Positions 1-64,000 of a DNA stretch of 64,000 nucleotides are shown piece by piece. Numbering within the stretch: position 1 is the stretch's first letter; every line of letters begins with the position of its first letter. Source of the DNA: Streptomyces flavotricini (GTDB taxonomy: Bacteria; Actinomycetota; Actinomycetes; Streptomycetales; Streptomycetaceae); contig NZ_JAINUL010000001.1 in the NCBI RefSeq assembly GCF_020639365.1, positions 1,477,344-1,541,343 on the forward strand. The letters are read 5' to 3'. Made by a program: the position numbers and the translations under genes. Below the pieces are notes generated by a model. It saw only the letters and a list, made by a program, of their open reading frames with translations. It was not told the DNA's origin and did not search any database.

Positions 1-851
1 CCGAGGTAGTTCTCGATGCGGGACGAGGTCGCGGCCTGGCCTCCGGTGGCCACGGCGTCGACGGTGACCGTGGTGAGGCCGTCGGAGGCGCCGTACACGG
101 CGGCGGCGAGTCCTGCGGGGCCCGCACCGACCACCATGACGTCGCACCGTTCGTTCTCGGGCACGGGGGCGGGCAACCCGATGAGCCGGGCGAGTTCGGC
201 GTTGCTCGGATTGCGCAGTAGCCGCTCGCCCTGCCAGAGGACCACCGGCGTCTCCTCGGGACGGATGGCGAACCGGCGCAGCAGCGCCTCAGCCTCCTTG
301 TCCCTCTCCAGATCCACCCAGCGGTGGGGCAGCCGGTTGCGGGCAGCGAACTCGCGCAGCCGCAGCGTGTCCCGTGAGTAGCACGACCCCAGGATCCGGA
401 AGCCGGCGCCGAGGCCGATGAGCAGGTACCTGCGGCCCAGGTAGGCGCGGAGGATCAGGTCGCCGAGGACGGGATCGCTGCCGACCAGGGCGCGTTGCCG
501 CTCCACCGGTACGGCCAGGATCTCTCCGGCCTCGCGCACCACGGCGGTGTCGAACGCCGCATGGCCTTCCAGCAGACCGAGTTCGCCCAGGAACCTGCCG
601 GGTCCGTGGACCGCCACCGTCCGCTCGTCGGGGCCGCCCTGGTCGTGGAGGATCTCGACGGTCCCGCTGAGGATCACGAGGAACTCTTGGAACGGCTCGC
701 CCTCGCGGTACAGCACCTCGCCCCCGGCGGTCCTGCGGCGCTCACCGTGCGCGGTCAGGTCATCGAGCTGCTCCGGCGTGAGGCGCGGGAACGCCCCGTA
801 CCGGTCAGGTGTCTCGCGGACCGCACCCTTCTCGTGCTCGGCGGTGTTCAT
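1..851 (-). CDS. Thioredoxin reductase-like FAD oxidoreductase with N-terminal cyclic-nucleotide-binding domain (partial, 3' end outside window)
   Basis: The frame is open from the ATG at 849-851 to the window edge, giving 283 residues without the C-terminus. Residues 20-140 look like a cNMP-binding fold (EGEPFQEFLVILSG, then GRFLGELGLL). A middle segment follows, and near residue 237 there is the FAD Rossmann signature VVGAGPAGLAAAVYG, then TGGQAATSSRIENYLG, typical of the thioredoxin reductase family. The disulfide CxxC and NADP domain would lie outside the window. The start overlaps the upstream zinc-finger stop as TGATG, so translation is coupled. It is the last visible gene of the dnaK-clpB-trx operon and probably reduces the thioredoxin encoded two genes upstream; that pairing is inferred. 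Binding of a cyclic nucleotide is not established by sequence. Confidence 0.85.
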   Translation of the reverse strand, partial: MNTAEHEKGAVRETPDRYGAFPRLTPEQLDDLTAHGERRRTAGGEVLYREGEPFQEFLVILSGTVEILHDQGGPDERTVAVHGPGRFLGELGLLEGHAAFDTAVVREAGEILAVPVERQRALVGSDPVLGDLILRAYLGRRYLLIGLGAGFRILGSCYSRDTLRLREFAARNRLPHRWVDLERDKEAEALLRRFAIRPEETPVVLWQGERLLRNPSNAELARLIGLPAPVPENERCDVMVVGAGPAGLAAAVYGASDGLTTVTVDAVATGGQAATSSRIENYL

Positions 852-1114
852 CAGACCAGGGCCTCGTGAACGTAGCACCAGCGCCAGTCCTCTCCCGGCT
901 CGAAGGACTGCACGACGGGGTGCCCGACGCTCCCCGCATGCCGCCTGGCGTGCTTGAGGGGGGAGGAGTCGCAGCAGCCAACGTGCCCACAGGTGAGGCA
1001 GAGGCGCAGGTGGACCCACGGGGACCGCTGCCTGAGGCACTCCTCGCAGCCCTCCGGAGTACGCGGCGTCACGGGGCGCACCATCGCCAGGTGAGGGTCG
1101 GGAATCGTGGCCAT
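851..1114 (-). CDS. UBP-type zinc finger protein
   Basis: This is an 87-residue protein made almost entirely of one ZnF-UBP fold. Candidate zinc ligands are C23, C26, C39, C42, C47, C48, H55, H59 and H65, with a late C80 and H83. In eukaryotes this fold binds the ubiquitin C-terminus. Actinobacterial stand-alone versions have no settled function. It lies between thioredoxin and the cNMP-domain thioredoxin reductase and shares its stop with the reductase start (TGATG). A link to redox or zinc homeostasis is inferred from context only. Confidence 0.85.
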   Translation of the reverse strand: MATIPDPHLAMVRPVTPRTPEGCEECLRQRSPWVHLRLCLTCGHVGCCDSSPLKHARRHAGSVGHPVVQSFEPGEDWRWCYVHEALV

Positions 1115-1183
1115 GAGGGTTTCCTTCCGTGCATGGGCCTGATCGGCCGCGGTCGGCGATGGTCTTCCTCAGCACCGTCGCCT

Positions 1184-1642
1184 TCACCCTCCCGCAGTGG
1201 TCGGCCGGCCCGCCATCGCCTGCTCGACCCACGAGCGCAGAACGTGCGCGGGTGCCGCGCCCGCCTGCCGGGCGACCGTCTCGCCCCGGTCCAGGACGAG
1301 CAGGGTGGGCACCGCCTGCACCTCGAACCGCCGGCTGAGCCGTGGGTTCTGGTCGACGTCGACCTTGACGAGCTTGATCTGTCCGGCGAGGTCCCGGGCG
1401 ACCTGTTCGAGGGCTGGGCTGACCATGCGGCAGGGGCCGCACCAGGTGGCCCAGAGGTCGACGACGACGGGCACCGTGGCGTTGTCGGCGACCTCGGCGA
1501 AGTCGGCGTCGCCCGCGTCGACGACCCAGGGCAGGGGCTTCTTGCAGTGGCCGCATCGGGGCCGTCCCTCGGCGGCCACGGGAATCCGGTTGCCGCGACC
1601 GCAGTTCGGGCAGGTCACCGTCGTCGTCCGGGTGGTGTTCAC
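1184..1642 (-). CDS. trxC: Thioredoxin with N-terminal zinc ribbon (thioredoxin 2 type)
   Basis: A 152-residue protein. The N-terminal zinc ribbon has two pairs of cysteines, C11/C14 and C30/C33, as in bacterial thioredoxin 2. The thioredoxin fold follows with the active site WCGPC at residues 67-71 and the cis-proline region QAVPTLLVL. It is a cytoplasmic dithiol-disulfide reductant. The start is GTG at 1640-1642 and overlaps the clpB stop by four bases (GTGA), so it is translated with the disaggregase. The adjacent reductase at the left edge is the likely electron donor. Confidence 0.92.
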
Positions 1643-4268
1643 GCCGCCCTCGCCTCCCGGTCATCCTCCTGCTGGTCGTAGGTGACCACCAGCTCTCCGT
1701 GCTCGGCGTCGACGCGCACCGTCGCCCCGTCCTGGACGTCGCCGCGCAGCAGGGCGCGCCCGACCAGCGTCTCGACCTCGTGGGAGATGTAACGCCGCAG
1801 CGGCCGGGCCCCGTACACCGGGTCGTAGCCCTGGTGGGCGATCACCTCCCGCGCAACGTCGGTGAGTTCGACGGTGATGCGGCGCTCGGCGAGCCTCCGC
1901 CGCAGCTCGTCGAACTGCAGCTCCACGATCCGCTCGATCTGCCGCTCACCGAGCGGCTTGAACAGCACGATGTCGTCGACGCGGTTGAGGAACTCCGGGC
2001 GGAAGTGCCCGCGCAGCTCGCCCATCACCAGGGCGCGGGCGTCGGGCTTGATCTCACCCTCGGCGGTGGCGCCGTCGAGGAGGTGCTCGGAGCCGATGTT
2101 GGACGTCATGATGATCACGGTGTTGCGGAAGTCGACGGTGCGGCCCTGGGCGTCGGTGATGCGGCCGTCATCGAGGATCTGCAGCAGGGTGTTGAAGACA
2201 TCGGTGTGCGCCTTCTCGATCTCGTCGAACAGGACGACCGAGTACGGCTTGCGGCGTACGGCCTCGGTGAGCTGGCCGCCCTCCTCGTAGCCGACGTATC
2301 CGGGCGGTGCGCCCATGAGCCGGCTGACGGTGTGCCGCTCCTGGTACTCGCTCATGTCGAGGCGGACCATGTTCTCCTCGGAGTCGAACAGGGTCCGGGC
2401 GAGGGTCTTGGCCAGCTCGGTCTTCCCGACGCCGGTGGGGCCGAGGAAGATGAACGAGCCGATGGGGCGGCGAGGATCGCGGATGCCGGAGCGGGCACGG
2501 ATGATGGCGTCGGTGACGAGCTTGACGGCCTCGTCCTGGCCGATGACGCGCTCGCGCAGGATCTCGTCGAGGCGCAGCAGCTTCTCGCGTTCGCCCTCCT
2601 GGAGGCGGGCGACGGGGACGCCGGTCCAGGCGGCGACGATCTCGGCGATCTCCTCCTCGGTGACGACCTCGCGCAGCAGCCGGTTCTGACCTTGTTTGGC
2701 GGCCAGTTGCTCCTCCTCCGCGGCGAGTCGGCGCTCCAGGTCCTGGAGGCGTCCGTAGCGCAGTTCGGCGGCGCGGTTGAGGTCGTAGGCGCGTTCGGCC
2801 TCCTCGGCCTCGTGGCGGACCTGTTCCAGTTCCTGGCGCAGTTCCTGCACACGGCGGATCGCCTGCCGTTCGGCCTCCCACTGGGCGTGTTTGGCGTCGG
2901 CCTCGCCGCGCAGGTCGGCCAGTTCCCTGCGCAGCTCCTCCAGGCGCGTTTTGCTGGCGGGGTCGGTCTCCTTGGACAGGGCGGCATCCTCGATCTCCAG
3001 CCGCGTGACGCGGCGGGTGATCTCGTCGAGTTCGGCGGGCATCGAGTCGATCTCGGTACGCAGCCTGGCGCACGCCTCGTCGACGAGGTCGATGGCCTTG
3101 TCGGGCAGGAACCGATCGGTGATGTAGCGGTGGCTGAGGGTGGCCGCGGAGACCAGCGCGGTGTCCTGGATCTTCACGCCGTGGAAGACCTCTAGGCGTT
3201 CGCGCAGTCCGCGCAGGATGGAGATGGTGTCCTCCACGCTGGGCTCCTCGACCAGGACCTGCTGGAAGCGGCGTTCGAGGGCGGCGTCCTTCTCGATGTG
3301 CTTGCGGTACTCGTCGAGGGTGGTGGCGCCGATCATGTGGAGTTCACCGCGGGCCAGCATCGGCTTGAGCATGTTGCCCGCGTCCATGGCGCCTTCGGCG
3401 GCTCCTGCGCCGACGACGGTGTGGAGTTCGTCGACGAAGAGCAGGATGCGCCCTTGGGCGGCCTTCACCTCGGACAGCACGGCCTTGAGGCGTTCCTCGA
3501 ACTCGCCGCGGTACTTGGCACCGGCGACCAGGGAGCCCATGTCGAGGGCGAACACCGTCTTGTCGCGCAGGCCCTCGGGGACATCGCCGCGGACGATGCG
3601 CTGGGCCAGGCCCTCGACGATGGCGGTCTTGCCGACGCCGGGGTCGCCGATGAGGACGGGATTGTTCTTGGTCTTGCGGCTGAGGATCTGGGTGACGCGG
3701 CGGATCTCCGCGTCACGGCCGATGACCGGGTCCAGCCGCCCGGACCGAGCCTCGAGGACCAGGTCGCGTCCGTACTTCTCCAGAGCCTCGTAGGCCACTT
3801 CGGGGTTGGCGGAAGTGACGCGCTGGTTGCCGCGGACCTGGGTGAGCGCGCTCAGGAACGAGTCCCTGGTGATGCCGGCCTGTTTGAGCAGGCGCCCGGC
3901 GGCGGTTGACGAGCTCTCCTCGGCCAGGGCGAGCAGGAGGTGTTCCACGGACACGTACTCGTCCTTGAGGCGCTTGGCCTCCCGTTCGGCGGCGTCGAGC
4001 AGGTGGGCGAGACGCTGGGTGACGAAGACCTGGCCGGGTGCCGCGCCGGGGCCGGTGACCTTCGGGCGACGGGAGAGTTCCCCGCGCACGGCCTCGCGCA
4101 GTCCCTTCGGCTCCTTGCCTGCCTGCTCCAGCAACCGCGGGATCAGACCGTCCTCCTGATCGAGAAGTGCGAGCAGCAGGTGTTCCCCGTCGACCTCGGT
4201 GTGCCCCATGCGGCCGGCCGCGGTCTGGGCCTCCTGGAGGGCTTCCTGGGACTTCTGGGTGAGACGGT

Positions 4269-4278
<10 letters not shown>
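1639..4278 (-). CDS. clpB: ATP-dependent disaggregase ClpB
   Basis: The 879-residue length is normal for ClpB. In order it has an N-domain (about 1-145), AAA+ module 1 with Walker A GDPGVGKT at 211-218, a long charged coiled-coil middle domain (about 400-530) and AAA+ module 2 with GPTGVGKTE. The middle domain separates ClpB from ClpC and ClpA, and no P-loop of the ClpP-binding type is seen. It extracts polypeptides from aggregates with DnaK-DnaJ-GrpE, all encoded just upstream. The ATG at 4276-4278 lies inside the end of cbpM (10-base overlap). A second in-frame ATG two codons later (MNRLTQ) is also possible. Confidence 0.95.
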
Positions 4279-5629
<1,351 letters not shown>

Positions 5630-6238
5630 TCACTCCCGCTTCGCTACGGTTACGGCGGCGGGCCTGAGCTGCCGCTCGCCGTCCCCGTAGCCGGGGCGCA
5701 GTACCTCGGCGACCGTGCCCGGTGGGGCGTCGGGGTCCTGGACGACGCCGACCACCTCGTGCCGGGCCGGATCGAAGGCGACGCCGGTCTCCGCGTGCCG
5801 CGGGTAGCCGAGCAGTTCGAGGATGTTCACCGCTTGGTCGCGTACGGCCCGGATGCCCTCCACGATGGCGCCCGGATCGGCGCCCGCGTGGGTCAGGGCG
5901 AGTTCGAGGTTGTCGAGGACGGGCAGGAAGGCGGCCGCCGTGCGGGCCCGCTCCACCGACCGTTCGCGCTCCAGTTCCCTGGCGTGACGCTTGCGAAGGT
6001 TGTCGAGGTCGGCGAGTGCGCGCCGCCAACGGTCCTCCAGTTCCAGGATCGCGGTCGTGTACTCGTCCTCGGCAGGCGGGGGGCCGGCGGCATCGGGTCC
6101 CGGTTCGCCGTTCGCCGCTTCGGGCCGGGGCGGGCCCGGTTGGGGCAGGTCACCGCGAGGAGGGCGTCCGGCGACTTCCGGGACCGGTTCGACCGGATCC
6201 GACGCCGCCCGGTCGGGTTCCTGGGGGTAGGTGGGCAT
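5630..6238 (-). CDS. grpE: Nucleotide exchange factor GrpE
   Basis: A 202-residue protein with a disordered acidic and proline-rich N-terminus (about 1-65), a helical dimerisation segment (RWRRALADLDNLRKRHAREL) and the conserved GrpE beta domain with FLPVLDNLELAL, ILELLGYPRH and FDPARHEVVGVV. It releases ADP from DnaK. It lies eight bases after dnaK in the same operon. The beta-domain motif usually written GxxFDPxxHEAV reads GVAFDPARHEVV, a mild divergence common in second copies. Confidence 0.92.
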   Translation of the reverse strand: MPTYPQEPDRAASDPVEPVPEVAGRPPRGDLPQPGPPRPEAANGEPGPDAAGPPPAEDEYTTAILELEDRWRRALADLDNLRKRHARELERERSVERARTAAAFLPVLDNLELALTHAGADPGAIVEGIRAVRDQAVNILELLGYPRHAETGVAFDPARHEVVGVVQDPDAPPGTVAEVLRPGYGDGERQLRPAAVTVAKRE

Positions 6239-6246
6239 GGCGTGCC

Positions 6247-8148
6247 TCAGCCCTTGTCGAACTCGGCGTCGATGACATCATCGTCACCGCCACTGCCGCT
6301 CGTGGGACCGCCGGTGGCGGCGTCCTGGCCGGGACCTCCGCCCGTAGCGGCGGCGCCCTGATGGGCCGCCAGCCCGGCGAGCACCTGCTGGAGTTCGGAG
6401 GTCAGGGGCCGCACGCGCTCGACGCCCGCCTCTTCCTTGACCGCCGCCCGGGCGTCCGACACCAGCATCTCGCCGCGTGCCTTCTCGTGCGCGGGCGCTG
6501 CGTCGCCCAGTTCGGCGAGACGCTTCTCGACCTGGTACGCGATGGCGTCGAGTTCGTTGCGGGCGTCGACGGCCTCGCGGAGTGCCTTGTCCTGGCCCTG
6601 GTTGCTTTCGGCCTCCTGGACCATGCGTTCGACCTCACTGCGGTCCAGGTTGGAGCTCTCGCTGATGGTGATGCCCTGTTCCTTGCCGGTGTCCCGGTCA
6701 CGGGCCTTGACGTCGAGGATGCCGTTGGCGTCGATGTCGAAGGTGACCTCGATCTGTGCTTCGCCCCGCGGCGCCGGCCGGATGTCGGTGAGCTGGAACC
6801 GGCCCAGCACCCGGTTGTCGGCGGCCCGCTCGCGCTCGCCCTGGAGGACCACCACATCGACGGCCGGCTGGTTGTCCTCGGCGGTGGAGAAGGTCTCGCT
6901 GCGGCGCACCGGGATGGTGGTGTTGCGCTCGATGATCTTCGTCATCACTCCGCCGCGCGTCTCCACACCCAGCGACAGGGGGGTCACGTCGAGCAGCAGG
7001 ACGTCCTTGACCTCTCCCTTGAGGACCCCTGCCTGGATCGCGGCACCCAGGGCCACGACCTCATCGGGGTTGACGCTCATATTGGGTTCCTTGCCGCCGG
7101 TCAGCCGGCGGACCAGAGTCTGAACAGCGGGAATGCGGGTGGATCCACCGACGAGGATGACCTCGTCGATGTCGCTCTCGCCGACCTTGGCGTCGGCGAT
7201 GGCCTGCTGGACCGGTCCCAGGCAGCGCTCCACCAGGTCGCCGGTGATCTGCTCGAACGTGGACCGCATGACCGAGTCGGTGAGGTGCTTGGGCCCGGAG
7301 GCGTCGGCGGTGATGAACGGCAGGCTGACCTGCGTCTGCGTCACCGAACTCAGCTCGGTCTTGGCCTTCTCCGCCGCCTCGAACAATCGTTGCAGCGCCT
7401 GCGCGTCCTTGCGCAGGTCGATGCCGTTCTCCTTCTGGAAGTCGTCCGCGAGGTGATCCACCAGACGCCGGTCGAAGTCGTCGCCGCCCAGGTGGCTGTC
7501 GCCGGCGGTGGAGCGCACCTCCACCACGCCGTCGCCGACGTCGAGGATGCTCACGTCGAAGGTGCCGCCGCCCAGGTCGAAGACGAGGACGGTCTCGTGC
7601 TCCTTCTTGTCCATGCCGTACGCGAGGGCGGCCGCCGTCGGCTCGTTGATGATGCGCAGCACTTCCAGTCCCGCGATCCGTCCGGCGTCCTTGGTCGCGG
7701 TGCGCTGGGCGTCATTGAAGTAGGCGGGCACCGTGATGACCGCCTCCGTGACCCGCTCCCCGAGCTGCTTGGAGGCGTCGTCGGCGAGTTTGCGCAGCAC
7801 CTGTGCGCTGATCTCCTCAGGTGCGTACAGCTTGTCGCGCACCTTGAAGCGGGCCGCCCCGCCGTCGCCCTCGACGACGTCGTACGCCACCGCCCTGGCC
7901 TCGTCGGAGATCTCGTCGAAATGCCGGCCGATGAACCGCTTGGCCGAGTAGATGGTGCCCTTGGGATTGAGGATCGCCTGGCGCCGGGCCAGCTGGCCCA
8001 CCAGACGTTCCCCGGTGTCGGTGAAGCCCACCACGGACGGTGTCGTGCGGTTGCCCTCGCTGTTGGGCACGACGGACGGCTCTCCGCCCTCCCACACGGC
8101 GATCACCGAGTTGGTGGTGCCCAGGTCGATGCCCACTGCCTTGGCCAT
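6247..8148 (-). CDS. dnaK: Molecular chaperone DnaK (Hsp70)
   Basis: A 633-residue Hsp70. The ATPase domain starts [20 protein letters not shown] and shows the phosphate loops [15 protein letters not shown] and [12 protein letters not shown] substrate-binding domain begins at about residue 390 ([17 protein letters not shown]), and the tail is helical and acidic (DDDVIDAEF). The start is ATG at 8146-8148 with a strong GGGAGGAG six bases upstream. It is the first gene of the stress operon. The operon layout, with cbpM and clpB-trx behind it, suggests a second, specialised chaperone set. I see no HspR or CIRCE operator in the 200 bases upstream, so its control is unknown. Confidence 0.95.
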
Positions 8149-8200
8149 GAGGAACTCCTCCCGGTACGGCGCCTTCGCCGACTGTCCGGATCACGTTCGT

Positions 8201-8561
8201 TCAGGTACGGGCGGGACCTCCGCCAGTGGTCTGCAGCCCGCCGATCAGCCCTGCGGCCTCGTCGGAGACCTCCTCGTCCACGACGACCCCGTACCGGCTC
8301 GGCCGCATCGAGCAGAGCGAGGCGAAATCCCGGCGACCGCCCTGCGGGGCGTGCAGCGGCATCCCGTACAGCGCGCCGGTGATCGCTCCGAGAACCAGCC
8401 CGCATCAGGCACGGGGAACGGGGCGGAGGCGACGGGGTCGAGCCTCTTCACCAGGCCGAACGGCCAGCCGAGCAGGACACCGGGGCCCTCTCCACGGGAA
8501 ATCCGTGGCCGGAGAGGTGGTCAGCGGCACGTGCGGCTCGCCGGTACGTCTTGTACGGGCA
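8201..8561 (-). pseudogene. Broken general stress protein of the YflT family
   Basis: Pieces of one actinobacterial YflT-like protein lie in different frames. The first is KTYRRAARAADHLSGHGFPV followed by ERAPVS (about 8505-8561). The second is GVLLGWPFGLVKRLDP (about 8440-8485). The third is GLVLGAITGALYG, then QGGRRDFASL, then RYGVVVDEEVSDEAAGLIGG, ending in TGA at 8201-8203. Intact members run residues like these in one frame with a longer middle, so at least two frameshifts and an internal loss are needed. Glycine-zipper hairpins and the QGGRRDFAS motif are hallmarks of the family as I know it. It sits just upstream of dnaK and reads the same way. Confidence 0.72.
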
Positions 8562-8799
8562 ACCGGCATGCGGTGCTGCTCGGTTCACCGCCCGGCCCTT
8601 CCTGCCGGTGCGCACGGACGGTTTCGAACACTCTCCAGGGTGGCGGACCGAGTGGCTCCACGCCTGCGCCTGGCGAGTCAGAAACGCACGGGGCCGGTCG
8701 CCCCACGAGTACGAGAGGAAGGCTCCGGACGTCGCGGATGAGCCGGGCCGAGCAGGCACCACCGCGCGCCTGTAGGCTCGAAGAGAACGGAGTGATCCC

Positions 8800-10593
8800 A
8801 TGGTCAGCAGCCGGGCGCACAGCCTGTACCACCGCTCTGACCGGAAGCGCAGCCTTCCGCGGGGCAGCGGCGGGCGGCTCCCCATGGCCGCGCGGCGAGG
8901 GCCCCGCCCACTCGTTCCCACCCCGACCGACCGTGTCCCCCACGAGCTGATGGTGCTCTCCAGCGCCCTGTTCGACACCCTGGACGAAGGCGAGATCCTG
9001 AGCCTGGCCATGGACCGCATAGCCGCCGCAGGGCCGTACAGCGCCGAAGCCGGATACCTCAAGGTGGACGGCGACCTGGTCCCCAGCCCGAGGAACGGGC
9101 AGCTCCATGCCCTGGCCGTGGACCGGAGGGTGCGGGAGCTGGCCGGGGAGGACGGCCCTGTGACCGTGCCCGGCTGGCCCTGGGGCCGGGCCCTGGGGCT
9201 GCGCCGGCTTGAGAGACTGCACGGCTACCTCGTGGTGACGTCCCACTCCCGGCCCACCGAGGCCGAGCGCTCCCTGCTCACCACGCTCGTCCGGCACACC
9301 GCCGCTGCACTGTCGGTCGCCTTCGCACACCGCCGCCAACGCGAGGACGCGCTGGAGCTGCACCGGCTGAGGGAGGAGCGGACAGCCCTCCAGGGTCGGC
9401 TGATCTCCGTCGTGGCCGAGCTGGGATACCAGCAGGCCGTTCACGCGCTCATGGCCGACGCCGCAGCCTCGGGCGGCGGCGAGGATGCCCTCACCCGCGT
9501 ACTGCACGGGCTCACTGGACTCCCCGCGCTGGTCGAGGACCGCTTCGGTCGGCTGAGGTCCTGGACCGGTCCCGATCGCCCCGACCCCTATCCCGAACCG
9601 GACCCCGTGCGCCAGGAGGAAATGCTGTACGCCGTCGCCCGTCAGGCCGGGCCGGTGCGGATAGAGGACCGGTTGATCACCCTGGTCCGCCCGCACGGCG
9701 AGATCCTGGGCGTGCTGGCCCTGGTCGACGTCCGGGGCGAGGCCGACGAGCACACCCTGCGCGCGCTGGAGGACGGGGCCGCTTCGCTCGCCCCCGAGCT
9801 GGCGCACCTGCGCAACCTGGCCGAAGTGGAGTCGAGGCTGCACCGCGAGCTGGCCGACGACCTCCTGGCAGGGACGGACGCGGCGAGCGCCTACGCCCGG
9901 TCCGAGGCGGTCGGACACGACCTGCACCGCCGCCACTACGTCGTCGTGGTGCAGTGGTCGAACCGGACCGCGGACGGTTCCTTCGCGCAGACGGTGGCCC
10001 GGGCGGCCTCTGCCGTGGGCATGCACTCGCTGCTGACCCGGCGTTCCGACCACGTGGTCCTGGTCGCCGACGACAGGCCGCACGCCCGCGCGCTGTACGA
10101 GGCGCTCGCCCGGGAGACCGGGACACGGTCCGGGACGATCGGGGTGAGCGCCCCTTGCGACTCCCTGGACGACATCCCCCACCGCTACCAGGAGGCGCAG
10201 CGCGCCCTGGAAGTGCGCCGCCACTCCCGTGAGCACTACGGCACGACGTTCTTCGACGAGCTGGGCCTCTACCGCATCCTGGGACCCGGCAACGATTACC
10301 GGGAACTGGAGACGTTCGTCCAGCAGTGGCTCGGGCAGCTGATCGACTACGACTCCCGGCACCACACGGCCATGGTGGAGACGCTGTCCCAGTACTTCGA
10401 CTGCGGCGGCAACTACGACGAGACCGCCGAATCCCTCGCGATCCACCGCAGCACGCTGCGCTATCGGCTCCAGCGCATCCGCAACATCAGCGGCAACGAC
10501 CTCGCGAACGTCGAGGACCGGCTCAACCTCCAGGTGGCGACCCGAGTGTGGAAGATCGTGCTGGGCGAACAAGCAGGAGAACGGCGTCGTTGA
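8800..10593 (+). CDS. PucR-family transcriptional regulator with GAF-like sensor region
   Basis: A 597-residue protein. The first 45 residues are basic and may be untranslated if a later start is used (ATG at 8884). Residues about 50-190 resemble a GAF domain, and a second sensor-like segment covers about 200-330. A CdaR/PucR-type domain lies in the middle. The C-terminus has the PucR helix-turn-helix (IHRSTLRYRLQRIRNISG, about 548-565). GGAG lies eight bases before the chosen ATG. PucR proteins respond to small metabolites and usually activate nearby genes; no target can be named here. It is monocistronic and divergent from the dnaK operon. Confidence 0.85.
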   Translation: MVSSRAHSLYHRSDRKRSLPRGSGGRLPMAARRGPRPLVPTPTDRVPHELMVLSSALFDTLDEGEILSLAMDRIAAAGPYSAEAGYLKVDGDLVPSPRNGQLHALAVDRRVRELAGEDGPVTVPGWPWGRALGLRRLERLHGYLVVTSHSRPTEAERSLLTTLVRHTAAALSVAFAHRRQREDALELHRLREERTALQGRLISVVAELGYQQAVHALMADAAASGGGEDALTRVLHGLTGLPALVEDRFGRLRSWTGPDRPDPYPEPDPVRQEEMLYAVARQAGPVRIEDRLITLVRPHGEILGVLALVDVRGEADEHTLRALEDGAASLAPELAHLRNLAEVESRLHRELADDLLAGTDAASAYARSEAVGHDLHRRHYVVVVQWSNRTADGSFAQTVARAASAVGMHSLLTRRSDHVVLVADDRPHARALYEALARETGTRSGTIGVSAPCDSLDDIPHRYQEAQRALEVRRHSREHYGTTFFDELGLYRILGPGNDYRELETFVQQWLGQLIDYDSRHHTAMVETLSQYFDCGGNYDETAESLAIHRSTLRYRLQRIRNISGNDLANVEDRLNLQVATRVWKIVLGEQAGERRR

Positions 10594-10920
10594 ACGCGAT
10601 GCGGCAGATTGATCACCATGCGACACGTGCATACCTGGTCCGCTTGCGGCGAGGAGCCCGGTTCGCAAGAGCCGTACGGCCGGGGAGGGCTGGCCTCGGC
10701 GCGTGGTGAGTCCGAGCCGGGGTGCGGCGAAACCCTCGACCACGGCATCTCGGTCCTCTGGTCAACGGCCTTGATGGACGGCCACGATCCTGGCCTCCGG
10801 ACGGAGTCGGCCCGGCGACCGACCTGATCCGCGGACCGGCCCGGGTGTACGCACCTCCTCGGCGCATGCACGGCAACAGGGGCCCCGGAGCACAATCGGC
10901 GAGACAAGGGGACCTCAGCG
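10594..10920. other. Gene-free stretch downstream of the PucR gene
   Basis: I see no credible coding region, strong hairpin or operator here. The open frames crossing it have no ribosome binding site and no recognisable family. Confidence 0.5.
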
Positions 10921-10995
10921 TCAGCGTCTGGTCACTCCCCGCGCCTTGAGTTCCCCGAGCTGCTTGGGCTGGTCGAGTTTGTTGTCCGAATGTCG
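10921..10995 (-). pseudogene. Possible SHOCT-domain remnant
   Basis: The minus strand encodes DNKLDQPKQLGELKARGVTRR before a TGA at 10921-10923. This resembles the start of a SHOCT domain (LDQLKQLGEL..GVLT) but lacks the second half, and the frame upstream has no recognisable protein. It is probably the tail of a decayed SHOCT gene. Evidence is limited to about 20 residues. Confidence 0.4.
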
Positions 10996-11221
10996 GCCGG
11001 CTGCGCATCGGGGGCGGCCTGCGGTTCGGGTTCCTGAGAGCCCTGCCGGGCGGCCCAGCGACCCTGCTGGCGGCGCGACAACGCTTCCACAGCACCTCGA
11101 CGGAGCGGGACCCAAAGACCTTCCTTCGAACTGCCGACCGACTGCGCCTATGACAGGCTGGAAGTGCGTATCCCGCCAGCTGGATCCACCGAGCGGGACC
11201 CGGAGGACAGGAGGGTTCTCA

Positions 11222-11647
11222 ATGGCCACACAGAGCGCAGGAAGGCAGCAAACCGTCGCCGGTGATGAATTCGCCGTATCCGGCTGGGTTTTTTTCGCCG
11301 CGATGATGATGATCTTCGGTGGCATCATGGGGATATTCGAAGGAATTGCCGCCATCGCCAAGGACGACGTGTTCGTCGCGACCCGGAATTTCACTTTTCA
11401 GTGGAGCCTCACCGGCTGGGGCTGGCTGCACCTCATCCTCGGCATCCTCGTGACGCTGGCGGGCTTCGCTCTGTTTAAAGGGGCTACGTGGGCCCGCGTC
11501 GTCGGCATTATCGTGGCGGGGCTGTCGATGCTCGCCAACTTCGCATGGCTGCCCTGGTATCCGTTCTGGGCCATCACGGTGATCGTCGTGGACGCCATCA
11601 TCATTGCGGCCCTGTGCGCCGCCCCAGGCAGGGACTCCGCAGCCTGA
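11222..11647 (+). CDS. Small four-helix membrane protein (DUF7144 type)
   Basis: A 141-residue protein from the ATG at 11222, preceded by AGGAGG with seven bases between. After a polar N-terminus there are four hydrophobic spans: about 20-40 (VFFAAMMMIFGGIMGIFEGI), 70-90, 95-112 and 115-135. The layout matches small actinobacterial integral membrane proteins of DUF7144. The function is unknown. A longer frame extends upstream but has no better start. A GC-rich hairpin follows 42 bases downstream. Confidence 0.8.
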   Translation: MATQSAGRQQTVAGDEFAVSGWVFFAAMMMIFGGIMGIFEGIAAIAKDDVFVATRNFTFQWSLTGWGWLHLILGILVTLAGFALFKGATWARVVGIIVAGLSMLANFAWLPWYPFWAITVIVVDAIIIAALCAAPGRDSAA

Positions 11648-11688
11648 ACCGGCCCGCCAGCCGCTGGGTCGATCGGCGTGGCGAGTGG

Positions 11689-11729
11689 TGTCGGGGCCGC
11701 GCCCGGCCGATCAGGACGCGGCCCCGACA
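11689..11729. terminator. Hairpin terminator between convergent genes
   Basis: The perfect 13-base arms TGTCGGGGCCGCG (11689-11701) and CGCGGCCCCGACA (11717-11729) enclose a 15-base loop. There is no U-tract, as is usual in Streptomyces. It lies between the membrane protein gene and the converging glutamate decarboxylase gene and could serve both. Confidence 0.65.
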
Positions 11730-11831
11730 GCGCCGAGGCGATCTCCGGAGCGGCGACCGAGCTGTCCTCGTCCTTCCTGAGGATCTCGTCGAACTGTCGG
11801 TAGCGGGGGCTCTAGTGGTCCAGGACGCGCC

Positions 11832-13223
11832 TCAGTGGTGGAAGGCGGCGCGGTCCGCGTCGTGCGGGTGGCCTTCGTCGAGGTGCTTGATCGCTCTGCG
11901 CATGTCGTCGGCGAGGAGTTCGATTTCGTCGCGGTCGACGCCGTGCCGGATCAGGACGCGCTGAATGACGGTCTCCTGGCGGTCCGGCGGCAGCGGATAC
12001 GAGGGCACCTGCCAGCCGCGCATCCGCAACAGGTCGGAAAGGTCGTAGAGGCTCCAGCTGGTCGAAGCCGGGTCGGTCAGCGTGTACGAGACGGCCGGCA
12101 GCGCGCCCGCGCCGTCGTAGAGGAGCGTGAAGGGGCCCATCTCGGCGACCTGCCGGGCCAGGTGCTGCGCGGTGTCGGCGCAGGCCTGGTAGACCTGCCG
12201 GTACCCCTCGCGGCCGAGGCGCAGGAACGTGAAGTACTGGCTGACGACTTGCCCGCCGGGGCGGGAGAAGTTCAGCGCCAGGGTGGGCATGTCGCCGCCC
12301 AGGTAGTCGACGTGGAAGACCAGGTCCTCCGGCAGGGCCGACTTGTCGCGCCACAGGGCCCAGCCCACGCCGAGCGGCGCCATGCCGTACTTGTGGCCGG
12401 AGGCATTGATGGAGGCGACTCGGGACAGCCGGAAGTCCCAGGCCAGATCGGGGTGGAGGAAGGGCGCGATGAATCCGCCGGAAGCCGCGTCGACGTGCAG
12501 CGGGACGTCGAGGCCCTTCTCCGCTTGCAGGCGGTCGAGCTCGGCCGCGAACTCCGCGACCGGCTCGTAGGTGCAGGTGTAGGTGACGCCGAGGATCGCG
12601 ACGACGCCGATGGTGTTCTCGTCGACGTACTCGCTCAGCTGGTGCGGCTGCAGGCCGGTCGCTCCCGCCTCCACCGGGACCTGCCGCAGCTCCACGTCGA
12701 AGTACCGGGCGAACTTCTCCCAGCACACCTGCACCGGCCCGCACACCAGGTTCGGGCGATCGGTGGACAGGCCGGCGGCTCGCCGCCGGTCGCGCCAGCG
12801 CCACTTCAGGGCGAGGCCGCAGAGCATGGCGGCCTCGCTGGAGCCGGTGGTCGAGCAGCCCACCGCATCGGCGTCACCGCCCGGGCCGGCCGGCGCGTGC
12901 CACAGGTCCGCGAGGATGCTGACGCAGCGCGACTCGATCTCGGCGGTCTGCGGGTACTCGTCCTTGTCGACGATGTTCTTGTCCAGGCACATGTCCATGA
13001 GGCGGCGGACCTCGTCGTCCGTCCAAGTGGTGCAGAAGGTGGCCAGGTTCTGCGCGGCGTTGCCGTCCAGGAGCAGCTCGTTGCGCAGCAGCTGGAAGAC
13101 CACGGTCGGCGGCGCGGAGAACTCCGGCATCGACCGCTTCGGCAGGGGCCGCTCGCTGAGGGGAGAGACGAAGATGTCGGCGGCCGGGTCGGCCGCCTGC
13201 TTTTGGGCTTTGTGCAGGGCCAC
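11832..13223 (-). CDS. gadB: Glutamate decarboxylase
   Basis: A 463-residue group II PLP decarboxylase. Visible motifs are CSTTGSSEAAMLCGLALKWR (phosphate and cofactor region), HVDAASGGF with D245, and SINASGHKYG with the Schiff-base lysine K278. It converts glutamate to GABA and CO2, consuming a proton. In actinomycetes it feeds the GABA shunt or acid tolerance. The start is GTG with GAGGTGA five bases before. No glutamate/GABA antiporter gene is adjacent; the next gene upstream is a GAP-family membrane protein. The length and motifs are normal. Confidence 0.93.
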   Translation of the reverse strand: MALHKAQKQAADPAADIFVSPLSERPLPKRSMPEFSAPPTVVFQLLRNELLLDGNAAQNLATFCTTWTDDEVRRLMDMCLDKNIVDKDEYPQTAEIESRCVSILADLWHAPAGPGGDADAVGCSTTGSSEAAMLCGLALKWRWRDRRRAAGLSTDRPNLVCGPVQVCWEKFARYFDVELRQVPVEAGATGLQPHQLSEYVDENTIGVVAILGVTYTCTYEPVAEFAAELDRLQAEKGLDVPLHVDAASGGFIAPFLHPDLAWDFRLSRVASINASGHKYGMAPLGVGWALWRDKSALPEDLVFHVDYLGGDMPTLALNFSRPGGQVVSQYFTFLRLGREGYRQVYQACADTAQHLARQVAEMGPFTLLYDGAGALPAVSYTLTDPASTSWSLYDLSDLLRMRGWQVPSYPLPPDRQETVIQRVLIRHGVDRDEIELLADDMRRAIKHLDEGHPHDADRAAFHH

Positions 13224-13441
13224 CGGTCACCTCACGTGTTGGTCATCAGATCCGCATCAGACACTACGGACACGGTCCGGGGGTCGGCATGAGAACGTAC
13301 GCCATCTCGGGCGCGACCAGACGAGTGAGCCTGACACTCAGGTTGTCATCAGTCACGGTGTCCAGGGCGCCGACAGCCTGTGCGTCGCGACGATGTGCAG
13401 TCCCGCGACCGCCGGCAGCGGCGTAGCGGCCACACGTGCCG

Positions 13442-14098
13442 TCAGGCGACCAGCTCGTAAATGCCCTCCGCTGTCAGCCACAGGCCGACGAACAAGGAGA
13501 GCGTGACGATCAGCTGGTTCTGGTGCTGCTCGACCCACGTCCGCAGGGCGTTCAACCTGGCATCCGCGGCCGCCGGCGCCCATACCGTGTACATCTCCAT
13601 GACGATGAGGCTGAGCGTGGCCAGCAGGCAGTAGCCGATCAGGGCGAGCCAGTCGTCGAGGGAGGAGAGGTCCGCGGCGACGACCGTGGCGGCGCCTGCT
13701 CCGACCAGCGCCCAGGGCTGGAACAGCCAGGCCAGCCCGGCCGCCGTGGCCAGTGAGGCACCGTCCACCCTGGCGGTCCAGCGCGGCGGGCCGTGCGGGC
13801 GCGGCGGCCGACGGCGCCGGTGCGCGCCGTACAGCACCAGCCCCACGCCGATGGCGAGTTTCACACACGCCACGGCCATCGACGGCGGGCTGTGGCGGGC
13901 CGGGGGCTCACCCCCGGTCAGCAGCAGCACGCACGCGATCACCACGACCAGGTTGGCGAGCCACGACAGCAAGAACGCCATGCCCTTGCGAACACCACGC
14001 CGCGAGGCGAGCAGAAGGATGAAGGCGCTGTTGTGCAGAGGCCCCAGGGTGATGGCCGTACCGATCACGACCAGGTCGAGCACCATCAGCGCAGTCAC
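13442..14098 (-). CDS. GAP-family (sulfolipid/GPL-addressing-like) membrane protein
   Basis: A 218-residue protein with about six hydrophobic segments and a basic proline/arginine-rich loop (RRRRPPRPHG, about 93-110). The N-terminus (ITLGPLHNSAFILLLASRRG) matches GAP/Sap-type proteins, which are distantly LysE-like and in mycobacteria help export surface lipids. The substrate here is unknown. It is 218 bases upstream of gadB on the same strand, so a shared transcript is possible but not shown. Confidence 0.7.
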   Translation of the reverse strand: MTALMVLDLVVIGTAITLGPLHNSAFILLLASRRGVRKGMAFLLSWLANLVVVIACVLLLTGGEPPARHSPPSMAVACVKLAIGVGLVLYGAHRRRRPPRPHGPPRWTARVDGASLATAAGLAWLFQPWALVGAGAATVVAADLSSLDDWLALIGYCLLATLSLIVMEMYTVWAPAAADARLNALRTWVEQHQNQLIVTLSLFVGLWLTAEGIYELVA

Positions 14099-14535
14099 TC
14101 CCAGAGGTCGAGGCCATCTGCCGCCGTTGGACGGGAGAAGCGGGTGAACAGGGTCGAGCGGCGCTGTCGTGACACCGCATCCCGACTCTGCGGGCGGCGG
14201 CCCGACCGGTCAAGCAGGCCACGCGCACGTCCCCGAACGCCGCGCGCCGGGTCCGGGAGGAGGCTGACCGACCGAATGGCACCACGCGCCCACCGCCGAG
14301 GAACACGGCGCCATCCGCCACGACGCCCCTCTGGTAGATCCGAGCACCGCAGGCGCGCCTCCTTGGCTGACGGCGCCCGCCAAGGCGTGACACCACCGCC
14401 TTGCAGCCGATGTCGGAGGCCCTCACCCTCCACCTGCCCGGCGCGAGACCGCTTCGGTCTTGCACTTCTCACTACCGTGGGCAGGGCCTCGCGGCGGCTC
14501 GACGTCGCTGTCCCCCAGAACTGCCCCGGCACCCG
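14099..14535. other. Gene-free stretch
   Basis: No supported gene, strong inverted repeat or known operator is visible. It contains the start region of the GAP-family gene on one side and the end of an antiporter remnant on the other. Confidence 0.45.
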
Positions 14536-14984
14536 TCAGGTTGGGGCGCCGTAATCCGCGAGTGCGTTCTCGCGCAGGTTCGGTTCCACGCGGACGAGGA
14601 AGCTCAGCGAGGCGAGCAGGAGGCCCAGGCGTTCGGTGAACATGGTGCTCTGCGCGGGGTCCGAGTGCTGGGAACGGATGCCAAGGTCTGCGGGTGTCCG
14701 GCGCAGGTGGATGCCGAAGGCCAGGCCGGCGGCCCAGGCCCCGATGAAGCCGCTGCCCTCGCCCATGGAGCACAGGACGTAGGCGATGACCGGGACGGCG
14801 AGTACCAAGAACTGCGCTCCTCCCGGCGCAGGTCCCGGGCCCTGATCCCCGCCGCGTCGGCGAACAGCAGGAGCACCAGTGCGCTCTCCAGCAGCGTCCG
14901 CGTGACCTCGGGATCCTTCGCCCGGTCCAACGGATCCAGGCCCAGGGGGCCGATCGCCAGACCGAACAGCAGTTTCATAATCAT
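14536..14984 (-). pseudogene. Decayed cation/proton antiporter (CPA family)
   Basis: Two parts of an antiporter survive in different frames. The 5' part reads LLFGLAIGPLGLDPLDRAKD, then TLLESALVLLLFADAAGI, then RDLRREE. At about 14818 the match jumps frame to AQFLVLAVPVIAYVLCSMGE, then GSGFIGAWAAGLAFGIHLRR, then a C-terminal tail. These line up with the early and late parts of the intact antiporter at 17198-18466, with roughly 200 central residues missing. The gene is therefore an internally deleted, frameshifted relic. Confidence 0.75.
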
Positions 14985-15321
14985 TGAATCGTTCGGCGTT
15001 TCTGCAGGTCAGAGCGCCACACGACCTGGGCGCCGTGAGTGCCGGCCTGATTCTGCAGTACGGCTCCGGCGCCGTGGAAGGCCACGTCAAGCGCATTCAG
15101 ACGATCAAGCGGCAGGAGTACGGCCGAGCCTCATTCCAGGTCCGGCCGCTCCCAGATGCCCTGCCGGTCGGCGCGGTACCGGAGACGTACCTACGCCTCC
15201 GCCGACTGGCGGGAACGGACCCCCCGACCGGCTGGAACAGGGCTCGCGACGTCTCCGGGGATGGTGAGGGACCTTAGGGTCGGGTACGACGGGGATCGAT
15301 TGACGACGGGGTGCGACGCAC
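14985..15321. other. Region upstream of the two-component operon
   Basis: This contains the former 5' end of the antiporter relic and the promoter region of the response regulator gene. I can identify no confident -35/-10 pair or operator. Confidence 0.4.
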
Positions 15322-15987
15322 GTGGTTCGGGTAGTGGTGGTGGATGACGAGGCGCTGGTCCGATCCGGTTTCGGCCTCATCCTGGGTGCGGCGGAGGACA
15401 TCGAGGTCGTCGCCACGGCGTCGGGCGGGGACGCCCTCGACGCCGTGCGGGAACACCGTCCGGATGTCGTCCTCCTCGATATCCGGATGCCGGACGTGGA
15501 CGGCCTCACGGTTCTGGCTCAGCTGCGCGCCCTGCCCGCTCCCCCTGTTGTGGCGATGCTCACCACCTTCGACACCGACGAGTACGTCCTCACGGCCCTC
15601 CAGTCGGGCGCGGCCGGTTTCCTCCTCAAGGACACCGAACCTGACCAACTTCCCCAGTTGGTGAGGACGTTGGCCGCCGGTGGGGTGGTGATGTCATCCA
15701 AGGCATCCCGGAGCCTCCTGCGCACGCAGCCTGCTGCCGGGCCTGCGGCCGTGGACGAGGAAGCGTCCCGCGTGGAGCGGCTGACCGACCGGGAGCGGGA
15801 CGTGCTCGTACTGCTGGCGGAAGGCTTGTCCAACGCCGATATCGGAACCCGTCTGCATCTGGGCACCGGCACGGTCAAGGACCATGTCAGCGCCATCCTC
15901 ACCAAACTGCGGGTGGCCGGCCGGGTCCAGGCGGCGCTGCTCGCCCAGCGAGCCGGGCTGCTGGATGCCGGCCGGGAAGGCCGGTGA
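15322..15987 (+). CDS. NarL/LuxR-family response regulator
   Basis: A 221-residue protein. The receiver domain has an acidic pocket DDE at 8-10, phospho-acceptor D53 (LLDIRMPD), T81/T82 and K103 (LLKD). A LuxR-type helix-turn-helix covers about 150-210 (LTDRERDVLVLLAEGLSNAD, then GTVKDHVSAILTKL). It is a cytoplasmic DNA-binding output partner of the kinase that follows, which overlaps it by GTGA. The start is GTG with a weak ribosome binding site. The signal is unknown. Confidence 0.92.
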   Translation: MVRVVVVDDEALVRSGFGLILGAAEDIEVVATASGGDALDAVREHRPDVVLLDIRMPDVDGLTVLAQLRALPAPPVVAMLTTFDTDEYVLTALQSGAAGFLLKDTEPDQLPQLVRTLAAGGVVMSSKASRSLLRTQPAAGPAAVDEEASRVERLTDRERDVLVLLAEGLSNADIGTRLHLGTGTVKDHVSAILTKLRVAGRVQAALLAQRAGLLDAGREGR

Positions 15988-17108
15988 GCGCCACACGTGG
16001 GAAGCGGCTGTGGAATCGGGTACCGCCACCTGCGCGGGATGCCGGTCTGGTCGCCCTCGCCGCGCTGGACGCATGGCTCAGCCTCTGGAACGACACCCCG
16101 CTCGGCCTCGCCCTCGCCGCGATCGCCTGCGGTGCCCTGGCCCTGCGTCGGCGGTTTCCGCTGGCCGTCTTCCTGCTCACCCTGCCGGCCACGTTGGTCC
16201 AGGACATCGTGGTCGCCCCGGTCGCCGCCCTGTACGCCCTGGCCGAGCGCTCGCGGGACCGTCGTCTGCTCGGCGTATGCGTCTTCTTGTCCGCGGTCGC
16301 CATGGCGGTGCATGCTCCGCTGAACGATGACCCGTCGGCCAGCAGGGCCTGGACGCTGATCTTCTTGCTGTACAACCTGGCGACGGCCACCGCTCCGGTC
16401 CTGCTGGGTCAGCTGGTCCAGGCACGGAGGGACTTGGCACGGCGTCTGGTGGAGATCGAGGAGGCGCGGGAGCACGAGCGCGAGCTGCACGCGCAGGCCG
16501 TCCTGGCCCGGGAACGCGCCCAGCTGGCCCGCGAGATGCACGATGTCGTCTCCCACCAGGTCAGCCTGATCGCGGTCCAGGCCGGAGCCATGCAAGTGGC
16601 GGCCAAGGACGCGGGCAGCAGGGAAGCGGCGCGCACCATCCGCTCCCTGAGCGTGGACACGCTCGATGAGCTGCGCACCATGGTCACGCTGCTGCGCGCC
16701 TCCGGCGGAGCCTCGACGGAACTCACCCCGCAGCCCACCCTCGCCGACCTGCGCAGACTGGTGGCGTCCAGCGGCATCGAAGCGGAGCTCACGGGCGATC
16801 TCCCCGCCACTGTGGGCACGCCCGCCCAGCGCGCTCTGTACCGCACGGTGCAGGAAGCACTGACCAACGTCCGCAAACACGCCCCCGGAGCCACGGCGAC
16901 CGTCGAGCTGTGGCACGACGGTGACGCCGTCGGTGTGACGGTCACCAACAGTGCGCCGTCCCGCCTCTCCCTGCCCCTGCCCGGCGCACACCAGGGCCTG
17001 CTCGGCCTCAAGGAGCGCGCCGACATCCTGCACGGCACCTTCGAGTCCGGCCCGACCGACCAGGGCGGCTACCGGGTACGGATGCGCATCCCGTCCCGCG
17101 CGGACTGA
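15984..17108 (+). CDS. Sensor histidine kinase (DesK/HisKA_3 type)
   Basis: A 374-residue protein. The N-terminal half has four to six membrane spans (about 20-145) and no large extracellular domain. A coiled linker leads to the HisKA_3 box REMHDVVSHQ with phospho-histidine H186. An N-box-like segment (EALTNVRKH) and a G-box (GLLGLKERADIL) complete the catalytic domain. It shares a four-base overlap with the response regulator. Such intramembrane-sensing kinases often detect envelope stress. An antiporter gene follows 89 bases downstream. Confidence 0.92.
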   Translation: MSATRGKRLWNRVPPPARDAGLVALAALDAWLSLWNDTPLGLALAAIACGALALRRRFPLAVFLLTLPATLVQDIVVAPVAALYALAERSRDRRLLGVCVFLSAVAMAVHAPLNDDPSASRAWTLIFLLYNLATATAPVLLGQLVQARRDLARRLVEIEEAREHERELHAQAVLARERAQLAREMHDVVSHQVSLIAVQAGAMQVAAKDAGSREAARTIRSLSVDTLDELRTMVTLLRASGGASTELTPQPTLADLRRLVASSGIEAELTGDLPATVGTPAQRALYRTVQEALTNVRKHAPGATATVELWHDGDAVGVTVTNSAPSRLSLPLPGAHQGLLGLKERADILHGTFESGPTDQGGYRVRMRIPSRAD

Positions 17109-17197
17109 CCCTCCCACCGCGCACTGCCCACCGCCCACCGGGAAGTCCGGTCCTTCGGCAACCCGTCAACGTTCTGTGCCCCTCATCAGGAATCCAA

Positions 17198-18466
17198 GTG
17201 CTCTTCACCGTGATCGTGATTACTGCTGCGGCCGCCGGGTGGTCGCTCGTCGCCGGATGGCTGGAGCAACGGCACGTCAGGGCCCCTCTGGTGCTGGTCC
17301 TCGCGGGGATCACCACCGGTTTGTTCACCCAGAGCGAGATCGCCGCCACCTTGAACTCCGAGGTCGCCCAGCACGTGGCCGAGGCCATCCTGACGGTCCT
17401 GCTGTTCGTCGACGCAACCGAACTGCCGGGCGGCCGCCTGTTCGGCAAAGATCCCGGCGCCGCCGCCCGGGCACTGCTGGTGGCGCTGCCCCTGAGTCTG
17501 GCCGCGGTGGTCCTGCTGGGCTCGCTGCTGCTGCCCGTGCTGCCTGCAGTGCTCCTGCTGCTGATCGCGTGCGTCATCGTTCCGACCGACTTCGCCCCGG
17601 CCGAGACACTGGTACGCGACACGCGCATCGCCGCACGGGTGCGCAACGTCCTCAACGTGGAGAGCGGTTACAACGACGGGATCGTGTCGCCCGTCTTCCT
17701 GTTCGCTCTGATCCTGGCCGGTGCCACCGCACAAGCCCACACCCCCATGCAGGCACTGGGCACGGCCGTTCCGTCCGCGGCGAAGGCACTCATCGTCGGC
17801 ATCACGCTGGGGCCGCTGCTCGCGTGGTTGATGAACTCGGCCGACCGCATGCACAGGATGACCGAACAGTCGCGCCGGATCCTCGTGCTGGTCGCACCGC
17901 TGCTCGCCTACACCGTGACCGTGGCGGTCGGCGGCAACGGCTTCGTGGCCTCGTTCGTCTGCGGCATCGCCTTCCGTTACGTCCGACGGGCCCCGACCCG
18001 GCGAGGAGACATCCAAGCCCCCGACGCCTCGGACTTCCGGCTGATCGAGGACACCAACTCGATCATGACCATGTGCATGTGGTTCTTCTTCGGAAACGCC
18101 GTGGTGCTCGCACTGGGCGAGGGCGTCCACTGGCCCACCGTCGCGCTCTGCGCCGCCGCCCTCACCGTCGTACGCATCGTTCCGATCCTGCTCGCCTTCC
18201 TCGGCTCGGACTTCACCTGGCGCGAACGGCTCATGGTGGGAGCCCTCGGACCACGCGGCACCACCTCGATCGTGTTCGGGCTGATCGCCTTCAACACCCT
18301 CCCCGACGGGCCCTACGCGGACACCGTCCTGCACGCGACGACACTCACCGTGCTCGGCAGCGTTCTGCTCCACGGCGTCGGCTCGACCACCATCGCCCGC
18401 CTGCTCAGCCGGCCCTCTGCTCCGTCGGCTCCTGAGACCACGACCCCGGAGCGGATGGCGTCATGA
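17198..18466 (+). CDS. Cation/proton antiporter (CPA1/NhaP-like)
   Basis: A 422-residue integral membrane protein with about 12 hydrophobic spans. Conserved features include LTVLLFVDATEL, CVIVPTDFAPAETLV, LNVESGYNDGIVSPVFLF (the ND-type ion-binding motif) and LGPRGTTSIVFGLIAFN. It is expected to exchange Na+ or K+ for H+ at the cell membrane. The start is GTG at 17198 with AGGA nearby. It lies behind the two-component pair and could be in its transcript. A decayed paralogue lies 2.2 kb upstream. A strong hairpin follows. Confidence 0.88.
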   Translation: MLFTVIVITAAAAGWSLVAGWLEQRHVRAPLVLVLAGITTGLFTQSEIAATLNSEVAQHVAEAILTVLLFVDATELPGGRLFGKDPGAAARALLVALPLSLAAVVLLGSLLLPVLPAVLLLLIACVIVPTDFAPAETLVRDTRIAARVRNVLNVESGYNDGIVSPVFLFALILAGATAQAHTPMQALGTAVPSAAKALIVGITLGPLLAWLMNSADRMHRMTEQSRRILVLVAPLLAYTVTVAVGGNGFVASFVCGIAFRYVRRAPTRRGDIQAPDASDFRLIEDTNSIMTMCMWFFFGNAVVLALGEGVHWPTVALCAAALTVVRIVPILLAFLGSDFTWRERLMVGALGPRGTTSIVFGLIAFNTLPDGPYADTVLHATTLTVLGSVLLHGVGSTTIARLLSRPSAPSAPETTTPERMAS

Positions 18467-18507
18467 ACCCGCGCCGGGACTGAGCCCGGGGGCCCGGCCC
18501 CTCGGAC

Positions 18508-18541
18508 CGCCACCTGGCGGGGCACGCTCCGCCAGGTGGCG
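18508..18541. terminator. Hairpin terminator after the antiporter gene
   Basis: The perfect 13-base arms CGCCACCTGGCGG (18508-18520) and CCGCCAGGTGGCG (18529-18541) flank an eight-base loop. There is no U-tract. Confidence 0.65.
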
Positions 18542-18569
18542 GATGGGCTCCGGACGCCCAGCGGATACC
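18531..18569 (+). repeat. 39-base repeat, copy A
   Basis: This segment aligns without gaps to 20965-21003 at 29 of 39 positions, including TCCGGA and CGGATACC. It lies 125 bases upstream of the sigma factor gene and partly overlaps the antiporter terminator. The 8-base inverted repeat CCTGCCCT/AGGGCAGG (18577-18584, 18599-18606) follows. A shared regulator-binding site is possible. Confidence 0.45.
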
Positions 18570-18693
18570 TCCACGACCTGCCCTTGAACGAGGTTTGCAG
18601 GGCAGGGCACGACCACGCCGCCCTGCCTCCGGCGGCCGCTCTCCCTCCACCTGTGCGGGCGCACGCCGGTCCCGGAACGAGGAGGACGCGGAC

Positions 18694-19272
18694 GTGTTCA
18701 GCGGCAACGAGGCCCTGCGCTTCGAGGAGTACGTACGGCTCAGGCAGGACGCGCTGCTGCGCACGGCCCGCCGCCTGGTTCCCGACCCGGTGGACGCCCA
18801 GGACCTGCTCCAGACCGCCTTCACACAGACCTTCGTCCGGTGGGACCGGATCGCCGACAAGAACCTCGCGGACGCCTATGTGCGCAGAGTGATGATCAAT
18901 ACCCGGACGGAGTGGTGGCGAGCCCGCAAGTTCGACGAAGTGCTCACCGCACACGATCCCGATGCCAGCGTGGCCGACAGCACTGACCGGTACGCCGACC
19001 GCGCCCTGCTCCTCGACGTCCTCGGCATACTGACCCCCCGGCAGCGCAGCATCGTCGTACTGCGCCACTGGGCAGAGCTGAGCACCGAGGAGACCGCGCA
19101 ACTGCTCGGTCTTGCGCCGGGCACGGTCAAGAGCACCTTGCACCGGGCGCTGATCCAGCTCCGAGAAGAGCTTGAGGAGCGCGAACGGGACTTCCACGCC
19201 GCAGGCGGTACCCGCCCGCCGCAGGGCGGGATCGCACGGCCCCACCAGAAACCGCTGTCCACTGCGGCCTGA
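18694..19272 (+). CDS. SigE-family (ECF) RNA polymerase sigma factor
   Basis: A 192-residue protein from the GTG at 18694, chosen because GGAGG lies eight bases upstream; the open frame extends further 5' without a site. Region 2 is EYVRLRQDALLRTARRLV then DAQDLLQTAF. Region 4 is LTPRQRSIVVLRHWAELSTE then VKSTLHRALIQLREEL. The arrangement matches the actinobacterial SigE subfamily of ECF factors. The C-terminus has a short basic and proline-rich tail. No anti-sigma gene is adjacent, since a DUF418 protein follows after two hairpins. Confidence 0.88.
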   Translation: MFSGNEALRFEEYVRLRQDALLRTARRLVPDPVDAQDLLQTAFTQTFVRWDRIADKNLADAYVRRVMINTRTEWWRARKFDEVLTAHDPDASVADSTDRYADRALLLDVLGILTPRQRSIVVLRHWAELSTEETAQLLGLAPGTVKSTLHRALIQLREELEERERDFHAAGGTRPPQGGIARPHQKPLSTAA

Positions 19273-19445
19273 CCCTGACCGGCATCGCCCAGGACTTCGG
19301 CGTCAGTCTCAGACACCGAAGCAACCGAGCCCCCGCCGCCCGCGCCGGTCACGCGGCCCCCCTCATCCGGGTACGCATGCGCCCGGGCTGGCATGCGGCC
19401 CAGCGCAAGGGGTTCCGGGAGACTGATCGGGCCCAAGCTGAACGC

Positions 19446-19483
19446 CGGCGGGGCGATGGGCACGTGTGCGCATCGCCCCGCCG
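19446..19483. terminator. GC-rich hairpin 1 after the sigma factor gene
   Basis: The perfect 13-base arms CGGCGGGGCGATG (19446-19458) and CATCGCCCCGCCG (19471-19483) flank a 12-base loop. It is the first of two hairpins in tandem. Confidence 0.6.
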
Positions 19484-19510
19484 ACTGCCCGATCCTGCCG
19501 GCGAGACATG

Positions 19511-19553
19511 GCCCCGCCGGTCAGCGGGGGTGGTCACCGCCGACCGGCGGGGC
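19511..19553. terminator. GC-rich hairpin 2 before the DUF418 gene
   Basis: The perfect 12-base arms GCCCCGCCGGTC (19511-19522) and GACCGGCGGGGC (19542-19553) flank a 19-base loop. It lies 57 bases before the DUF418 start, so it may act as a terminator for the sigma gene or as a leader structure. Confidence 0.5.
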
Positions 19554-19609
19554 TGTTACCGGAGCCTGCCGGATGGCCCGCCTCCTGGCGTCACCGCGAG
19601 ATTCTCCCT

Positions 19610-20842
19610 ATGACACAGATGCAGCCGCCCCTGGAGACGTCGCCTTCTGAGCCTCGAAACTTGCCCGAGTCCGCCGTGCCGGCCCGGGGCGGTCCCTCGA
19701 TGGGGCGCCTCGTCGGGGTGGACCTGGCCCGCGGGTTGGCGGTGTTCGGGATGTACATCGTCCACATCGGCCCCCCGCTGTCGGCCACGGACGGCGTCGC
19801 CAGTTGGGTCCGGTACCTGGCGGATGGTCACTCCTCGGTCCTGTTCGCCACCCTCGCCGGGTTCTCGCTGATACTGATCGCCGGCCGCCGCAAGCCGAAG
19901 ACCGGTCTGGCCGGTCGACAGGCGAAGGCGCGGATCGCGATCCGCGCGGTGGTCCTGCTGGCGCTGGGCACCGCGCTGTCGATGGAGTACGGGGACGTGA
20001 TCATCCTCGCCTTCTACGGTGTCTACTTCCTCCTCGCCCTGCCCCTGGTGCGACTGCGCGCCAGGACGCTGGCGATGATCGCGGCCGGGCTCGCAGTGGT
20101 CACACCGCAGCTGGCGTTCGGACTGAAATCCCTGCTGAGCGAGTCCGTGCAGCAGAGCGTCAACGCCTACGACCCGCTCGAAAAGCTCAGCGACGTGGGA
20201 GTGCTCGATCTGCTGCTCACCGGCTTCTATCCGACGATCACGTGGATGCCGTTCGTGGTCGCCGGGATGGCGCTGGCCCGCCTCGACCTGTCCGCCACCA
20301 CCGTCCAGCGGCGCCTGGCCGCGCTCGGTGCCGCCCTCACCGTGGCCGCGTACGGCATGTCCCTGCTGCTGGCGGGCAAGGACGCGCTGCGGAGCACGGC
20401 GGAGGGCGGGAAGTCGTCCGCCGGCTCCGAGGCGGCGTCCTCCGCCAGCGGATTCTTCGACGGCCAGGGGTCGGCCTCGGAGCTGTTGTCCGCCGGGCCG
20501 CACAGCGGCACCACGTTCGACATCATCGGCAGCGTGGGCGTCGCGATCCTCGTGATCGTGTGCGCGACGGTGCTGATGGACCGTCTGCCGCTCCTGCACC
20601 GTCTGGCGAAACCGATCATCGCCGTGGGCGCCATGTCCCTGACGGCGTACGTCGGCCACTTCGTCGTGCAGTCCGCGGCGGGCATCCTGACCGGCGAAAG
20701 CAGCCAGGTGTCCTGGGGGCCCGTGCTGACGTTCATCCTCGGGGCGATCGTGTTCGCCGCGCTCTGGTCCCGCTTCTTCCGCCGCGGACCGCTGGAGTAT
20801 CTGCTCAACGCCGCCACCAAGCCGGCGAAGTACATCCGATGA
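19610..20842 (+). CDS. DUF418/HGSNAT-like membrane protein
   Basis: A 410-residue protein from the ATG at 19610; a longer frame upstream runs through the hairpins and is unlikely. The N-terminus after a polar lead (RLVGVDLARGLAVFGMYIVH) matches the DUF1624/acyltransferase-like family. About ten membrane spans follow. The C-terminal part (PIIAVGAMSLTAYVGHFVVQ) matches DUF418. A long serine/glycine-rich loop lies at about residues 265-300. Members are proposed to move or acylate cell-envelope precursors, but the function is unproven. Confidence 0.8.
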   Translation: MTQMQPPLETSPSEPRNLPESAVPARGGPSMGRLVGVDLARGLAVFGMYIVHIGPPLSATDGVASWVRYLADGHSSVLFATLAGFSLILIAGRRKPKTGLAGRQAKARIAIRAVVLLALGTALSMEYGDVIILAFYGVYFLLALPLVRLRARTLAMIAAGLAVVTPQLAFGLKSLLSESVQQSVNAYDPLEKLSDVGVLDLLLTGFYPTITWMPFVVAGMALARLDLSATTVQRRLAALGAALTVAAYGMSLLLAGKDALRSTAEGGKSSAGSEAASSASGFFDGQGSASELLSAGPHSGTTFDIIGSVGVAILVIVCATVLMDRLPLLHRLAKPIIAVGAMSLTAYVGHFVVQSAAGILTGESSQVSWGPVLTFILGAIVFAALWSRFFRRGPLEYLLNAATKPAKYIR

Positions 20843-20843
20843 G

Positions 20844-20888
20844 GTCCGGCCGGGGTGGCGCGCCCTCGTGCCCCACCCCGGCCCGGAC
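20844..20888. terminator. Hairpin terminator after the DUF418 gene
   Basis: The arms GTCCGGCCGGGGTGG (20844-20858) and CCACCCCGGCCCGGAC (20873-20888) pair with a single bulged base around a 14-base loop. Confidence 0.65.
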
Positions 20889-20964
20889 ATTCCGTGCGCG
20901 GCTCGCCGCTGACACCTCCCTCCCTCCCCAGTGGGCACACCAGCCACCTGGCGGGGTTGCGTCG

Positions 20965-21003
20965 GCCACCTGGGGGACGGGGTCCGGATGACTGCCGGAT
21001 ACC
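20965..21003 (+). repeat. 39-base repeat, copy B
   Basis: This aligns to 18531-18569 at 29 of 39 positions with no gap. It lies 32 bases before the small membrane protein ORF, where a promoter would be expected. The two TCCGGA-like half sites may form a direct or everted operator. Confidence 0.45.
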
Positions 21004-21034
21004 CGTGGGCGTGCCCCTCGCCAAGTCTGGACGC

Positions 21035-21274
21035 ATGAACGACAGGCGAGTGGAACGAGACGGCCGCACACCGGCCCCGGCCGCCCCCGGGACGGCGCCC
21101 CGCAAGAGGTGCACGACGGCCAGGTGCTCGTCGCACGGACAACTCAGGGGTGGCCGGGAAGCAGGCCTCCTCGTTTTCCTCGCTGCGGCCGGAATCCTGG
21201 CGGTCCTCCGGCCCGATGTGTACGCCGACCTGGTCCACCACGCCGGCGGGATCCTCGCCGGGCTGTCCGGCTGA
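21035..21274 (+). CDS. Putative small protein with one C-terminal membrane span
   Basis: A 79-residue ORF from the ATG at 21035. The first half is polar, basic and proline-rich with two cysteines. The second half holds one hydrophobic span ([20 protein letters not shown]). There is no clear ribosome binding site. It ends 83 bases before the ABC exporter gene. I do not recognise a family. Repeat copy B just upstream supports a promoter here. Confidence 0.4.
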
Positions 21275-21357
21275 GCACTCCGACCCCGGTTGACGCGCGG
21301 GCACGACCTGGTGCTCAGATCCGCGACCGCCGACCGGACGACCCAAAGGGACCCACC

Positions 21358-23145
21358 ATGACCGCGACCGACCCGTCGGCCGCCGACACCGCACGCCTGA
21401 CCGCCCCGAAGACGTTCCAGGCGCTGTACGCCCATTTCCGACCGCACCGCAGGGCCGTCGCGCTGGCCGCCCTGCTCACCCTGATCGGGGCCGGGAGCGG
21501 GTTGCTCCAGCCCTTGGCCACGAAGGTCCTCGTGGACCGGCTGGGCTCCGGTGAGACGATCAGCAGGATCCTCCTCGCCCTCACCGCACTCGTCGCGCTG
21601 GGCGCGGTGCTCCAGGCGCTGGGCGCGTACGTGCTGGAGCGGACCGCGGAGTCGGTCGTACTGGCCGCCCGCCGCACCCTTGTCGGGCGGCTGCTGCGGC
21701 TGCGCCTCACGGAGGTCGAGCGGCACCAGCCGGGCGACCTGATGTCCCGGGTCACCTCCGACACGACGCTCCTGCGCGCCGTCACCACCCAGGCGCTCGT
21801 CAACGGTGCCACCGGCGTCGTAACCCTGGTCGCGGCCATCGTCATGATGGCCCTCATGGACGCCGTGCTGCTCGGCGTCACCCTGGCTGTGGGCGTGCTG
21901 ATCGGCGGGGCCGTCGGCCTGGTGATGCCCAGGATCGCGCGGGCCACCGAGCGCGCGCAGGAGGCGGTCGGGGAGGTCTCCTCCGTCCTCGAGCGGATCT
22001 TCGGTGCGCTGCGGACGGTCAAGGCCTCAGGTGCCGAACAGCGCGAGAACGCGGTCGCCGACGCGGCACTGCAGCGGTCGTGGCGGCACGGCGTGACCAG
22101 TGCGAAGTGGGAGGCGGTGGCGGAGGGGTCGGTCGGTCTGGCCATGCAGCTGTCGTTCCTCGCGGTGCTCGGGGTCGGCGGGGCACGCGTGGCCTCCGGG
22201 GCGATCCCCGTATCCACCCTGATCGCCTTCCTGCTCTACCTCTTCTACGTCATCGAGCCGGTGGAAAGGCTGGTCCAGGCGGCCTCCGCGTATCAGGAGG
22301 GATCGGCGGCCATCACCCGCATCGACGAAGTGGAGCGGCTTGAAACGGAGCCCCTCGACCAGGAGCACCCCGAGCGGGCCGGGGCATCGGCAGCGGCCGA
22401 CGGCCCCGCGTCGGTCCGCTTCGAGGACGTGAGCTTCCGCTACCGCGATGACCTTCCACCCGTCCACCACCAGGTCGACTTCGAGGTGCGGAGCGGCGGG
22501 ATGACGGCCTTCGTCGGCCCCTCGGGGGCGGGCAAGTCGACCGTCTTCGCACTGATCGAGCGGTTCTACGAGACAGCCGGAGGCCGGGTTCTGGTCGACG
22601 GCAAGGACGTCCGGGACTGGTCACTGCCGGAGCTGCGGGGTGCCATCGGATACGTGGAGCAGGACACGCCGGTCCTGGCCGGGACGCTGCGGGAGAACCT
22701 GGTCTTCGCGGCGCCCGACGCGACCGACCAGGACATCCACGACGTCCTGGTCCGAGCGAAGCTGGACACGCTGGTGGACCGCCTGCCGCAGGGCCTGGAA
22801 ACCCCGGTCGGACACCGCGGCACCAAGCTGTCGGGCGGCGAACGGCAGCGCATCGCGATCGCCCGCGCCCTGCTGCGCAAACCCCGGCTGCTGCTCCTGG
22901 ACGAAGCGACCTCGCAGCTCGACGCCGTCAACGAATCGGCGGTACGCGACGTCATCACGCACGCCGCCCGGACGACCACCGTCCTCGTCGTGGCACACCG
23001 CCTCTCAACGGTGACCCACGCCGACCGGATCGTGGTGATGGACGCAGGACGCGTACGCGCGGTGGGCACCCATACGGAACTCCTCGACCAGGACAGCCTG
23101 TACGCACGCCTGGCGGCCACCCAGTTCCTGGCGCCGGCACCGTGA
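21358..23145 (+). CDS. ABC exporter, fused permease and ATPase
   Basis: A 595-residue half-transporter. Residues about 30-330 form a six-helix exporter domain. The ATPase domain has Walker [10 protein letters not shown] (about 382-390), Q-loop YVEQDTP, signature LSGGERQR, Walker [13 protein letters not shown] and the switch histidine in VVAHRLSTV. It should work as a homodimer exporting lipids or drugs. The ATG at 21358 follows AAAGGG; an upstream extension of the frame lacks a start site. The substrate is unknown. Confidence 0.9.
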
Positions 23146-23293
23146 CCGGCCGTCGACCGGTCAATGGGTCGGCGATGGACTCCGCCAAAGGAATAGGAGT
23201 GTCGCCTTGAAGCTTTCCCGGAGGGGCGCAGGCTCGGCGCTCCTTGGCGCTCCTTGGCGACGCGGTCTCGGCGGTACTCGCGAGCAGCCCCAC

Positions 23294-23331
23294 AGGCCGC
23301 AGCGGGCGAAATCGGGATCACCCGCTGCGGC
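23294..23331. terminator. Hairpin 1 between ABC exporter and GH62 genes
   Basis: The perfect 12-base arms GGCCGCAGCGGG (23294-23305) and CCCGCTGCGGCC (23320-23331) flank a 14-base loop. Confidence 0.6.
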
Positions 23332-23359
23332 CTCAGCTTGATCGATTTCCCGTGACCCG

Positions 23360-23388
23360 GGCGGGCTCGGCCTTCCGCCGAGCCCGCC
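23360..23388. terminator. Hairpin 2 between ABC exporter and GH62 genes
   Basis: The perfect 11-base arms GGCGGGCTCGG (23360-23370) and CCGAGCCCGCC (23378-23388) flank a seven-base loop. It is well placed to end the GH62 transcript. Confidence 0.6.
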
Positions 23389-23391
23389 ACG

Positions 23392-23412
23392 CCGGCTCCG
23401 CTCCGGAGCCGG
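23392..23412. terminator. Hairpin 3 between ABC exporter and GH62 genes
   Basis: The nine-base arms CCGGCTCCG (23392-23400) and CGGAGCCGG (23404-23412) flank a three-base loop, 16 bases from the GH62 stop. It is the tightest of the three hairpins. Confidence 0.6.
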
Positions 23413-23427
23413 ACCCGTGTCACGCCG

Positions 23428-24909
23428 TTAGCGCTGCCGCGTCAGCAGACCCGGCCGGTAGGGCCATTGGCCGTAGTCGCCGCCGATGTTGGGGTTGCGT
23501 CCCTGGTAGAGGAATTGCAGGTTGCAGGGATCGACGGTGAAGGTCTGATCGGCGCTGGTACGGATCAGTTCGCCATGGCTGATGTCGTTGGTCCAGGTGG
23601 CGCCACTGTTGGCCTTGCCGGCGAAGGGGTTGCTCTCGGTCGCTGCCTGAGGTGCCCATGAGCCGTTCAGACTGGTGGCCGTGAACGAGCGGAAGTAGCG
23701 GCCCTGCGCGCCGACCGCCTCGACGATCATGAGGTAGCGGTCCTGGCCCTGGAGCTTGTAGACCTGAGGCGCTTCGAACAGGTTGTTCGTCGTATCGGTC
23801 ATGATCGTTGTGTAGGTCGAGCCGAAACTGCTCGGGAAGTTCCCGATCGGCATGCTGGCCCGGTAGATCTTGCCGTTGTCGCCGGCGAAGAACAGGTACA
23901 TGTTCGTGCCGTCAGCGATGAGCGTCTGATCGATGGGACCTGTTCCGGAGCCGGTGATGCTTCCGGAGAAGAGCACCTGCTGCGATGACCAGCCATTGGG
24001 GTCGGAGGGGTCGCTCGACGTCCGGTAGGAGAAGGCTCCCCCACCCCCCCACTGGTAGGCGAGCACCCAGATGTTCTTCGGCGCGAAGTAGAAGAGCGTG
24101 GGCGCGACGGCGGAGTTCGGCATCGTGTTCTGGCTGGCCGAGGCCATATCGGACCAGTTGGTGAACGGGCCGAAGTTCATCGAGCCCCAGCCCGAGTCCG
24201 GTCCCGAGCCGTGCGTCGTCGCATAGACGAGCTGCTTGCCGTTGTAGGGGGCGACGGTGAAGTCCTTGAGCGAGGCCCACCCGGCCTTGGGCTGCGCCAG
24301 CGCGCCCGTGGAGGTCCAGCGGTACGCCGACGGAAGATCACACGTGCCAGGGTTGCCGGCGCCGACCGGGACGAGCTGCCACTGCTGGTTGGTGCCGCCC
24401 CAGTCGTCGTACTGGACGATGTTCGCGTTGTCGGCGGTGGAGGCGCCTTGGACTTCGAGGGCCTTGTTGCTGTGGCGCGCGATGAACCTCACGTAGCCGT
24501 CCGAGCTGTCGGCCAGCCGCCACTGCTGGTTGGTGCCGTTCACGTCGGTCCACTGGACGATCGAGGCGCCGTTGGCGGCGGACCGGCCGGAGACGTCCAG
24601 CACCTTGCCGGAGTGGCGGGACTTGATGCGGTAGTAACCGTCTCCGGAGTCGACGAACTGCCACAGCTGCTGGTTCTGATCGTTCCTGGTCCACTGGGTG
24701 ATGCGCGCGCCGTCGTTGGTCGCCAGGTTGTAGACGTCCAGGGCCTTACCGCTGTTGCGGTTGACCAGCGCGTACGAGGCGTTGGGGTCGACGGTCGCCG
24801 CGGAGGCGGCGACGGCGGGCTGGGTACCGAGGAGAGCAGCCCCGAGCAACAGGGACGAAAGGACCGCGAGTACGAGTCTCAGGACCCGTGGCGGATGGCG
24901 AAACCACAT
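23428..24909 (-). CDS. Secreted GH62 alpha-L-arabinofuranosidase with N-terminal CBM13
   Basis: A 493-residue protein. A signal peptide (about 1-38) is followed by a CBM13 ricin-type lectin domain with three QxW repeats (QQLW, QQWR, QQWQ; about 40-182). The GH62 five-bladed propeller runs from about 190. Probable catalytic residues are the base D216 (LKDFTVAP), D327 (GPIDQTL) and the acid E379 (LFEAPQVY). The enzyme removes arabinose side chains from arabinoxylan outside the cell. It lies 61 bases after the truncated GH30 gene at the 3' end of the xylo-oligosaccharide importer operon. An AraR-type operator 565 bases upstream may give it separate control by arabinose. Confidence 0.93.
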
Positions 24910-24970
24910 CAGAAGAGCTCCTTTGGGGGGCGGGGGTGAGGTGACCCCGACGAACCGCCGAGCGGCCGCG

Positions 24971-25522
24971 TCAGGGGGTCAGGGACGGGATGGGTGTGAA
25001 GGCGGCCGCACATGCCGAAGCGTTGGTGCTCCGGGCGCTCCAGTCGTGACACTTCGCCGTGGTCCAGGTGAGAGAGGTCTCCGGCCTCCAGGCGTCGGCG
25101 AAGAACCGTTTGACGCCGTAGGCCTTGGCCTCCGTGGCGAGCCGGACCTGGCCACCGGCCCATCCGTCCCAGACGTACTTCGGCGTGGCGTCCGGCCCGC
25201 CGGGATCGGCCGGCAGGATCGTCGGCATGTGGTCGTAGACCCTGTCGGTCGACGCCCCGATGCCCGGGCGCAGGATCGAAAGGCCTGCGCCCTTGTCCTT
25301 GCTGAGCAGCAGGTCGAGGACTTCGCGCTGCTTGGCCGGGCTGAGGCCGCGCGCGCCGTGCAGCAGGTCGGCCCGCTGGAAGGCCATCGAGAAGCCGAAT
25401 CCGTCTATGGGCTGGAGCGCTGTGCGGAAGTCGATGCCGCTGCCGCTTCGCGCGGGGGCGGCCACGGCCTGCGATGTTAGCGCTAACAAAATGGGGACCG
25501 CCAATGCGATCAGGCGCTTCAC
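24971..25522 (-). pseudogene. Truncated GH30 xylanase/glucanase (N-terminal fragment)
   Basis: A 183-codon frame with a GTG start and AGGAG six bases before it. It begins with a signal peptide and continues as a GH30 N-terminus: DFRTALQPIDGFGFSMAFQR, then LLSKDKGAGLSILRPGIGAS, then YGVKRFFADAW near residue 142. The expected SAPGYMKTN continuation is replaced by about 40 unrelated residues (PETSLTWTTAKCHDWSARS onward) before the stop. Both catalytic glutamates of the family lie in the missing part, so it cannot be an active hydrolase. Codon 13 is the rare TTA, created by the operator embedded in the signal peptide. Confidence 0.8.
25475..25488. promoter_or_regulatory. AraR-type LacI operator inside the GH30 fragment
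   Basis: TGTTAGCGCTAACA is a perfect 14-base palindrome. It is the same motif as the arabinose-module operators at 41096, 48653 and 48892. It overlaps codons 12-16 of the GH30 fragment. Read towards GH62, it offers TAACAT as a -10 and TTGGCG 19 bases before as a weak -35. Confidence 0.75.
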
Positions 25523-25558
25523 AATGTCTCCTCGGGGGTGGAGGTCGCGCGGGACGGC

Positions 25559-26389
25559 TCAGCCCTTGGACGCGCCCGCGGTGAGGCCGCCGATCAACTG
25601 CCGCTCGGCGACGGCGTAGAACGCGAGGGCGGGGACCATGGCGAGCACGATGTAGGCGAGGACGAGCGCATAGTCGGTCGAGTACTGGCCCTGGAACTGC
25701 TGGACGCCGACCGGGATCGTCTGCCATTTCGGGTCGTTGAACACCAGCAGCGGCAGGAAGAAATTGTTCCAGCTCGCGACGATCGCCAGCACCGACACCG
25801 TACCGAGCGCCGGACGCGCCATCGGCAGCAGGATCTTCCAGAAGAAGCGGAACTTGCCGCAGCCGTCCATGATGGCCGCCTCCTCGACCTCCGCCGGGAT
25901 GGTCCGGAAGAAACCGCGCAGGATGATGATCGTCATGGGGAGCCCGAAGGCCGCCTGCGGGAGGATCACACCGAGCGGGTTGTCGAGCAGGTCGAAGTTG
26001 CGCAGCAGCAGGAACAACGGCAGGACGGCCACCGCGAACGGGAACATCAGCCCGATCGTGAACAGCGTGTAGAACAGCTCCCTGCCCCGGAAGGCGTAGC
26101 GCGCCAGGACGAACGCCGCCATCGCGGACGCCGCCACCGTGCAGCACGTCGTGCCGATCGCGATGCCCGCGCTGTTGGCGATCTGCCGCCAGAACATACC
26201 GTCGCCGAGAATGCCGGTGTAGTTGCCGGTCTTCCAGTGCTCGGGCACCCCGAACGGGTTGGTCGTCAGCTCGCCGGTGCTCTTGAACCCGGAGATCACC
26301 GCGTAGACCAGCGGCACGACGACGAACGCGCCGATCAGCCAGACCACGGCGTGCAGCGACAGGCCGCGTGCCGTCCTGCGGGCGTTCAT
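25559..26389 (-). CDS. Xylo-oligosaccharide ABC importer, permease 2 (MalG type)
   Basis: A 276-residue permease with six membrane spans. The EAA loop that contacts the ATPase is visible as EVEEAAIMDGCGKFRFFWKI. It overlaps the upstream permease by ATGA and lies 36 bases before the GH30 fragment. It is a CUT1-type component and resembles BxlG of the Streptomyces xylobiose system in layout. The substrate assignment rests on the neighbouring XynR, GH3, GH43 and shared operator. Confidence 0.88.
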   Translation of the reverse strand: MNARRTARGLSLHAVVWLIGAFVVVPLVYAVISGFKSTGELTTNPFGVPEHWKTGNYTGILGDGMFWRQIANSAGIAIGTTCCTVAASAMAAFVLARYAFRGRELFYTLFTIGLMFPFAVAVLPLFLLLRNFDLLDNPLGVILPQAAFGLPMTIIILRGFFRTIPAEVEEAAIMDGCGKFRFFWKILLPMARPALGTVSVLAIVASWNNFFLPLLVFNDPKWQTIPVGVQQFQGQYSTDYALVLAYIVLAMVPALAFYAVAERQLIGGLTAGASKG

Positions 26390-27363
26390 CGGCCACCTCC
26401 CGAGGTGACGGCCCCGCTCAGGTCACGGCGGAGCACGTAACGCTGGTAGAAGAGGGAGAAGACCAGACTGATCATGAAAAGCACCACGCTGATCGCACTG
26501 GCATAGCCGACCTGGTAGCGCTTGAACCCGAACTGGAACATCGAGATCGCCATCGTCTCGGAGGAGTGGTTGGGCCCGCCCGCCGTCATGACCCACACCA
26601 GGTCGAAGAGCTGGATGGCCCCGACGACCGAAAGAAAGGCGCTGATCCGGATCGTCGGGCCGAGCAGCGGAAGCGTCACGTGCCGGAAGCGCTGCCACAC
26701 GCCGGCGCCGTCGATGGAGGCGGCCTCGAGGATCTCGCCCGGGATGCTCTGCAGTCCGGCGAGGAAGAGCATCATGTGGAAGCCGAAGTACTTCCAGGTC
26801 ATGACCACGAACAGGGTCGGCATGACGGTCGAGGGATCGGCCAGCCACGTGCCCTGCAGCCCCTCCAGGCCGAGGGCGCCGGCGAGATGGTCGGCCATGC
26901 CGGCACCGGGAAGGAAGATCATCGTGAAGAGGACCGCCGTGACCACCTCGGACAGGATGTACGGCGCGAAGAACAGCATCCGGTAGACGGCCCGGCCGCG
27001 CAGCCGCTGGTTGAGCAGGACCGCGGTGAACAGCGCGAACGGCAACTGCACCGTGATCGACAGGGCGATCAGGTACAGCCCGCGCTCCAGATCGCCGAGG
27101 AAGACCTGATCGTCGAACAGCTTGGCGTAGTTCTCGAAGCCGACGAAGTCGTCCATGGGGCCGGTCCCGCCCCACTTGAAGAAGCCTGTGCAGACGGCGA
27201 CGGCGATCGGGGCGAGGACGAAGACGAGGAAGAGGACCAGAGCCGGGAGGAGGAACCAGGCGACCGACGCCCAGCTTCCCCATCCGTGCAGGAGCGACCG
27301 TACCGGGGCGGGCGGGCCCACCGGCAGGGCGCCCTGCCTCCGCTCCTTGGTCAGCGTGGACAC
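26386..27363 (-). CDS. Xylo-oligosaccharide ABC importer, permease 1 (MalF type)
   Basis: A 325-residue permease from the GTG at 27361-27363, which lies four bases after the binding-protein stop. An upstream extension of the frame would run deep into that gene. It has six to seven membrane spans and an EAA loop (GEILEAASIDGAGVWQRFRH). It forms the channel with the next permease. No ATPase gene is present in the operon, so a shared ATPase such as MsiK is expected. Confidence 0.88.
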   Translation of the reverse strand: MSTLTKERRQGALPVGPPAPVRSLLHGWGSWASVAWFLLPALVLFLVFVLAPIAVAVCTGFFKWGGTGPMDDFVGFENYAKLFDDQVFLGDLERGLYLIALSITVQLPFALFTAVLLNQRLRGRAVYRMLFFAPYILSEVVTAVLFTMIFLPGAGMADHLAGALGLEGLQGTWLADPSTVMPTLFVVMTWKYFGFHMMLFLAGLQSIPGEILEAASIDGAGVWQRFRHVTLPLLGPTIRISAFLSVVGAIQLFDLVWVMTAGGPNHSSETMAISMFQFGFKRYQVGYASAISVVLFMISLVFSLFYQRYVLRRDLSGAVTSGGGR

Positions 27364-27367
27364 GGAG

Positions 27368-28660
27368 CTAGGCACCCTTCGCAGCCTCGGTGATCGACTT
27401 GGTGACCTGCTCGGGCGTCTTCTTGCCCGCGATGAGGTCGGCGACGCTGTCGTTGACCTCCTGGCCGACCGCCGGCGGGTAGGCCTGGTCGAGGAAGAGC
27501 TGGAAGCCCGTCGCCTTGACCAGGCTGTCGGCCACCACCTTTCTGTTGGCGTCGGTGAGCTGGCTCTCCGCGCCCCTGACCACCGGCAGGTAGCCATTGG
27601 AGGCCAGCAGCTTGGACTCGTTCTCCAGCACGAAGAACTTCAGGAAGTCCAGCGCCTCCTTCGGCGCGCCCTTGCGCAGCGCGAAACCGCCGCCACCGCC
27701 GAACACCTCGGTGACCTGGCCGACGCCGCCGTCGACCGTCGGGAAGGGGAAGAAGCCCAGGTCCGCTCCGAGGTCGGCGCCCGCGTCCTTCTGCACCGAC
27801 GGTGCCCACTGCCCCATCAGCTCCATGGCGGCCTTGCCGTTGCCCATGGTCGCGGCCTGGCCGCCGGGGGAGGAGTAGCCGGCGCCGAGGAAGCCCGTCT
27901 GGAAGGGCTGGAGGTCGACCAGCTCCTTGAGGTGGGTGCCCGCCTGGACGAAGCCGGCGCCGGTGAAGTCCTTGGTGGTCGCGGCCTGCTGCAGCGCGGG
28001 GAGGCCCGCGACGCGCATCGCGAGGTAGGCCCAGTAGTAGTGGCCCGGCCATTTCTCCTTGCCCGCGAGGGCGATCGGGGTGATGCCCGCGGCCTTGAGC
28101 TTCTTGACGTCTTCGAGAAGCTCGGCCCAGGTGGCCGGCGGGGCGGTGATCCCGGCATCGGCGAAGAGTTTCTTGTTGTACCAGAAGCCGACCATGCCGA
28201 TGTCGTAGGGCACCCCGTAGGTCCGGCCCTCGAACTGATAGGCCTGCAGCGAGACCGGGGTGAGGTCGGACGACCAGCCGAACGCCTCGGTGAGGTCCTC
28301 GACCAGCCCCGCATCGACCTGCTGCCGCAAAACGCCGCCACCCCAGGTCTGGAAGACGTCGGGGAGCTTGCCCGACGAAGTGTTGGCCGTCAGCTTGGAC
28401 TTGAACGCCTCGTTCTCCAACGAGGTCGTCTTGATGGTGATGTTCGGGCGAGCGGCCGTGAACGCCGAGGAGATCTGCGGGAACAGGGACTTGCCCGGTT
28501 CCGTCGTGGCGATGTTCCACCACACGAAGGTCACCTTGCCGTCAGCCGTCGGCCCCGAGCCGGAGTCCCCGCCGCCGCAGGCCGCGGTCAGCGAGACGGA
28601 CAGAACGGTCAGGCCCGAGAGCGCGAGGAAGCTTCGTCGACTCGGGGGTGTGCTGGCCAT
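27368..28660 (-). CDS. Xylo-oligosaccharide ABC importer, lipoprotein binding protein
   Basis: A 430-residue family 1 extracellular binding protein. The signal has a twin-arginine motif (SRRSFLALSG) and a lipobox ending at C28 (SLTAAC). It is therefore probably a Tat-exported, membrane-anchored lipoprotein. The ATG at 28658-28660 follows GGAGG. It is the first gene of a minus-strand operon with two permeases, the GH30 fragment and GH62. The promoter and a CGAAA-N3-TTTCG operator lie just upstream, opposite xynR. Ligand specificity for xylobiose-like sugars is inferred. Confidence 0.88.
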   Translation of the reverse strand: MASTPPSRRSFLALSGLTVLSVSLTAACGGGDSGSGPTADGKVTFVWWNIATTEPGKSLFPQISSAFTAARPNITIKTTSLENEAFKSKLTANTSSGKLPDVFQTWGGGVLRQQVDAGLVEDLTEAFGWSSDLTPVSLQAYQFEGRTYGVPYDIGMVGFWYNKKLFADAGITAPPATWAELLEDVKKLKAAGITPIALAGKEKWPGHYYWAYLAMRVAGLPALQQAATTKDFTGAGFVQAGTHLKELVDLQPFQTGFLGAGYSSPGGQAATMGNGKAAMELMGQWAPSVQKDAGADLGADLGFFPFPTVDGGVGQVTEVFGGGGGFALRKGAPKEALDFLKFFVLENESKLLASNGYLPVVRGAESQLTDANRKVVADSLVKATGFQLFLDQAYPPAVGQEVNDSVADLIAGKKTPEQVTKSITEAAKGA

Positions 28661-28694
28661 GGGACCTCCGGGGTGGGGAATGCCGGTTCGAGTT

Positions 28695-28707
28695 CGAAAA
28701 TGTTTCG
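28695..28707. promoter_or_regulatory. XynR-type operator upstream of the importer operon
   Basis: CGAAA-ATG-TTTCG has the same 5-3-5 architecture as two sites upstream of the GH10 xylanase gene. It lies downstream of the importer promoter and 35 bases before the start codon. The flanking TTCGAG (28687-28692) and CTCGAA (28715-28720) form an outer inverted repeat. Confidence 0.7.
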
Positions 28708-28733
28708 TAACATTCTCGAATTCGTGCTGCCAC

Positions 28734-28762
28734 AAACTAGGAACGTAGAGCCCACCGGTCAA
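28734..28762 (-). promoter_or_regulatory. Promoter of the xylo-oligosaccharide importer operon
   Basis: On the minus strand, TTGACC (28757-28762) and TAGTTT (28734-28739) are separated by 17 bases. Transcription would begin just before the CGAAA-N3-TTTCG operator, consistent with repression. Confidence 0.6.
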
Positions 28763-28804
28763 GCCTTCTCACCGAACTTGCGTCGGCAGCAGTCCACTTG
28801 GAGC

Positions 28805-28849
28805 TTGACAATCAGGCCGCGGCGACCGGAAACTCTTCGAAAGTTTGCG
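28805..28849 (+). promoter_or_regulatory. Putative xynR promoter with degenerate operator
   Basis: TTGACA (28805-28810) is followed after 18 bases by GAAACT (28829-28834). CGAAAGTTTGCG (28838-28849) resembles a damaged XynR half-site pair, suggesting weak autoregulation. Confidence 0.4.
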
Positions 28850-28891
28850 ATACCTGTCACTGGCCCAAGGCGTCCGCGCGGAGGAGAGAAG

Positions 28892-29905
28892 TTGAGCGAG
28901 CAGCGCCCGACCCTGGCCGTCATCGCCGCTGAGGCAGGGGTCTCCCAGGCCACCGTGTCCAAGGTGGTCAACGGCCGCTCCGACGTCGCACCCGCGACAC
29001 GCGAACGGATCGAGAGCCTGCTGCGCTCCCACAACTACCTCCACCCCGGCGCGCAGGCCAGGGCCCGCAGGTCCGGCCTGGTAGACCTGATCATCGGCGG
29101 CCTGGACAGCGCGTGGGCAGTGGAGATACTGCGCGGCGTCGAGGCCGAGTGCGCCCAGCGGAGCGTCGGCACCGTCGTGTCGCTCGTCCCGCCGGGCGAG
29201 GCCACACCTTCGAGCTGGGCCGCACTGCCGGTCCTGCACCACAGCGACGGCGTCATCCTCGTCACCGCCTCGGTCACCCAGGCCCAGCGCGCCCAGGTCG
29301 AACAGGCCGGGGTGGCACTCGTCGTCATCGACCCGATCGACCTGCCGGGCAACGGTGTGCCGAGCATCGGCGCGACCAACTGGGCCGGCGGCCTCGCCGC
29401 CACCGAGCACCTGCTGGAGCTGGGGCACCGCCGGATCGCCGCGATCGGCGGGCGCAAGGAGATGCTCTGCAGCCAGGCCCGCATCGACGGGTACCGCGCC
29501 GCGCTGGAGCGGGCCGGGATCGAGGTCGACCGCGACCTGATCCGGTTCGGCGACTTCCAGCACGAGGGCGGGTTCCAGCGCGCCCGGGAACTGCTCGCCC
29601 TCCCCGATCCGCCGACCGCCATCTTCGCCGGCAGCGACCAGCAGGCGATGGGCGTCTACGAAGCCGCCCGGCAGGGCGGACTGAGCATCCCGCAGGACCT
29701 CAGCGTGGTCGGCTTCGACGACCTGCCTATGTGCGAATGGCTGTCCCCGCCGCTGACGACCGTGCGCCAGCCGCTGGAGGAGATGGGCCGGCTCGCCGCC
29801 CGCACGCTCTTCCAGCTCCTGGACGGCCAGCCCCTGGTCAGCCCCCGGATGGAGCTCTCGACCGAGCTCAAGGTCCGGCTCTCCACCGCCCCGCCCCGTT
29901 CCTAG
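28892..29905 (+). CDS. xynR: LacI-family regulator of xylan utilisation
   Basis: A 337-residue protein from the TTG at 28892, which has GGAGGAG just upstream; no ATG or GTG fits better. The HTH covers residues 8-27 (LAVIAAEAGVSQATVSKVVN). The sugar-binding core ends with VVGFDDLPMCEWLSPPLTTV. It is divergent from the importer operon and upstream of GH3 and GH43. The recognition helix TVSKVV differs from the TVSR type of AraR and CebR, and the putative operator here has a three-base spacer with no central CG. The stop codon TAG lies inside the left end of a MITE-like element. The symbol follows function, as published names differ (for example BxlR). Confidence 0.85.
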   Translation: MSEQRPTLAVIAAEAGVSQATVSKVVNGRSDVAPATRERIESLLRSHNYLHPGAQARARRSGLVDLIIGGLDSAWAVEILRGVEAECAQRSVGTVVSLVPPGEATPSSWAALPVLHHSDGVILVTASVTQAQRAQVEQAGVALVVIDPIDLPGNGVPSIGATNWAGGLAATEHLLELGHRRIAAIGGRKEMLCSQARIDGYRAALERAGIEVDRDLIRFGDFQHEGGFQRARELLALPDPPTAIFAGSDQQAMGVYEAARQGGLSIPQDLSVVGFDDLPMCEWLSPPLTTVRQPLEEMGRLAARTLFQLLDGQPLVSPRMELSTELKVRLSTAPPRS

Positions 29906-30065
29906 TGCTGTAACCGGAAAGGTCCACCGGGTCGCGGCGCCCGGCACGGCACCTCGCCGCGTTGTCGGACCACGCAAGTACGTCCAGCACGAGCGTGGCC
30001 CTCCGCCTTGCGATCCACCGCACCGAACACCGCGACCCGGCAAACCTTCCCGGCCACAGCACTAG
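29902..30065. mobile_element. MITE-like element with about 50-base terminal inverted repeats
   Basis: The element starts and ends with CTAG. The left arm (29902-29951) and the reverse complement of the right arm (30016-30065) are identical over the first ten bases (CTAGTGCTGT) and agree at 37 of 50 positions. All 13 differences are A/G or C/T in one direction. An inner inverted pair, CCACGC/GCGTGG, lies near the centre. There is no coding capacity. It sits between xynR and the GH3 gene, supplying the xynR stop (TAG) and abutting the GH3 ribosome binding site. The family of the parent transposon is unknown to me. Confidence 0.7.
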
Positions 30066-30074
30066 GAGAACTCC

Positions 30075-32294
30075 TTGACCGAGCCCTGGCGTGACCCCCT
30101 CGTGCCCGTGTCCATACGAGTCGCCGATCTGCTGAAACGGATGACGCTGGAGGAGAAGGCGGGTCAGCTTGCCGGCTTCTGGGCACTGCCCTCGGATCCG
30201 GGCGCACCGGTCGCGCCGATGGAGGATGATTCCGGCGAGTCCGCGCCCGGCCTAGACGACATCGTCGCCCACGGCCTCGGCCAGCTCACCCGGGTGTACG
30301 GCACCGCGCCGATCACCGCGGAAGCCGGGATGGAGCGGCTCGCCTCGCTCCAGCGGCAGGTGACCGGATCCGGCCGGTTCGGGATACCGGCGGTCGCTCA
30401 CGAGGAGTGCCTGACCGGGTTCATGACGTTCGGGGCGACGGTCTTCCCCGGGCCGCTGGCCTGGGGCGCCTCCTTCGATCCCGGACTCGTGCGCCAGATG
30501 GCCGCCGCCATCGGCGCGGGTATGCGCCGGGTCGGCGTCCACCAGGGGCTGGCTCCGGTGCTCGACGTGGTCCGCGACTACCGGTGGGGCAGGACCGAGG
30601 AGTGCATCGGCGAGGATCCCTATCTCGTCGGAGCGATCGGCACCGCCTACGTGCAGGGCTTGGAGGGTGCCGGGATCGTGGCGACGCTCAAGCACTTCGC
30701 CGGGTACTCGGCCTCGCGCGGCGGCCGGAACATGGCCCCCGTCGCCTCGGGACCGCGCGAGTTCGCCGACGTACTGATCGAGCCCTTCGTACGGGCGCTG
30801 CGCGAGGGAGGCGCCCGGTCGGTGATGAACAGTTACACCGACGTGGACGGCGTCCCGGTGGCCGCCGATGAACGGCTGCTGACCGAGCTGCTCAGGGGTG
30901 AGCTGGGTTTCAGCGGTGTGGTCGTCGCCGACTATTACGCCGTCTCCTTCCTGGAGACCCGGCACGGTGTCACCGGATCGCGCGGCGCGGCCGGCGCGGT
31001 GGCGCTGACCGCCGGAATCGACGTCGAGCTGCCCACGGCCCGCTGCTACGGCGCGCCGCTGACCGAACTCGTGCGGGCGGGAAGCGTACCCGAGGAACTC
31101 ATCGACCGGGCCGCGGAACGGGTCCTGCTCCAGAAGGCCGAGCTCGGCCTGCTCGAGCCCGACTGGGAACCCGTCAAGCCCGAGCACGTCGACCTCGACC
31201 CGCCGGAGAACCGGGCACTGGCCAGGCTCCTGGCCGAACGGTCCACCGTGCTGCTCGCCAACGACGGCGTCCTGCCTCTGCGGCCGTGCCGGGTCGCGAT
31301 CAGTGGGCCTTACGCCGACGACCCCCAGTCCTTCCTCGGCTGCTACTCCTTCCCCAACCACGTCGCGCTGCCCGGCGACCTCGGGCTGGAGATCCCGACG
31401 CTCGGCGAGGCGCTCACCACTGCCGGGTTCACGGTCACCGCGGACGATCCGGACGTGAACGTGCTCGTGCTCGGGGACCGGGCCGGCATGTTCGGCCGGG
31501 GCACCTCCGGAGAGGGCTGCGACGCCGAGACCCTCGACCTGCCCGGCGACCAGGCCGCACTCGCCTCCGCCGTCCTGGACTCCGAGGTGCCGACGGTCCT
31601 GGTCCTCGTCTCCGGACGGCCCTACGCGCTCGGCACGCTGGCCGAGCGCGCATCGGCCGTGGTGCAGTCCTTCTTCCCCGGCGAGGAGGGCGGGACGGCG
31701 CTGGCCCGGATCATCAGCGGTGCCGCGGAACCGTCCGGGCGACTGCCCGTCTCCATCCCCCGCCAGGTCGGCGGCCAGCCCGGCACCTACCTGCACGCCA
31801 GGCTCGGCGGGCACACCGACTGGAGCTCGGTGGACCCGACCCCGCTGTTCCCCTTCGGACACGGGCTGAGCTGGACCAACTTCACCTGCTCGGAGCTCTC
31901 GGTGGATCCCGTCGCCGCGACGGACGGGGCCGTCGCCGTTTCGGTCACCGCACGCAACGTCGGCGAGGTGACCGGGACCGAGGTGGTCCAGCTGTACCTC
32001 TCCGACCCCGTGGCGTCCGTCGTCCGGCCGCAGCGGTGGCTCGCCGGATTCGCCAGGGTCGAGCTGCGGCCGGGCGCGGCCGCCCGGATCACCTTCTCCG
32101 TCCATGCCGACCGGACCTGCTTCACCGGGATCGACCTGCGCAGAAGAGTGGAGCCCGGGGAGATCGGCGTGGCCGTCGGACGGTCCAGCGGCGATCTTCC
32201 GCTCCGGGGCTCCTTCACTCTGGAGGGCCCCGTACGTCACCCGGCGGCCGACCGGGTGCTGTCCGTGCCGGTCGAGATCGTCCCGGTTCCATGA
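30075..32294 (+). CDS. GH3 glycosidase, probable beta-xylosidase
   Basis: A 739-residue cytoplasmic enzyme with no signal peptide, so it acts on imported oligomers. The GH3 barrel has KHFAGYSASRGGRN and the nucleophile D286 (GVVVADYYAV). The alpha/beta sandwich and a C-terminal fibronectin-like domain follow. The start is TTG with AGGAG six bases upstream. Its stop overlaps the GH43 start (ATGA). The DYYAV rather than SDW nucleophile context fits beta-xylosidases such as BxlA better than beta-glucosidases. Co-transcription with xynR through the MITE is possible because no terminator is obvious. Confidence 0.88.
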   Translation: MTEPWRDPLVPVSIRVADLLKRMTLEEKAGQLAGFWALPSDPGAPVAPMEDDSGESAPGLDDIVAHGLGQLTRVYGTAPITAEAGMERLASLQRQVTGSGRFGIPAVAHEECLTGFMTFGATVFPGPLAWGASFDPGLVRQMAAAIGAGMRRVGVHQGLAPVLDVVRDYRWGRTEECIGEDPYLVGAIGTAYVQGLEGAGIVATLKHFAGYSASRGGRNMAPVASGPREFADVLIEPFVRALREGGARSVMNSYTDVDGVPVAADERLLTELLRGELGFSGVVVADYYAVSFLETRHGVTGSRGAAGAVALTAGIDVELPTARCYGAPLTELVRAGSVPEELIDRAAERVLLQKAELGLLEPDWEPVKPEHVDLDPPENRALARLLAERSTVLLANDGVLPLRPCRVAISGPYADDPQSFLGCYSFPNHVALPGDLGLEIPTLGEALTTAGFTVTADDPDVNVLVLGDRAGMFGRGTSGEGCDAETLDLPGDQAALASAVLDSEVPTVLVLVSGRPYALGTLAERASAVVQSFFPGEEGGTALARIISGAAEPSGRLPVSIPRQVGGQPGTYLHARLGGHTDWSSVDPTPLFPFGHGLSWTNFTCSELSVDPVAATDGAVAVSVTARNVGEVTGTEVVQLYLSDPVASVVRPQRWLAGFARVELRPGAAARITFSVHADRTCFTGIDLRRRVEPGEIGVAVGRSSGDLPLRGSFTLEGPVRHPAADRVLSVPVEIVPVP

Positions 32295-33784
32295 CCAGGT
32301 TCTTCGGTGATCCCGTGCTGCCCGGGTTCCGGCCCGACCCGTCCGTCTGCCGGGTAGGAGCGGACTACTACCTGGTGACGTCCAGCTTCGAATGGTTCCC
32401 GGGCCTTCCCGTGTTCCACAGCCGCGACCTCGTGAACTGGCGGCGCATCGGCTCCGCGCTCGACCGGGCGTCCCAGCTCGACCTCACCGGGTGCGAGCCC
32501 TCCCGGGGTCTGTTCGCACCGACGATCCGGCACCATGACGGGGTCTTCCACCTCGTCTGCACGCTCATGGACGGCCCCGGCCATTTCGTCGTCACGGCGA
32601 CCGACCCGGCGGGGCCGTGGTCACAGCCGTACTGGCTGGACGGCGAGGGTTTCGACCCGTCACTGTTCTTCGACGACGGGCCGGACGACGGCGGGCCGGA
32701 CACCGGCGACGACGACGGCGACGGCGACGGCCGGGCCTGGTTCACCGCCGCCCGCGTACTGGACGAGGCCGCCGGTCGCACCGAGATCTGGATGCGCGAG
32801 TACCTTCCCCGCGAACGACGGCTCACGGGACCCGAGCACGTCCTGTGGTCGGGAAGCCACCCGGGCGCCCGATGGTCGGAAGCCCCGCACCTCTACAAGA
32901 CCGGCGGCGCCTATCTTCTGCTCACCGCCGAGGGCGGAACCGATGTGGACCACAGCGTGGTGGCCTCCCGCGCCGACCGCGTGACCGGCCCCTACAAGGG
33001 CGCACCCGGCAACCCGGTGCTACCGCCCGCCGAGGGCCCGGTCATCTGCACCGGGCACGCCGACCTCGTCCGAACCCCGAACGGTGACTGGCGGGCCGTC
33101 CTCCTGGGCGTCCGCCCCGGCTCCGCCCTCGGCCGCGAGACCTTCCTCAGCCGGATCACCTGGGACGACGGCTGGCCGGTCTTCTCCCCCGTCGTCCACA
33201 CCGACCTTCGCCGCCCCCTCCACGACGACTTCGCCACGCTCTCCGCGGACTGGAGCAGCCTGCGCACCCCACCCGCGCGGTTCTGGACGACCGGCGACGG
33301 ACTCCGCCTCCAACTCCGCCCCGAACGCCTCGGCGAACGCACCGCCCCGTCCCTCCTGGCCCGCCCCCAGGAACAGCCCGACTGCGAGGTCTCCACCGAA
33401 CTGCACTTCACCCCCGCCGCACCGGACGAACAGGCGGGCCTCGCCGTGGTCCTCGACGACGACACCCATCTCCTCTTCCTCCGCACCACGGAAGGACTCA
33501 GCCTCCGCCGCGGGCCCGAGGTCCTGGCCGGCATTCCGGTCCCCCCGGGCCCCGTTCGCCTGGGGGTCCGCATCCGCGGCTTCAGCCACACCTTCGCCCA
33601 CGCGGCACCCGACGGCGCCTGGCAGGACCTGACCACCGTCGAAGCCACCTTCCTCACCCCGCTGTTCACCAGCATCCAGCTCGGCCTCTACGCCACCTCC
33701 AACGGCCGCCCCTCCACGAACCGAGCCCTCTTCACGTGGTTCGACATCACGTACCCGAGCCCACAGGAACGGCCTGGACTCTAG
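32291..33784 (+). CDS. GH43 beta-xylosidase/arabinofuranosidase, intracellular
   Basis: A 497-residue protein starting in the GH3 stop (ATGA). The five-bladed propeller has the base D16 (GFRPDPSVC), D122 (GFDPSLFF) and the acid E197 (RWSEAPHLY). A C-terminal beta-sandwich from about 310 (PLHDDFATLSADWSSLRTPP) is typical of XynB-type GH43. There is no signal peptide. An unusual acidic Asp/Gly stretch of about 20 residues (128-147) follows the second catalytic motif and looks like a codon-repeat expansion. It probably finishes hydrolysis of imported xylo-oligosaccharides. Confidence 0.88.
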   Translation: MTRFFGDPVLPGFRPDPSVCRVGADYYLVTSSFEWFPGLPVFHSRDLVNWRRIGSALDRASQLDLTGCEPSRGLFAPTIRHHDGVFHLVCTLMDGPGHFVVTATDPAGPWSQPYWLDGEGFDPSLFFDDGPDDGGPDTGDDDGDGDGRAWFTAARVLDEAAGRTEIWMREYLPRERRLTGPEHVLWSGSHPGARWSEAPHLYKTGGAYLLLTAEGGTDVDHSVVASRADRVTGPYKGAPGNPVLPPAEGPVICTGHADLVRTPNGDWRAVLLGVRPGSALGRETFLSRITWDDGWPVFSPVVHTDLRRPLHDDFATLSADWSSLRTPPARFWTTGDGLRLQLRPERLGERTAPSLLARPQEQPDCEVSTELHFTPAAPDEQAGLAVVLDDDTHLLFLRTTEGLSLRRGPEVLAGIPVPPGPVRLGVRIRGFSHTFAHAAPDGAWQDLTTVEATFLTPLFTSIQLGLYATSNGRPSTNRALFTWFDITYPSPQERPGL

Positions 33785-33920
33785 CGCCGTCGCCGATGCC
33801 AGTCGGTCCCGGACGGCGGCCGGTGGCAGTCGCCCTTCGGCTGTCCACCAGCGGGGGGGCCGCTCCGGGGCGACGGATTTCGGCGTTCCGGAGATGCGAA
33901 CTGTAGGAATACTCGTTCAT
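33747..33920 (-). CDS. Possible small ORF or 5' remnant divergent from the xylanase gene
   Basis: A 57-residue frame starts with ATG at 33918-33920 after a strong GAGGAG and begins MNEYSYSSHLRNAEIRR. The rest is low-complexity and runs into the 3' end of the GH43 gene on the opposite strand. The good start site suggests the 5' end of a lost gene once divergent from the xylanase. I do not recognise the family. Confidence 0.3.
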   Translation of the reverse strand: MNEYSYSSHLRNAEIRRPGAAPPLVDSRRATATGRRPGPTGIGDGARVQAVPVGSGT

Positions 33921-33994
33921 GGCTGGATCTCTCCTCAGGGACCGCCGTTCTGATTTCGCCTGAGCCTCCAGCAGCAGGCCAGTCGGGCGATCTT

Positions 33995-34013
33995 CATCGA
34001 AATACTTTCGATG
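33995..34013. promoter_or_regulatory. XynR-type operator 1 upstream of the GH10 xylanase
   Basis: CATCGAAA-TAC-TTTCGATG is a perfect 8-3-8 palindrome and the strongest copy of the xylan-module motif in the window. Confidence 0.75.
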
Positions 34014-34014
34014 A

Positions 34015-35721
<1,707 letters not shown>

Positions 35722-35741
35722 CGACCCGCCACGGTGAAGGG

Positions 35742-36520
35742 GTGAACCGATGGATACCTACGGTGCGGCTTCCCCCGGCCCCTCCACACAGGAATCGCTG
35801 GTGGTCCCGGTTGGCCGCCGTGGTGGCGGCGACGCTCGCGATCGGCATGCTCTTCGCGGTGAGGCCGGCGCCCGCCGAGGCGGCGACGGTGGACAGCAAT
35901 GCCTGGTACGTCCTGGTCCATCGCAACAGCGGCAAGGCCGTCGAGGTGCAGGCCGCCTCGACCGCCGGCGACGTCGCCTTGGGCGGAACGAGCGGGAACG
36001 CCTGGTCCCACTGCGGCCGACAAGAACGATCGAACAACAGCGCAATCCTCGTCGCCCCCAGAGCCTCGACAGCGGCTGGGCCAATTCGGGCGGTGAGGAC
36101 GCCGCCTGGGGCGGCGGTATGAGCTACGCACTCGCATGCACCCGGGCGAACCCCTTCAGGGCTGTCGCGGTCATCTCCGGCGGCGAGATCAGCGGGTGCA
36201 GGGGCGGCACCCAGCCCATCGCCTCCTTCGGAATCCACGGCGTCAGCGGCTCCGTTCTCGCCATCGCGCAAGGACGGTCCCTGCGCGACAGGTCCGTCAG
36301 CAACAACGGCTGCACTCCCCAGAGCCCGCGCGAGCCCGCGCCGGGCAGCCGGACGCACATCACCACCACCTACTCGGGCCGCCGTGCCGGGTACCCGGTC
36401 CAATGGGCCGCGTTCGACGGAGGCCACTTGCCCGGTCCGGGCGACGGCTCCCCCAACGAGAGCGGTGTCCCTACCTGGACCAAGGGAGAGACCTGGAGGT
36501 TCTTCGCACAGTTCCAGTGA
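35742..36520 (+). pseudogene. Decayed CBM13-feruloyl esterase (CE1)
   Basis: The first frame gives a signal peptide and the start of a CBM13 domain (TVDSNAWYVLVHRNSGKAVE). At about 36030-36060 it loses identity. A different frame then carries the end of a CE1 esterase: PQSLDSGWANSGGED, MSYALACTRANPFRAVAV, IASFGIHGVSGSVL and FDGGHLPGPGDGSPNESGV. The segment that should hold the GWSYGG nucleophile elbow is deleted (GGED joins AWGGGMSYA), so the enzyme is inactive. The intact gene would have released ferulate from arabinoxylan, fitting its place after the xylanase. Confidence 0.75.
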
Positions 36521-36535
36521 CACGCCCGCACCATG

Positions 36536-36566
36536 GAGTGGAGCCAGGATCATCCTGGCTCCACTC
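36536..36566. terminator. Strong hairpin terminator after the esterase relic
   Basis: The perfect 15-base arms GAGTGGAGCCAGGAT (36536-36550) and ATCCTGGCTCCACTC (36552-36566) surround a single base. It ends the xylanase-side transcript. Confidence 0.75.
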
Positions 36567-36655
36567 CGTCGTCGTCCATCGACGGCAGCGCTTCCTGCAA
36601 GACACCTTCGACAGTGCGGTCGCGCGCATCACCTACGGCCGCCGACGGATTCCGC

Positions 36656-37108
36656 ATGTCCGCACGCCATTTCGAGGACTACGCACCTGGCGACGGCAGG
36701 GCAGCGCCGCGCGCGGCCCTGGACTCCGATACCCCCAGAATCGACCTCAACGGGTACTGGGCGTTTCCGGTTCTCACCTGCCCTGCGCCCGGGTCTGGCT
36801 CAACGGCCACGAGCTGGGCGTCACCTACGGCAGCCGCCTGCCGACCGAGTTCGCTTCACCGACGGAGCCGGCAACGGACTGCGCGTCGCGGGCGAAGAAC
36901 CGTTTCATTTCGTCGCGCGCCTCTGGGCCGACCAACAGCTCGACGCCGCACGGCACCGCAGCGATCTCGTTCCGGCCCGCTGATCCACCTCCACACCGAC
37001 CACGCCGTCCAGGGCCTCGGCACCGCCGCCGTGGGACCCGGTGTCCCGCCTCAGCAGCGGCTCGAACTCGGCCCGGTGTCCTTCGCGTTCACCCTGGCTC
37101 CCCTCCAG
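36656..37108 (+). pseudogene. Remnant of a GH2 beta-galactosidase (N- and C-terminal pieces)
   Basis: Four pieces in changing frames match a LacZ-type GH2 enzyme. The N-terminal pieces are HFEDYAPGDGRAAPRA with IDLNGYWAFPV, then ARVWLNGHELGVTYGSRLPTEF shifted by one frame. The C-terminal pieces are RFTDGAGNGLRVAGEEPFHF with LDAARHRSDL, then IHLHTDHAVQGLGTAAVGPG with PVSFAFTLAPL. The central catalytic part, some 800 or more residues in intact enzymes, is gone. This is a deletion relic with at least three frame changes. Confidence 0.75.
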
Positions 37109-37182
37109 CAGGGCCGAGCCCACCGAGCAGCCCGCCGCACCAGAGTTCCAGGTGCGGCGGGCGGGCGAGTCGTGGTGATCGC

Positions 37183-39654
37183 TCAGGAACAGAGTGCACC
37201 GTTGAGCGTGTAGCGCGCCGGGATGGCGTTGGTACCCGAATACGTCGCCTGGAAGCCGAAGCCCACGCTGCCGCCGGGCTCCAGCGTGCCGTTCCATCCG
37301 GCGTCACGGGCGGTGACCGTGCTGCCCGACTGGCTCACCGTGGCGTTCCAGCCGTTGCTGATCCGCTGATCACCCGCGAAGCTCCAGCCGAGGGTCCAGC
37401 CGGAGATCGCCGAGGTTCCGGTGTTCCTCACGGTCACCGTCGCGGTGAAACCGTTGCCCCAGGCGTTGTCGATCCGGTACGCCACCGTGCAGGAGCCCGC
37501 CGACGCGTCGTCGTCCGCTTCCGTCGCCGTGAACGTCGCCGACTGCACGCCAGGACCACCGACCGTGAACGTCGCGCTGCCCGGCGACGCGTCGGCGTCC
37601 TGCGCGGCGAGGACCGAAACCTGCTGCGTCGTCGCCCAGTCGGCCGGGGTGAACACCAGGGTCGCGGCTGCCGACAGGTCCTCGTCGCCGGAGTTCCGGG
37701 CCACCGTCACCGTCACGTTCTGCGCGGGCGCGGCCGAGAGCCGCACGCCCACCGGCGCCGAGCCGCCCTCCGGGACCGTCACGGCCGCCGGTGCCACCCG
37801 GACCACCGGCGCCGCGGGGGCGCCGCGCCGCTCAGCCGCGAAGGCCGCCAGCCAGGCCAGCGAGGCGTTCCAGTTGATGGCCACCTCGTTGGTGGAGTAC
37901 GAGCCGATGTCGTCCACGTAGCAGGCCGCCGGTGCGCAGCCCACGAGCTTCTCCTTGGCCACCGGGTCCTCCAGCCCGGCGTTCGGCCCGCCCGCGAAGG
38001 AACCGGCCGGCGGGTGCGGCAGTGAGGCGTCGTTCTGGTGCGCCCAGAACCGGTGGTGCTGGTTCTCGGAGTAGCGGTCGCCGTAGCCGGTGACGTAGGA
38101 GAGGTCGAGCGCGTTGCGGCCGAGCAGGTAGTCCAAGGACTCCAATGCCCCGGCCCGGTAGCGTTGTTGACCGGTGAGCTCGTACGCGACGGCCAGCACC
38201 ATCGCGTTGTTGGTGACGGAGCTGTTGGAGCCCCACACGTACCCGGTGGCGGGGAGCGGCACCGCGTAGCCCTGTCCGGCCATGGTGGACAGGTGGCCAT
38301 CGGCGGCCGTGGTCAGCAGGCCGCGCAGCCTGGCCACGTCGTCGGCGGGCAGGGACACGCCGGGGACGGTGGCGAGGGTGATTCGGCCGAGCGTCGCGGT
38401 GCCGCCCCACCAGAACGCGTCGACGGGCTTGGTGTGGTGCGGGGAGGAGGTGACGGCGTCCCGGTACTGAGACTCGCCGGTGGTGGCCAGGAGTTCCGCC
38501 GCCGCCCAGTAGAACTCGTCGGAGACGTCGGCGTCCTCGTACGCACCGCCGCCGGTATTGTCGCTCGCCTGGGCGAGCACGTTCGGGTTGGCCTTGGCGG
38601 CCGTCCAGGCGCGGCGGGCCGCGTCCAGGCAGCGCGCGGAGAACGCGGCGTCGTACGACGCGTACACCCGGGCACACTGCGCGGCCGAGGCCGCCAGGTT
38701 CAGCGTCGCGGCGGTCGACGGCTTGTGCAACTCACGCTGCTCGGAATCGAGTTCGGGCCGGGTCGGCAGGGCAGTCCACTTGGCGTCGTGCACCTTGTGG
38801 AAGGCCATCCCGGCCATCGGCTTCCCGGCCGGAACCTGCATCCGCAGCAGGAACTCCAGTTCCCAGCGAGCCTCGTCCAGCACGTCCGGCGTGCCGTTGC
38901 CACGCTCCGGCACCCGCAGCGTCGCATCGCCGAGGGCCGCGTCGCCGCCCGAACGACGGGCCCGCTCGAAGGAGTTGACCATCTCCCAGACGGAGATGCC
39001 GCCGTTGACCACGTACTTGCCCTGGTCGCCCGCGTCGTACCAGCCGCCGCGCACGTCCAGTTGGTAGTCGCACACCCCGGTCTGGCAGGGGACGCCGGTG
39101 TCACCCTTGTTCGGGGCGACGCCCAGGTGCCCGGCGGGGCGGGCGTAGGCGCTGCCGCCCGCCAGGGCGGCGTCGATCGCGATGCCGCTGCGCTGCTGGT
39201 AGAAGAACGACATGCTGTCGGCGCGCAGTCCGTCGTACAGCGACGCGGAGATGTCGAAGGGGTGGCTGGTCCGGCCGTCGACGACCAGGGTGAAGCCGGT
39301 GCCGGCGCCGGTGTACGCGCCGAAGTCCACCAGGTGCGTGGACTGGCCGGACGCCTGGTCGGCCCCACGTACCGTGGTGGCGCCCGAGGCGGCCACCACG
39401 CCGGAGGCGTCGCGCAGTTGCCAGGCGAGCGGGGCGGTCGCGGAGCTGGCCACGGTGGCCCGCTTGGGGCCGTCGGGCAGGTAGCCGAGCTGGTTGACCC
39501 GGACGGGCGTGTCTGCAGCGGCGGCCACGGTGGCGGCAGCCGCGACCGGAACGGTCAGGGCGGTCGCGGACAGGCCGCCGACCGCCAGCGCGAAGCCGGC
39601 GAGCACGGCGGCCGCGCGACGTGGCACGCCGCGGGCGGAGGTGACAGGAGGCAC
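37183..39654 (-). CDS. Secreted GH9 cellulase with Ig-like domains and C-terminal CBM2
   Basis: An 823-residue protein from the GTG at 39652-39654 with GGAAGG upstream. The signal peptide (about 1-45) is followed by an N-terminal Ig-like CelD_N domain ([19 protein letters not shown], about 50-135). The GH9 (alpha/alpha)6 barrel has DAGD at 207-210, HHRFWAH at 533-539 and the acid E590 ([11 protein letters not shown]). A second beta-sandwich (about 615-720) and a CBM2 (about 722-823) follow. It is an endo- or processive endoglucanase. A perfect CebR operator precedes it although cebR is 18 kb away. Confidence 0.93.
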
Positions 39655-39687
39655 GGTGAAGCCTTCCTCGGTGGATGAGGGGCAGAG

Positions 39688-39701
39688 TGGGAGCGCTCCC
39701 A
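39688..39701. promoter_or_regulatory. CebR operator upstream of GH9
   Basis: The perfect palindrome TGGGAGCGCTCCCA. It follows directly after the putative -10 of the GH9 promoter. Confidence 0.9.
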
Positions 39702-39731
39702 ATCAAGCCAGGCACCTGACGAACCCGTCAA
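39702..39731 (-). promoter_or_regulatory. Promoter of the GH9 gene
   Basis: On the minus strand, TTGACG (39726-39731) and CTTGAT (39702-39707) are 18 bases apart and abut the CebR operator. Confidence 0.5.
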
Positions 39732-39739
39732 GGCACCTG

Positions 39740-40130
39740 CATGAAGCGGTAGTTGACCGGCCTGCCTGGATATCGACGGACTGCCGGCTCCAGTCGTGCC
39801 CCACATGGACGCGGCGTCCGCCCGGGACGGTACCGGTCGCCGCGGTGACGGACGCGGGCAGGTCGCGCCTGCCGCTGCGGAGCTTCGGCGCCGGTCAGTC
39901 GGCGCCGGCCGGACGCCCAGCTCCCGGGCAAGGTCGCGCCCCGCCACAGGGCCGATGCAGGTGATCCGGCCCGCCCCGCCGCGGCGGGTGACGAGGGCGG
40001 GCCAGCTGCCGGAGTGCAGTGGTCACACTCGGCCGGCACCGCGGCATCGGCGACCATGAGGCCGTCCACCCAGCGGGTCGAGGTCACGCCCTGCGTGCGA
40101 CAGTACTGCGCGGTGATCTGAGGCCCCTCC
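39740..40130 (-). pseudogene. Remnant of the C-terminus of a GH42 beta-galactosidase
   Basis: Minus-strand pieces read TRWVDGLMVADAAVPAECDH, then (shifted) WPALVTRRGGAGRITCIGPV with AGRDLARELG, then (shifted) PASVTAATGT with GRRVHVGHDWS. These follow the order of the GH42 trimerisation and C-terminal domains (DHPHFGRWPA..TR..GAGRITYVGT..; GRRVHVVHNWS). The rest of the gene is absent. It lies between araD and GH9 and fits an araD-side operon that has lost a hydrolase. Confidence 0.6.
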
Positions 40131-40196
40131 CCCACTGGCGCCGCAGGTCGCCGGCGGCCCGCCGCAGTTCGCCGCGTCGCGCGGCGGTGCGCGGCC

Positions 40197-40934
40197 TCAG
40201 ACACCCGGGGGGTGAGGGGCGTTGCCGTAATAGGCGTCCGGTCCGTGCTTGCGGGTGAAGTGCCGCTCCAGCAGATGCCTCGGCGGTTCGGAGGTGTCTC
40301 CGAGGCGGGAGCCCAGCGCCAGCGTGTGCAGCGCCATCTCCGCCACGGCCTCGCAGACGATGGCGTTCTCCAGCGCAGCAGTCGCGGTGGCGCCCCAGGT
40401 GAAGGGGCCGTGCCGTGAGACGAGCGCTCCGGGAACCTCGTCGGCCCGACGGGGGTCGCCGTCGAGCCGGGCAACGATCACCTGGCCGGTGTTGTACTCG
40501 TAGTCCTGCGCGCACTGCTCGGCGGTGAGGTCCGCCGTCACGGGGACGGGCCCGTTGAAGGTATCGGCGTGTGTGGTGCCGAGCACGGGGATCGGGCGGC
40601 GCGCCTGGGCGAAGGCGACGGCGTGCGCCGAGTGCGTGTGGGTGACGCCGCCGATGGAGGGGAAGGCCCGGTAGAGGCACCGGTGGGTCTCGGTGTCGGT
40701 GGACGGCCTGAGGTGTCCACCGACGACCCGTCCGTCCTCCAGCGCCACCACCACCAGGTCCTCCTCGGTGAGGTCGGCATAGGAGACCCCGGACGGCTTG
40801 ATGACGAAGACGCCGGCGTCTCGATCCACGCCACTGACGTTTCCCCAGGTGAGGGTGGCCAGACCGGCTTCCGGGATGCGCAGGTTGGCCGCGAGGACCT
40901 CGCGACGGAGGTCCTTGAGAATGGTCTCGCTCAC
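40197..40934 (-). CDS. araD: L-ribulose-5-phosphate 4-epimerase
   Basis: A 245-residue class II aldolase-like enzyme from the GTG at 40932-40934. Key features are TWGNVSGVDR, the KPSGVSY phosphate loop, the zinc ligands in THTHSAHAVAFAQ and a C-terminal histidine in SRHGPFTWG. It converts L-ribulose 5-phosphate to D-xylulose 5-phosphate, the last step of arabinose entry to the pentose phosphate pathway. It is divergent from araR, with an AraR operator in its promoter. The open frame continues 59 codons upstream, but that part would cover the promoter. Confidence 0.92.
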   Translation of the reverse strand: MSETILKDLRREVLAANLRIPEAGLATLTWGNVSGVDRDAGVFVIKPSGVSYADLTEEDLVVVALEDGRVVGGHLRPSTDTETHRCLYRAFPSIGGVTHTHSAHAVAFAQARRPIPVLGTTHADTFNGPVPVTADLTAEQCAQDYEYNTGQVIVARLDGDPRRADEVPGALVSRHGPFTWGATATAALENAIVCEAVAEMALHTLALGSRLGDTSEPPRHLLERHFTRKHGPDAYYGNAPHPPGV

Positions 40935-41095
40935 TACGCTCTCACCGTCTGTCTGACATGCGCGGCGGTTTCTCTGGACCGGCGTCCCGCCGGCCCGGCA
41001 GTCGCGCATGAGCGGGCTGGACTGACCGGGGGCCGCACCAGGCATCGCGGCTGCGCTGTCGCAGCTCTCCCACTCACCCAGCCACCCCGACCGAA

Positions 41096-41124
41096 TTGTT
41101 AACGCTAACAAGCGGTAATCTCAA
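41096..41124 (-). promoter_or_regulatory. araD promoter with AraR operator
   Basis: TTGAGA (41119-41124) and TAACAA (41096-41101) on the minus strand are 17 bases apart. The operator TTGTTAACGCTAACAA (41096-41111) covers the -10 and half the spacer. The same layout recurs at 48653-48681. Confidence 0.75.
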
Positions 41125-41173
41125 GAGGTTGCGAGAAAATTCCTGCCCGTACCATGCGACCAACGCTGCATAA

Positions 41174-41187
41174 TGTGAACGCCAACA
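41174..41187. promoter_or_regulatory. Possible second AraR site near araR
   Basis: TGTGAACGCCAACA matches the consensus TGTTAGCGCTAACA at 11 of 14 positions. It lies 85 bases before araR and may allow autoregulation or looping with 41096. Confidence 0.45.
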
Positions 41188-41271
41188 TCGATACCTGATC
41201 GACAAACTCCCGGTTGGTCCGAGATGTGTGCGGGCCGTGGCTGATTCGGTACCTTGAGGGAAGGCCGCTCG

Positions 41272-42348
41272 ATGAGGAAAGGAAGAGACTTGACCCAGCT
41301 CCCAGACGTCTCGCGAGCGCCCACCATGACGGACGTCGCACGTGTTGCCGGCGTGTCCCATCAGACCGTTTCGCGGGTGCTCAGCGACCACCCGAACGTC
41401 AGCGCCAAGACCCGGGCCGCCGTGACACAAGTCATCGAGCAGCTGGGGTACCGCCGCAACTCGGCGGCCCGGGCCCTGGCCACTCGCCGGACCCACACGC
41501 TGGGCGTCATCGCGGTGAACACCACTCTGCACGGTCCCGCCAGCACCGTGGCGGGAGTTCAGGAGGCGGCTCGGGACCGCGGCTATCTGACGTCTGCCGT
41601 CACGCTCCGGACAGCCACGCAGACGGCCCTCGCCGAAGCCATGCAGCACCTCGCCGGGTGGGGCGTGGAGGGGATCGTCGCCGTCACTCCCCAACGCGCC
41701 GCGGTGAGGGCCCTGGCGGCATTGGAAGCACCGTGCCCGGTGGTCACCGTGGAAGGCGGCCACACCCTAGACCTGCCGGGGGTGTCGCTGGACCAGAGCC
41801 TCGGCGCTCGCATGATCACGGAGCATCTTCTCGCCTCGGGCCACGCCACCGTGTGGCATGTCGCAGGCCCTCCCGACTGGCTCGAGAGCGAGGCCCGCAC
41901 CCAGGGTTGGGAGGACGCGCTACGAGATGCCGGCGCCGAGGTGCCGCCCGTGCTGCGCGGCGACTGGAGTCCGCTGTCGGGATACCAGGCCGGCCAGCAG
42001 CTCGCGGGTCGGTTCCGGACGTCGCGAGGGCGGGGAACGGGCCTCACCGCGGTGTTCGTCGCGAACGACCAGATGGCCCTCGGTGTCCTACGGGCCTTGC
42101 GGGAGGCGGGCCTGCACACGCCGGAGGACGTGGCGGTCGCCGGCTTCGACGACATCCCCGAGGCCGAGTTCTTCCCGCCCCCGCTGACGACGATCCGTCA
42201 GGACTTCGCCTCGATCGGCCGCGACAGCATCGGGCTGCTCCTGGACCACATCGAAGGCCGGACCGACGAGTCGACGCACCTGGTGGTGGCGCCGGAGCTC
42301 ATCGTGCGCGCCAGCACGGCCCGCAGGATCGCTCCCCCCGGCACATGA
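41272..42348 (+). CDS. araR: LacI-family regulator of arabinose utilisation
   Basis: A 358-residue protein from the ATG at 41272 with GGGAAGG upstream; a TTG at 41254 is a less likely start. The HTH covers residues 18-38 (TMTDVARVAGVSHQTVSRVL). The effector domain ends AVAGFDDIPEAEFFPPPLTT. It is divergent from araD, and four TTGTTAGCGCTAACAA-like sites in the window fall at arabinose genes and at GH62. This is a LacI-type AraR, unlike the AraC-type of E. coli or the GntR-type of Bacillus. The inducer, probably arabinose or an oligomer, is inferred. Confidence 0.85.
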   Translation: MRKGRDLTQLPDVSRAPTMTDVARVAGVSHQTVSRVLSDHPNVSAKTRAAVTQVIEQLGYRRNSAARALATRRTHTLGVIAVNTTLHGPASTVAGVQEAARDRGYLTSAVTLRTATQTALAEAMQHLAGWGVEGIVAVTPQRAAVRALAALEAPCPVVTVEGGHTLDLPGVSLDQSLGARMITEHLLASGHATVWHVAGPPDWLESEARTQGWEDALRDAGAEVPPVLRGDWSPLSGYQAGQQLAGRFRTSRGRGTGLTAVFVANDQMALGVLRALREAGLHTPEDVAVAGFDDIPEAEFFPPPLTTIRQDFASIGRDSIGLLLDHIEGRTDESTHLVVAPELIVRASTARRIAPPGT

Positions 42349-42436
42349 CACCCACCCGCCCGGCCGTAGGCCCCTCCCACGCGGAGCCGGGCCCCGAGGG
42401 CACCTCGTACGGGGAAAGGCGCCGCGGGCACGGAAC

Positions 42437-42471
42437 CCGCTGTCCGGTGCCGCAAGGGCACCGGACAGCGG
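42437..42471. terminator. Bidirectional terminator between araR and galM
   Basis: The perfect 15-base arms CCGCTGTCCGGTGCC (42437-42451) and GGCACCGGACAGCGG (42457-42471) with a five-base loop lie between converging genes. Confidence 0.8.
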
Positions 42472-42492
42472 CGATGGCCGGCGCCGCCCCCC

Positions 42493-43617
42493 TCAGGCGC
42501 TGACCGTGGTGAAACTGTGGATCGTGGTGGACCGGTACAGCTCGCCCGGGCGCAGGAGGACCGTCGGGTAGTCGGGGCGGTTCGGTGAGTCCGGGAAGTG
42601 CTGGGTTTCCAGCGCGACCCCCGCGTAGGCCTGGTAGGGCCTGCCTCCCTTGCCCGTGATGTCACCGGTCAGGCCCTGGGCGGTGTAGACCTGGATGCCC
42701 GGTTCCGTGGTGAGCACGTCCATGCGGCGGCCGGATGCGGGGGCGTACAACACGGCGGCCTTGCGAGGACGGGTTCGCGGGGCGCCGTCGAGGACCCAGT
42801 TGTGGTCGAAGCCGCCACCGGCGAGGGCCAGTTGCGTATCCGTATGGGTCAGCACGTCGGAGAGCCGCCGGCTCCGGCGCAGGTCGAACGGGGTGCCGCT
42901 GACCGAGCGGTGAGGGCCGTCGGGGATCAGCTGGGCGTCGACGGGGGTGTAGAGGGGGGCCTCGACCTGGAGATGGTGGGCCAGGACGTTGCCGCGCCCC
43001 TCTCCTTCGAGGTTCCAGTAGGCGTGGTTGGTCAGGTTGACGATCGTCGGCGCGTCGGCGACCGCCTGGTACGACAGGGTCAGGTTGTCATGCTGGTCCA
43101 GCGTGTAGGTGACGCGGACGTTGAGGGCGCCGGGGAACCCCTGGTCGCCGTCGGGGCTGTGCAAGAACAGACGGACACCGGTGCGGTGCGCGGAGTGGAA
43201 GGGTTCGCACCGCCACACGCGCTGGTCGAACCCGTCGGGACCGCCGTGCAGCGTGTGCCCGGTCTCCTGGGTGGCGATCCGGTGGGTGACGCCGTCGACG
43301 ACGAGCCGGCCGCGCGCGATCCTGTTGGCGTAACGGCCCACCGTCGCGCCGAAGTAGCGTGCGGAGCCCTCGCAGGCGCCGGGGGCGCGGGCGGCGAGCA
43401 CGACATCGGCGGTGTGGCCCCAGCGGTCCGGCAGGATCAGGGAATGGAGGCGGGCGCCGCGCGTGTGGACCTCCGCGCAGGCCCGGCCGGGGAAGCCGAA
43501 CCGCCACCTCTCCCCAGGTCCGTCATCGTCCAGACGCAGGGGGCGGACCGTCCGCGGACAGGCGGCAGTCTGCCCGGGCTCGGCGGCCTGGTCGACAGAT
43601 TCGTATGCGTGTTTCAT
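42493..43617 (-). CDS. galM: Aldose 1-epimerase (mutarotase)
   Basis: A 374-residue protein with the catalytic histidine in IVNLTNHAYWNLEG and the catalytic glutamate in ALETQHFPDSPN. It interconverts alpha and beta anomers of aldoses. The ATG at 43615-43617 begins MKHAYESVDQ; an in-frame later start is possible because family similarity begins near residue 40. It lies 105 bases after the arabinose importer operon and may be its last gene, preparing the sugar anomer for the isomerase. Confidence 0.9.
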   Translation of the reverse strand: MKHAYESVDQAAEPGQTAACPRTVRPLRLDDDGPGERWRFGFPGRACAEVHTRGARLHSLILPDRWGHTADVVLAARAPGACEGSARYFGATVGRYANRIARGRLVVDGVTHRIATQETGHTLHGGPDGFDQRVWRCEPFHSAHRTGVRLFLHSPDGDQGFPGALNVRVTYTLDQHDNLTLSYQAVADAPTIVNLTNHAYWNLEGEGRGNVLAHHLQVEAPLYTPVDAQLIPDGPHRSVSGTPFDLRRSRRLSDVLTHTDTQLALAGGGFDHNWVLDGAPRTRPRKAAVLYAPASGRRMDVLTTEPGIQVYTAQGLTGDITGKGGRPYQAYAGVALETQHFPDSPNRPDYPTVLLRPGELYRSTTIHSFTTVSA

Positions 43618-43722
43618 GACGGTATTCCTGGAAGTCGGTCCACCGCAGGGCGCGCCGGGAAGCGAGCTGTGATCGCGGCGTGCGAACGCGGTGGCACGGG
43701 CTGATGGGCTGCGGTGCCGGAG

Positions 43723-44745
43723 TCAGTCGGCGGCGGGGCGACGGCCGCTCATCAGACGTTGCAGCACGATGAACACGAGCAGCAGTGCGCCGATGACGAT
43801 CCGGGTCCACCAGGAGCTGAGCGTGCCCTGGAAGTTGACGACCGTCTGGATCATGCCGAGGACGAGCACGCCGACGGCGGTGCCCAGGACGAAGCCGGAA
43901 CCGCCGGTCAGCAGCGTGCCGCCGATCACGGTGGCGGCGATCGCGTCGAGTTCCATGCCCATGGCATGGAGGGCGTAGCCGGAGAGCATGTAGAAGGTCA
44001 GCAGCAGACCGCCGAGTGCGGAGCACAGGCCGCTGACGGCGTATACGGCGATCTTGGTGGAGCCCGCCGGAAGACCCATCAGGCGTGCGGAGGACTCGTT
44101 GCCGCCCAGCGCGTACACGTTGCGGCCGAAGCGCGTGTGGTGTAGCACGACGAAGGCGATCACCAGCACGGCCAGGGCGATGACCACCGGGACCGAGACG
44201 AACAGGCCCCCCGGGCCGTACAGCCGGGTCTGCGCGATTCCTGCCGTGGTGGGGTCGCTGATCGTGATGGATTCGGTGCTGATCGTGTAGCAGAGCCCGC
44301 GGGCGAGGAACATGCCGGCCAGGGTGACGATGAACGGCTGGATCTCGAAGGTGTGGATGATCCAGCCCATGAGCGTCCCGCTCGCGGCGCCGACCAGCAG
44401 GACGAGGGGGATGACGGTGGCCAGGGACCAGCCGTGCGACTCGACCAGCCAGGCGGTGAGCATGGTCGACAGGGCCACCATGGAGCCGACGGACAGATCG
44501 ATGCCGCCGGTGAGGATGACGAAGGTCGCTCCGACCGCGACGACCAGGAGGAATCCGTTGTCGATCAGCAGGTTCAGTACGACTTGCGCGGAGAGGAAGC
44601 CCTCGTAGCGCACCGATCCGACGCTGAACATGACGACCAGCAGGAGGGCCGTGACGATCAGTGGGATGCGGGTGCGGGTGCGCGGGGACACGGCCGCGAA
44701 GGGACGGGTGAGTTGCGCGGCGGCGCTCGCGATGCCGGTACTCAT
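43723..44745 (-). CDS. Arabinose ABC importer, permease 2 (YjfF-like)
   Basis: A 340-residue permease with eight to ten spans. It has the CUT2 signatures GGIDLSVGSMVALSTMLTAW and ATVIGGTLLTGGSGFVLGTA. The ATG at 44743-44745 overlaps the previous permease stop (ATGA). With its partner it resembles the YtfQRT-YjfF galactofuranose importer, where two different permeases share one ATPase. The arabinose assignment comes from the AraR operator and neighbours. Confidence 0.88.
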   Translation of the reverse strand: MSTGIASAAAQLTRPFAAVSPRTRTRIPLIVTALLLVVMFSVGSVRYEGFLSAQVVLNLLIDNGFLLVVAVGATFVILTGGIDLSVGSMVALSTMLTAWLVESHGWSLATVIPLVLLVGAASGTLMGWIIHTFEIQPFIVTLAGMFLARGLCYTISTESITISDPTTAGIAQTRLYGPGGLFVSVPVVIALAVLVIAFVVLHHTRFGRNVYALGGNESSARLMGLPAGSTKIAVYAVSGLCSALGGLLLTFYMLSGYALHAMGMELDAIAATVIGGTLLTGGSGFVLGTAVGVLVLGMIQTVVNFQGTLSSWWTRIVIGALLLVFIVLQRLMSGRRPAAD

Positions 44746-45842
44746 GCGCCTGCCTCCTGCTGCTGCGGGGCGGCGCCCGCCGTGGTGTGGGATCGGGGAG
44801 TGGTCGTCCTGCGGCGACGCAGGACCTTGGCCCGGAAGACCGGGGACTGCACGAGGCAGACGACGATGACGACGAAGGCCTTGAAGACGAGGCTGGTCTC
44901 GGGTGGGACACCGAGGGTGTAGACGGTGGTGGACAGGGTCTGGATGATCAGGGCTCCCAGGACGGTGCCGCCGACGGAGAAGCGTCCTCCGGTCAGGGCG
45001 GTGCCTCCGACGACGACCGCGAGGATCGCGTCGAGTTCGATCCACAGGCCGGCGTTGTTGCCGTCGGCGCTGGAGACGTTGGAGCTGATCATCAGCCCGG
45101 CGACGGCGGCGCACAACGCGCTGACGACGTAGACCAGGGCGAGCAGGCCGCCGGCCCGGATGCCGACCAGGCGGCTGGCCGCGGGGTTGCCGCCGACGGA
45201 CTCGATCAGCATGCCGAGTGCGCTGCGACGGGTGACGAAGGCCGTGAGCGCGACGAGGCCGGCTGCCAGGAGGACGGCGAACGGGAAGGTCAGCCAGTAG
45301 CCGCCTCCGATCATCTTGTAGGGGGCGCTGGTCACCGTGATGATCTGGCCGTCGGTGATCAGCTGGGCGACACCGCGGCCCGCGACCATGAGGATCAGGG
45401 TGGCCACGATGGGCTGCACCCCGAGCCCGGACACCAGGAAGCCGTTGGCCAGGCCCAGCGCGAGGGCGACGCCGAGCGCGAGGGCGACGGCCGTGAGCAT
45501 GGTGGCGACACTGCCGGGACGAGCGGCGGTGGAGATGTGCCCGCAGGCGAGGGCGCCGGCGATGGCGACGGTGGAACCCACCGAGAGGTCGATCCCGCGG
45601 GTGGCGATGACCAGCGTCATGCCGAGCGCCACCAGGATGAGGGGTGCACCGAACTGCAGGATGTCGATGAGACTGCCGTAGAGGTGGCCGTCTCGTACGC
45701 GGACGGAGAAGAAGTCGTGGTGGAACGCGAGGTTGCCGAGGAGCAGGGCGAGCAGGATGAGCGCGGGCCACAGCAGGCGGTGGCCGGCCGGCCGTCTCCC
45801 GACTCCGCCGGCCGCCTCGGACTTGGCGGGCTGGGTGGTCAT
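44742..45842 (-). CDS. Arabinose ABC importer, permease 1 (YtfT-like)
   Basis: A 366-residue CUT2 permease with TRGIDLSVGSTVAIAGALAC and VVGGTALTGGRFSVGGTVLG. The C-terminal tail is basic, then glutamine-rich. The ATG at 45840-45842 overlaps the ATPase stop (ATGA). A 90-codon upstream extension of the frame lies inside the ATPase gene and is a shadow. Confidence 0.88.
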   Translation of the reverse strand: MTTQPAKSEAAGGVGRRPAGHRLLWPALILLALLLGNLAFHHDFFSVRVRDGHLYGSLIDILQFGAPLILVALGMTLVIATRGIDLSVGSTVAIAGALACGHISTAARPGSVATMLTAVALALGVALALGLANGFLVSGLGVQPIVATLILMVAGRGVAQLITDGQIITVTSAPYKMIGGGYWLTFPFAVLLAAGLVALTAFVTRRSALGMLIESVGGNPAASRLVGIRAGGLLALVYVVSALCAAVAGLMISSNVSSADGNNAGLWIELDAILAVVVGGTALTGGRFSVGGTVLGALIIQTLSTTVYTLGVPPETSLVFKAFVVIVVCLVQSPVFRAKVLRRRRTTTPRSHTTAGAAPQQQEAGA

Positions 45843-47401
45843 GAGTCCGTTCCGGTGGCGATGGTCGTGAGGAGGCGTTCGGGCGTGACGGTGTCGTCGT
45901 TCGCGAGGGTGGCCACCATGCGGTGGTCGCGGAGCACGGCGATGCGGTGGCTCAGGCGCAGGACCTCTTCGAGTTCCGCCGAGATGAACAGCACGGAGGT
46001 GCCTTCGCCCGCCAGGCGGGCCACGAGTTTCTGGATCTCCGCCTTGGCCCCGATGTCGATGCCCCGGGTGGGTTCGTCGAGGATCAGGAGCCGGGGGGCG
46101 GTCAGCAGCCAACGGGCGAGCAGGACCTTCTGCTGGTTGCCTCCGCTGAGGTGGCGTACCTGTGCTTCGGGGTCGGCGGGGCGGATGTCCAGGGCTTCGA
46201 TCCAGTGCCGCGCCAGTTCGTCCTGCGTCGCACGGGCCAGCGGCCTGGTCCAGCCGCGGGCGGCCTGCAGGGCGAGGATGATGTTCTCGCGGACCGTGAG
46301 CTCGCCCACCAGCCCCTCGGACTTGCGGTTCTCGGAGCAGAACGCGATGCCCCGGGCGATGGCGTGGCGGGGGGTGCGCAGGACCACCTTCTCGCCCTCG
46401 ATGCTCACTTCCCCGGCGTCCGCGCCGTCCGCTCCGAACAGGAGGCGCGCCACCTCGGTGCGGCCCGAACCCAGGAGGCCCGCCAGTCCGATGACCTCGC
46501 CGGCGTGGATGTCGAGGTCGTACGGTTCGATCGAGCCCGTGCGGGTCAGCTGCCGTGCCCGGAGGAACGGCACGCCGGCCGCCCGTACGGCCGCTCCCTC
46601 GTGGGAACGGCCGGACAGCTGGTCGAGGGTCGCCAGTTCCCCTCCGATCATGCGCTGTACCAGTGTCACCGGCGTCAGTTCCCCGATGGGGTACTCGCCT
46701 TCCAGTTGGCCGTTGCGCAGGACGGTGACGCGGTCGCAGAGGTCGAATACCTGGTCGATGAAGTGCGTGACGAACAGGATGGCCACACCGCGGTCCCTCA
46801 GGCGGCGCACCAGTGTGAAGAGCTGGGCGACCTCCTCGCGGTCCAGGCTGGAGGTGGGTTCGTCCAGCACGAGCACCTTCGCCGAGACGTCCACCGCCCG
46901 GACGATGGCGACCAGTTGCTGTACCGCCAGGGAATGCGAATCGAGCAGACTGGTGACGTCCAGGTCGAGGTCCAGTTCCGTCAGCAGCTCGGCCGCCCGC
47001 TGCCGCATCGCGGACCAGTGGATGAGACCGAACCGGCGCGGTTCGCGCCCGATGAGGATGTTCTCGGCGACCGAGATGTTCGGGCAGAGGTTCACCTCCT
47101 GGTAGACGGTGCTGATTCCGGCCTGCTGCGCCTGGAGGGGGTCCGCGAACGCGTGGGGCCGGCCGTCGACCACGAGGGTGCCGCCGTCGGCGGGGTGGAC
47201 ACCGGTGAGCACCTTGATCAAGGTGGACTTTCCGGCACCGTTCTCGCCCATCAGGGCGTGCACCTCACCGGGGAAGAGCCGCAGGGCGACTCCGTCGAGG
47301 GCGAGCACGCCCGGGAACTGCTTGCGGATGCCCTGGGCTTCCAGGACGGGCCGCGGGCCGCCCGCGTCCGTGGGCCGCGGGGTGGTGGACGGGGATGCCA
47401 T
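45839..47401 (-). CDS. Arabinose ABC importer, tandem ATPase (CUT2 type)
   Basis: A 520-residue protein with two ATPase cassettes. The first has GENGAGKST, SLAVQQLVAIVRA and LVLDEPTSSLD. The second has a divergent Walker A (GLLGSGRTEVARLLFG), signature LSGGNQQKVLLARWL and LILDEPTRGID, as in RbsA and AraG. The ATG at 47399-47401 follows GAGGAGGGCGG. Unlike the other two sugar importers in the window, this one carries its own ATPase. Confidence 0.92.
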   Translation of the reverse strand: MASPSTTPRPTDAGGPRPVLEAQGIRKQFPGVLALDGVALRLFPGEVHALMGENGAGKSTLIKVLTGVHPADGGTLVVDGRPHAFADPLQAQQAGISTVYQEVNLCPNISVAENILIGREPRRFGLIHWSAMRQRAAELLTELDLDLDVTSLLDSHSLAVQQLVAIVRAVDVSAKVLVLDEPTSSLDREEVAQLFTLVRRLRDRGVAILFVTHFIDQVFDLCDRVTVLRNGQLEGEYPIGELTPVTLVQRMIGGELATLDQLSGRSHEGAAVRAAGVPFLRARQLTRTGSIEPYDLDIHAGEVIGLAGLLGSGRTEVARLLFGADGADAGEVSIEGEKVVLRTPRHAIARGIAFCSENRKSEGLVGELTVRENIILALQAARGWTRPLARATQDELARHWIEALDIRPADPEAQVRHLSGGNQQKVLLARWLLTAPRLLILDEPTRGIDIGAKAEIQKLVARLAGEGTSVLFISAELEEVLRLSHRIAVLRDHRMVATLANDDTVTPERLLTTIATGTDS

Positions 47402-47495
47402 CCGCCCTCCTCTCATGGGTGGGGTGGTGGAGCGGGCTGCCGACGGTGGAGGAGGCACCGAGGCCGGGCCTCCTCTCGCACCGGAACCTGCTGTT

Positions 47496-48491
47496 TCAGT
47501 AGTTCCGGGACGGCAGCGCGGCCGCGGCCTTGTCCTGCGGGAAGACACCCTCCTGGGTCTCGATGCGAGGCGGCACGTCTTCTCCTGCCGCGACCTTCTT
47601 GGTCAGCTCCATCAGCTGGTCACCGAGCATCGGGTTGCACTCCACCACGACGTTGATCTTGCCCTCGGTCATCGCGACGAAGGCGTCCTTGATCCCGTCC
47701 ACCGAGATCACCTTGATGTCCGTACCGGGCTTCTTGCCGGACTCCTCGATGGCCTGGATGGCGCCGAGGGCCATGTCGTCGTTGTGGGCGTAGAGGACGT
47801 CGATGTCCTTCTGGGACTTCAGGAACGCCTGCATGACCTCCTTGCCCTTGGCGCGGGTGAAGTCGCCCGTCTGCGAGGCGACGATCTTGAACTTGCCGTC
47901 GGCGCGGATGGCGTCGGCGAAGCCGGCCTTGCGGTCGTTGGCGGGTGCGGAGCCCGTGGTGCCCTGGAGCTCGACGATGTTGACCGGGCCCTGCTCGTTC
48001 GCATAGGCGGCGGTCAGCCACTCCCCCGCGGACTTGCCCTCCTTGACGAAGTCCGAGCCCAGGAAGGTCTTGTAGAGGGAGGTGTCCTTGGTGTCCACAG
48101 CGCGGTCGGTGAGGATGACCGGGATGCCCGCGTCCTTGGCCTCCTTCAGCACCGTGTCCCAACCGGACTCCACGACCGGCGAGAAGGCGATGACGTCGAC
48201 CTTCTGCTGGATGAAGTTGCGGATCGCCTTGATCTGGTTCTCCTGCTTCTGCTGCGCGTCGGAGAACTTGAGGGTGATCCCGGCCTTCTTCGCCGCCTCC
48301 TGGACGGACTTGGTGTTGGCGGTGCGCCAACCGCTCTCGGCGCCGACCTGGGCGAAGCCGAGCGTGATCGTCTTGCCGGATCCCGCCTTGGCTTCGGAGG
48401 GGGAGCTGGAGGCGGGGCTGCTGGTCGAGCAGGCGGTCGACGAGGAGGCGAGAAGGGCGGCAGTGAGGACGAGAACTGCTCTGCGAGCCAT
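47496..48491 (-). CDS. Arabinose ABC importer, periplasmic-type binding lipoprotein
   Basis: A 331-residue protein with a lipobox at C21 (STAC) and a Peripla_BP_4 fold (TLGFAQVGAESGWRTANTKS, AFSPVVESGWDTVLKEAKDA, VISVDGIKDAF). It is close to YtfQ-type proteins in layout. The start is the ATG at 48489-48491. It is the first gene of the importer operon, behind a promoter whose -10 lies inside an AraR operator. Confidence 0.9.
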   Translation of the reverse strand: MARRAVLVLTAALLASSSTACSTSSPASSSPSEAKAGSGKTITLGFAQVGAESGWRTANTKSVQEAAKKAGITLKFSDAQQKQENQIKAIRNFIQQKVDVIAFSPVVESGWDTVLKEAKDAGIPVILTDRAVDTKDTSLYKTFLGSDFVKEGKSAGEWLTAAYANEQGPVNIVELQGTTGSAPANDRKAGFADAIRADGKFKIVASQTGDFTRAKGKEVMQAFLKSQKDIDVLYAHNDDMALGAIQAIEESGKKPGTDIKVISVDGIKDAFVAMTEGKINVVVECNPMLGDQLMELTKKVAAGEDVPPRIETQEGVFPQDKAAAALPSRNY

Positions 48492-48652
48492 GTCGAGTGT
48501 CCTTTCAGGGGGTACGGGAAGAGGCGCCGCACGGCCGGGGCCGGGCTTTGCCCACCAGGAGCCCCAGGAGTGCCGCGCGGTGCACGACGGCCGGGGGTGG
48601 CCGCGTCCGGGTCGGCGGGAGAGGGACCCCCTTGAGAGGGGGCACCGTGGCA

Positions 48653-48681
48653 TTGTGAGCGCTAACAAGCCAGGTTCTCAA
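48653..48681 (-). promoter_or_regulatory. Arabinose importer promoter with AraR operator
   Basis: On the minus strand, TTGAGA (48676-48681) and TCACAA (48653-48658) are 17 bases apart. The operator TTGTGAGCGCTAACAA (48653-48668) covers the -10. The geometry is identical to the araD promoter. Confidence 0.75.
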
Positions 48682-48878
48682 CCCCCTTGCGCACGTTACC
48701 TCCCCGTTACCACCTCGGGTGCGGCAACGAGGCGGACCCCCATCCGTTCACGAGGCCATCGGTCCCACCACCTGGATTGAAGGCTCAACCCGTGCCACAT
48801 CGACGGCAGATCAATCCGGGCCGCCGTATACGGAGGCAACCGTGCCGATGGAGCTCACACGTGATCCACGCAGACCCC

Positions 48879-48907
48879 TTGCCCATCGACATTGTTAGCG
48901 CTCACAA
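48879..48907 (+). promoter_or_regulatory. araB promoter with AraR operator
   Basis: TTGCCC (48879-48884) and TCACAA (48902-48907) are 17 bases apart. The operator TTGTTAGCGCTCACAA occupies 48892-48907, again covering the -10. The divergent importer promoter is about 200 bases away. Confidence 0.72.
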
Positions 48908-48956
48908 TGGCGGGCATCGGACCACCCGGCCGACCGCCAGGATCGCGGGCGGCAAC

Positions 48957-49004
48957 GCCTCCTGCCGGGCCTCCTGCCGGGCCGTCTGCCGGGCCTCCTG
49001 CCGC
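48957..49004 (+). repeat. Four tandem 12-base repeats in the araB leader
   Basis: The units are GCCTCCTGCCGG, GCCTCCTGCCGG, GCCGTCTGCCGG and GCCTCCTGCCGC in direct succession. They lie between the promoter and the TTG start at 49032. The purpose is unknown. Confidence 0.85.
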
Positions 49005-49031
49005 CTCACGGCTCCTTCGAAAGGCACTCTG

Positions 49032-50726
49032 TTGACCTCACCCCATCCCCTCGCGCCCACCCCGCATTCCGAGGAATCGGAGCAGTACACGGTCGGCGTC
49101 GACTTCGGCACGCTGTCGGGCCGCGCCGTGGTGGTGCGGGTTCGCGACGGTGAGGAGCTGGCCGCCGCGGTCCACGCCTACCGGCACGGAGTCATCGACC
49201 GGCACCTGCCGCACGGCGGTGCGCCACTGCCTCCGGACTGGGCCCTGCAACACCCCCAGGACTGGCGGGACGTACTGCGTCACGCCGTCCCGCAGGCCGT
49301 GGCGGCGGCCGGGATCGATCCCGCCGCGGTGATCGGCATCGCCACCGACTTCACCGCCTGCACCGTCCTGCCCACGCTGGCCGACGGGACCCCCCTCGCC
49401 GAGACCGAGCTCGCCGGACGGCCGCACGCGTGGCCCAAGCTCTGGAAGCACCACGCCGCCCAATCGCATGCCGACCGCATCAACGAACTCGCCCACGCCC
49501 GCGGGGAGAAATGGATCGCCCGCTACGGCGGCCGGATCTCCGCCGAGTGGCAGTTCGCGAAGGCCCTCCAGGTCCTGGAGGAGGATCCGCTCGTCTACGA
49601 AACCTGCGCACGGTGGATCGAGGCCGCCGACTGGATCGTGTGGCAGCTCACCGGAACCGAGTCCCGCAACGCCTGCACGGCCGGCTACAAGGGCATCCAC
49701 CAGGACGGCGCCTACCCGAGCGAGGAGTACCTGGCCGCGCTGAACCCCCGGTTCGCCGACTTCGCACGCACCCGCCTCGCATTCCCCCTCTCCGCGCTGG
49801 GCTCACGAGTGGGCTCGCTCAGTACCGAGGCGGCAGCGTGGACAGGGCTGCGGCCCGGCATCGCCGTGGCCGCGGGCAACGTCGACGCCCATGTCACCGC
49901 GGCGGCGGCCCAGGCCGTCGAGGACGGTCAGCTGCTCGCCATCATGGGGACCTCCACCTGCCACGTCGTGAACGCCCCCGTCCTCGCCGACGTCCCCGGC
50001 ATCTGCGGTGTCGTGGCCGGTGGGATCGTCGAGGGCACCTACGGCTACGAGGCCGGCCAGAGCGCGGTCGGCGACGTCTTCGCCTGGGTACTGGACCAAG
50101 GCGTCCCGTCGGACTACCTCACCGAGGCCGCCGACCGCGGCGAGGACCTGCACACCCTGCTGACCCGGAAAGCCGCCGGCCAGCCGGTCGGCGGACACGG
50201 ACTGGTCGCCCTCGACTGGCTGAACGGCAACCGTTCGGTCCTCGTCGACCACCACCTCTCCGGAGTCATCGTGGGCCTCACCCTCGCGACCCGTCCCGAG
50301 GACGTCTACCGCGCGCTGCTCGAAGCCACCGCGTTCGGCACCCGCGTCATCGTGGAGGCCCTGGAGGCGGGCGGCGTACCGGTGCACGAGTTCATCGTCG
50401 CCGGCGGACTGGCCAAGAACGAACTGCTGATGCAGATCTACTCCGACGTGCTGCGCCGCCCCGTCTCCCTGGCCGCGTCCGACCAGGGCCCCGCCCTCGG
50501 GTCGGCCATCCACGCCGCCGTAGCCGCCGGCGCGCACGCGGACGTACGCACGGCCACCGCCGCCATGGGCCGCCGTCTGCCCGCCGTCCACACGCCCGAC
50601 CCCTCCCGGGCCGACGCCTACGACGTCCTCTTCGCCGAATACCAGCTCCTGCACGACCACTTCGGTACCGGTGGCCTGCTGCACCGCCTGAGGAAAATCC
50701 GCGACACGACCCACACCGGGGGCTGA
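49032..50726 (+). CDS. araB: L-ribulokinase
   Basis: A 564-residue FGGY-family kinase. The N-terminal ATPase fold opens [20 protein letters not shown]. Substrate-side motifs include [20 protein letters not shown] and NACTAGYKG. The second domain has [20 protein letters not shown]. It phosphorylates L-ribulose. The likely start is the TTG at 49032 with GAAAGG eight bases upstream; the open frame extends further 5' through the repeat and promoter. It is followed by araA after 82 bases. Confidence 0.93.
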
Positions 50727-50808
50727 CCCCGCCCCGCTGTTCCTACCCCCTTCCCCACCCGCCCGCCGCCCTCACCACCGTTGCGGGACGTCACCTTCAG
50801 GAGTCCAT

Positions 50809-52320
50809 GTGCCCAGCCGAACATCTCCCGCCCAGGAAATCTGGTTCCTCACGGGCAGCCAAGGCCTGTACGGGGAGGCGACCCTGAAGCAGGTCGCCGA
50901 ACAGTCGCGGCAGATCGCCACCACCCTGGCCGACGTCCCCGGCATTCCCGCACGTGTCGTGTGGAAGCCGGTACTGACCGACGCCGATGCCATCCGCCGA
51001 GTGTGCCTCGACGCGAACGCCGAAGACCGGTGCATCGGGCTCATCGCCTGGATGCACACCTTCTCGCCGGCCAAGATGTGGATCGCCGGACTGGACGCGC
51101 TGCGCAAGCCGTTGCTGCATCTCCACACCCAGTCGAACGTGGCCCTGCCCTGGGACACCATCGACATGGACTTCATGAACCTCAACCAAGCCGCCCACGG
51201 GGACCGCGAGTTCGGCCACATCCAGGCCCGTCTCGGCGTCCCCCGCAAGACCGTGGCCGGCCACGTCACCGATCCGGTGACGACCGCACGCGTCGCGATC
51301 TGGGCGCGGGCGGCCGCCGCGCGGTCCGAACTGGCCACCCTCAAGGTCGCCCGCTTCGGCGACAACATGCGCGACGTGGCCGTCACGGAGGGCGACAAGG
51401 TCGAGGCCCAGCTGCGCTTCGGCGTATCCGTCAACACCTACGGCGTCAACGACCTGGTGGAGGTCGTCGACAGCGCGGACGAGAGCGAGGCGGCTTCCCT
51501 CGTCGAGGAGTACGCGGACCTGTACCGCCTGGCGCCGCAACTGCGACCGGGCGGCGAACGGCACGACTCGCTGCGTTACGCGGCCCGCATCGAAGCCGGC
51601 CTGCGCACCTTCCTCGAAACGGGCGGCTTCGGGGCCTTCACCACCAACTTCGAGGACCTGGGCGGACTGCGCCAGCTGCCCGGCCTGGCGGTCCAGCGGC
51701 TCATGGGCCAGGGATACGGCTTCGGAGGAGAGGGCGACTGGAAGACCGCCACCCTGCTGCGCGCCCTCAAGGTGGCCGCCACCGGACTCCCGGGCGGCAC
51801 CTCCTTCATGGAGGACTACACCTACGACATGACACCCGGCAACGAGCTCATCCTCGGCGCGCACATGCTGGAAGTCTGCCCCACCATCGCGACCGCCAGG
51901 CCCAGCTGTGAGATCCACCCCCTCGGCATCGGCGGGAGGGAGGACCCGGTGCGCCTGGTGTTCGACGCGGCCCCCGGCCCGGCCGTGGTGGTAGGGCTCG
52001 CCGACCTCGGCGACCGCTTCCGCCTGATCGCCAATGACATCGACCTGGTGGTACCCCCTCACCCGCTGCCCGCCCTGCCCGTCGCCCGCGCTGTCTGGCG
52101 GCCCAGCCCCGACCTGCGGACCTCCACCGAATCCTGGCTGACGGCCGGAGGACCGCACCACACCGTCCTCAGCACCGCCCTCACCTCCGACCACCTCGAC
52201 GACCTGGCGGAGATGCTCCGCATGGAACTCGCGCTCATCGACAAAACCACCACCCCGAAGCAGTTCCGGCGCGATCTCCGCTGGAACCAGGCGTACCACC
52301 GGCTGGCACTGGGACTGTGA
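50809..52320 (+). CDS. araA: L-arabinose isomerase
   Basis: A 503-residue enzyme of normal length. Metal and catalytic residues appear at E308 (GGEGDWKT), E335 (SFMEDYTYD) and H352 (GAHMLEVCP), matching E. coli E306, E333 and H350, with a later histidine near 453. It converts L-arabinose to L-ribulose. The start is GTG with CAGGAG upstream. It forms an operon with araB and ends before a strong bidirectional terminator. Confidence 0.95.
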
Positions 52321-52405
52321 ACCGCTCGAAGCCCGGCGCGTCCCTCCGTCACGGACATCGACGCGGTCCGGGCTTCCGGGAGACCGTATGACGGGTGGAC
52401 GCGTA

Positions 52406-52440
52406 GAGGCCGGGCAGGCCCTGACGGCCTGCCCGGCCTC
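52406..52440. terminator. Bidirectional terminator between araA and GH48
   Basis: The perfect 15-base arms GAGGCCGGGCAGGCC (52406-52420) and GGCCTGCCCGGCCTC (52426-52440) with a CTGAC loop lie between converging genes. Confidence 0.8.
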
Positions 52441-52476
52441 GTCGTACGCGGAGCTGTCTCCGGGCGGGGCGCTCTG

Positions 52477-55401
52477 TTATTCGAGCAGCTCCGCGTACGA
52501 GCCCATGGCCAGGGCGATGTCCGCCTGGGCCCAGAACCGGTGGTAGGTGAAGACGGGCGCGGCGCCGCCGGCGAGGTAGGCCTCGATCTTTGGCCAGGCC
52601 GGGTCGTTCTTGTAGAAGGTGCGGATCGAGGCGAAGGTGGACGAGGAGTTCACCGTGTCGCCGTTGGGCATCTTGCCGGTCCACGTGCTGGGGACGTACA
52701 CCGGGTCGTTGAAGCGCTTGTAGTCGGTCCGGGTCTCCTGGACGGAGAGGCCCAGCGGGTCCTGGTGGTGGGCCCACATGCCGTCGAGCAGTCCCTTGGC
52801 GACCCGCTTGGCCTCGGTGTTCCCGGACTTCGCGGCGTAGTAGGTCAGGGTCTTGGCGTAGGCGGCGGCCACGCCCACGTCGTCGGTGTAGTCGGCGACG
52901 GTGACGTGCAGGCCCGCGTTGGCGCCGGGCGCCGACGCGTTCCAGGTGTCGGGGGCGCCGGACCACTTGAGGGTGGAGGGGATCCGGTAGGTGCCGTCGG
53001 GGTTGATCGTGGTCTTCGACAGGGCCCAGCCGACCCACTTGTCGAGCACGGTCTTGGCCGCCGCGTCGCCCGTCTGCTCGTAGAGCTCGGCGACCCGCTC
53101 CATGGACCAGGCCTGGAAGCCGAACCACTGGTTGGACGGCGGGTCCTGGTAGACGGGCTTCTCGTCGTAGAAGAGGCCGTGGAAGGTGGGGGTCCCGGCC
53201 GGGGGCTGGGCGTAGCGCCCCTGCCAGCTGTTGGTGGCGCCGCCCGCGATGGCGCCTTCGTCGGACTGGAGCCAGCGGTAGAACTCCAGTTGCCGGTCGA
53301 GGCTGGTCGCCCAGTCCGTGGCGCCGGTCGTCGACTTGGGCTTCAGCGGGGCGTACTCGCTGAGTGCGTAGGCGGCGAGGGGGTTCTGGTAGCCGCTGTG
53401 CGCGTGGCTGGAGCCGATCCGCCAGGACCAGCCGGCCGAGGTGTCGGTGGCGCCGCCCCAGGCGTAATACCAGGACATCAGGTAGTGCGCGCTGTCCTTG
53501 CCGGTGCCGGCGGGGCAGACGGTCGGGCCGATGCAGTTGCCGGTCTTCTTAAAGTACTTGTCGAACATGGAGTACCGCAGGTAGTCGCCCATTTTGGCCG
53601 CCTTGGAGACGGTCGTGGTGACCTGGTTTCCCCTGCCCTGTTCCTTCGCCCAGACGTCGGCCCAGTAGGCGGCCTGGATGGCACGCGCGTCGGCGTCCGG
53701 GGCATCGGTGAACTTCCACTGCTTGGCGTAGGAGGAGTCCCCGGTGAAGAGGTCGAGGTAGCCGTTCTTGCCGCCGTACGCGAACGTGTCACAGGTGGGG
53801 TGCGGCACGGTCTCCCAGACCGATTCCTCGGGCCCGCGCTGGAAGGTGTTGATGTACGAGGGTCCGGTCGCGGTCGGTCCGGCGGAGCACTTCCCGGGCT
53901 CGTTGCCGTAGCCGTAGACGTTGTCGACGTCCTGGAGCCAGTGCATGCCGTAGATGTCGTCCGTGCCGTACGCGCTCTTCAGCTCGCCGGCGATCGGGTC
54001 CGCGCCGGCGGCGACTCCTCCGTCGAGCTTGGCCGGGTACTGCGAGGGGAGGTCGTGCTCGGGTGCGTAGGTGGCGGGCTTGGAGGCGTTGTAGGAGCCG
54101 GTCGTCGGCTGGTCGGCATGGGTGGGGATCATGAACTTCTCCATGGTCTCCCACGCACCGTTGAACTTGGTCCAGTCCCCGGTGATCTTCCCGTACATCG
54201 CCTGCAGCCAGATCAGATAGCTGTAGGCCTCCGAGGTCGTCTCGTGCCCCTGGTCCGGGGCCTCCACGATGAGCGTCTCGACGGAGTGGTACGGGATGCC
54301 CTCGGGCGAGAAGTAGCCGTTGGCCGGGTTGGTGATCTTCCCGTGGAGGTCGAGGAAGCGGGCGTCGTACGTGGAGTCGGCGGCCAGCTGGGCGACGGTG
54401 ACCTCGGCCTTGGCGTGGCCGGGGGCGGTCGCGGTGAAGACGGCGGAGCCGCTGCCAGTGGTCCCGGCGGTGACCGTCACCTTCTGGGCGGTGTTCCAGT
54501 TCGCCGGGGTGAAGGTGAGCTCGGGAGGCGTCGCGGCGAGGTCGGTGTTGCCCGAGGTGCGGGCGACGCTCACCGTGACGTTCGCGGTCGGCTGGGCCGA
54601 GAGCTTCAGGCCGAAGGTGCCCGTCTCCCCGCGGCGTACGGAGAGTTGCGCGGGGGTGGCGACGAGCGCGGGGCCGGCGGCGACGGTGATGCCGACGGGG
54701 GCCGACTCGGCGGAGGCCCCGAGGGTGTCGTAGGCCTTGGCGTAGAGGGAGTGGGAACCGGCTGCGAGGCCGGTGGCATCGAGGGTGAAGGGCGCAGTGG
54801 TGTCCGTGCCCAGGAGCGTGGTGTCGCTGTAGAACTCGACCTTGCCCACGGTGGCGCCGTCGGCCGCGGCGGCGGTCGCGGCGAGCGGGACGGGGGCGCC
54901 CGCCGTGTAGACGGCGCCCGCAGTGGGGCTGGTCAGGACGGTGACCGGGGGCTGGTGTGCTCCGGTGCACGGGGTGCCGTTGACGGCGAAGGAGGTGGGG
55001 GCGGCGTTGGTCCCGCTGTAGCTGAACTGGGCGCCGGCGGTGACGGCCGCGCCGGCAGCGACGGTCTTGTTCCAGTCCGGGGGCGCGACGCGGACGCTCT
55101 TGCCGGACTGGGTCCAGACGCCGTTCCAGCCGTTGGTCAGCTGCTGGTTGCCGGAGTAGTCGTAGGTGAGGTTCCACCCGTCGAGTGCGGTCGCGGACCG
55201 GTTGGTGAGGGTGAGCTCGGCGGTGAAGCCCGAACCCCAGTCGTTGGTCTTGTAGTCGACGCTGCACTGCACCGCTGCGGCCGCGGCCGTGGTGGCGCCG
55301 ACGGCCGTGAGGCCCAGGGGGAGGGAGAGGGACAGGGCCGTGGCGGACGCGGTCAGCAGTTTGCGTCGTCCGTGGAATCTGCGTGGGGGGTGTGCCGACA
55401 T
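52477..55401 (-). CDS. Secreted GH48 cellobiohydrolase with N-terminal CBM2
   Basis: A 974-residue protein from the ATG at 55399-55401. The signal contains [10 protein letters not shown], a possible twin-arginine motif. Domains in order: CBM2 (about 44-146), a bacterial Ig-like domain (about 150-242), a second beta-sandwich (about 243-338) and GH48 (about 345-974). The GH48 acid lies in [11 protein letters not shown] (385-395). Other landmarks are [13 protein letters not shown] and [20 protein letters not shown]. It is the reducing-end processive exocellulase that drives crystalline cellulose hydrolysis. A 22-base palindromic CebR operator precedes it. Confidence 0.95.
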
Positions 55402-55467
55402 GCGGATGGTTCTCCTCGCGGCTCGGGGAGACGGCGGATGGGAGAAGCGGCTGCGCACACGTTCTCA

Positions 55468-55513
55468 ACAGTGGGAGCGCTCCCACTGTGCAGACGCGTC
55501 GCGACGGCGTCAA
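55468..55513 (-). promoter_or_regulatory. GH48 promoter with extended CebR operator
   Basis: The CebR core TGGGAGCGCTCCCA (55472-55485) lies in a perfect 22-base palindrome, 55468-55489. On the minus strand, TTGACG (55508-55513) and CACAGT (55485-55490) are 17 bases apart, so the operator starts within the -10. Confidence 0.85.
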
Positions 55514-55578
55514 GACGCGTGAAGAGTCGAAAGCAATCTGCAAGAAATTTACTCAACTCCCCTTTTGTATGACGACAG

Positions 55579-55619
55579 TTGGCGCTACGGTCTGGCCCCA
55601 ACCAGTGGGAGCGGTTCCA
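55579..55619 (+). promoter_or_regulatory. Promoter and degenerate CebR operator on the GH6 side
   Basis: TTGGCG (55579-55584) and ACCAGT (55601-55606) are 16 bases apart. TGGGAGCGGTTCCA (55606-55619) matches the CebR consensus at 12 of 14 positions. It now precedes a GH5 relic and then the GH6 gene. Confidence 0.6.
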
Positions 55620-55734
55620 TCAGCAGGCGCGCCGCCGGGGCGCACCTCGCTGCACGGACTCGCTCATCGACGCCCCGCGCCTGCCGGCGCTGCTCCGCGG
55701 AGCAGCGCCGACCTTGCGCGACGGCGGTACCTGC

Positions 55735-56059
55735 CGGCATCGGCCACGAGGTCGCCGGCACGCAGGACCTGGTGGAGGCCGTGCATACGACCGGGGCCCG
55801 CAGTTTCCTGCCGGTCCCCGGGATCGCCTACGACGACCCGAGCCAGCCGCTCACCCCTTCCCCATCCTCGCCTCGGTCGCCGGCCGGGTCCCCCGGTCGC
55901 GGGCGAGAGCGGCGAGCACACCTGCGGACAGGCGTTCGTCGACCGCGCCACGGCCCGGTTCCGACGCCCGCATCCGCTCCGTACAACGGAACCCCTGCTC
56001 ACAACGGCACTCCCCGCATTCGGCACCGGGTGCGCGACCGCCTGCGCACCCTGAACTGA
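55735..56059 (+). pseudogene. Remnant of a GH5 cellulase
   Basis: Pieces of the C-terminal half of a GH5 enzyme survive in three frames: AGTQDLVEAVHTTGARSFLP then VPGIAYDD (about 55755-55840), GESGEHTCGQAFVDRA (about 55902-55950), and YNGTP..AFGTG..RDRLRTLN ending in TGA at 56057-56059. These follow the order of secreted actinobacterial GH5 cellulases (EAVRATGAKN..MVPGIAY; GEFGEHTCGQ; DYNGTP..GTGVRDRL). The signal peptide, the first catalytic glutamate and the connecting parts are gone. Confidence 0.68.
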
Positions 56060-56074
56060 AAGGCACCCCACGAA

Positions 56075-57799
56075 ATGAGCCGCACCATCCCCCGCACCGC
56101 CTTACTGGCGGCCCTCAGTCTCGTCACGGCCGCCGGCGCCACCGCCACGGCGTTCGGTACCAGCGCCGGCGCCGCCACCGCCGGCTGCAAGGTCGAGTAC
56201 CAGATCTCGAACCAGTGGAACACCGGCTTCGGTGCCAACGTGATCGTCACCAACACCGGTGACCCGGTCGCCTCCTGGACCCTGGAGTGGTCCTACGCGA
56301 ACGGCCAGGAGGTCACCCAGGGCTGGAACGCCACCATCACCCAGTCCGGGGCCGCGGTGACCGCGAAGAGCATGTCCTACAACGGGTCGCTGGCCACGGG
56401 CGGTTCGACGTCCTTCGGGTTCAACGGCTCACACACCGGCACGAACGCCGTCCCCGCGACCTTCAAGCTCAACGGCGTCACCTGCAACGGCGCCACCGAC
56501 CCGACCCAGCCCCCCACCACACCGCCGACCACGCCTCCGCCCACCGGCGGCAAGGTCGACAACCCCTACGCCGGCGCCAAGATGTACGTGAACCCCGAGT
56601 GGTCCGCCCATGCCGCCGCCGAACCGGGCGGCAGCAGGGTGTCCAACCAGCCCACCGCAGTCTGGCTCGACCGCATCGCCCTCGTCACGGGCACGAGCGG
56701 CACGATGGGTCTGCGCGACCACCTCGACGCGGCCCTGACGCAGAAGGGCGGCGGCGAACTCGTCGTCCAGCTGGTGATCTACAACCTGCCCGGACGGGAC
56801 TGCTCCGCGCTCGCCTCCAACGGCGAACTGGGCCCCACCGAGATCGACAAGTACAAGACGCAGTACATCGACCCGATCGCCGCGATCCTCGCCGAACCCA
56901 AGTACGCAGGGCTGCGGATCGTCACCACCGTCGAGATCGACTCACTGCCGAACCTGGTCACCAACGTCTCCGGCCGTCCCACCGCCACCGCCAACTGCGA
57001 CGTGATGAAGACCAACGGCAACTACGTCAAGGGCGTCGGCTACGCCCTGAACAAGCTCGGCTCGATCGCCAACGTCTACAACTACGTCGACGCCGGCCAC
57101 CACGGCTGGCTCGGCTGGGACGACAACCTCGGCGCCTCCGCCGAGATGTTCAAGCAGGCCGCGACCGCCGAGGGCTCCACGCTCTCCAACGTGCACGGCT
57201 TCATCGTCAACACCGCCAACTACAGCGCCCTGAAGGAGGACAACTTCAAGATCGACGACTCCGTCAACGGCACCTCCGTGCGCCAGTCGAAGTGGGTCGA
57301 CTGGAACCGCTACACCGACGAACTGTCCTACGCCCAAGGCATGCGGACCAAGCTGGTCTCCCTGGGCTTCGACGCCCACATCGGCATGCTCATCGACACC
57401 TCCCGCAACGGCTGGGGCGGCACCGCCCGCCCGACCGGACCCGGCGCGCTGACGAGCGTGGACACCTACGTCAACGGCGGCCGCTACGACCGGCGCATCC
57501 ACCTCGGCAACTGGTGCAACCAGTCCGGCGCCGGACTCGGCGAACGACCGCAAGCGGCCCCGGCCGCCGGCATCGACGCCTACGTGTGGATCAAGCCCCC
57601 GGGCGAGTCCGACGGGGCGAGCAAGGAGATCCCGAACAACGAGGGCAAGGGATTCGACCGGATGTGCGACCCCACTTACACGGGCAACGTACGCAACGGC
57701 AACAGCATGTCGGGAGCCCTCCCGAACGCACCGCTCGCCGGCCAGTGGTTCTCCGCCCAGTTCCAGGAGCTCATGAAGAACGCCTACCCGGCACTGTGA
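56075..57799 (+). CDS. Secreted GH6 exocellulase with N-terminal CBM2
   Basis: A 574-residue protein. Signal peptide is about 1-34, CBM2 36-138, a Thr/Pro linker 141-158 (TQPPTTPPTTPPPTGG), and GH6 160-574. The catalytic acid is probably D242 (VIYNLPGRDCSALAS), and VEIDSLPNLV and IDTSRNGWGG are family landmarks. Long loop insertions (ELGPTEIDKYKTQYIDP; IKPPGESDGASKEIPN) indicate a tunnel-type cellobiohydrolase like T. fusca Cel6B. It starts 16 bases after the GH5 relic and probably uses the relic's CebR-controlled promoter. Confidence 0.94.
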   Translation: MSRTIPRTALLAALSLVTAAGATATAFGTSAGAATAGCKVEYQISNQWNTGFGANVIVTNTGDPVASWTLEWSYANGQEVTQGWNATITQSGAAVTAKSMSYNGSLATGGSTSFGFNGSHTGTNAVPATFKLNGVTCNGATDPTQPPTTPPTTPPPTGGKVDNPYAGAKMYVNPEWSAHAAAEPGGSRVSNQPTAVWLDRIALVTGTSGTMGLRDHLDAALTQKGGGELVVQLVIYNLPGRDCSALASNGELGPTEIDKYKTQYIDPIAAILAEPKYAGLRIVTTVEIDSLPNLVTNVSGRPTATANCDVMKTNGNYVKGVGYALNKLGSIANVYNYVDAGHHGWLGWDDNLGASAEMFKQAATAEGSTLSNVHGFIVNTANYSALKEDNFKIDDSVNGTSVRQSKWVDWNRYTDELSYAQGMRTKLVSLGFDAHIGMLIDTSRNGWGGTARPTGPGALTSVDTYVNGGRYDRRIHLGNWCNQSGAGLGERPQAAPAAGIDAYVWIKPPGESDGASKEIPNNEGKGFDRMCDPTYTGNVRNGNSMSGALPNAPLAGQWFSAQFQELMKNAYPAL

Positions 57800-57825
57800 C
57801 GCAGGTCGGGTGACGAGCCCGGAGC

Positions 57826-57853
57826 CCTTGCGGAAGCGTCCCCTTCCGCAGGG
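57826..57853. terminator. Hairpin between GH6 and cebR
   Basis: TGCGGAAG (57829-57836) pairs with CTTCCGCA (57843-57850); CCC/GGG can extend the stem with one bulge. It lies between converging genes. Confidence 0.55.
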
Positions 57854-57906
57854 TTCCGGGCCTCGGCACGCTCCGTGCGGGGCGGCCGGCGGGCTGCCGG
57901 AGCGGC

Positions 57907-58962
57907 TCAGGAGGAATCCCGCACGACCAGTGCCGTCGGGAGTACCCGGCGCGGCTCCTCACCCTCGCCCTGCCTCGAGGCGGCGTCGGCTCGGGACTCC
58001 TCCGCGATCTTCTGGAGCAGGAGCCGGGTCATAGTGCGGCCCATCTCCTCGATGGGCTGGCGCACACTGGTCAGGGGCGGGTCCATCAGACGGGCCACCG
58101 TGGAGTCGTCGACCCCTACGAGGGCGACGTCCTCGGGGACCCGCCGGCCGGCCTCGCGCAGCACGCCGCGCGCACCGGCCGCCATCACGTCGGAGGCGGC
58201 GAAGACGGCGTCCAGGCCGGGGGCGCGTTCCAGGAGCTCGCGCATCGCCAGCCGGCCGCCCTCCTCGGTGAAGTCCGCGGTCGCCACGAGCGACTCGTCG
58301 GGCTTGATCCCGGCCTCGGCCAGGCCCGCGCGGTAGCCGCCCAGACGGGCGCGGGCCACGTACATGTCCAGCGGCCCGCTGATGGTCGCGATCCTGGACC
58401 GGCCGCGCCCCGCGAGATGGGCGACGGCCGCCCGTCCCGCACCGATGTTGTCGGAGTCCACATAGGCCACCGGCTCGGCCTCCGAACGTCGCCCGTTCAT
58501 GACGACCGGCAGGCCCAGCCGCGCGATCCGGTCGGGCAGCGGGTCGTCCCCGTGGACCGATGCCAGCAGCACGCCGTCGACCCGCTGGGCGGCCAGGTAG
58601 TGCTCGAACCGCTGCCGCTCGGCCTCGGTCCGGACCAGGGTGAGCAGCAGCTGCTTGTCCGCCTCGGCCAGCTCGGCGCTGACCCCGCGGATGAGGTCGA
58701 GGAAGTACGGCTCCGAGAAGATCCTGGCCTCGGTCTCCGGGATGACGAGGGCTACGGCGTCGGTCCGGCTGCCGGCCAGCGCCCTGGCCGCCTGGTTGGG
58801 CACGTACCCGAGCTCGGCGACGGCTCGGGCGACCGCTTCCTTGGCCTGCCGGCTCACCCGCGGGGAGCCGTTGATGGCCCGGGAGACCGTGCCCCGGCCG
58901 ACGCCTGCCAGGGCCGCGACCTCTTCCAGGGTGGGCCTGCCGCCGCTCTGCCGTCCGCTCAC
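57907..58962 (-). CDS. cebR: LacI-family repressor CebR
   Basis: A 351-residue protein from the GTG at 58960-58962 with GAGGGGAG upstream. The HTH covers residues 10-32 (TLEEVAALAGVGRGTVSRAI). The core ends VALVGVDDSTVARLMDPPLT. It matches CebR in sequence style and position, divergent from cebEFG. In Streptomyces, CebR binds TGGGAGCGCTCCCA and is released by cello-oligosaccharides. Five such sites besides its own occur in this window. A copy before its own gene suggests autoregulation. Confidence 0.93.
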   Translation of the reverse strand: MSGRQSGGRPTLEEVAALAGVGRGTVSRAINGSPRVSRQAKEAVARAVAELGYVPNQAARALAGSRTDAVALVIPETEARIFSEPYFLDLIRGVSAELAEADKQLLLTLVRTEAERQRFEHYLAAQRVDGVLLASVHGDDPLPDRIARLGLPVVMNGRRSEAEPVAYVDSDNIGAGRAAVAHLAGRGRSRIATISGPLDMYVARARLGGYRAGLAEAGIKPDESLVATADFTEEGGRLAMRELLERAPGLDAVFAASDVMAAGARGVLREAGRRVPEDVALVGVDDSTVARLMDPPLTSVRQPIEEMGRTMTRLLLQKIAEESRADAASRQGEGEEPRRVLPTALVVRDSS

Positions 58963-59088
58963 GCTCTTGAACTCCCCTCGTGCGCCATCGCACTCTGCAC
59001 CGGGCACGGGCCCGGCCTGCCGATCAGGTAAGTAAGACGGTGCACCCGTCCGTCCCGTAGCCGTGGGACACGTTACGCCGACGAGGAG

Positions 59089-59102
59089 TGGGAGCGCTCC
59101 CA
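59089..59102. promoter_or_regulatory. CebR operator upstream of cebR
   Basis: A perfect TGGGAGCGCTCCCA. On the minus strand a good -10, TACTGT (59101-59106), overlaps its edge; the -35 is weak. Confidence 0.88.
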
Positions 59103-59219
59103 CAGTACTCTCGATCCCCTCCCGACACCACGGTCGCGTTCACAACCTGACACGGGCAGCGCTCGAGAAGGAAGGCGCGCGCGCCCGAGGCTTCTGCGTA
59201 ATGAATTCGCGTTCGTCTC

Positions 59220-59276
59220 TTGACACCCGCACCCGCCAGGCAGCAACCTTCCGGCAACGGCGTGGGAGCGCTCCCA
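59220..59276 (+). promoter_or_regulatory. cebE promoter with CebR operator
   Basis: TTGACA (59220-59225) and CAACCT (59244-59249) are 18 bases apart. The perfect operator TGGGAGCGCTCCCA (59263-59276) covers the expected start of transcription. Confidence 0.85.
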
Positions 59277-59393
59277 CTCAGGGGTGCGACAACGGCTTTC
59301 ACATCAGGTCCGGGCGGGCCGCCGGCCGAGCCGCGAACAGCCCGCCGGACCCCATGGCGCACAACGAGCAGCACCTTGGACGAGGAGAGTGGA

Positions 59394-60743
59394 ATGCGTA
59401 CTTCCAGCAGCAGACGCGGACGCCGCACCGCAATGACCGCGATCGCCGCGGCCGCCGCGGTCGTGACCGGTGCAGCCTTGCTCACCGGTTGCGGGGGTGG
59501 CGACGGCAAGGGCGACGGCGCGGCCGGTGGCGGGCGGATCACGCTGCGGATCGGTACCTTCGGTTCCTTCGGCTACGACGACACCACGGGGGCCAAGCTC
59601 TACGCGGAGTACGAGAAGGCCCACCCCAACATCAAGATCGAAGAGTCGAACGTCGCCGACGGCCAGAAGTACTGGGACACGCTCAAGCTGCGCCTCTCCC
59701 GCAACAGCGGTCTCGCGGACATCCAGGCCCTGGAGGTGGGATACATAGCGGAGGCGACCGGGCCCGCCATGGCGGACAAGTGGGCCGACCTCGGCAAGAC
59801 GGGCGGCGCGGACCTCGGCGCGTTCCTCGACTGGAAGGTCAAGCAGGCCACCACCGGGGACGGCAAGGTCATCGGCCTCGGCACGGACATCGGCCCGATG
59901 GCCATCTGCTACAACAAGGACCTCTTCGCCCAGGCCAAGCTGCCGACCGACCGCACCGAAGTCGCCAAGCTCTGGGCGGGCGACTGGGCGAAGTTCCTCC
60001 AGGCCGGGGAGACGTACAAGAAGAACGCGCCGGCCGGGACCGCCTTCCACGACTCAGCGAGCGGCCTCTTCAACGCCGTGGTATCCAGCGAGCCGCTGCA
60101 GTACGCCAATGCCAAGGGCGAGCTGGACTACGAGAACAGCCCGGGCGTGAAGCGGGCATGGGACACCGCCGTGGCGGCGGTCCAGGCCGGACTGACCGCA
60201 AAACTGCGCCAGTTCGACGAGAAGGGCACCTGGAACGCGGCCTTCAAGAACTCGAAGTTCGCCACCGTGGCCTGCCCGAGTTGGATGACGGGCATCATCA
60301 AGGAGCAGGCGGGCCCGGAGAACCAGGGGAAGTGGGACATCGCGGCGCCGCCCGTGGCGGGGAACTGGGGCGGCTCGTTCCTCACCGTGCCCAAGTCGGG
60401 CGAGCACGTCAAGGAGGCGGCCGAGCTGGCCGCCTGGCTCACCGCTCCGGCGCAGCATGCGAAGGTCTTCGGTGTGAACGGCAACATCCCGTCCACCAAG
60501 GACACGCTCACCTCCACGGCGGTCCAGGAAGCCAAGCTGCCGTACTTCGGCGACACGCCGATCGGCAGGATCTATTCCGAGGCCGCCGCCGGCATCACGC
60601 CCGCGCCCATCAGCCGGTGGGACGGCCAGGTGAAGACGTTCCTCACCGACAACGGCATCCTCGACATCGAGCAGCGGGGCACCGACCCGGCGAAGGCCTG
60701 GGAGAACGTCAAGAGGCTCGTCGACGACAAGATCGACAAGTAG
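59394..60743 (+). CDS. cebE: Cello-oligosaccharide-binding lipoprotein CebE
   Basis: A 449-residue family 1 binding protein from the ATG at 59394 (GGAG eight bases upstream). A basic N-terminus with twin arginines and a lipobox at C33 (LLTGC) indicate a membrane-anchored lipoprotein. Internal motifs are GTFGSFGYDDTTGAKLYAEY and GNWGGSFLTVPKSGEH. It captures cellobiose and cellotriose released by GH48, GH6 and GH9 and passes them to CebF and CebG. The operon has no ATPase gene. Confidence 0.93.
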   Translation: MRTSSSRRGRRTAMTAIAAAAAVVTGAALLTGCGGGDGKGDGAAGGGRITLRIGTFGSFGYDDTTGAKLYAEYEKAHPNIKIEESNVADGQKYWDTLKLRLSRNSGLADIQALEVGYIAEATGPAMADKWADLGKTGGADLGAFLDWKVKQATTGDGKVIGLGTDIGPMAICYNKDLFAQAKLPTDRTEVAKLWAGDWAKFLQAGETYKKNAPAGTAFHDSASGLFNAVVSSEPLQYANAKGELDYENSPGVKRAWDTAVAAVQAGLTAKLRQFDEKGTWNAAFKNSKFATVACPSWMTGIIKEQAGPENQGKWDIAAPPVAGNWGGSFLTVPKSGEHVKEAAELAAWLTAPAQHAKVFGVNGNIPSTKDTLTSTAVQEAKLPYFGDTPIGRIYSEAAAGITPAPISRWDGQVKTFLTDNGILDIEQRGTDPAKAWENVKRLVDDKIDK

Positions 60744-60858
60744 CGGAGGCCGCACGGCGGCCCGCCCCCACCCGCCGCCTGCCGCCGCCTCCCCGCGGGT
60801 GGCGGCGGGCCGCCGCCGTCCGCACCACTGCACGCATCGACCTGGAAGGAACGCCCCC

Positions 60859-61899
60859 GTGGCCACCTCCGTACGGGCGACCAGTGGCGACTCCCCGCCG
60901 CCCGCCGCACAGTCCCCGGGCCCCAGCGCCGGCTCGCGCAAGCGGCCGCCCTCCGGCCGGAGCGGGCTGCGCAGCACGCTCTACCGCCTCGATCTGAAGG
61001 CGGTCCCCTACGTATTCGTCGCCCCCTTCTTCCTCACCTTCGCGGCCTTCGGGCTCTTCCCGCTGATCTACACGGGCTGGCTCTCGCTCCACCGGGTGGA
61101 ACTCGGCGGCAGCGCGCAGTGGAAGGGGCTGGAGAACTACACCTCCCTGGCGAGCAGCGAGTTCTTCTGGAACGCCCTCGCCAACACCTTCACCATCGGC
61201 GTGATCTCCACCGTTCCCCAGCTGCTGATGGCCCTCGGCCTGGCCCACCTGCTCCACTACAAACTCCGTGGCCGCGGTTTCTTCCGCGTCGCGGTCCTCG
61301 CCCCGTACGCCACCTCGATCGCGGCGGCGACGCTCGTCTTCGCCCAGCTCTTCAACACCGACTACGGCCTGATCAACACGGCCCTGGGCTGGGCCGGCTT
61401 CGAGCCGGTCGCCTGGGAATCCTCCAAGTGGCCCGCTCAGATCGCGATTTCGGTGATCGTGACGTGGCGCTGGACCGGCTACAACGCCCTCATCTACCTG
61501 GCGGCGATGCAGGCCGTACCCCAGGACCTCTACGAGGCGGCGGCGTTGGACGGAGCTTCGCGCTGGCGCCAGTTCCTCAGCGTGACCATCCCCTCCATCC
61601 GGCCGACGATCCTGTTCACCGTCATCGTCTCGACCATCGGGGCCACCCAGCTCTTCGGCGAGCCGATGCTCTTCGGCGGCAGTGTCGGGATCAGCGGCGG
61701 GAGCGGGAACCAGTTCCAGACGCTGAGCCTGCTCATGTACGAGAAGGGCTGGGTGACCGGCGCGCTGGGCCAGGCCTCCGCCATCGCCTGGGTCATGCTC
61801 CTGCTCCTCCTGCTCATCGGCGGCCTCCACGCCCTGGTCTCCCGCTCGAACCGCATCCGCAACCGCGCCGGCCGCATGCGCACGAAGGCGGGGAGCTGA
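60859..61899 (+). CDS. cebF: Cello-oligosaccharide ABC permease CebF
   Basis: A 346-residue permease from the GTG at 60859 with GGAAGGA upstream. A 50-residue polar N-terminus precedes six spans. The EAA loop is QDLYEAAALDGASRWRQFLS. It starts 115 bases after cebE and ends four bases before cebG. Confidence 0.92.
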   Translation: MATSVRATSGDSPPPAAQSPGPSAGSRKRPPSGRSGLRSTLYRLDLKAVPYVFVAPFFLTFAAFGLFPLIYTGWLSLHRVELGGSAQWKGLENYTSLASSEFFWNALANTFTIGVISTVPQLLMALGLAHLLHYKLRGRGFFRVAVLAPYATSIAAATLVFAQLFNTDYGLINTALGWAGFEPVAWESSKWPAQIAISVIVTWRWTGYNALIYLAAMQAVPQDLYEAAALDGASRWRQFLSVTIPSIRPTILFTVIVSTIGATQLFGEPMLFGGSVGISGGSGNQFQTLSLLMYEKGWVTGALGQASAIAWVMLLLLLLIGGLHALVSRSNRIRNRAGRMRTKAGS

Positions 61900-61903
61900 A
61901 CCC

Positions 61904-62797
61904 ATGAGCCGCACACTCGACACGACCGCCGCCGGGGCGCCGCGCGCCAGGCGCCTTCGCCCGTCGGCCGGCCGCCAGCACCACGCCGGACCGCTGACCT
62001 ACGTCCTGCTCGGCCTCGCCGCCCTGGTCTCCCTCTTCCCCCTGTACTGGAACCTGGTCGCCGCCTCCCATACGGGCGAGCGCGTGGTCAAGGCCCCGGC
62101 CCCGCTCCTGCCCGGCCCCCGGCTCTTCGACAACCTCTCCTTCGCCTGGAACCAGGTCGACATGGGCGAGGCGCTGGTCAACACGACGATCGTGGCCGGG
62201 CTCGTGGCCCTGTCCACCGTCCTGTTCTCCACCCTGGCCGGCTTCGCCTTCGCCAAACTGCCCTTCAGGGGTCGGAGCGCCCTGTTGGCGCTCGTGGTGG
62301 CCACCATGACGATCCCGCCGCAGCTCAGCGTGATCCCCCTCTACCAGATCATCACCGACCTCGGCTGGGTCGACCAGCTCCAGTCGGTCGTCCTGCCCTC
62401 GCTGGTCGCAGCCTTCGGCGTGTTCTTCATGCGCCAGTTCCTCATCGAGGCCCTGCCGGTGGAGCTGGTGGAGGCGGCGCGGATGGACGGCGCGCACAGC
62501 CTGCGCATCATCTGGCACGTGGTCTTCCCGGTGGCCCGGCCCGCGATGGCGGTCCTGGGAATGCTCGTCTTCGTCCAGGCCTGGAACGACTTCTTCTGGC
62601 CGTTCATCGCGCTGACCCCCGACGGGAACCCCACCCTCCAGGTCGCCCTGGCCGGCCTCGGCGCGGGAAACCACACCGTCGACCAGGCCGTCGTACTGAC
62701 CGGGGCGCTCATATCCACCCTGCCGCTGCTGCTGGTCTTCGCCGTACTCGGCAAGCACATCGTGGGCGGAATCACCGCCGGCGCCGTCAAGAACTGA
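61904..62797 (+). CDS. cebG: Cello-oligosaccharide ABC permease CebG
   Basis: A 297-residue permease with six spans and the EAA loop [20 protein letters not shown]. It pairs with CebF. In known Streptomyces, the separately encoded ATPase MsiK energises this transporter. The GH1 gene follows after 110 bases. Confidence 0.92.
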
Positions 62798-62892
62798 CGG
62801 CGTTCGTCGAGGACCGGCCGGACCGCCGGCGTGTTCACACACCGCGCCTTCCGCCACCGCTTCATCCGGCACGACTTCATCCGATCCTGCGT

Positions 62893-62906
62893 TGGGAGCG
62901 CTCTCC
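62893..62906. promoter_or_regulatory. CebR operator overlapping the bglC translation start region
   Basis: TGGGAGCGCTCTCC matches the CebR consensus at 12 of 14 positions. It ends one base before the ATG at 62908, so it replaces or overlaps the ribosome binding site. Confidence 0.75.
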
Positions 62907-62907
62907 T

Positions 62908-64000
62908 ATGACCGCGTCCGAGACCCGGCCGCTCACGGCCACCCGCGCCTTCCCCCCCGACTTCCTGTGGGGCACGGCCACCGCCGCGTACCAGATCGAG
63001 GGCGCCGCCCGGGAGGACGGCCGGACCCCATCCATCTGGGACACCTTCTCCCACACCCCCGGCAAGGTCTTCGAAGGCCACACCGGTGACGTGGCTGTGG
63101 ACCACTACCACCGGTTCCCCGAGGACGTCCGCCTCATGTCGGAACTCGGCCTGGGCGCCTACCGGTTCTCCGTCTCCTGGTCACGCGTACAGCCGACCGG
63201 CCGGGGCCCCGCCGTCCAGAAGGGCCTGGACTTCTACCGTCGGCTCGTCGACGAACTGCTCGCCGCGGGCGTCACACCCGCCCTCACCCTCTACCACTGG
63301 GACCTCCCCCAGGACCTGGAGGACGCGGGCGGCTGGCCCGAGCGCGCGACCGCGGAGCGGTTCGCCGAGTACACGAGCCTGGTGGCCGACGCCCTCGGAG
63401 ACCGGGTGAAGCACTGGATCACCCTCAACGAGCCCTGGTGCAGCGCGTTCCTCGGCTACGCCTCCGGCGTCCACGCCCCCGGCCGTACGAACCCGGTCGC
63501 CGCCCTGCGCGCGGCCCATCACCTCAACCTCGGTCACGGCCTCGCAGTCCAGGCCCTGCGGGCGGCGCTGCCCGGGGACGGTCAGGTCGCGGTCTCCCTC
63601 AACCTCCACGAGGTGCGTCCCCTGACCTCCTCCGCCGGCGACCAGGAGGCGGCCCGGCGCATCGACGCCGTCGGCAACCGGATCTGGCTCGGACCGATGC
63701 TGGAGGGCGCCTATCCCGAAGACCTCCTCGTGGACACCGCGCACCTGACCGACTGGTCCTTCGTCCGGGACGGCGACACCGCCACGGTGCACCGGCCCCT
63801 GGACCTGCTCGCCGTGAACTACTACACCCCGACGGTCGTCTCGCACGCAGCGGAGGGCGGAGCGGTGCCGCAGGACGACGGGCACGGCAACAGCGAGCAC
63901 TCGCCGTGGCCCGGAGCAGAGGGCGTGGCGTTCCACCGGGCACCGGGTGAACGTACGGCGATGGACTGGCCGGTCGACGCGAGCGCCCTGTACGACCTGC
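62908..64000 (+). CDS. bglC: GH1 beta-glucosidase (partial, 3' end outside window)
   Basis: Open from the ATG at 62908 to the edge, giving 364 residues of an expected 450-480. It begins with a short lead, then [20 protein letters not shown]. The acid/base is E175 (ITLNEPWC), preceded by [16 protein letters not shown] is near residue 310. The nucleophile (ITENG) lies outside the window. With no signal peptide, it hydrolyses imported cellobiose to glucose. It is the last gene of the ceb cluster as in other Streptomyces. Confidence 0.93.

Follow-up and report, generated by a model that had tools for sequence, protein, structure and literature searches.

The GH30 fragment and its neighbours

The window, a stretch of 64,000 nucleotides from Streptomyces flavotricini, contains the 5' part of a GH30 gene, situated between bxl-type transport genes and a gene for a GH62 arabinofuranosidase. 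A perfect palindrome lies within the signal-peptide codons of this GH30 fragment. The features of the region are listed with their positions in the window, strand, description and evidence:

23428..24909, minus strand: GH62 arabinofuranosidase with a ricin-type lectin domain, next gene after the deletion (Pfam PF03664, E=6.6e-148)
24909..25095, minus strand: 3' end of a cupin-domain gene, fused to GH30 by a deletion of about 4.5 kb; translation from GH30 enters it in the wrong frame and stops at 24971 (homology)
25086..25522, minus strand: N-terminal ~145 codons of GH30 with GTG start, signal peptide and first part of the mature protein (93-95% identity to the intact GH30 of relative G054)
25475..25488, no strand: AraR-type operator TGTTAGCGCTAACA, a perfect 14-bp palindrome in GH30 codons 12-16 (sequence, conservation in relatives)
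25484..25486, minus strand: TTA codon 13, supplied by the operator, sole TTA in the 17 window CDSs counted (codon count)
25528..25533, minus strand: GAGGAG, GH30 ribosome binding site (sequence; conserved in an alignment of seven sequences)
25559..26389, minus strand: ABC permease, BxlG-like by synteny, ends 36 nt before GH30 (Pfam)
26386..27366, minus strand: ABC permease, BxlF-like by synteny (Pfam)
27368..28762, minus strand: sugar-binding protein, BxlE-like by synteny, first gene of the operon (Pfam)
28889..29905, plus strand: LacI-family regulator of the bxl-type cluster, BxlR-like by synteny with the cluster in the available text of PMC12772271, not AraR (Pfam, NCBIfam)

On the minus strand, TGTTAGCGCTAACA spans bases two and three of codon 12 (TTG) and then TTA GCG CTA ACA, and the peptide encoded across it is L-L-A-L-T, part of MKRLIALAVPILLALTSQAVAAP. 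An earlier note on this DNA had read the palindrome in codons 12-16 as Leu-Leu-Ala-Leu-Thr with TTA as codon 13, and both position and reading frame confirm this. The note had also described the gene as lacking its catalytic part while retaining ribosome binding site, start and signal sequence. This description holds: the GTG start codon (25520-25522, minus strand) and GAGGAG are present, and a Pfam scan of the fragment gave no match at E<=0.001; the intact GH30 proteins of two relatives (463 and 469 amino acids) match GH30 families in Pfam. Of about 460 GH30 codons, the fragment is homologous up to about codon 145, and the complete catalytic domain is absent. The operator region has kept its coding status: nearby indels across relatives come in multiples of three, and both the start and the signal-peptide pattern are retained. 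Only one TTA is found among the 8361 codons of 17 chosen window CDSs, the GH30 fragment among them, and it is the one in the operator. Just before the operator (25496-25511, minus strand) there is a terminator-like stem followed by CCCATTTTGT; shuffled sequences have a mean of 0.2 of these and its presence is possibly due to chance.

Comparison with relatives establishes the deletion: the homologies to GH30 and to the cupin-domain gene overlap at 25086-25095, and in relatives the 3' end of the cupin-domain gene is situated about 4.5 kb further on. By arithmetic on the alignments, the missing stretch measures about 4,497 bp relative to G054 and 4,525 bp relative to G046. Judged from the relatives, it contained the rest of GH30, a GH10 xylanase, a Gfo/Idh oxidoreductase, one more gene and most of the cupin-domain gene (gene content from open reading frames, with Pfam support for L037 and L038 only). 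The contig has 8.68 Mb, which places the junction away from its edges, and the deletion is seen in one strain only. It places GH62 566 bp from the operator. Downstream of the signal-peptide codons, the fragment has four unique amino-acid changes and two unique synonymous changes; the ranges for eight intact genes are 1-8 and 0-7, respectively.

Upstream of GH30, the bxl-type cluster consists of transport genes, a divergent LacI-type regulator and a GH3 gene. The permease that precedes GH30 is retained in all 35 relatives, including those that have lost the operator. An inverted repeat, TTCGAAAATGTTTCGTAACATTCTCGAA, was found by eye at 28693-28720 between the BxlR-like and the binding-protein genes and is a candidate operator of the BxlR-like regulator.

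Conservation of the operator in intact GH30 genes

A search for intact GH30 in 392 genomes of the genus returned 41 matches at E<=1e-80, 20 of which (L045-L063, L072) are at least 85% identical. The operator is exact in 10 of these 20, has one mismatch in six and two in one (L055); in the remaining three (G307, G383 and G299), no operator was found within three mismatches. A second set of 80 loci was kept from 95 relatives: the close clade (at least 81%) accounts for 27, of which 12 had already been counted. The 15 new close-clade loci comprise eight with the exact operator, four with one mismatch and three that have lost it: L146 (S. griseoluteus), L148 (S. exfoliatus) and L165 (Streptomyces sp. 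DH12). With the window included, 30 of the 36 close-clade GH30 genes have the operator (19 exact, 10 with one mismatch, one with two) and six are without it. The earlier note would have been contradicted by a palindrome absent from all close relatives; 29 of the 35 carry it with at most two mismatches. Operator positions correspond across the clade, in frame and separated by codon-sized indels: the operator starts at nt 35 in most genes, at nt 32 in four and at nt 50 in G371. As intact genes carry the operator too, it predates the break, and an origin with or after the break is ruled out. The earlier note had suggested that the sequence may persist because it carries the operator and a GH62 promoter; this finds no support in the comparison, since the operator belongs to intact genes as well and the few changes in the fragment, within the range of intact genes, point in neither direction.

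In the 53 more distant loci, no site with up to three mismatches is present within 400 nt from the start of the match. Four of the 53 have a site upstream of the match, and three of these are Microbispora with at most two mismatches: the Microbispora GH30 genes L188, L192 and L194 have a TGTTARCGCTATCA site 114-232 nt upstream of the match start, not inside. In a second GH30 group (~54% identical), a CebR-type palindrome, TGGGAGCGCTCCCA, is located 31-154 nt before the match start in 13 of the 80 loci (L200, L201, L202, L206-L212 and L214-L216); these GH30 relatives may be wired to cellobiose instead.

The palindrome at arabinose genes

Matches to the motif with up to three mismatches occur five times in the window, compared to 0.39 expected, and none of 100 shuffles reaches this number. 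Genome-wide (8.86 Mb), there are eight places with up to two mismatches, versus two for a reversed control pattern. Seven of the eight are within 52 kb (C1:1502818-1555249), a stretch that contains araA, araB, araD, a LacI-family regulator (AraR) and sugar transporters, the second transporter being recognised by reading its open reading frames only. The same palindrome is thus found at promoters of ara catabolic and transport genes. The window contains the following features of this arabinose region:

40197..40940, minus strand: araD, L-ribulose-5-phosphate 4-epimerase, start uncertain (NCBIfam search)
41097..41110, no strand: AraR site between araD and araR, TTGAGA-17-TAACAA on the minus strand (motif scan)
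41254..42348, plus strand: LacI-family regulator beside araD, AraR/AraQ type by context, recognition helix SHQTVSRVL (profile matches, helix reading)
48654..48667, no strand: AraR site at the start region of the sugar-binding protein gene 47496-48668 (motif scan)
48893..48906, no strand: AraR site upstream of araB (motif scan)
49176..50726, plus strand: araB, ribulokinase (NCBIfam search)
50809..52320, plus strand: araA, L-arabinose isomerase (NCBIfam search)

The AraR candidate matches 20 LacI-type models of NCBIfam, all below the curated cut-off, and its name is taken from context. In G054, a second GH62 gene has two AraR-type sites upstream (L035 reverse-complement 16233 and 16384), which fits GH62 as an AraR target.

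Operator, araA and AraR are lost together

We searched for araA at E<=1e-60 in 21 genomes and then in 14 further ones, which together cover five of the six operator-less genes (all but L165). In the first set, araA is present in 18 of 21 genomes and missing in exactly G299, G307 and G383; in the second, it is present in 11 of 14 and missing in the genomes of L146, L148 and L159. Of all 35 genomes, 29 have both operator and araA, five have neither, one has the operator without araA and none has araA without the operator. The sole exception, G400 (L159), is without araA but retains the operator and AraR (62-63% identical), and its AraR gene adjoins its GH62 gene, with its own site and a transporter.

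An AraR match is present in 30 of 30 operator-positive genomes, with the recognition helix SHQTVSRVL in every one that was read (22 of the 30). Four of the five operator-negative genomes have AraR-like matches at E<=1e-60, but these are only 45-50% identical and have another helix: SSQ twice in G299, SSQ in G307, SKQ once and SSQ twice in G395, and SKQ and SSQ in G393 (two of three matches). In the fifth, G383, the AraR search gave no match, and the AraR helix (SHQ) is in no protein read from the five operator-negative genomes searched. The best AraR match is just 49-52% identical in five operator-positive genomes too (G046, G209, G321, G398 and G403); these five weak-identity matches are set apart by the helix, and four of them (G046, G209, G321 and G403) are situated within 8 kb of araA.

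The number of sites follows the same pattern: each of the 18 operator-positive genomes in the first set has 6-18 TGTKARCGYTMACA sites with at most one mismatch, against 3 in G299, 2 in G307 and 1 in G383, where the remaining sites are TGTGAACGCTCACA or weaker. Exact TGTTARCGYTMACA is found in neither G393 nor G395. Fisher's test on 30/0/0/5 gives p=3e-6, with kinship ignored. On a tree (FastTree, rooted on G371), the operator was lost in three lineages, {G307, G299, L146, L148}, {G383} and {L165}, of which the first two were tested for co-loss; as G299, G307, L146 and L148 are one lineage, the independent co-losses number two.

Several further sites and regulators were seen in these genomes. 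A TGTGAACGCTCACA site persists in two AraR-losing genomes (G299:C15:547178 and G307:C1:7386819) and is also present in several others, perhaps belonging to another regulator. Two AraR-type regulators with the same helix are close together in G119 (C421:13956 and 16145) and in G402 (C135:107160 and 109638). No gene could be linked to the site C449:22661 of G119.

The regulator of the GH30 site could instead be the neighbouring BxlR-like protein (28889-29905): it is encoded by the nearest LacI-family gene, and the available text of PMC12772271 links such a regulator to this type of cluster. However, the window motif, allowing three mismatches, is found at ara and transporter genes and not between the BxlR-like and binding-protein genes, and the six operator-less genes keep their bxl-type permease, while araA and the AraR helix are missing in the five genomes searched. 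We regard ownership by the BxlR-like protein as highly improbable. The earlier note had proposed an AraR operator in signal-peptide codons. Regulon clustering, conservation and co-loss bear this out, in that TGTTAGCGCTAACA behaves as the operator of an arabinose LacI-family regulator, for which the name AraR comes from context. On this comparative evidence, the site is genuine, old within the clade and linked to AraR.

Codon choice and the TTA codon

Codon usage was tested in 140 alignment columns of 29 operator-positive genes, against the usage beyond codon 26 of the same genes; G119 was dropped because its GH30 reads as frameshifted. The six most unusual columns are the operator TTA, the CTA/CTC/TTA column, ACA, the column containing operator bases 1 and 2 (Met in the other genes, which left 17 for scoring) and one flanking column on each side. 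The GCG column of the operator is not among the top 12 outliers of the 140 columns.

The palindrome might be kept as an mRNA hairpin or for its peptide alone, and not as an operator. An mRNA stem of 5 bp with a GCGC loop can form, but its isolated stability is a mere -0.9 kcal/mol. A constraint on the peptide leaves TTA, CTA and ACA unexplained: L165, which is without the operator, gives M-L-A-L-T as CTG GCG CTG ACC. The co-loss with AraR speaks against both variants, and we give them hardly any credence.

All 29 operator-bearing genes (G119 left out) have TTA at the operator column, and in 17 operator-bearing relatives TTA within GH30 is confined to the operator (G119 read for 51 codons only). 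Of those that have lost the operator, G299, L146 and L148 keep a TTA at codon 15, while TTA is gone from the GH30 genes of G307 and G383 and absent from the first 22 codons of L165. The constancy of TTA in operator genes and its persistence at codon 15 in three of six operator-less genes could mean that TTA is the selected feature, making GH30 translation bldA-dependent, with the palindrome hitch-hiking; early TTA codons are also described for two genes of the S. scabies cellulolytic system in the available text of PMC5332605. Yet TTA is missing from GH30 in two of the other losers and from the first 22 codons in the third, and the unusual and conserved CTA and ACA of the operator are left unexplained, which makes selection on TTA a very unlikely explanation of the palindrome. 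The earlier note had stated that the operator creates the TTA codon. This stands insofar as the operator supplies the TTA of the window; the TTA is not purely operator-forced, given the codon-15 TTA of the three losers. To judge from these codon patterns, the TTA is chiefly, though not purely, a by-product of the operator.

A probable roadblock within the operon

Within GH30, the start codon precedes the site, and the gene itself is therefore repressible at the operator only by a roadblock: any transcript that includes the start codon has to be elongated through the operator. The site is probably a working AraR operator inside GH30, the first enzyme gene of an arabinoxylan-degrading half-operon, and would act as a roadblock. 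The bxl-type transporter genes upstream would be controlled by their own BxlR-like regulator and co-transcribed with GH30. Without arabinose, AraR would bind the site, which starts at nt 35 of GH30, and halt RNA polymerase arriving from the bxl promoter; as a result of this block, the transport genes would be made, and GH30 and the genes behind it would not. The gated genes would be those from GH10 to GH62 in the relatives and GH62 alone in this strain, after the deletion of about 4.5 kb. Arabinose, released by GH62, would then relieve the block.

Elsewhere, AraR sites have a different layout that counts against a roadblock: 33 of 40 other AraR sites overlap a -10 element with TTG 16-18 nt upstream, and the usual mode of AraR thus looks like promoter blocking. 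The GH30 site could likewise be part of an internal promoter, with the right half of the operator serving as -10 (TAACAT/TAACAA/TCACAT) within the signal-peptide codons; it would be AraR-repressed and drive the downstream genes (GH10 to GH62; GH62 here). The TTG before the right half is expected at 3.7% of sites, counting either strand (the 40 sites are from ten related genomes and not independent). At the GH30 site itself, a YTGAC hexamer precedes the operator in 27 of 30 operator genes, in 23 of them at 19 nt and in four at 16 nt (G046, G209, G321 and L155; TTGAC in three of these). The AraR sites at the second transporter (L042, L125 and L142) also use 16 nt, and TTG, a rare Leu codon, is found at the hexamer column in eight of 28 genes. 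However, the prevalent distance of 19 nt falls outside the 16-18 nt of the other AraR sites, the spacing is shifted by a codon-sized indel, and CTG-AC is equally ordinary Leu-Thr coding. CTGACA (codons 7-8) is kept in three of the six operator-less genes, and an early hint from this hexamer weakened once these three were added. The transcript would, moreover, begin past the GH30 start codon and be unable to express GH30.

For the window, the earlier note had named TAACAT as the -10 of a GH62 promoter. The layout at the 33 other AraR sites favours this, but the hexamer here is TTGGCG at 19 nt, and scanning 24850-25700 for sigma-70 promoters gave none. An internal promoter is possible, if doubtful, and we give more weight to the roadblock. 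That these ~24 bases are selected threefold, as signal-peptide core, as AraR operator dividing a xylan operon into one half for transport and one for arabinose-gated enzymes, and as TTA that also puts the secreted xylanolytic enzyme under developmental control by bldA, seems unlikely to us.

Comparison with known systems

In the available text of PMC4052901, less than 1% of identified LacI-family sites are in coding regions, with lacZ and purB as the demonstrated cases. Roadblocks are documented for LacI, PurR, GalR, CcpA and CodY in the available text of PMC4132739, whose reference list includes the purB roadblock. A literature search found no mention of the 14-mers, most subscription papers being outside its reach; with the same reach, none of the matches listed concerned an operator in signal-peptide codons, and nothing useful on this regulator was among the matches listed. 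Intragenic LacI-family operators are thus known but rare, and one that spells a signal peptide with a rare codon is a new form of them.

The site is a natural, replicated case of overlapping protein code and repressor code, in which losses follow the regulator, and ready-made variants exist: L165 has M-L-A-L-T in GC-rich codons and no operator. It would illustrate how placing an operator within an operon can create a two-sugar logic. It would also show that rare TTA codons of Streptomyces may in some cases be operator by-products and not signals for development.

Close parallels are PurR in purB and LacI in lacZ of E. coli, which also have a LacI-family operator within coding sequence (available text of PMC4052901). 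Unlike these, the GH30 site begins at nt 35, spells a signal peptide and would gate a distal half-operon, the proximal half being under another regulator. The CebR site listed at +1507 of an S. scabies gene is likewise a 14-bp LacI-family palindrome (of TGGGAGCGCTCCCA type) in coding sequence, but its motif and sugar differ and it is situated deep in the gene; the available text of PMC5332605 does not report the early TTA codons of the two S. scabies genes as lying within an operator. The AraQ regulons of Actinobacteria resemble the regulon described here in that a LacI-family regulator is linked to araBDA, and to a sugar ABC transporter (araFGH) in three species; unlike the GH30 site, AraQ sites are described upstream of genes, and bifidobacterial AraQ also controls central metabolism (available text of PMC5928203). 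The bxl xylo-oligosaccharide cluster of Streptomyces shares with the locus its ABC transporter genes, a beta-xylosidase gene and a LacI-type regulator; in contrast to the cluster in the available text of PMC12772271, here the genes from GH30 to GH62 follow the permeases and the AraR site divides the two halves.
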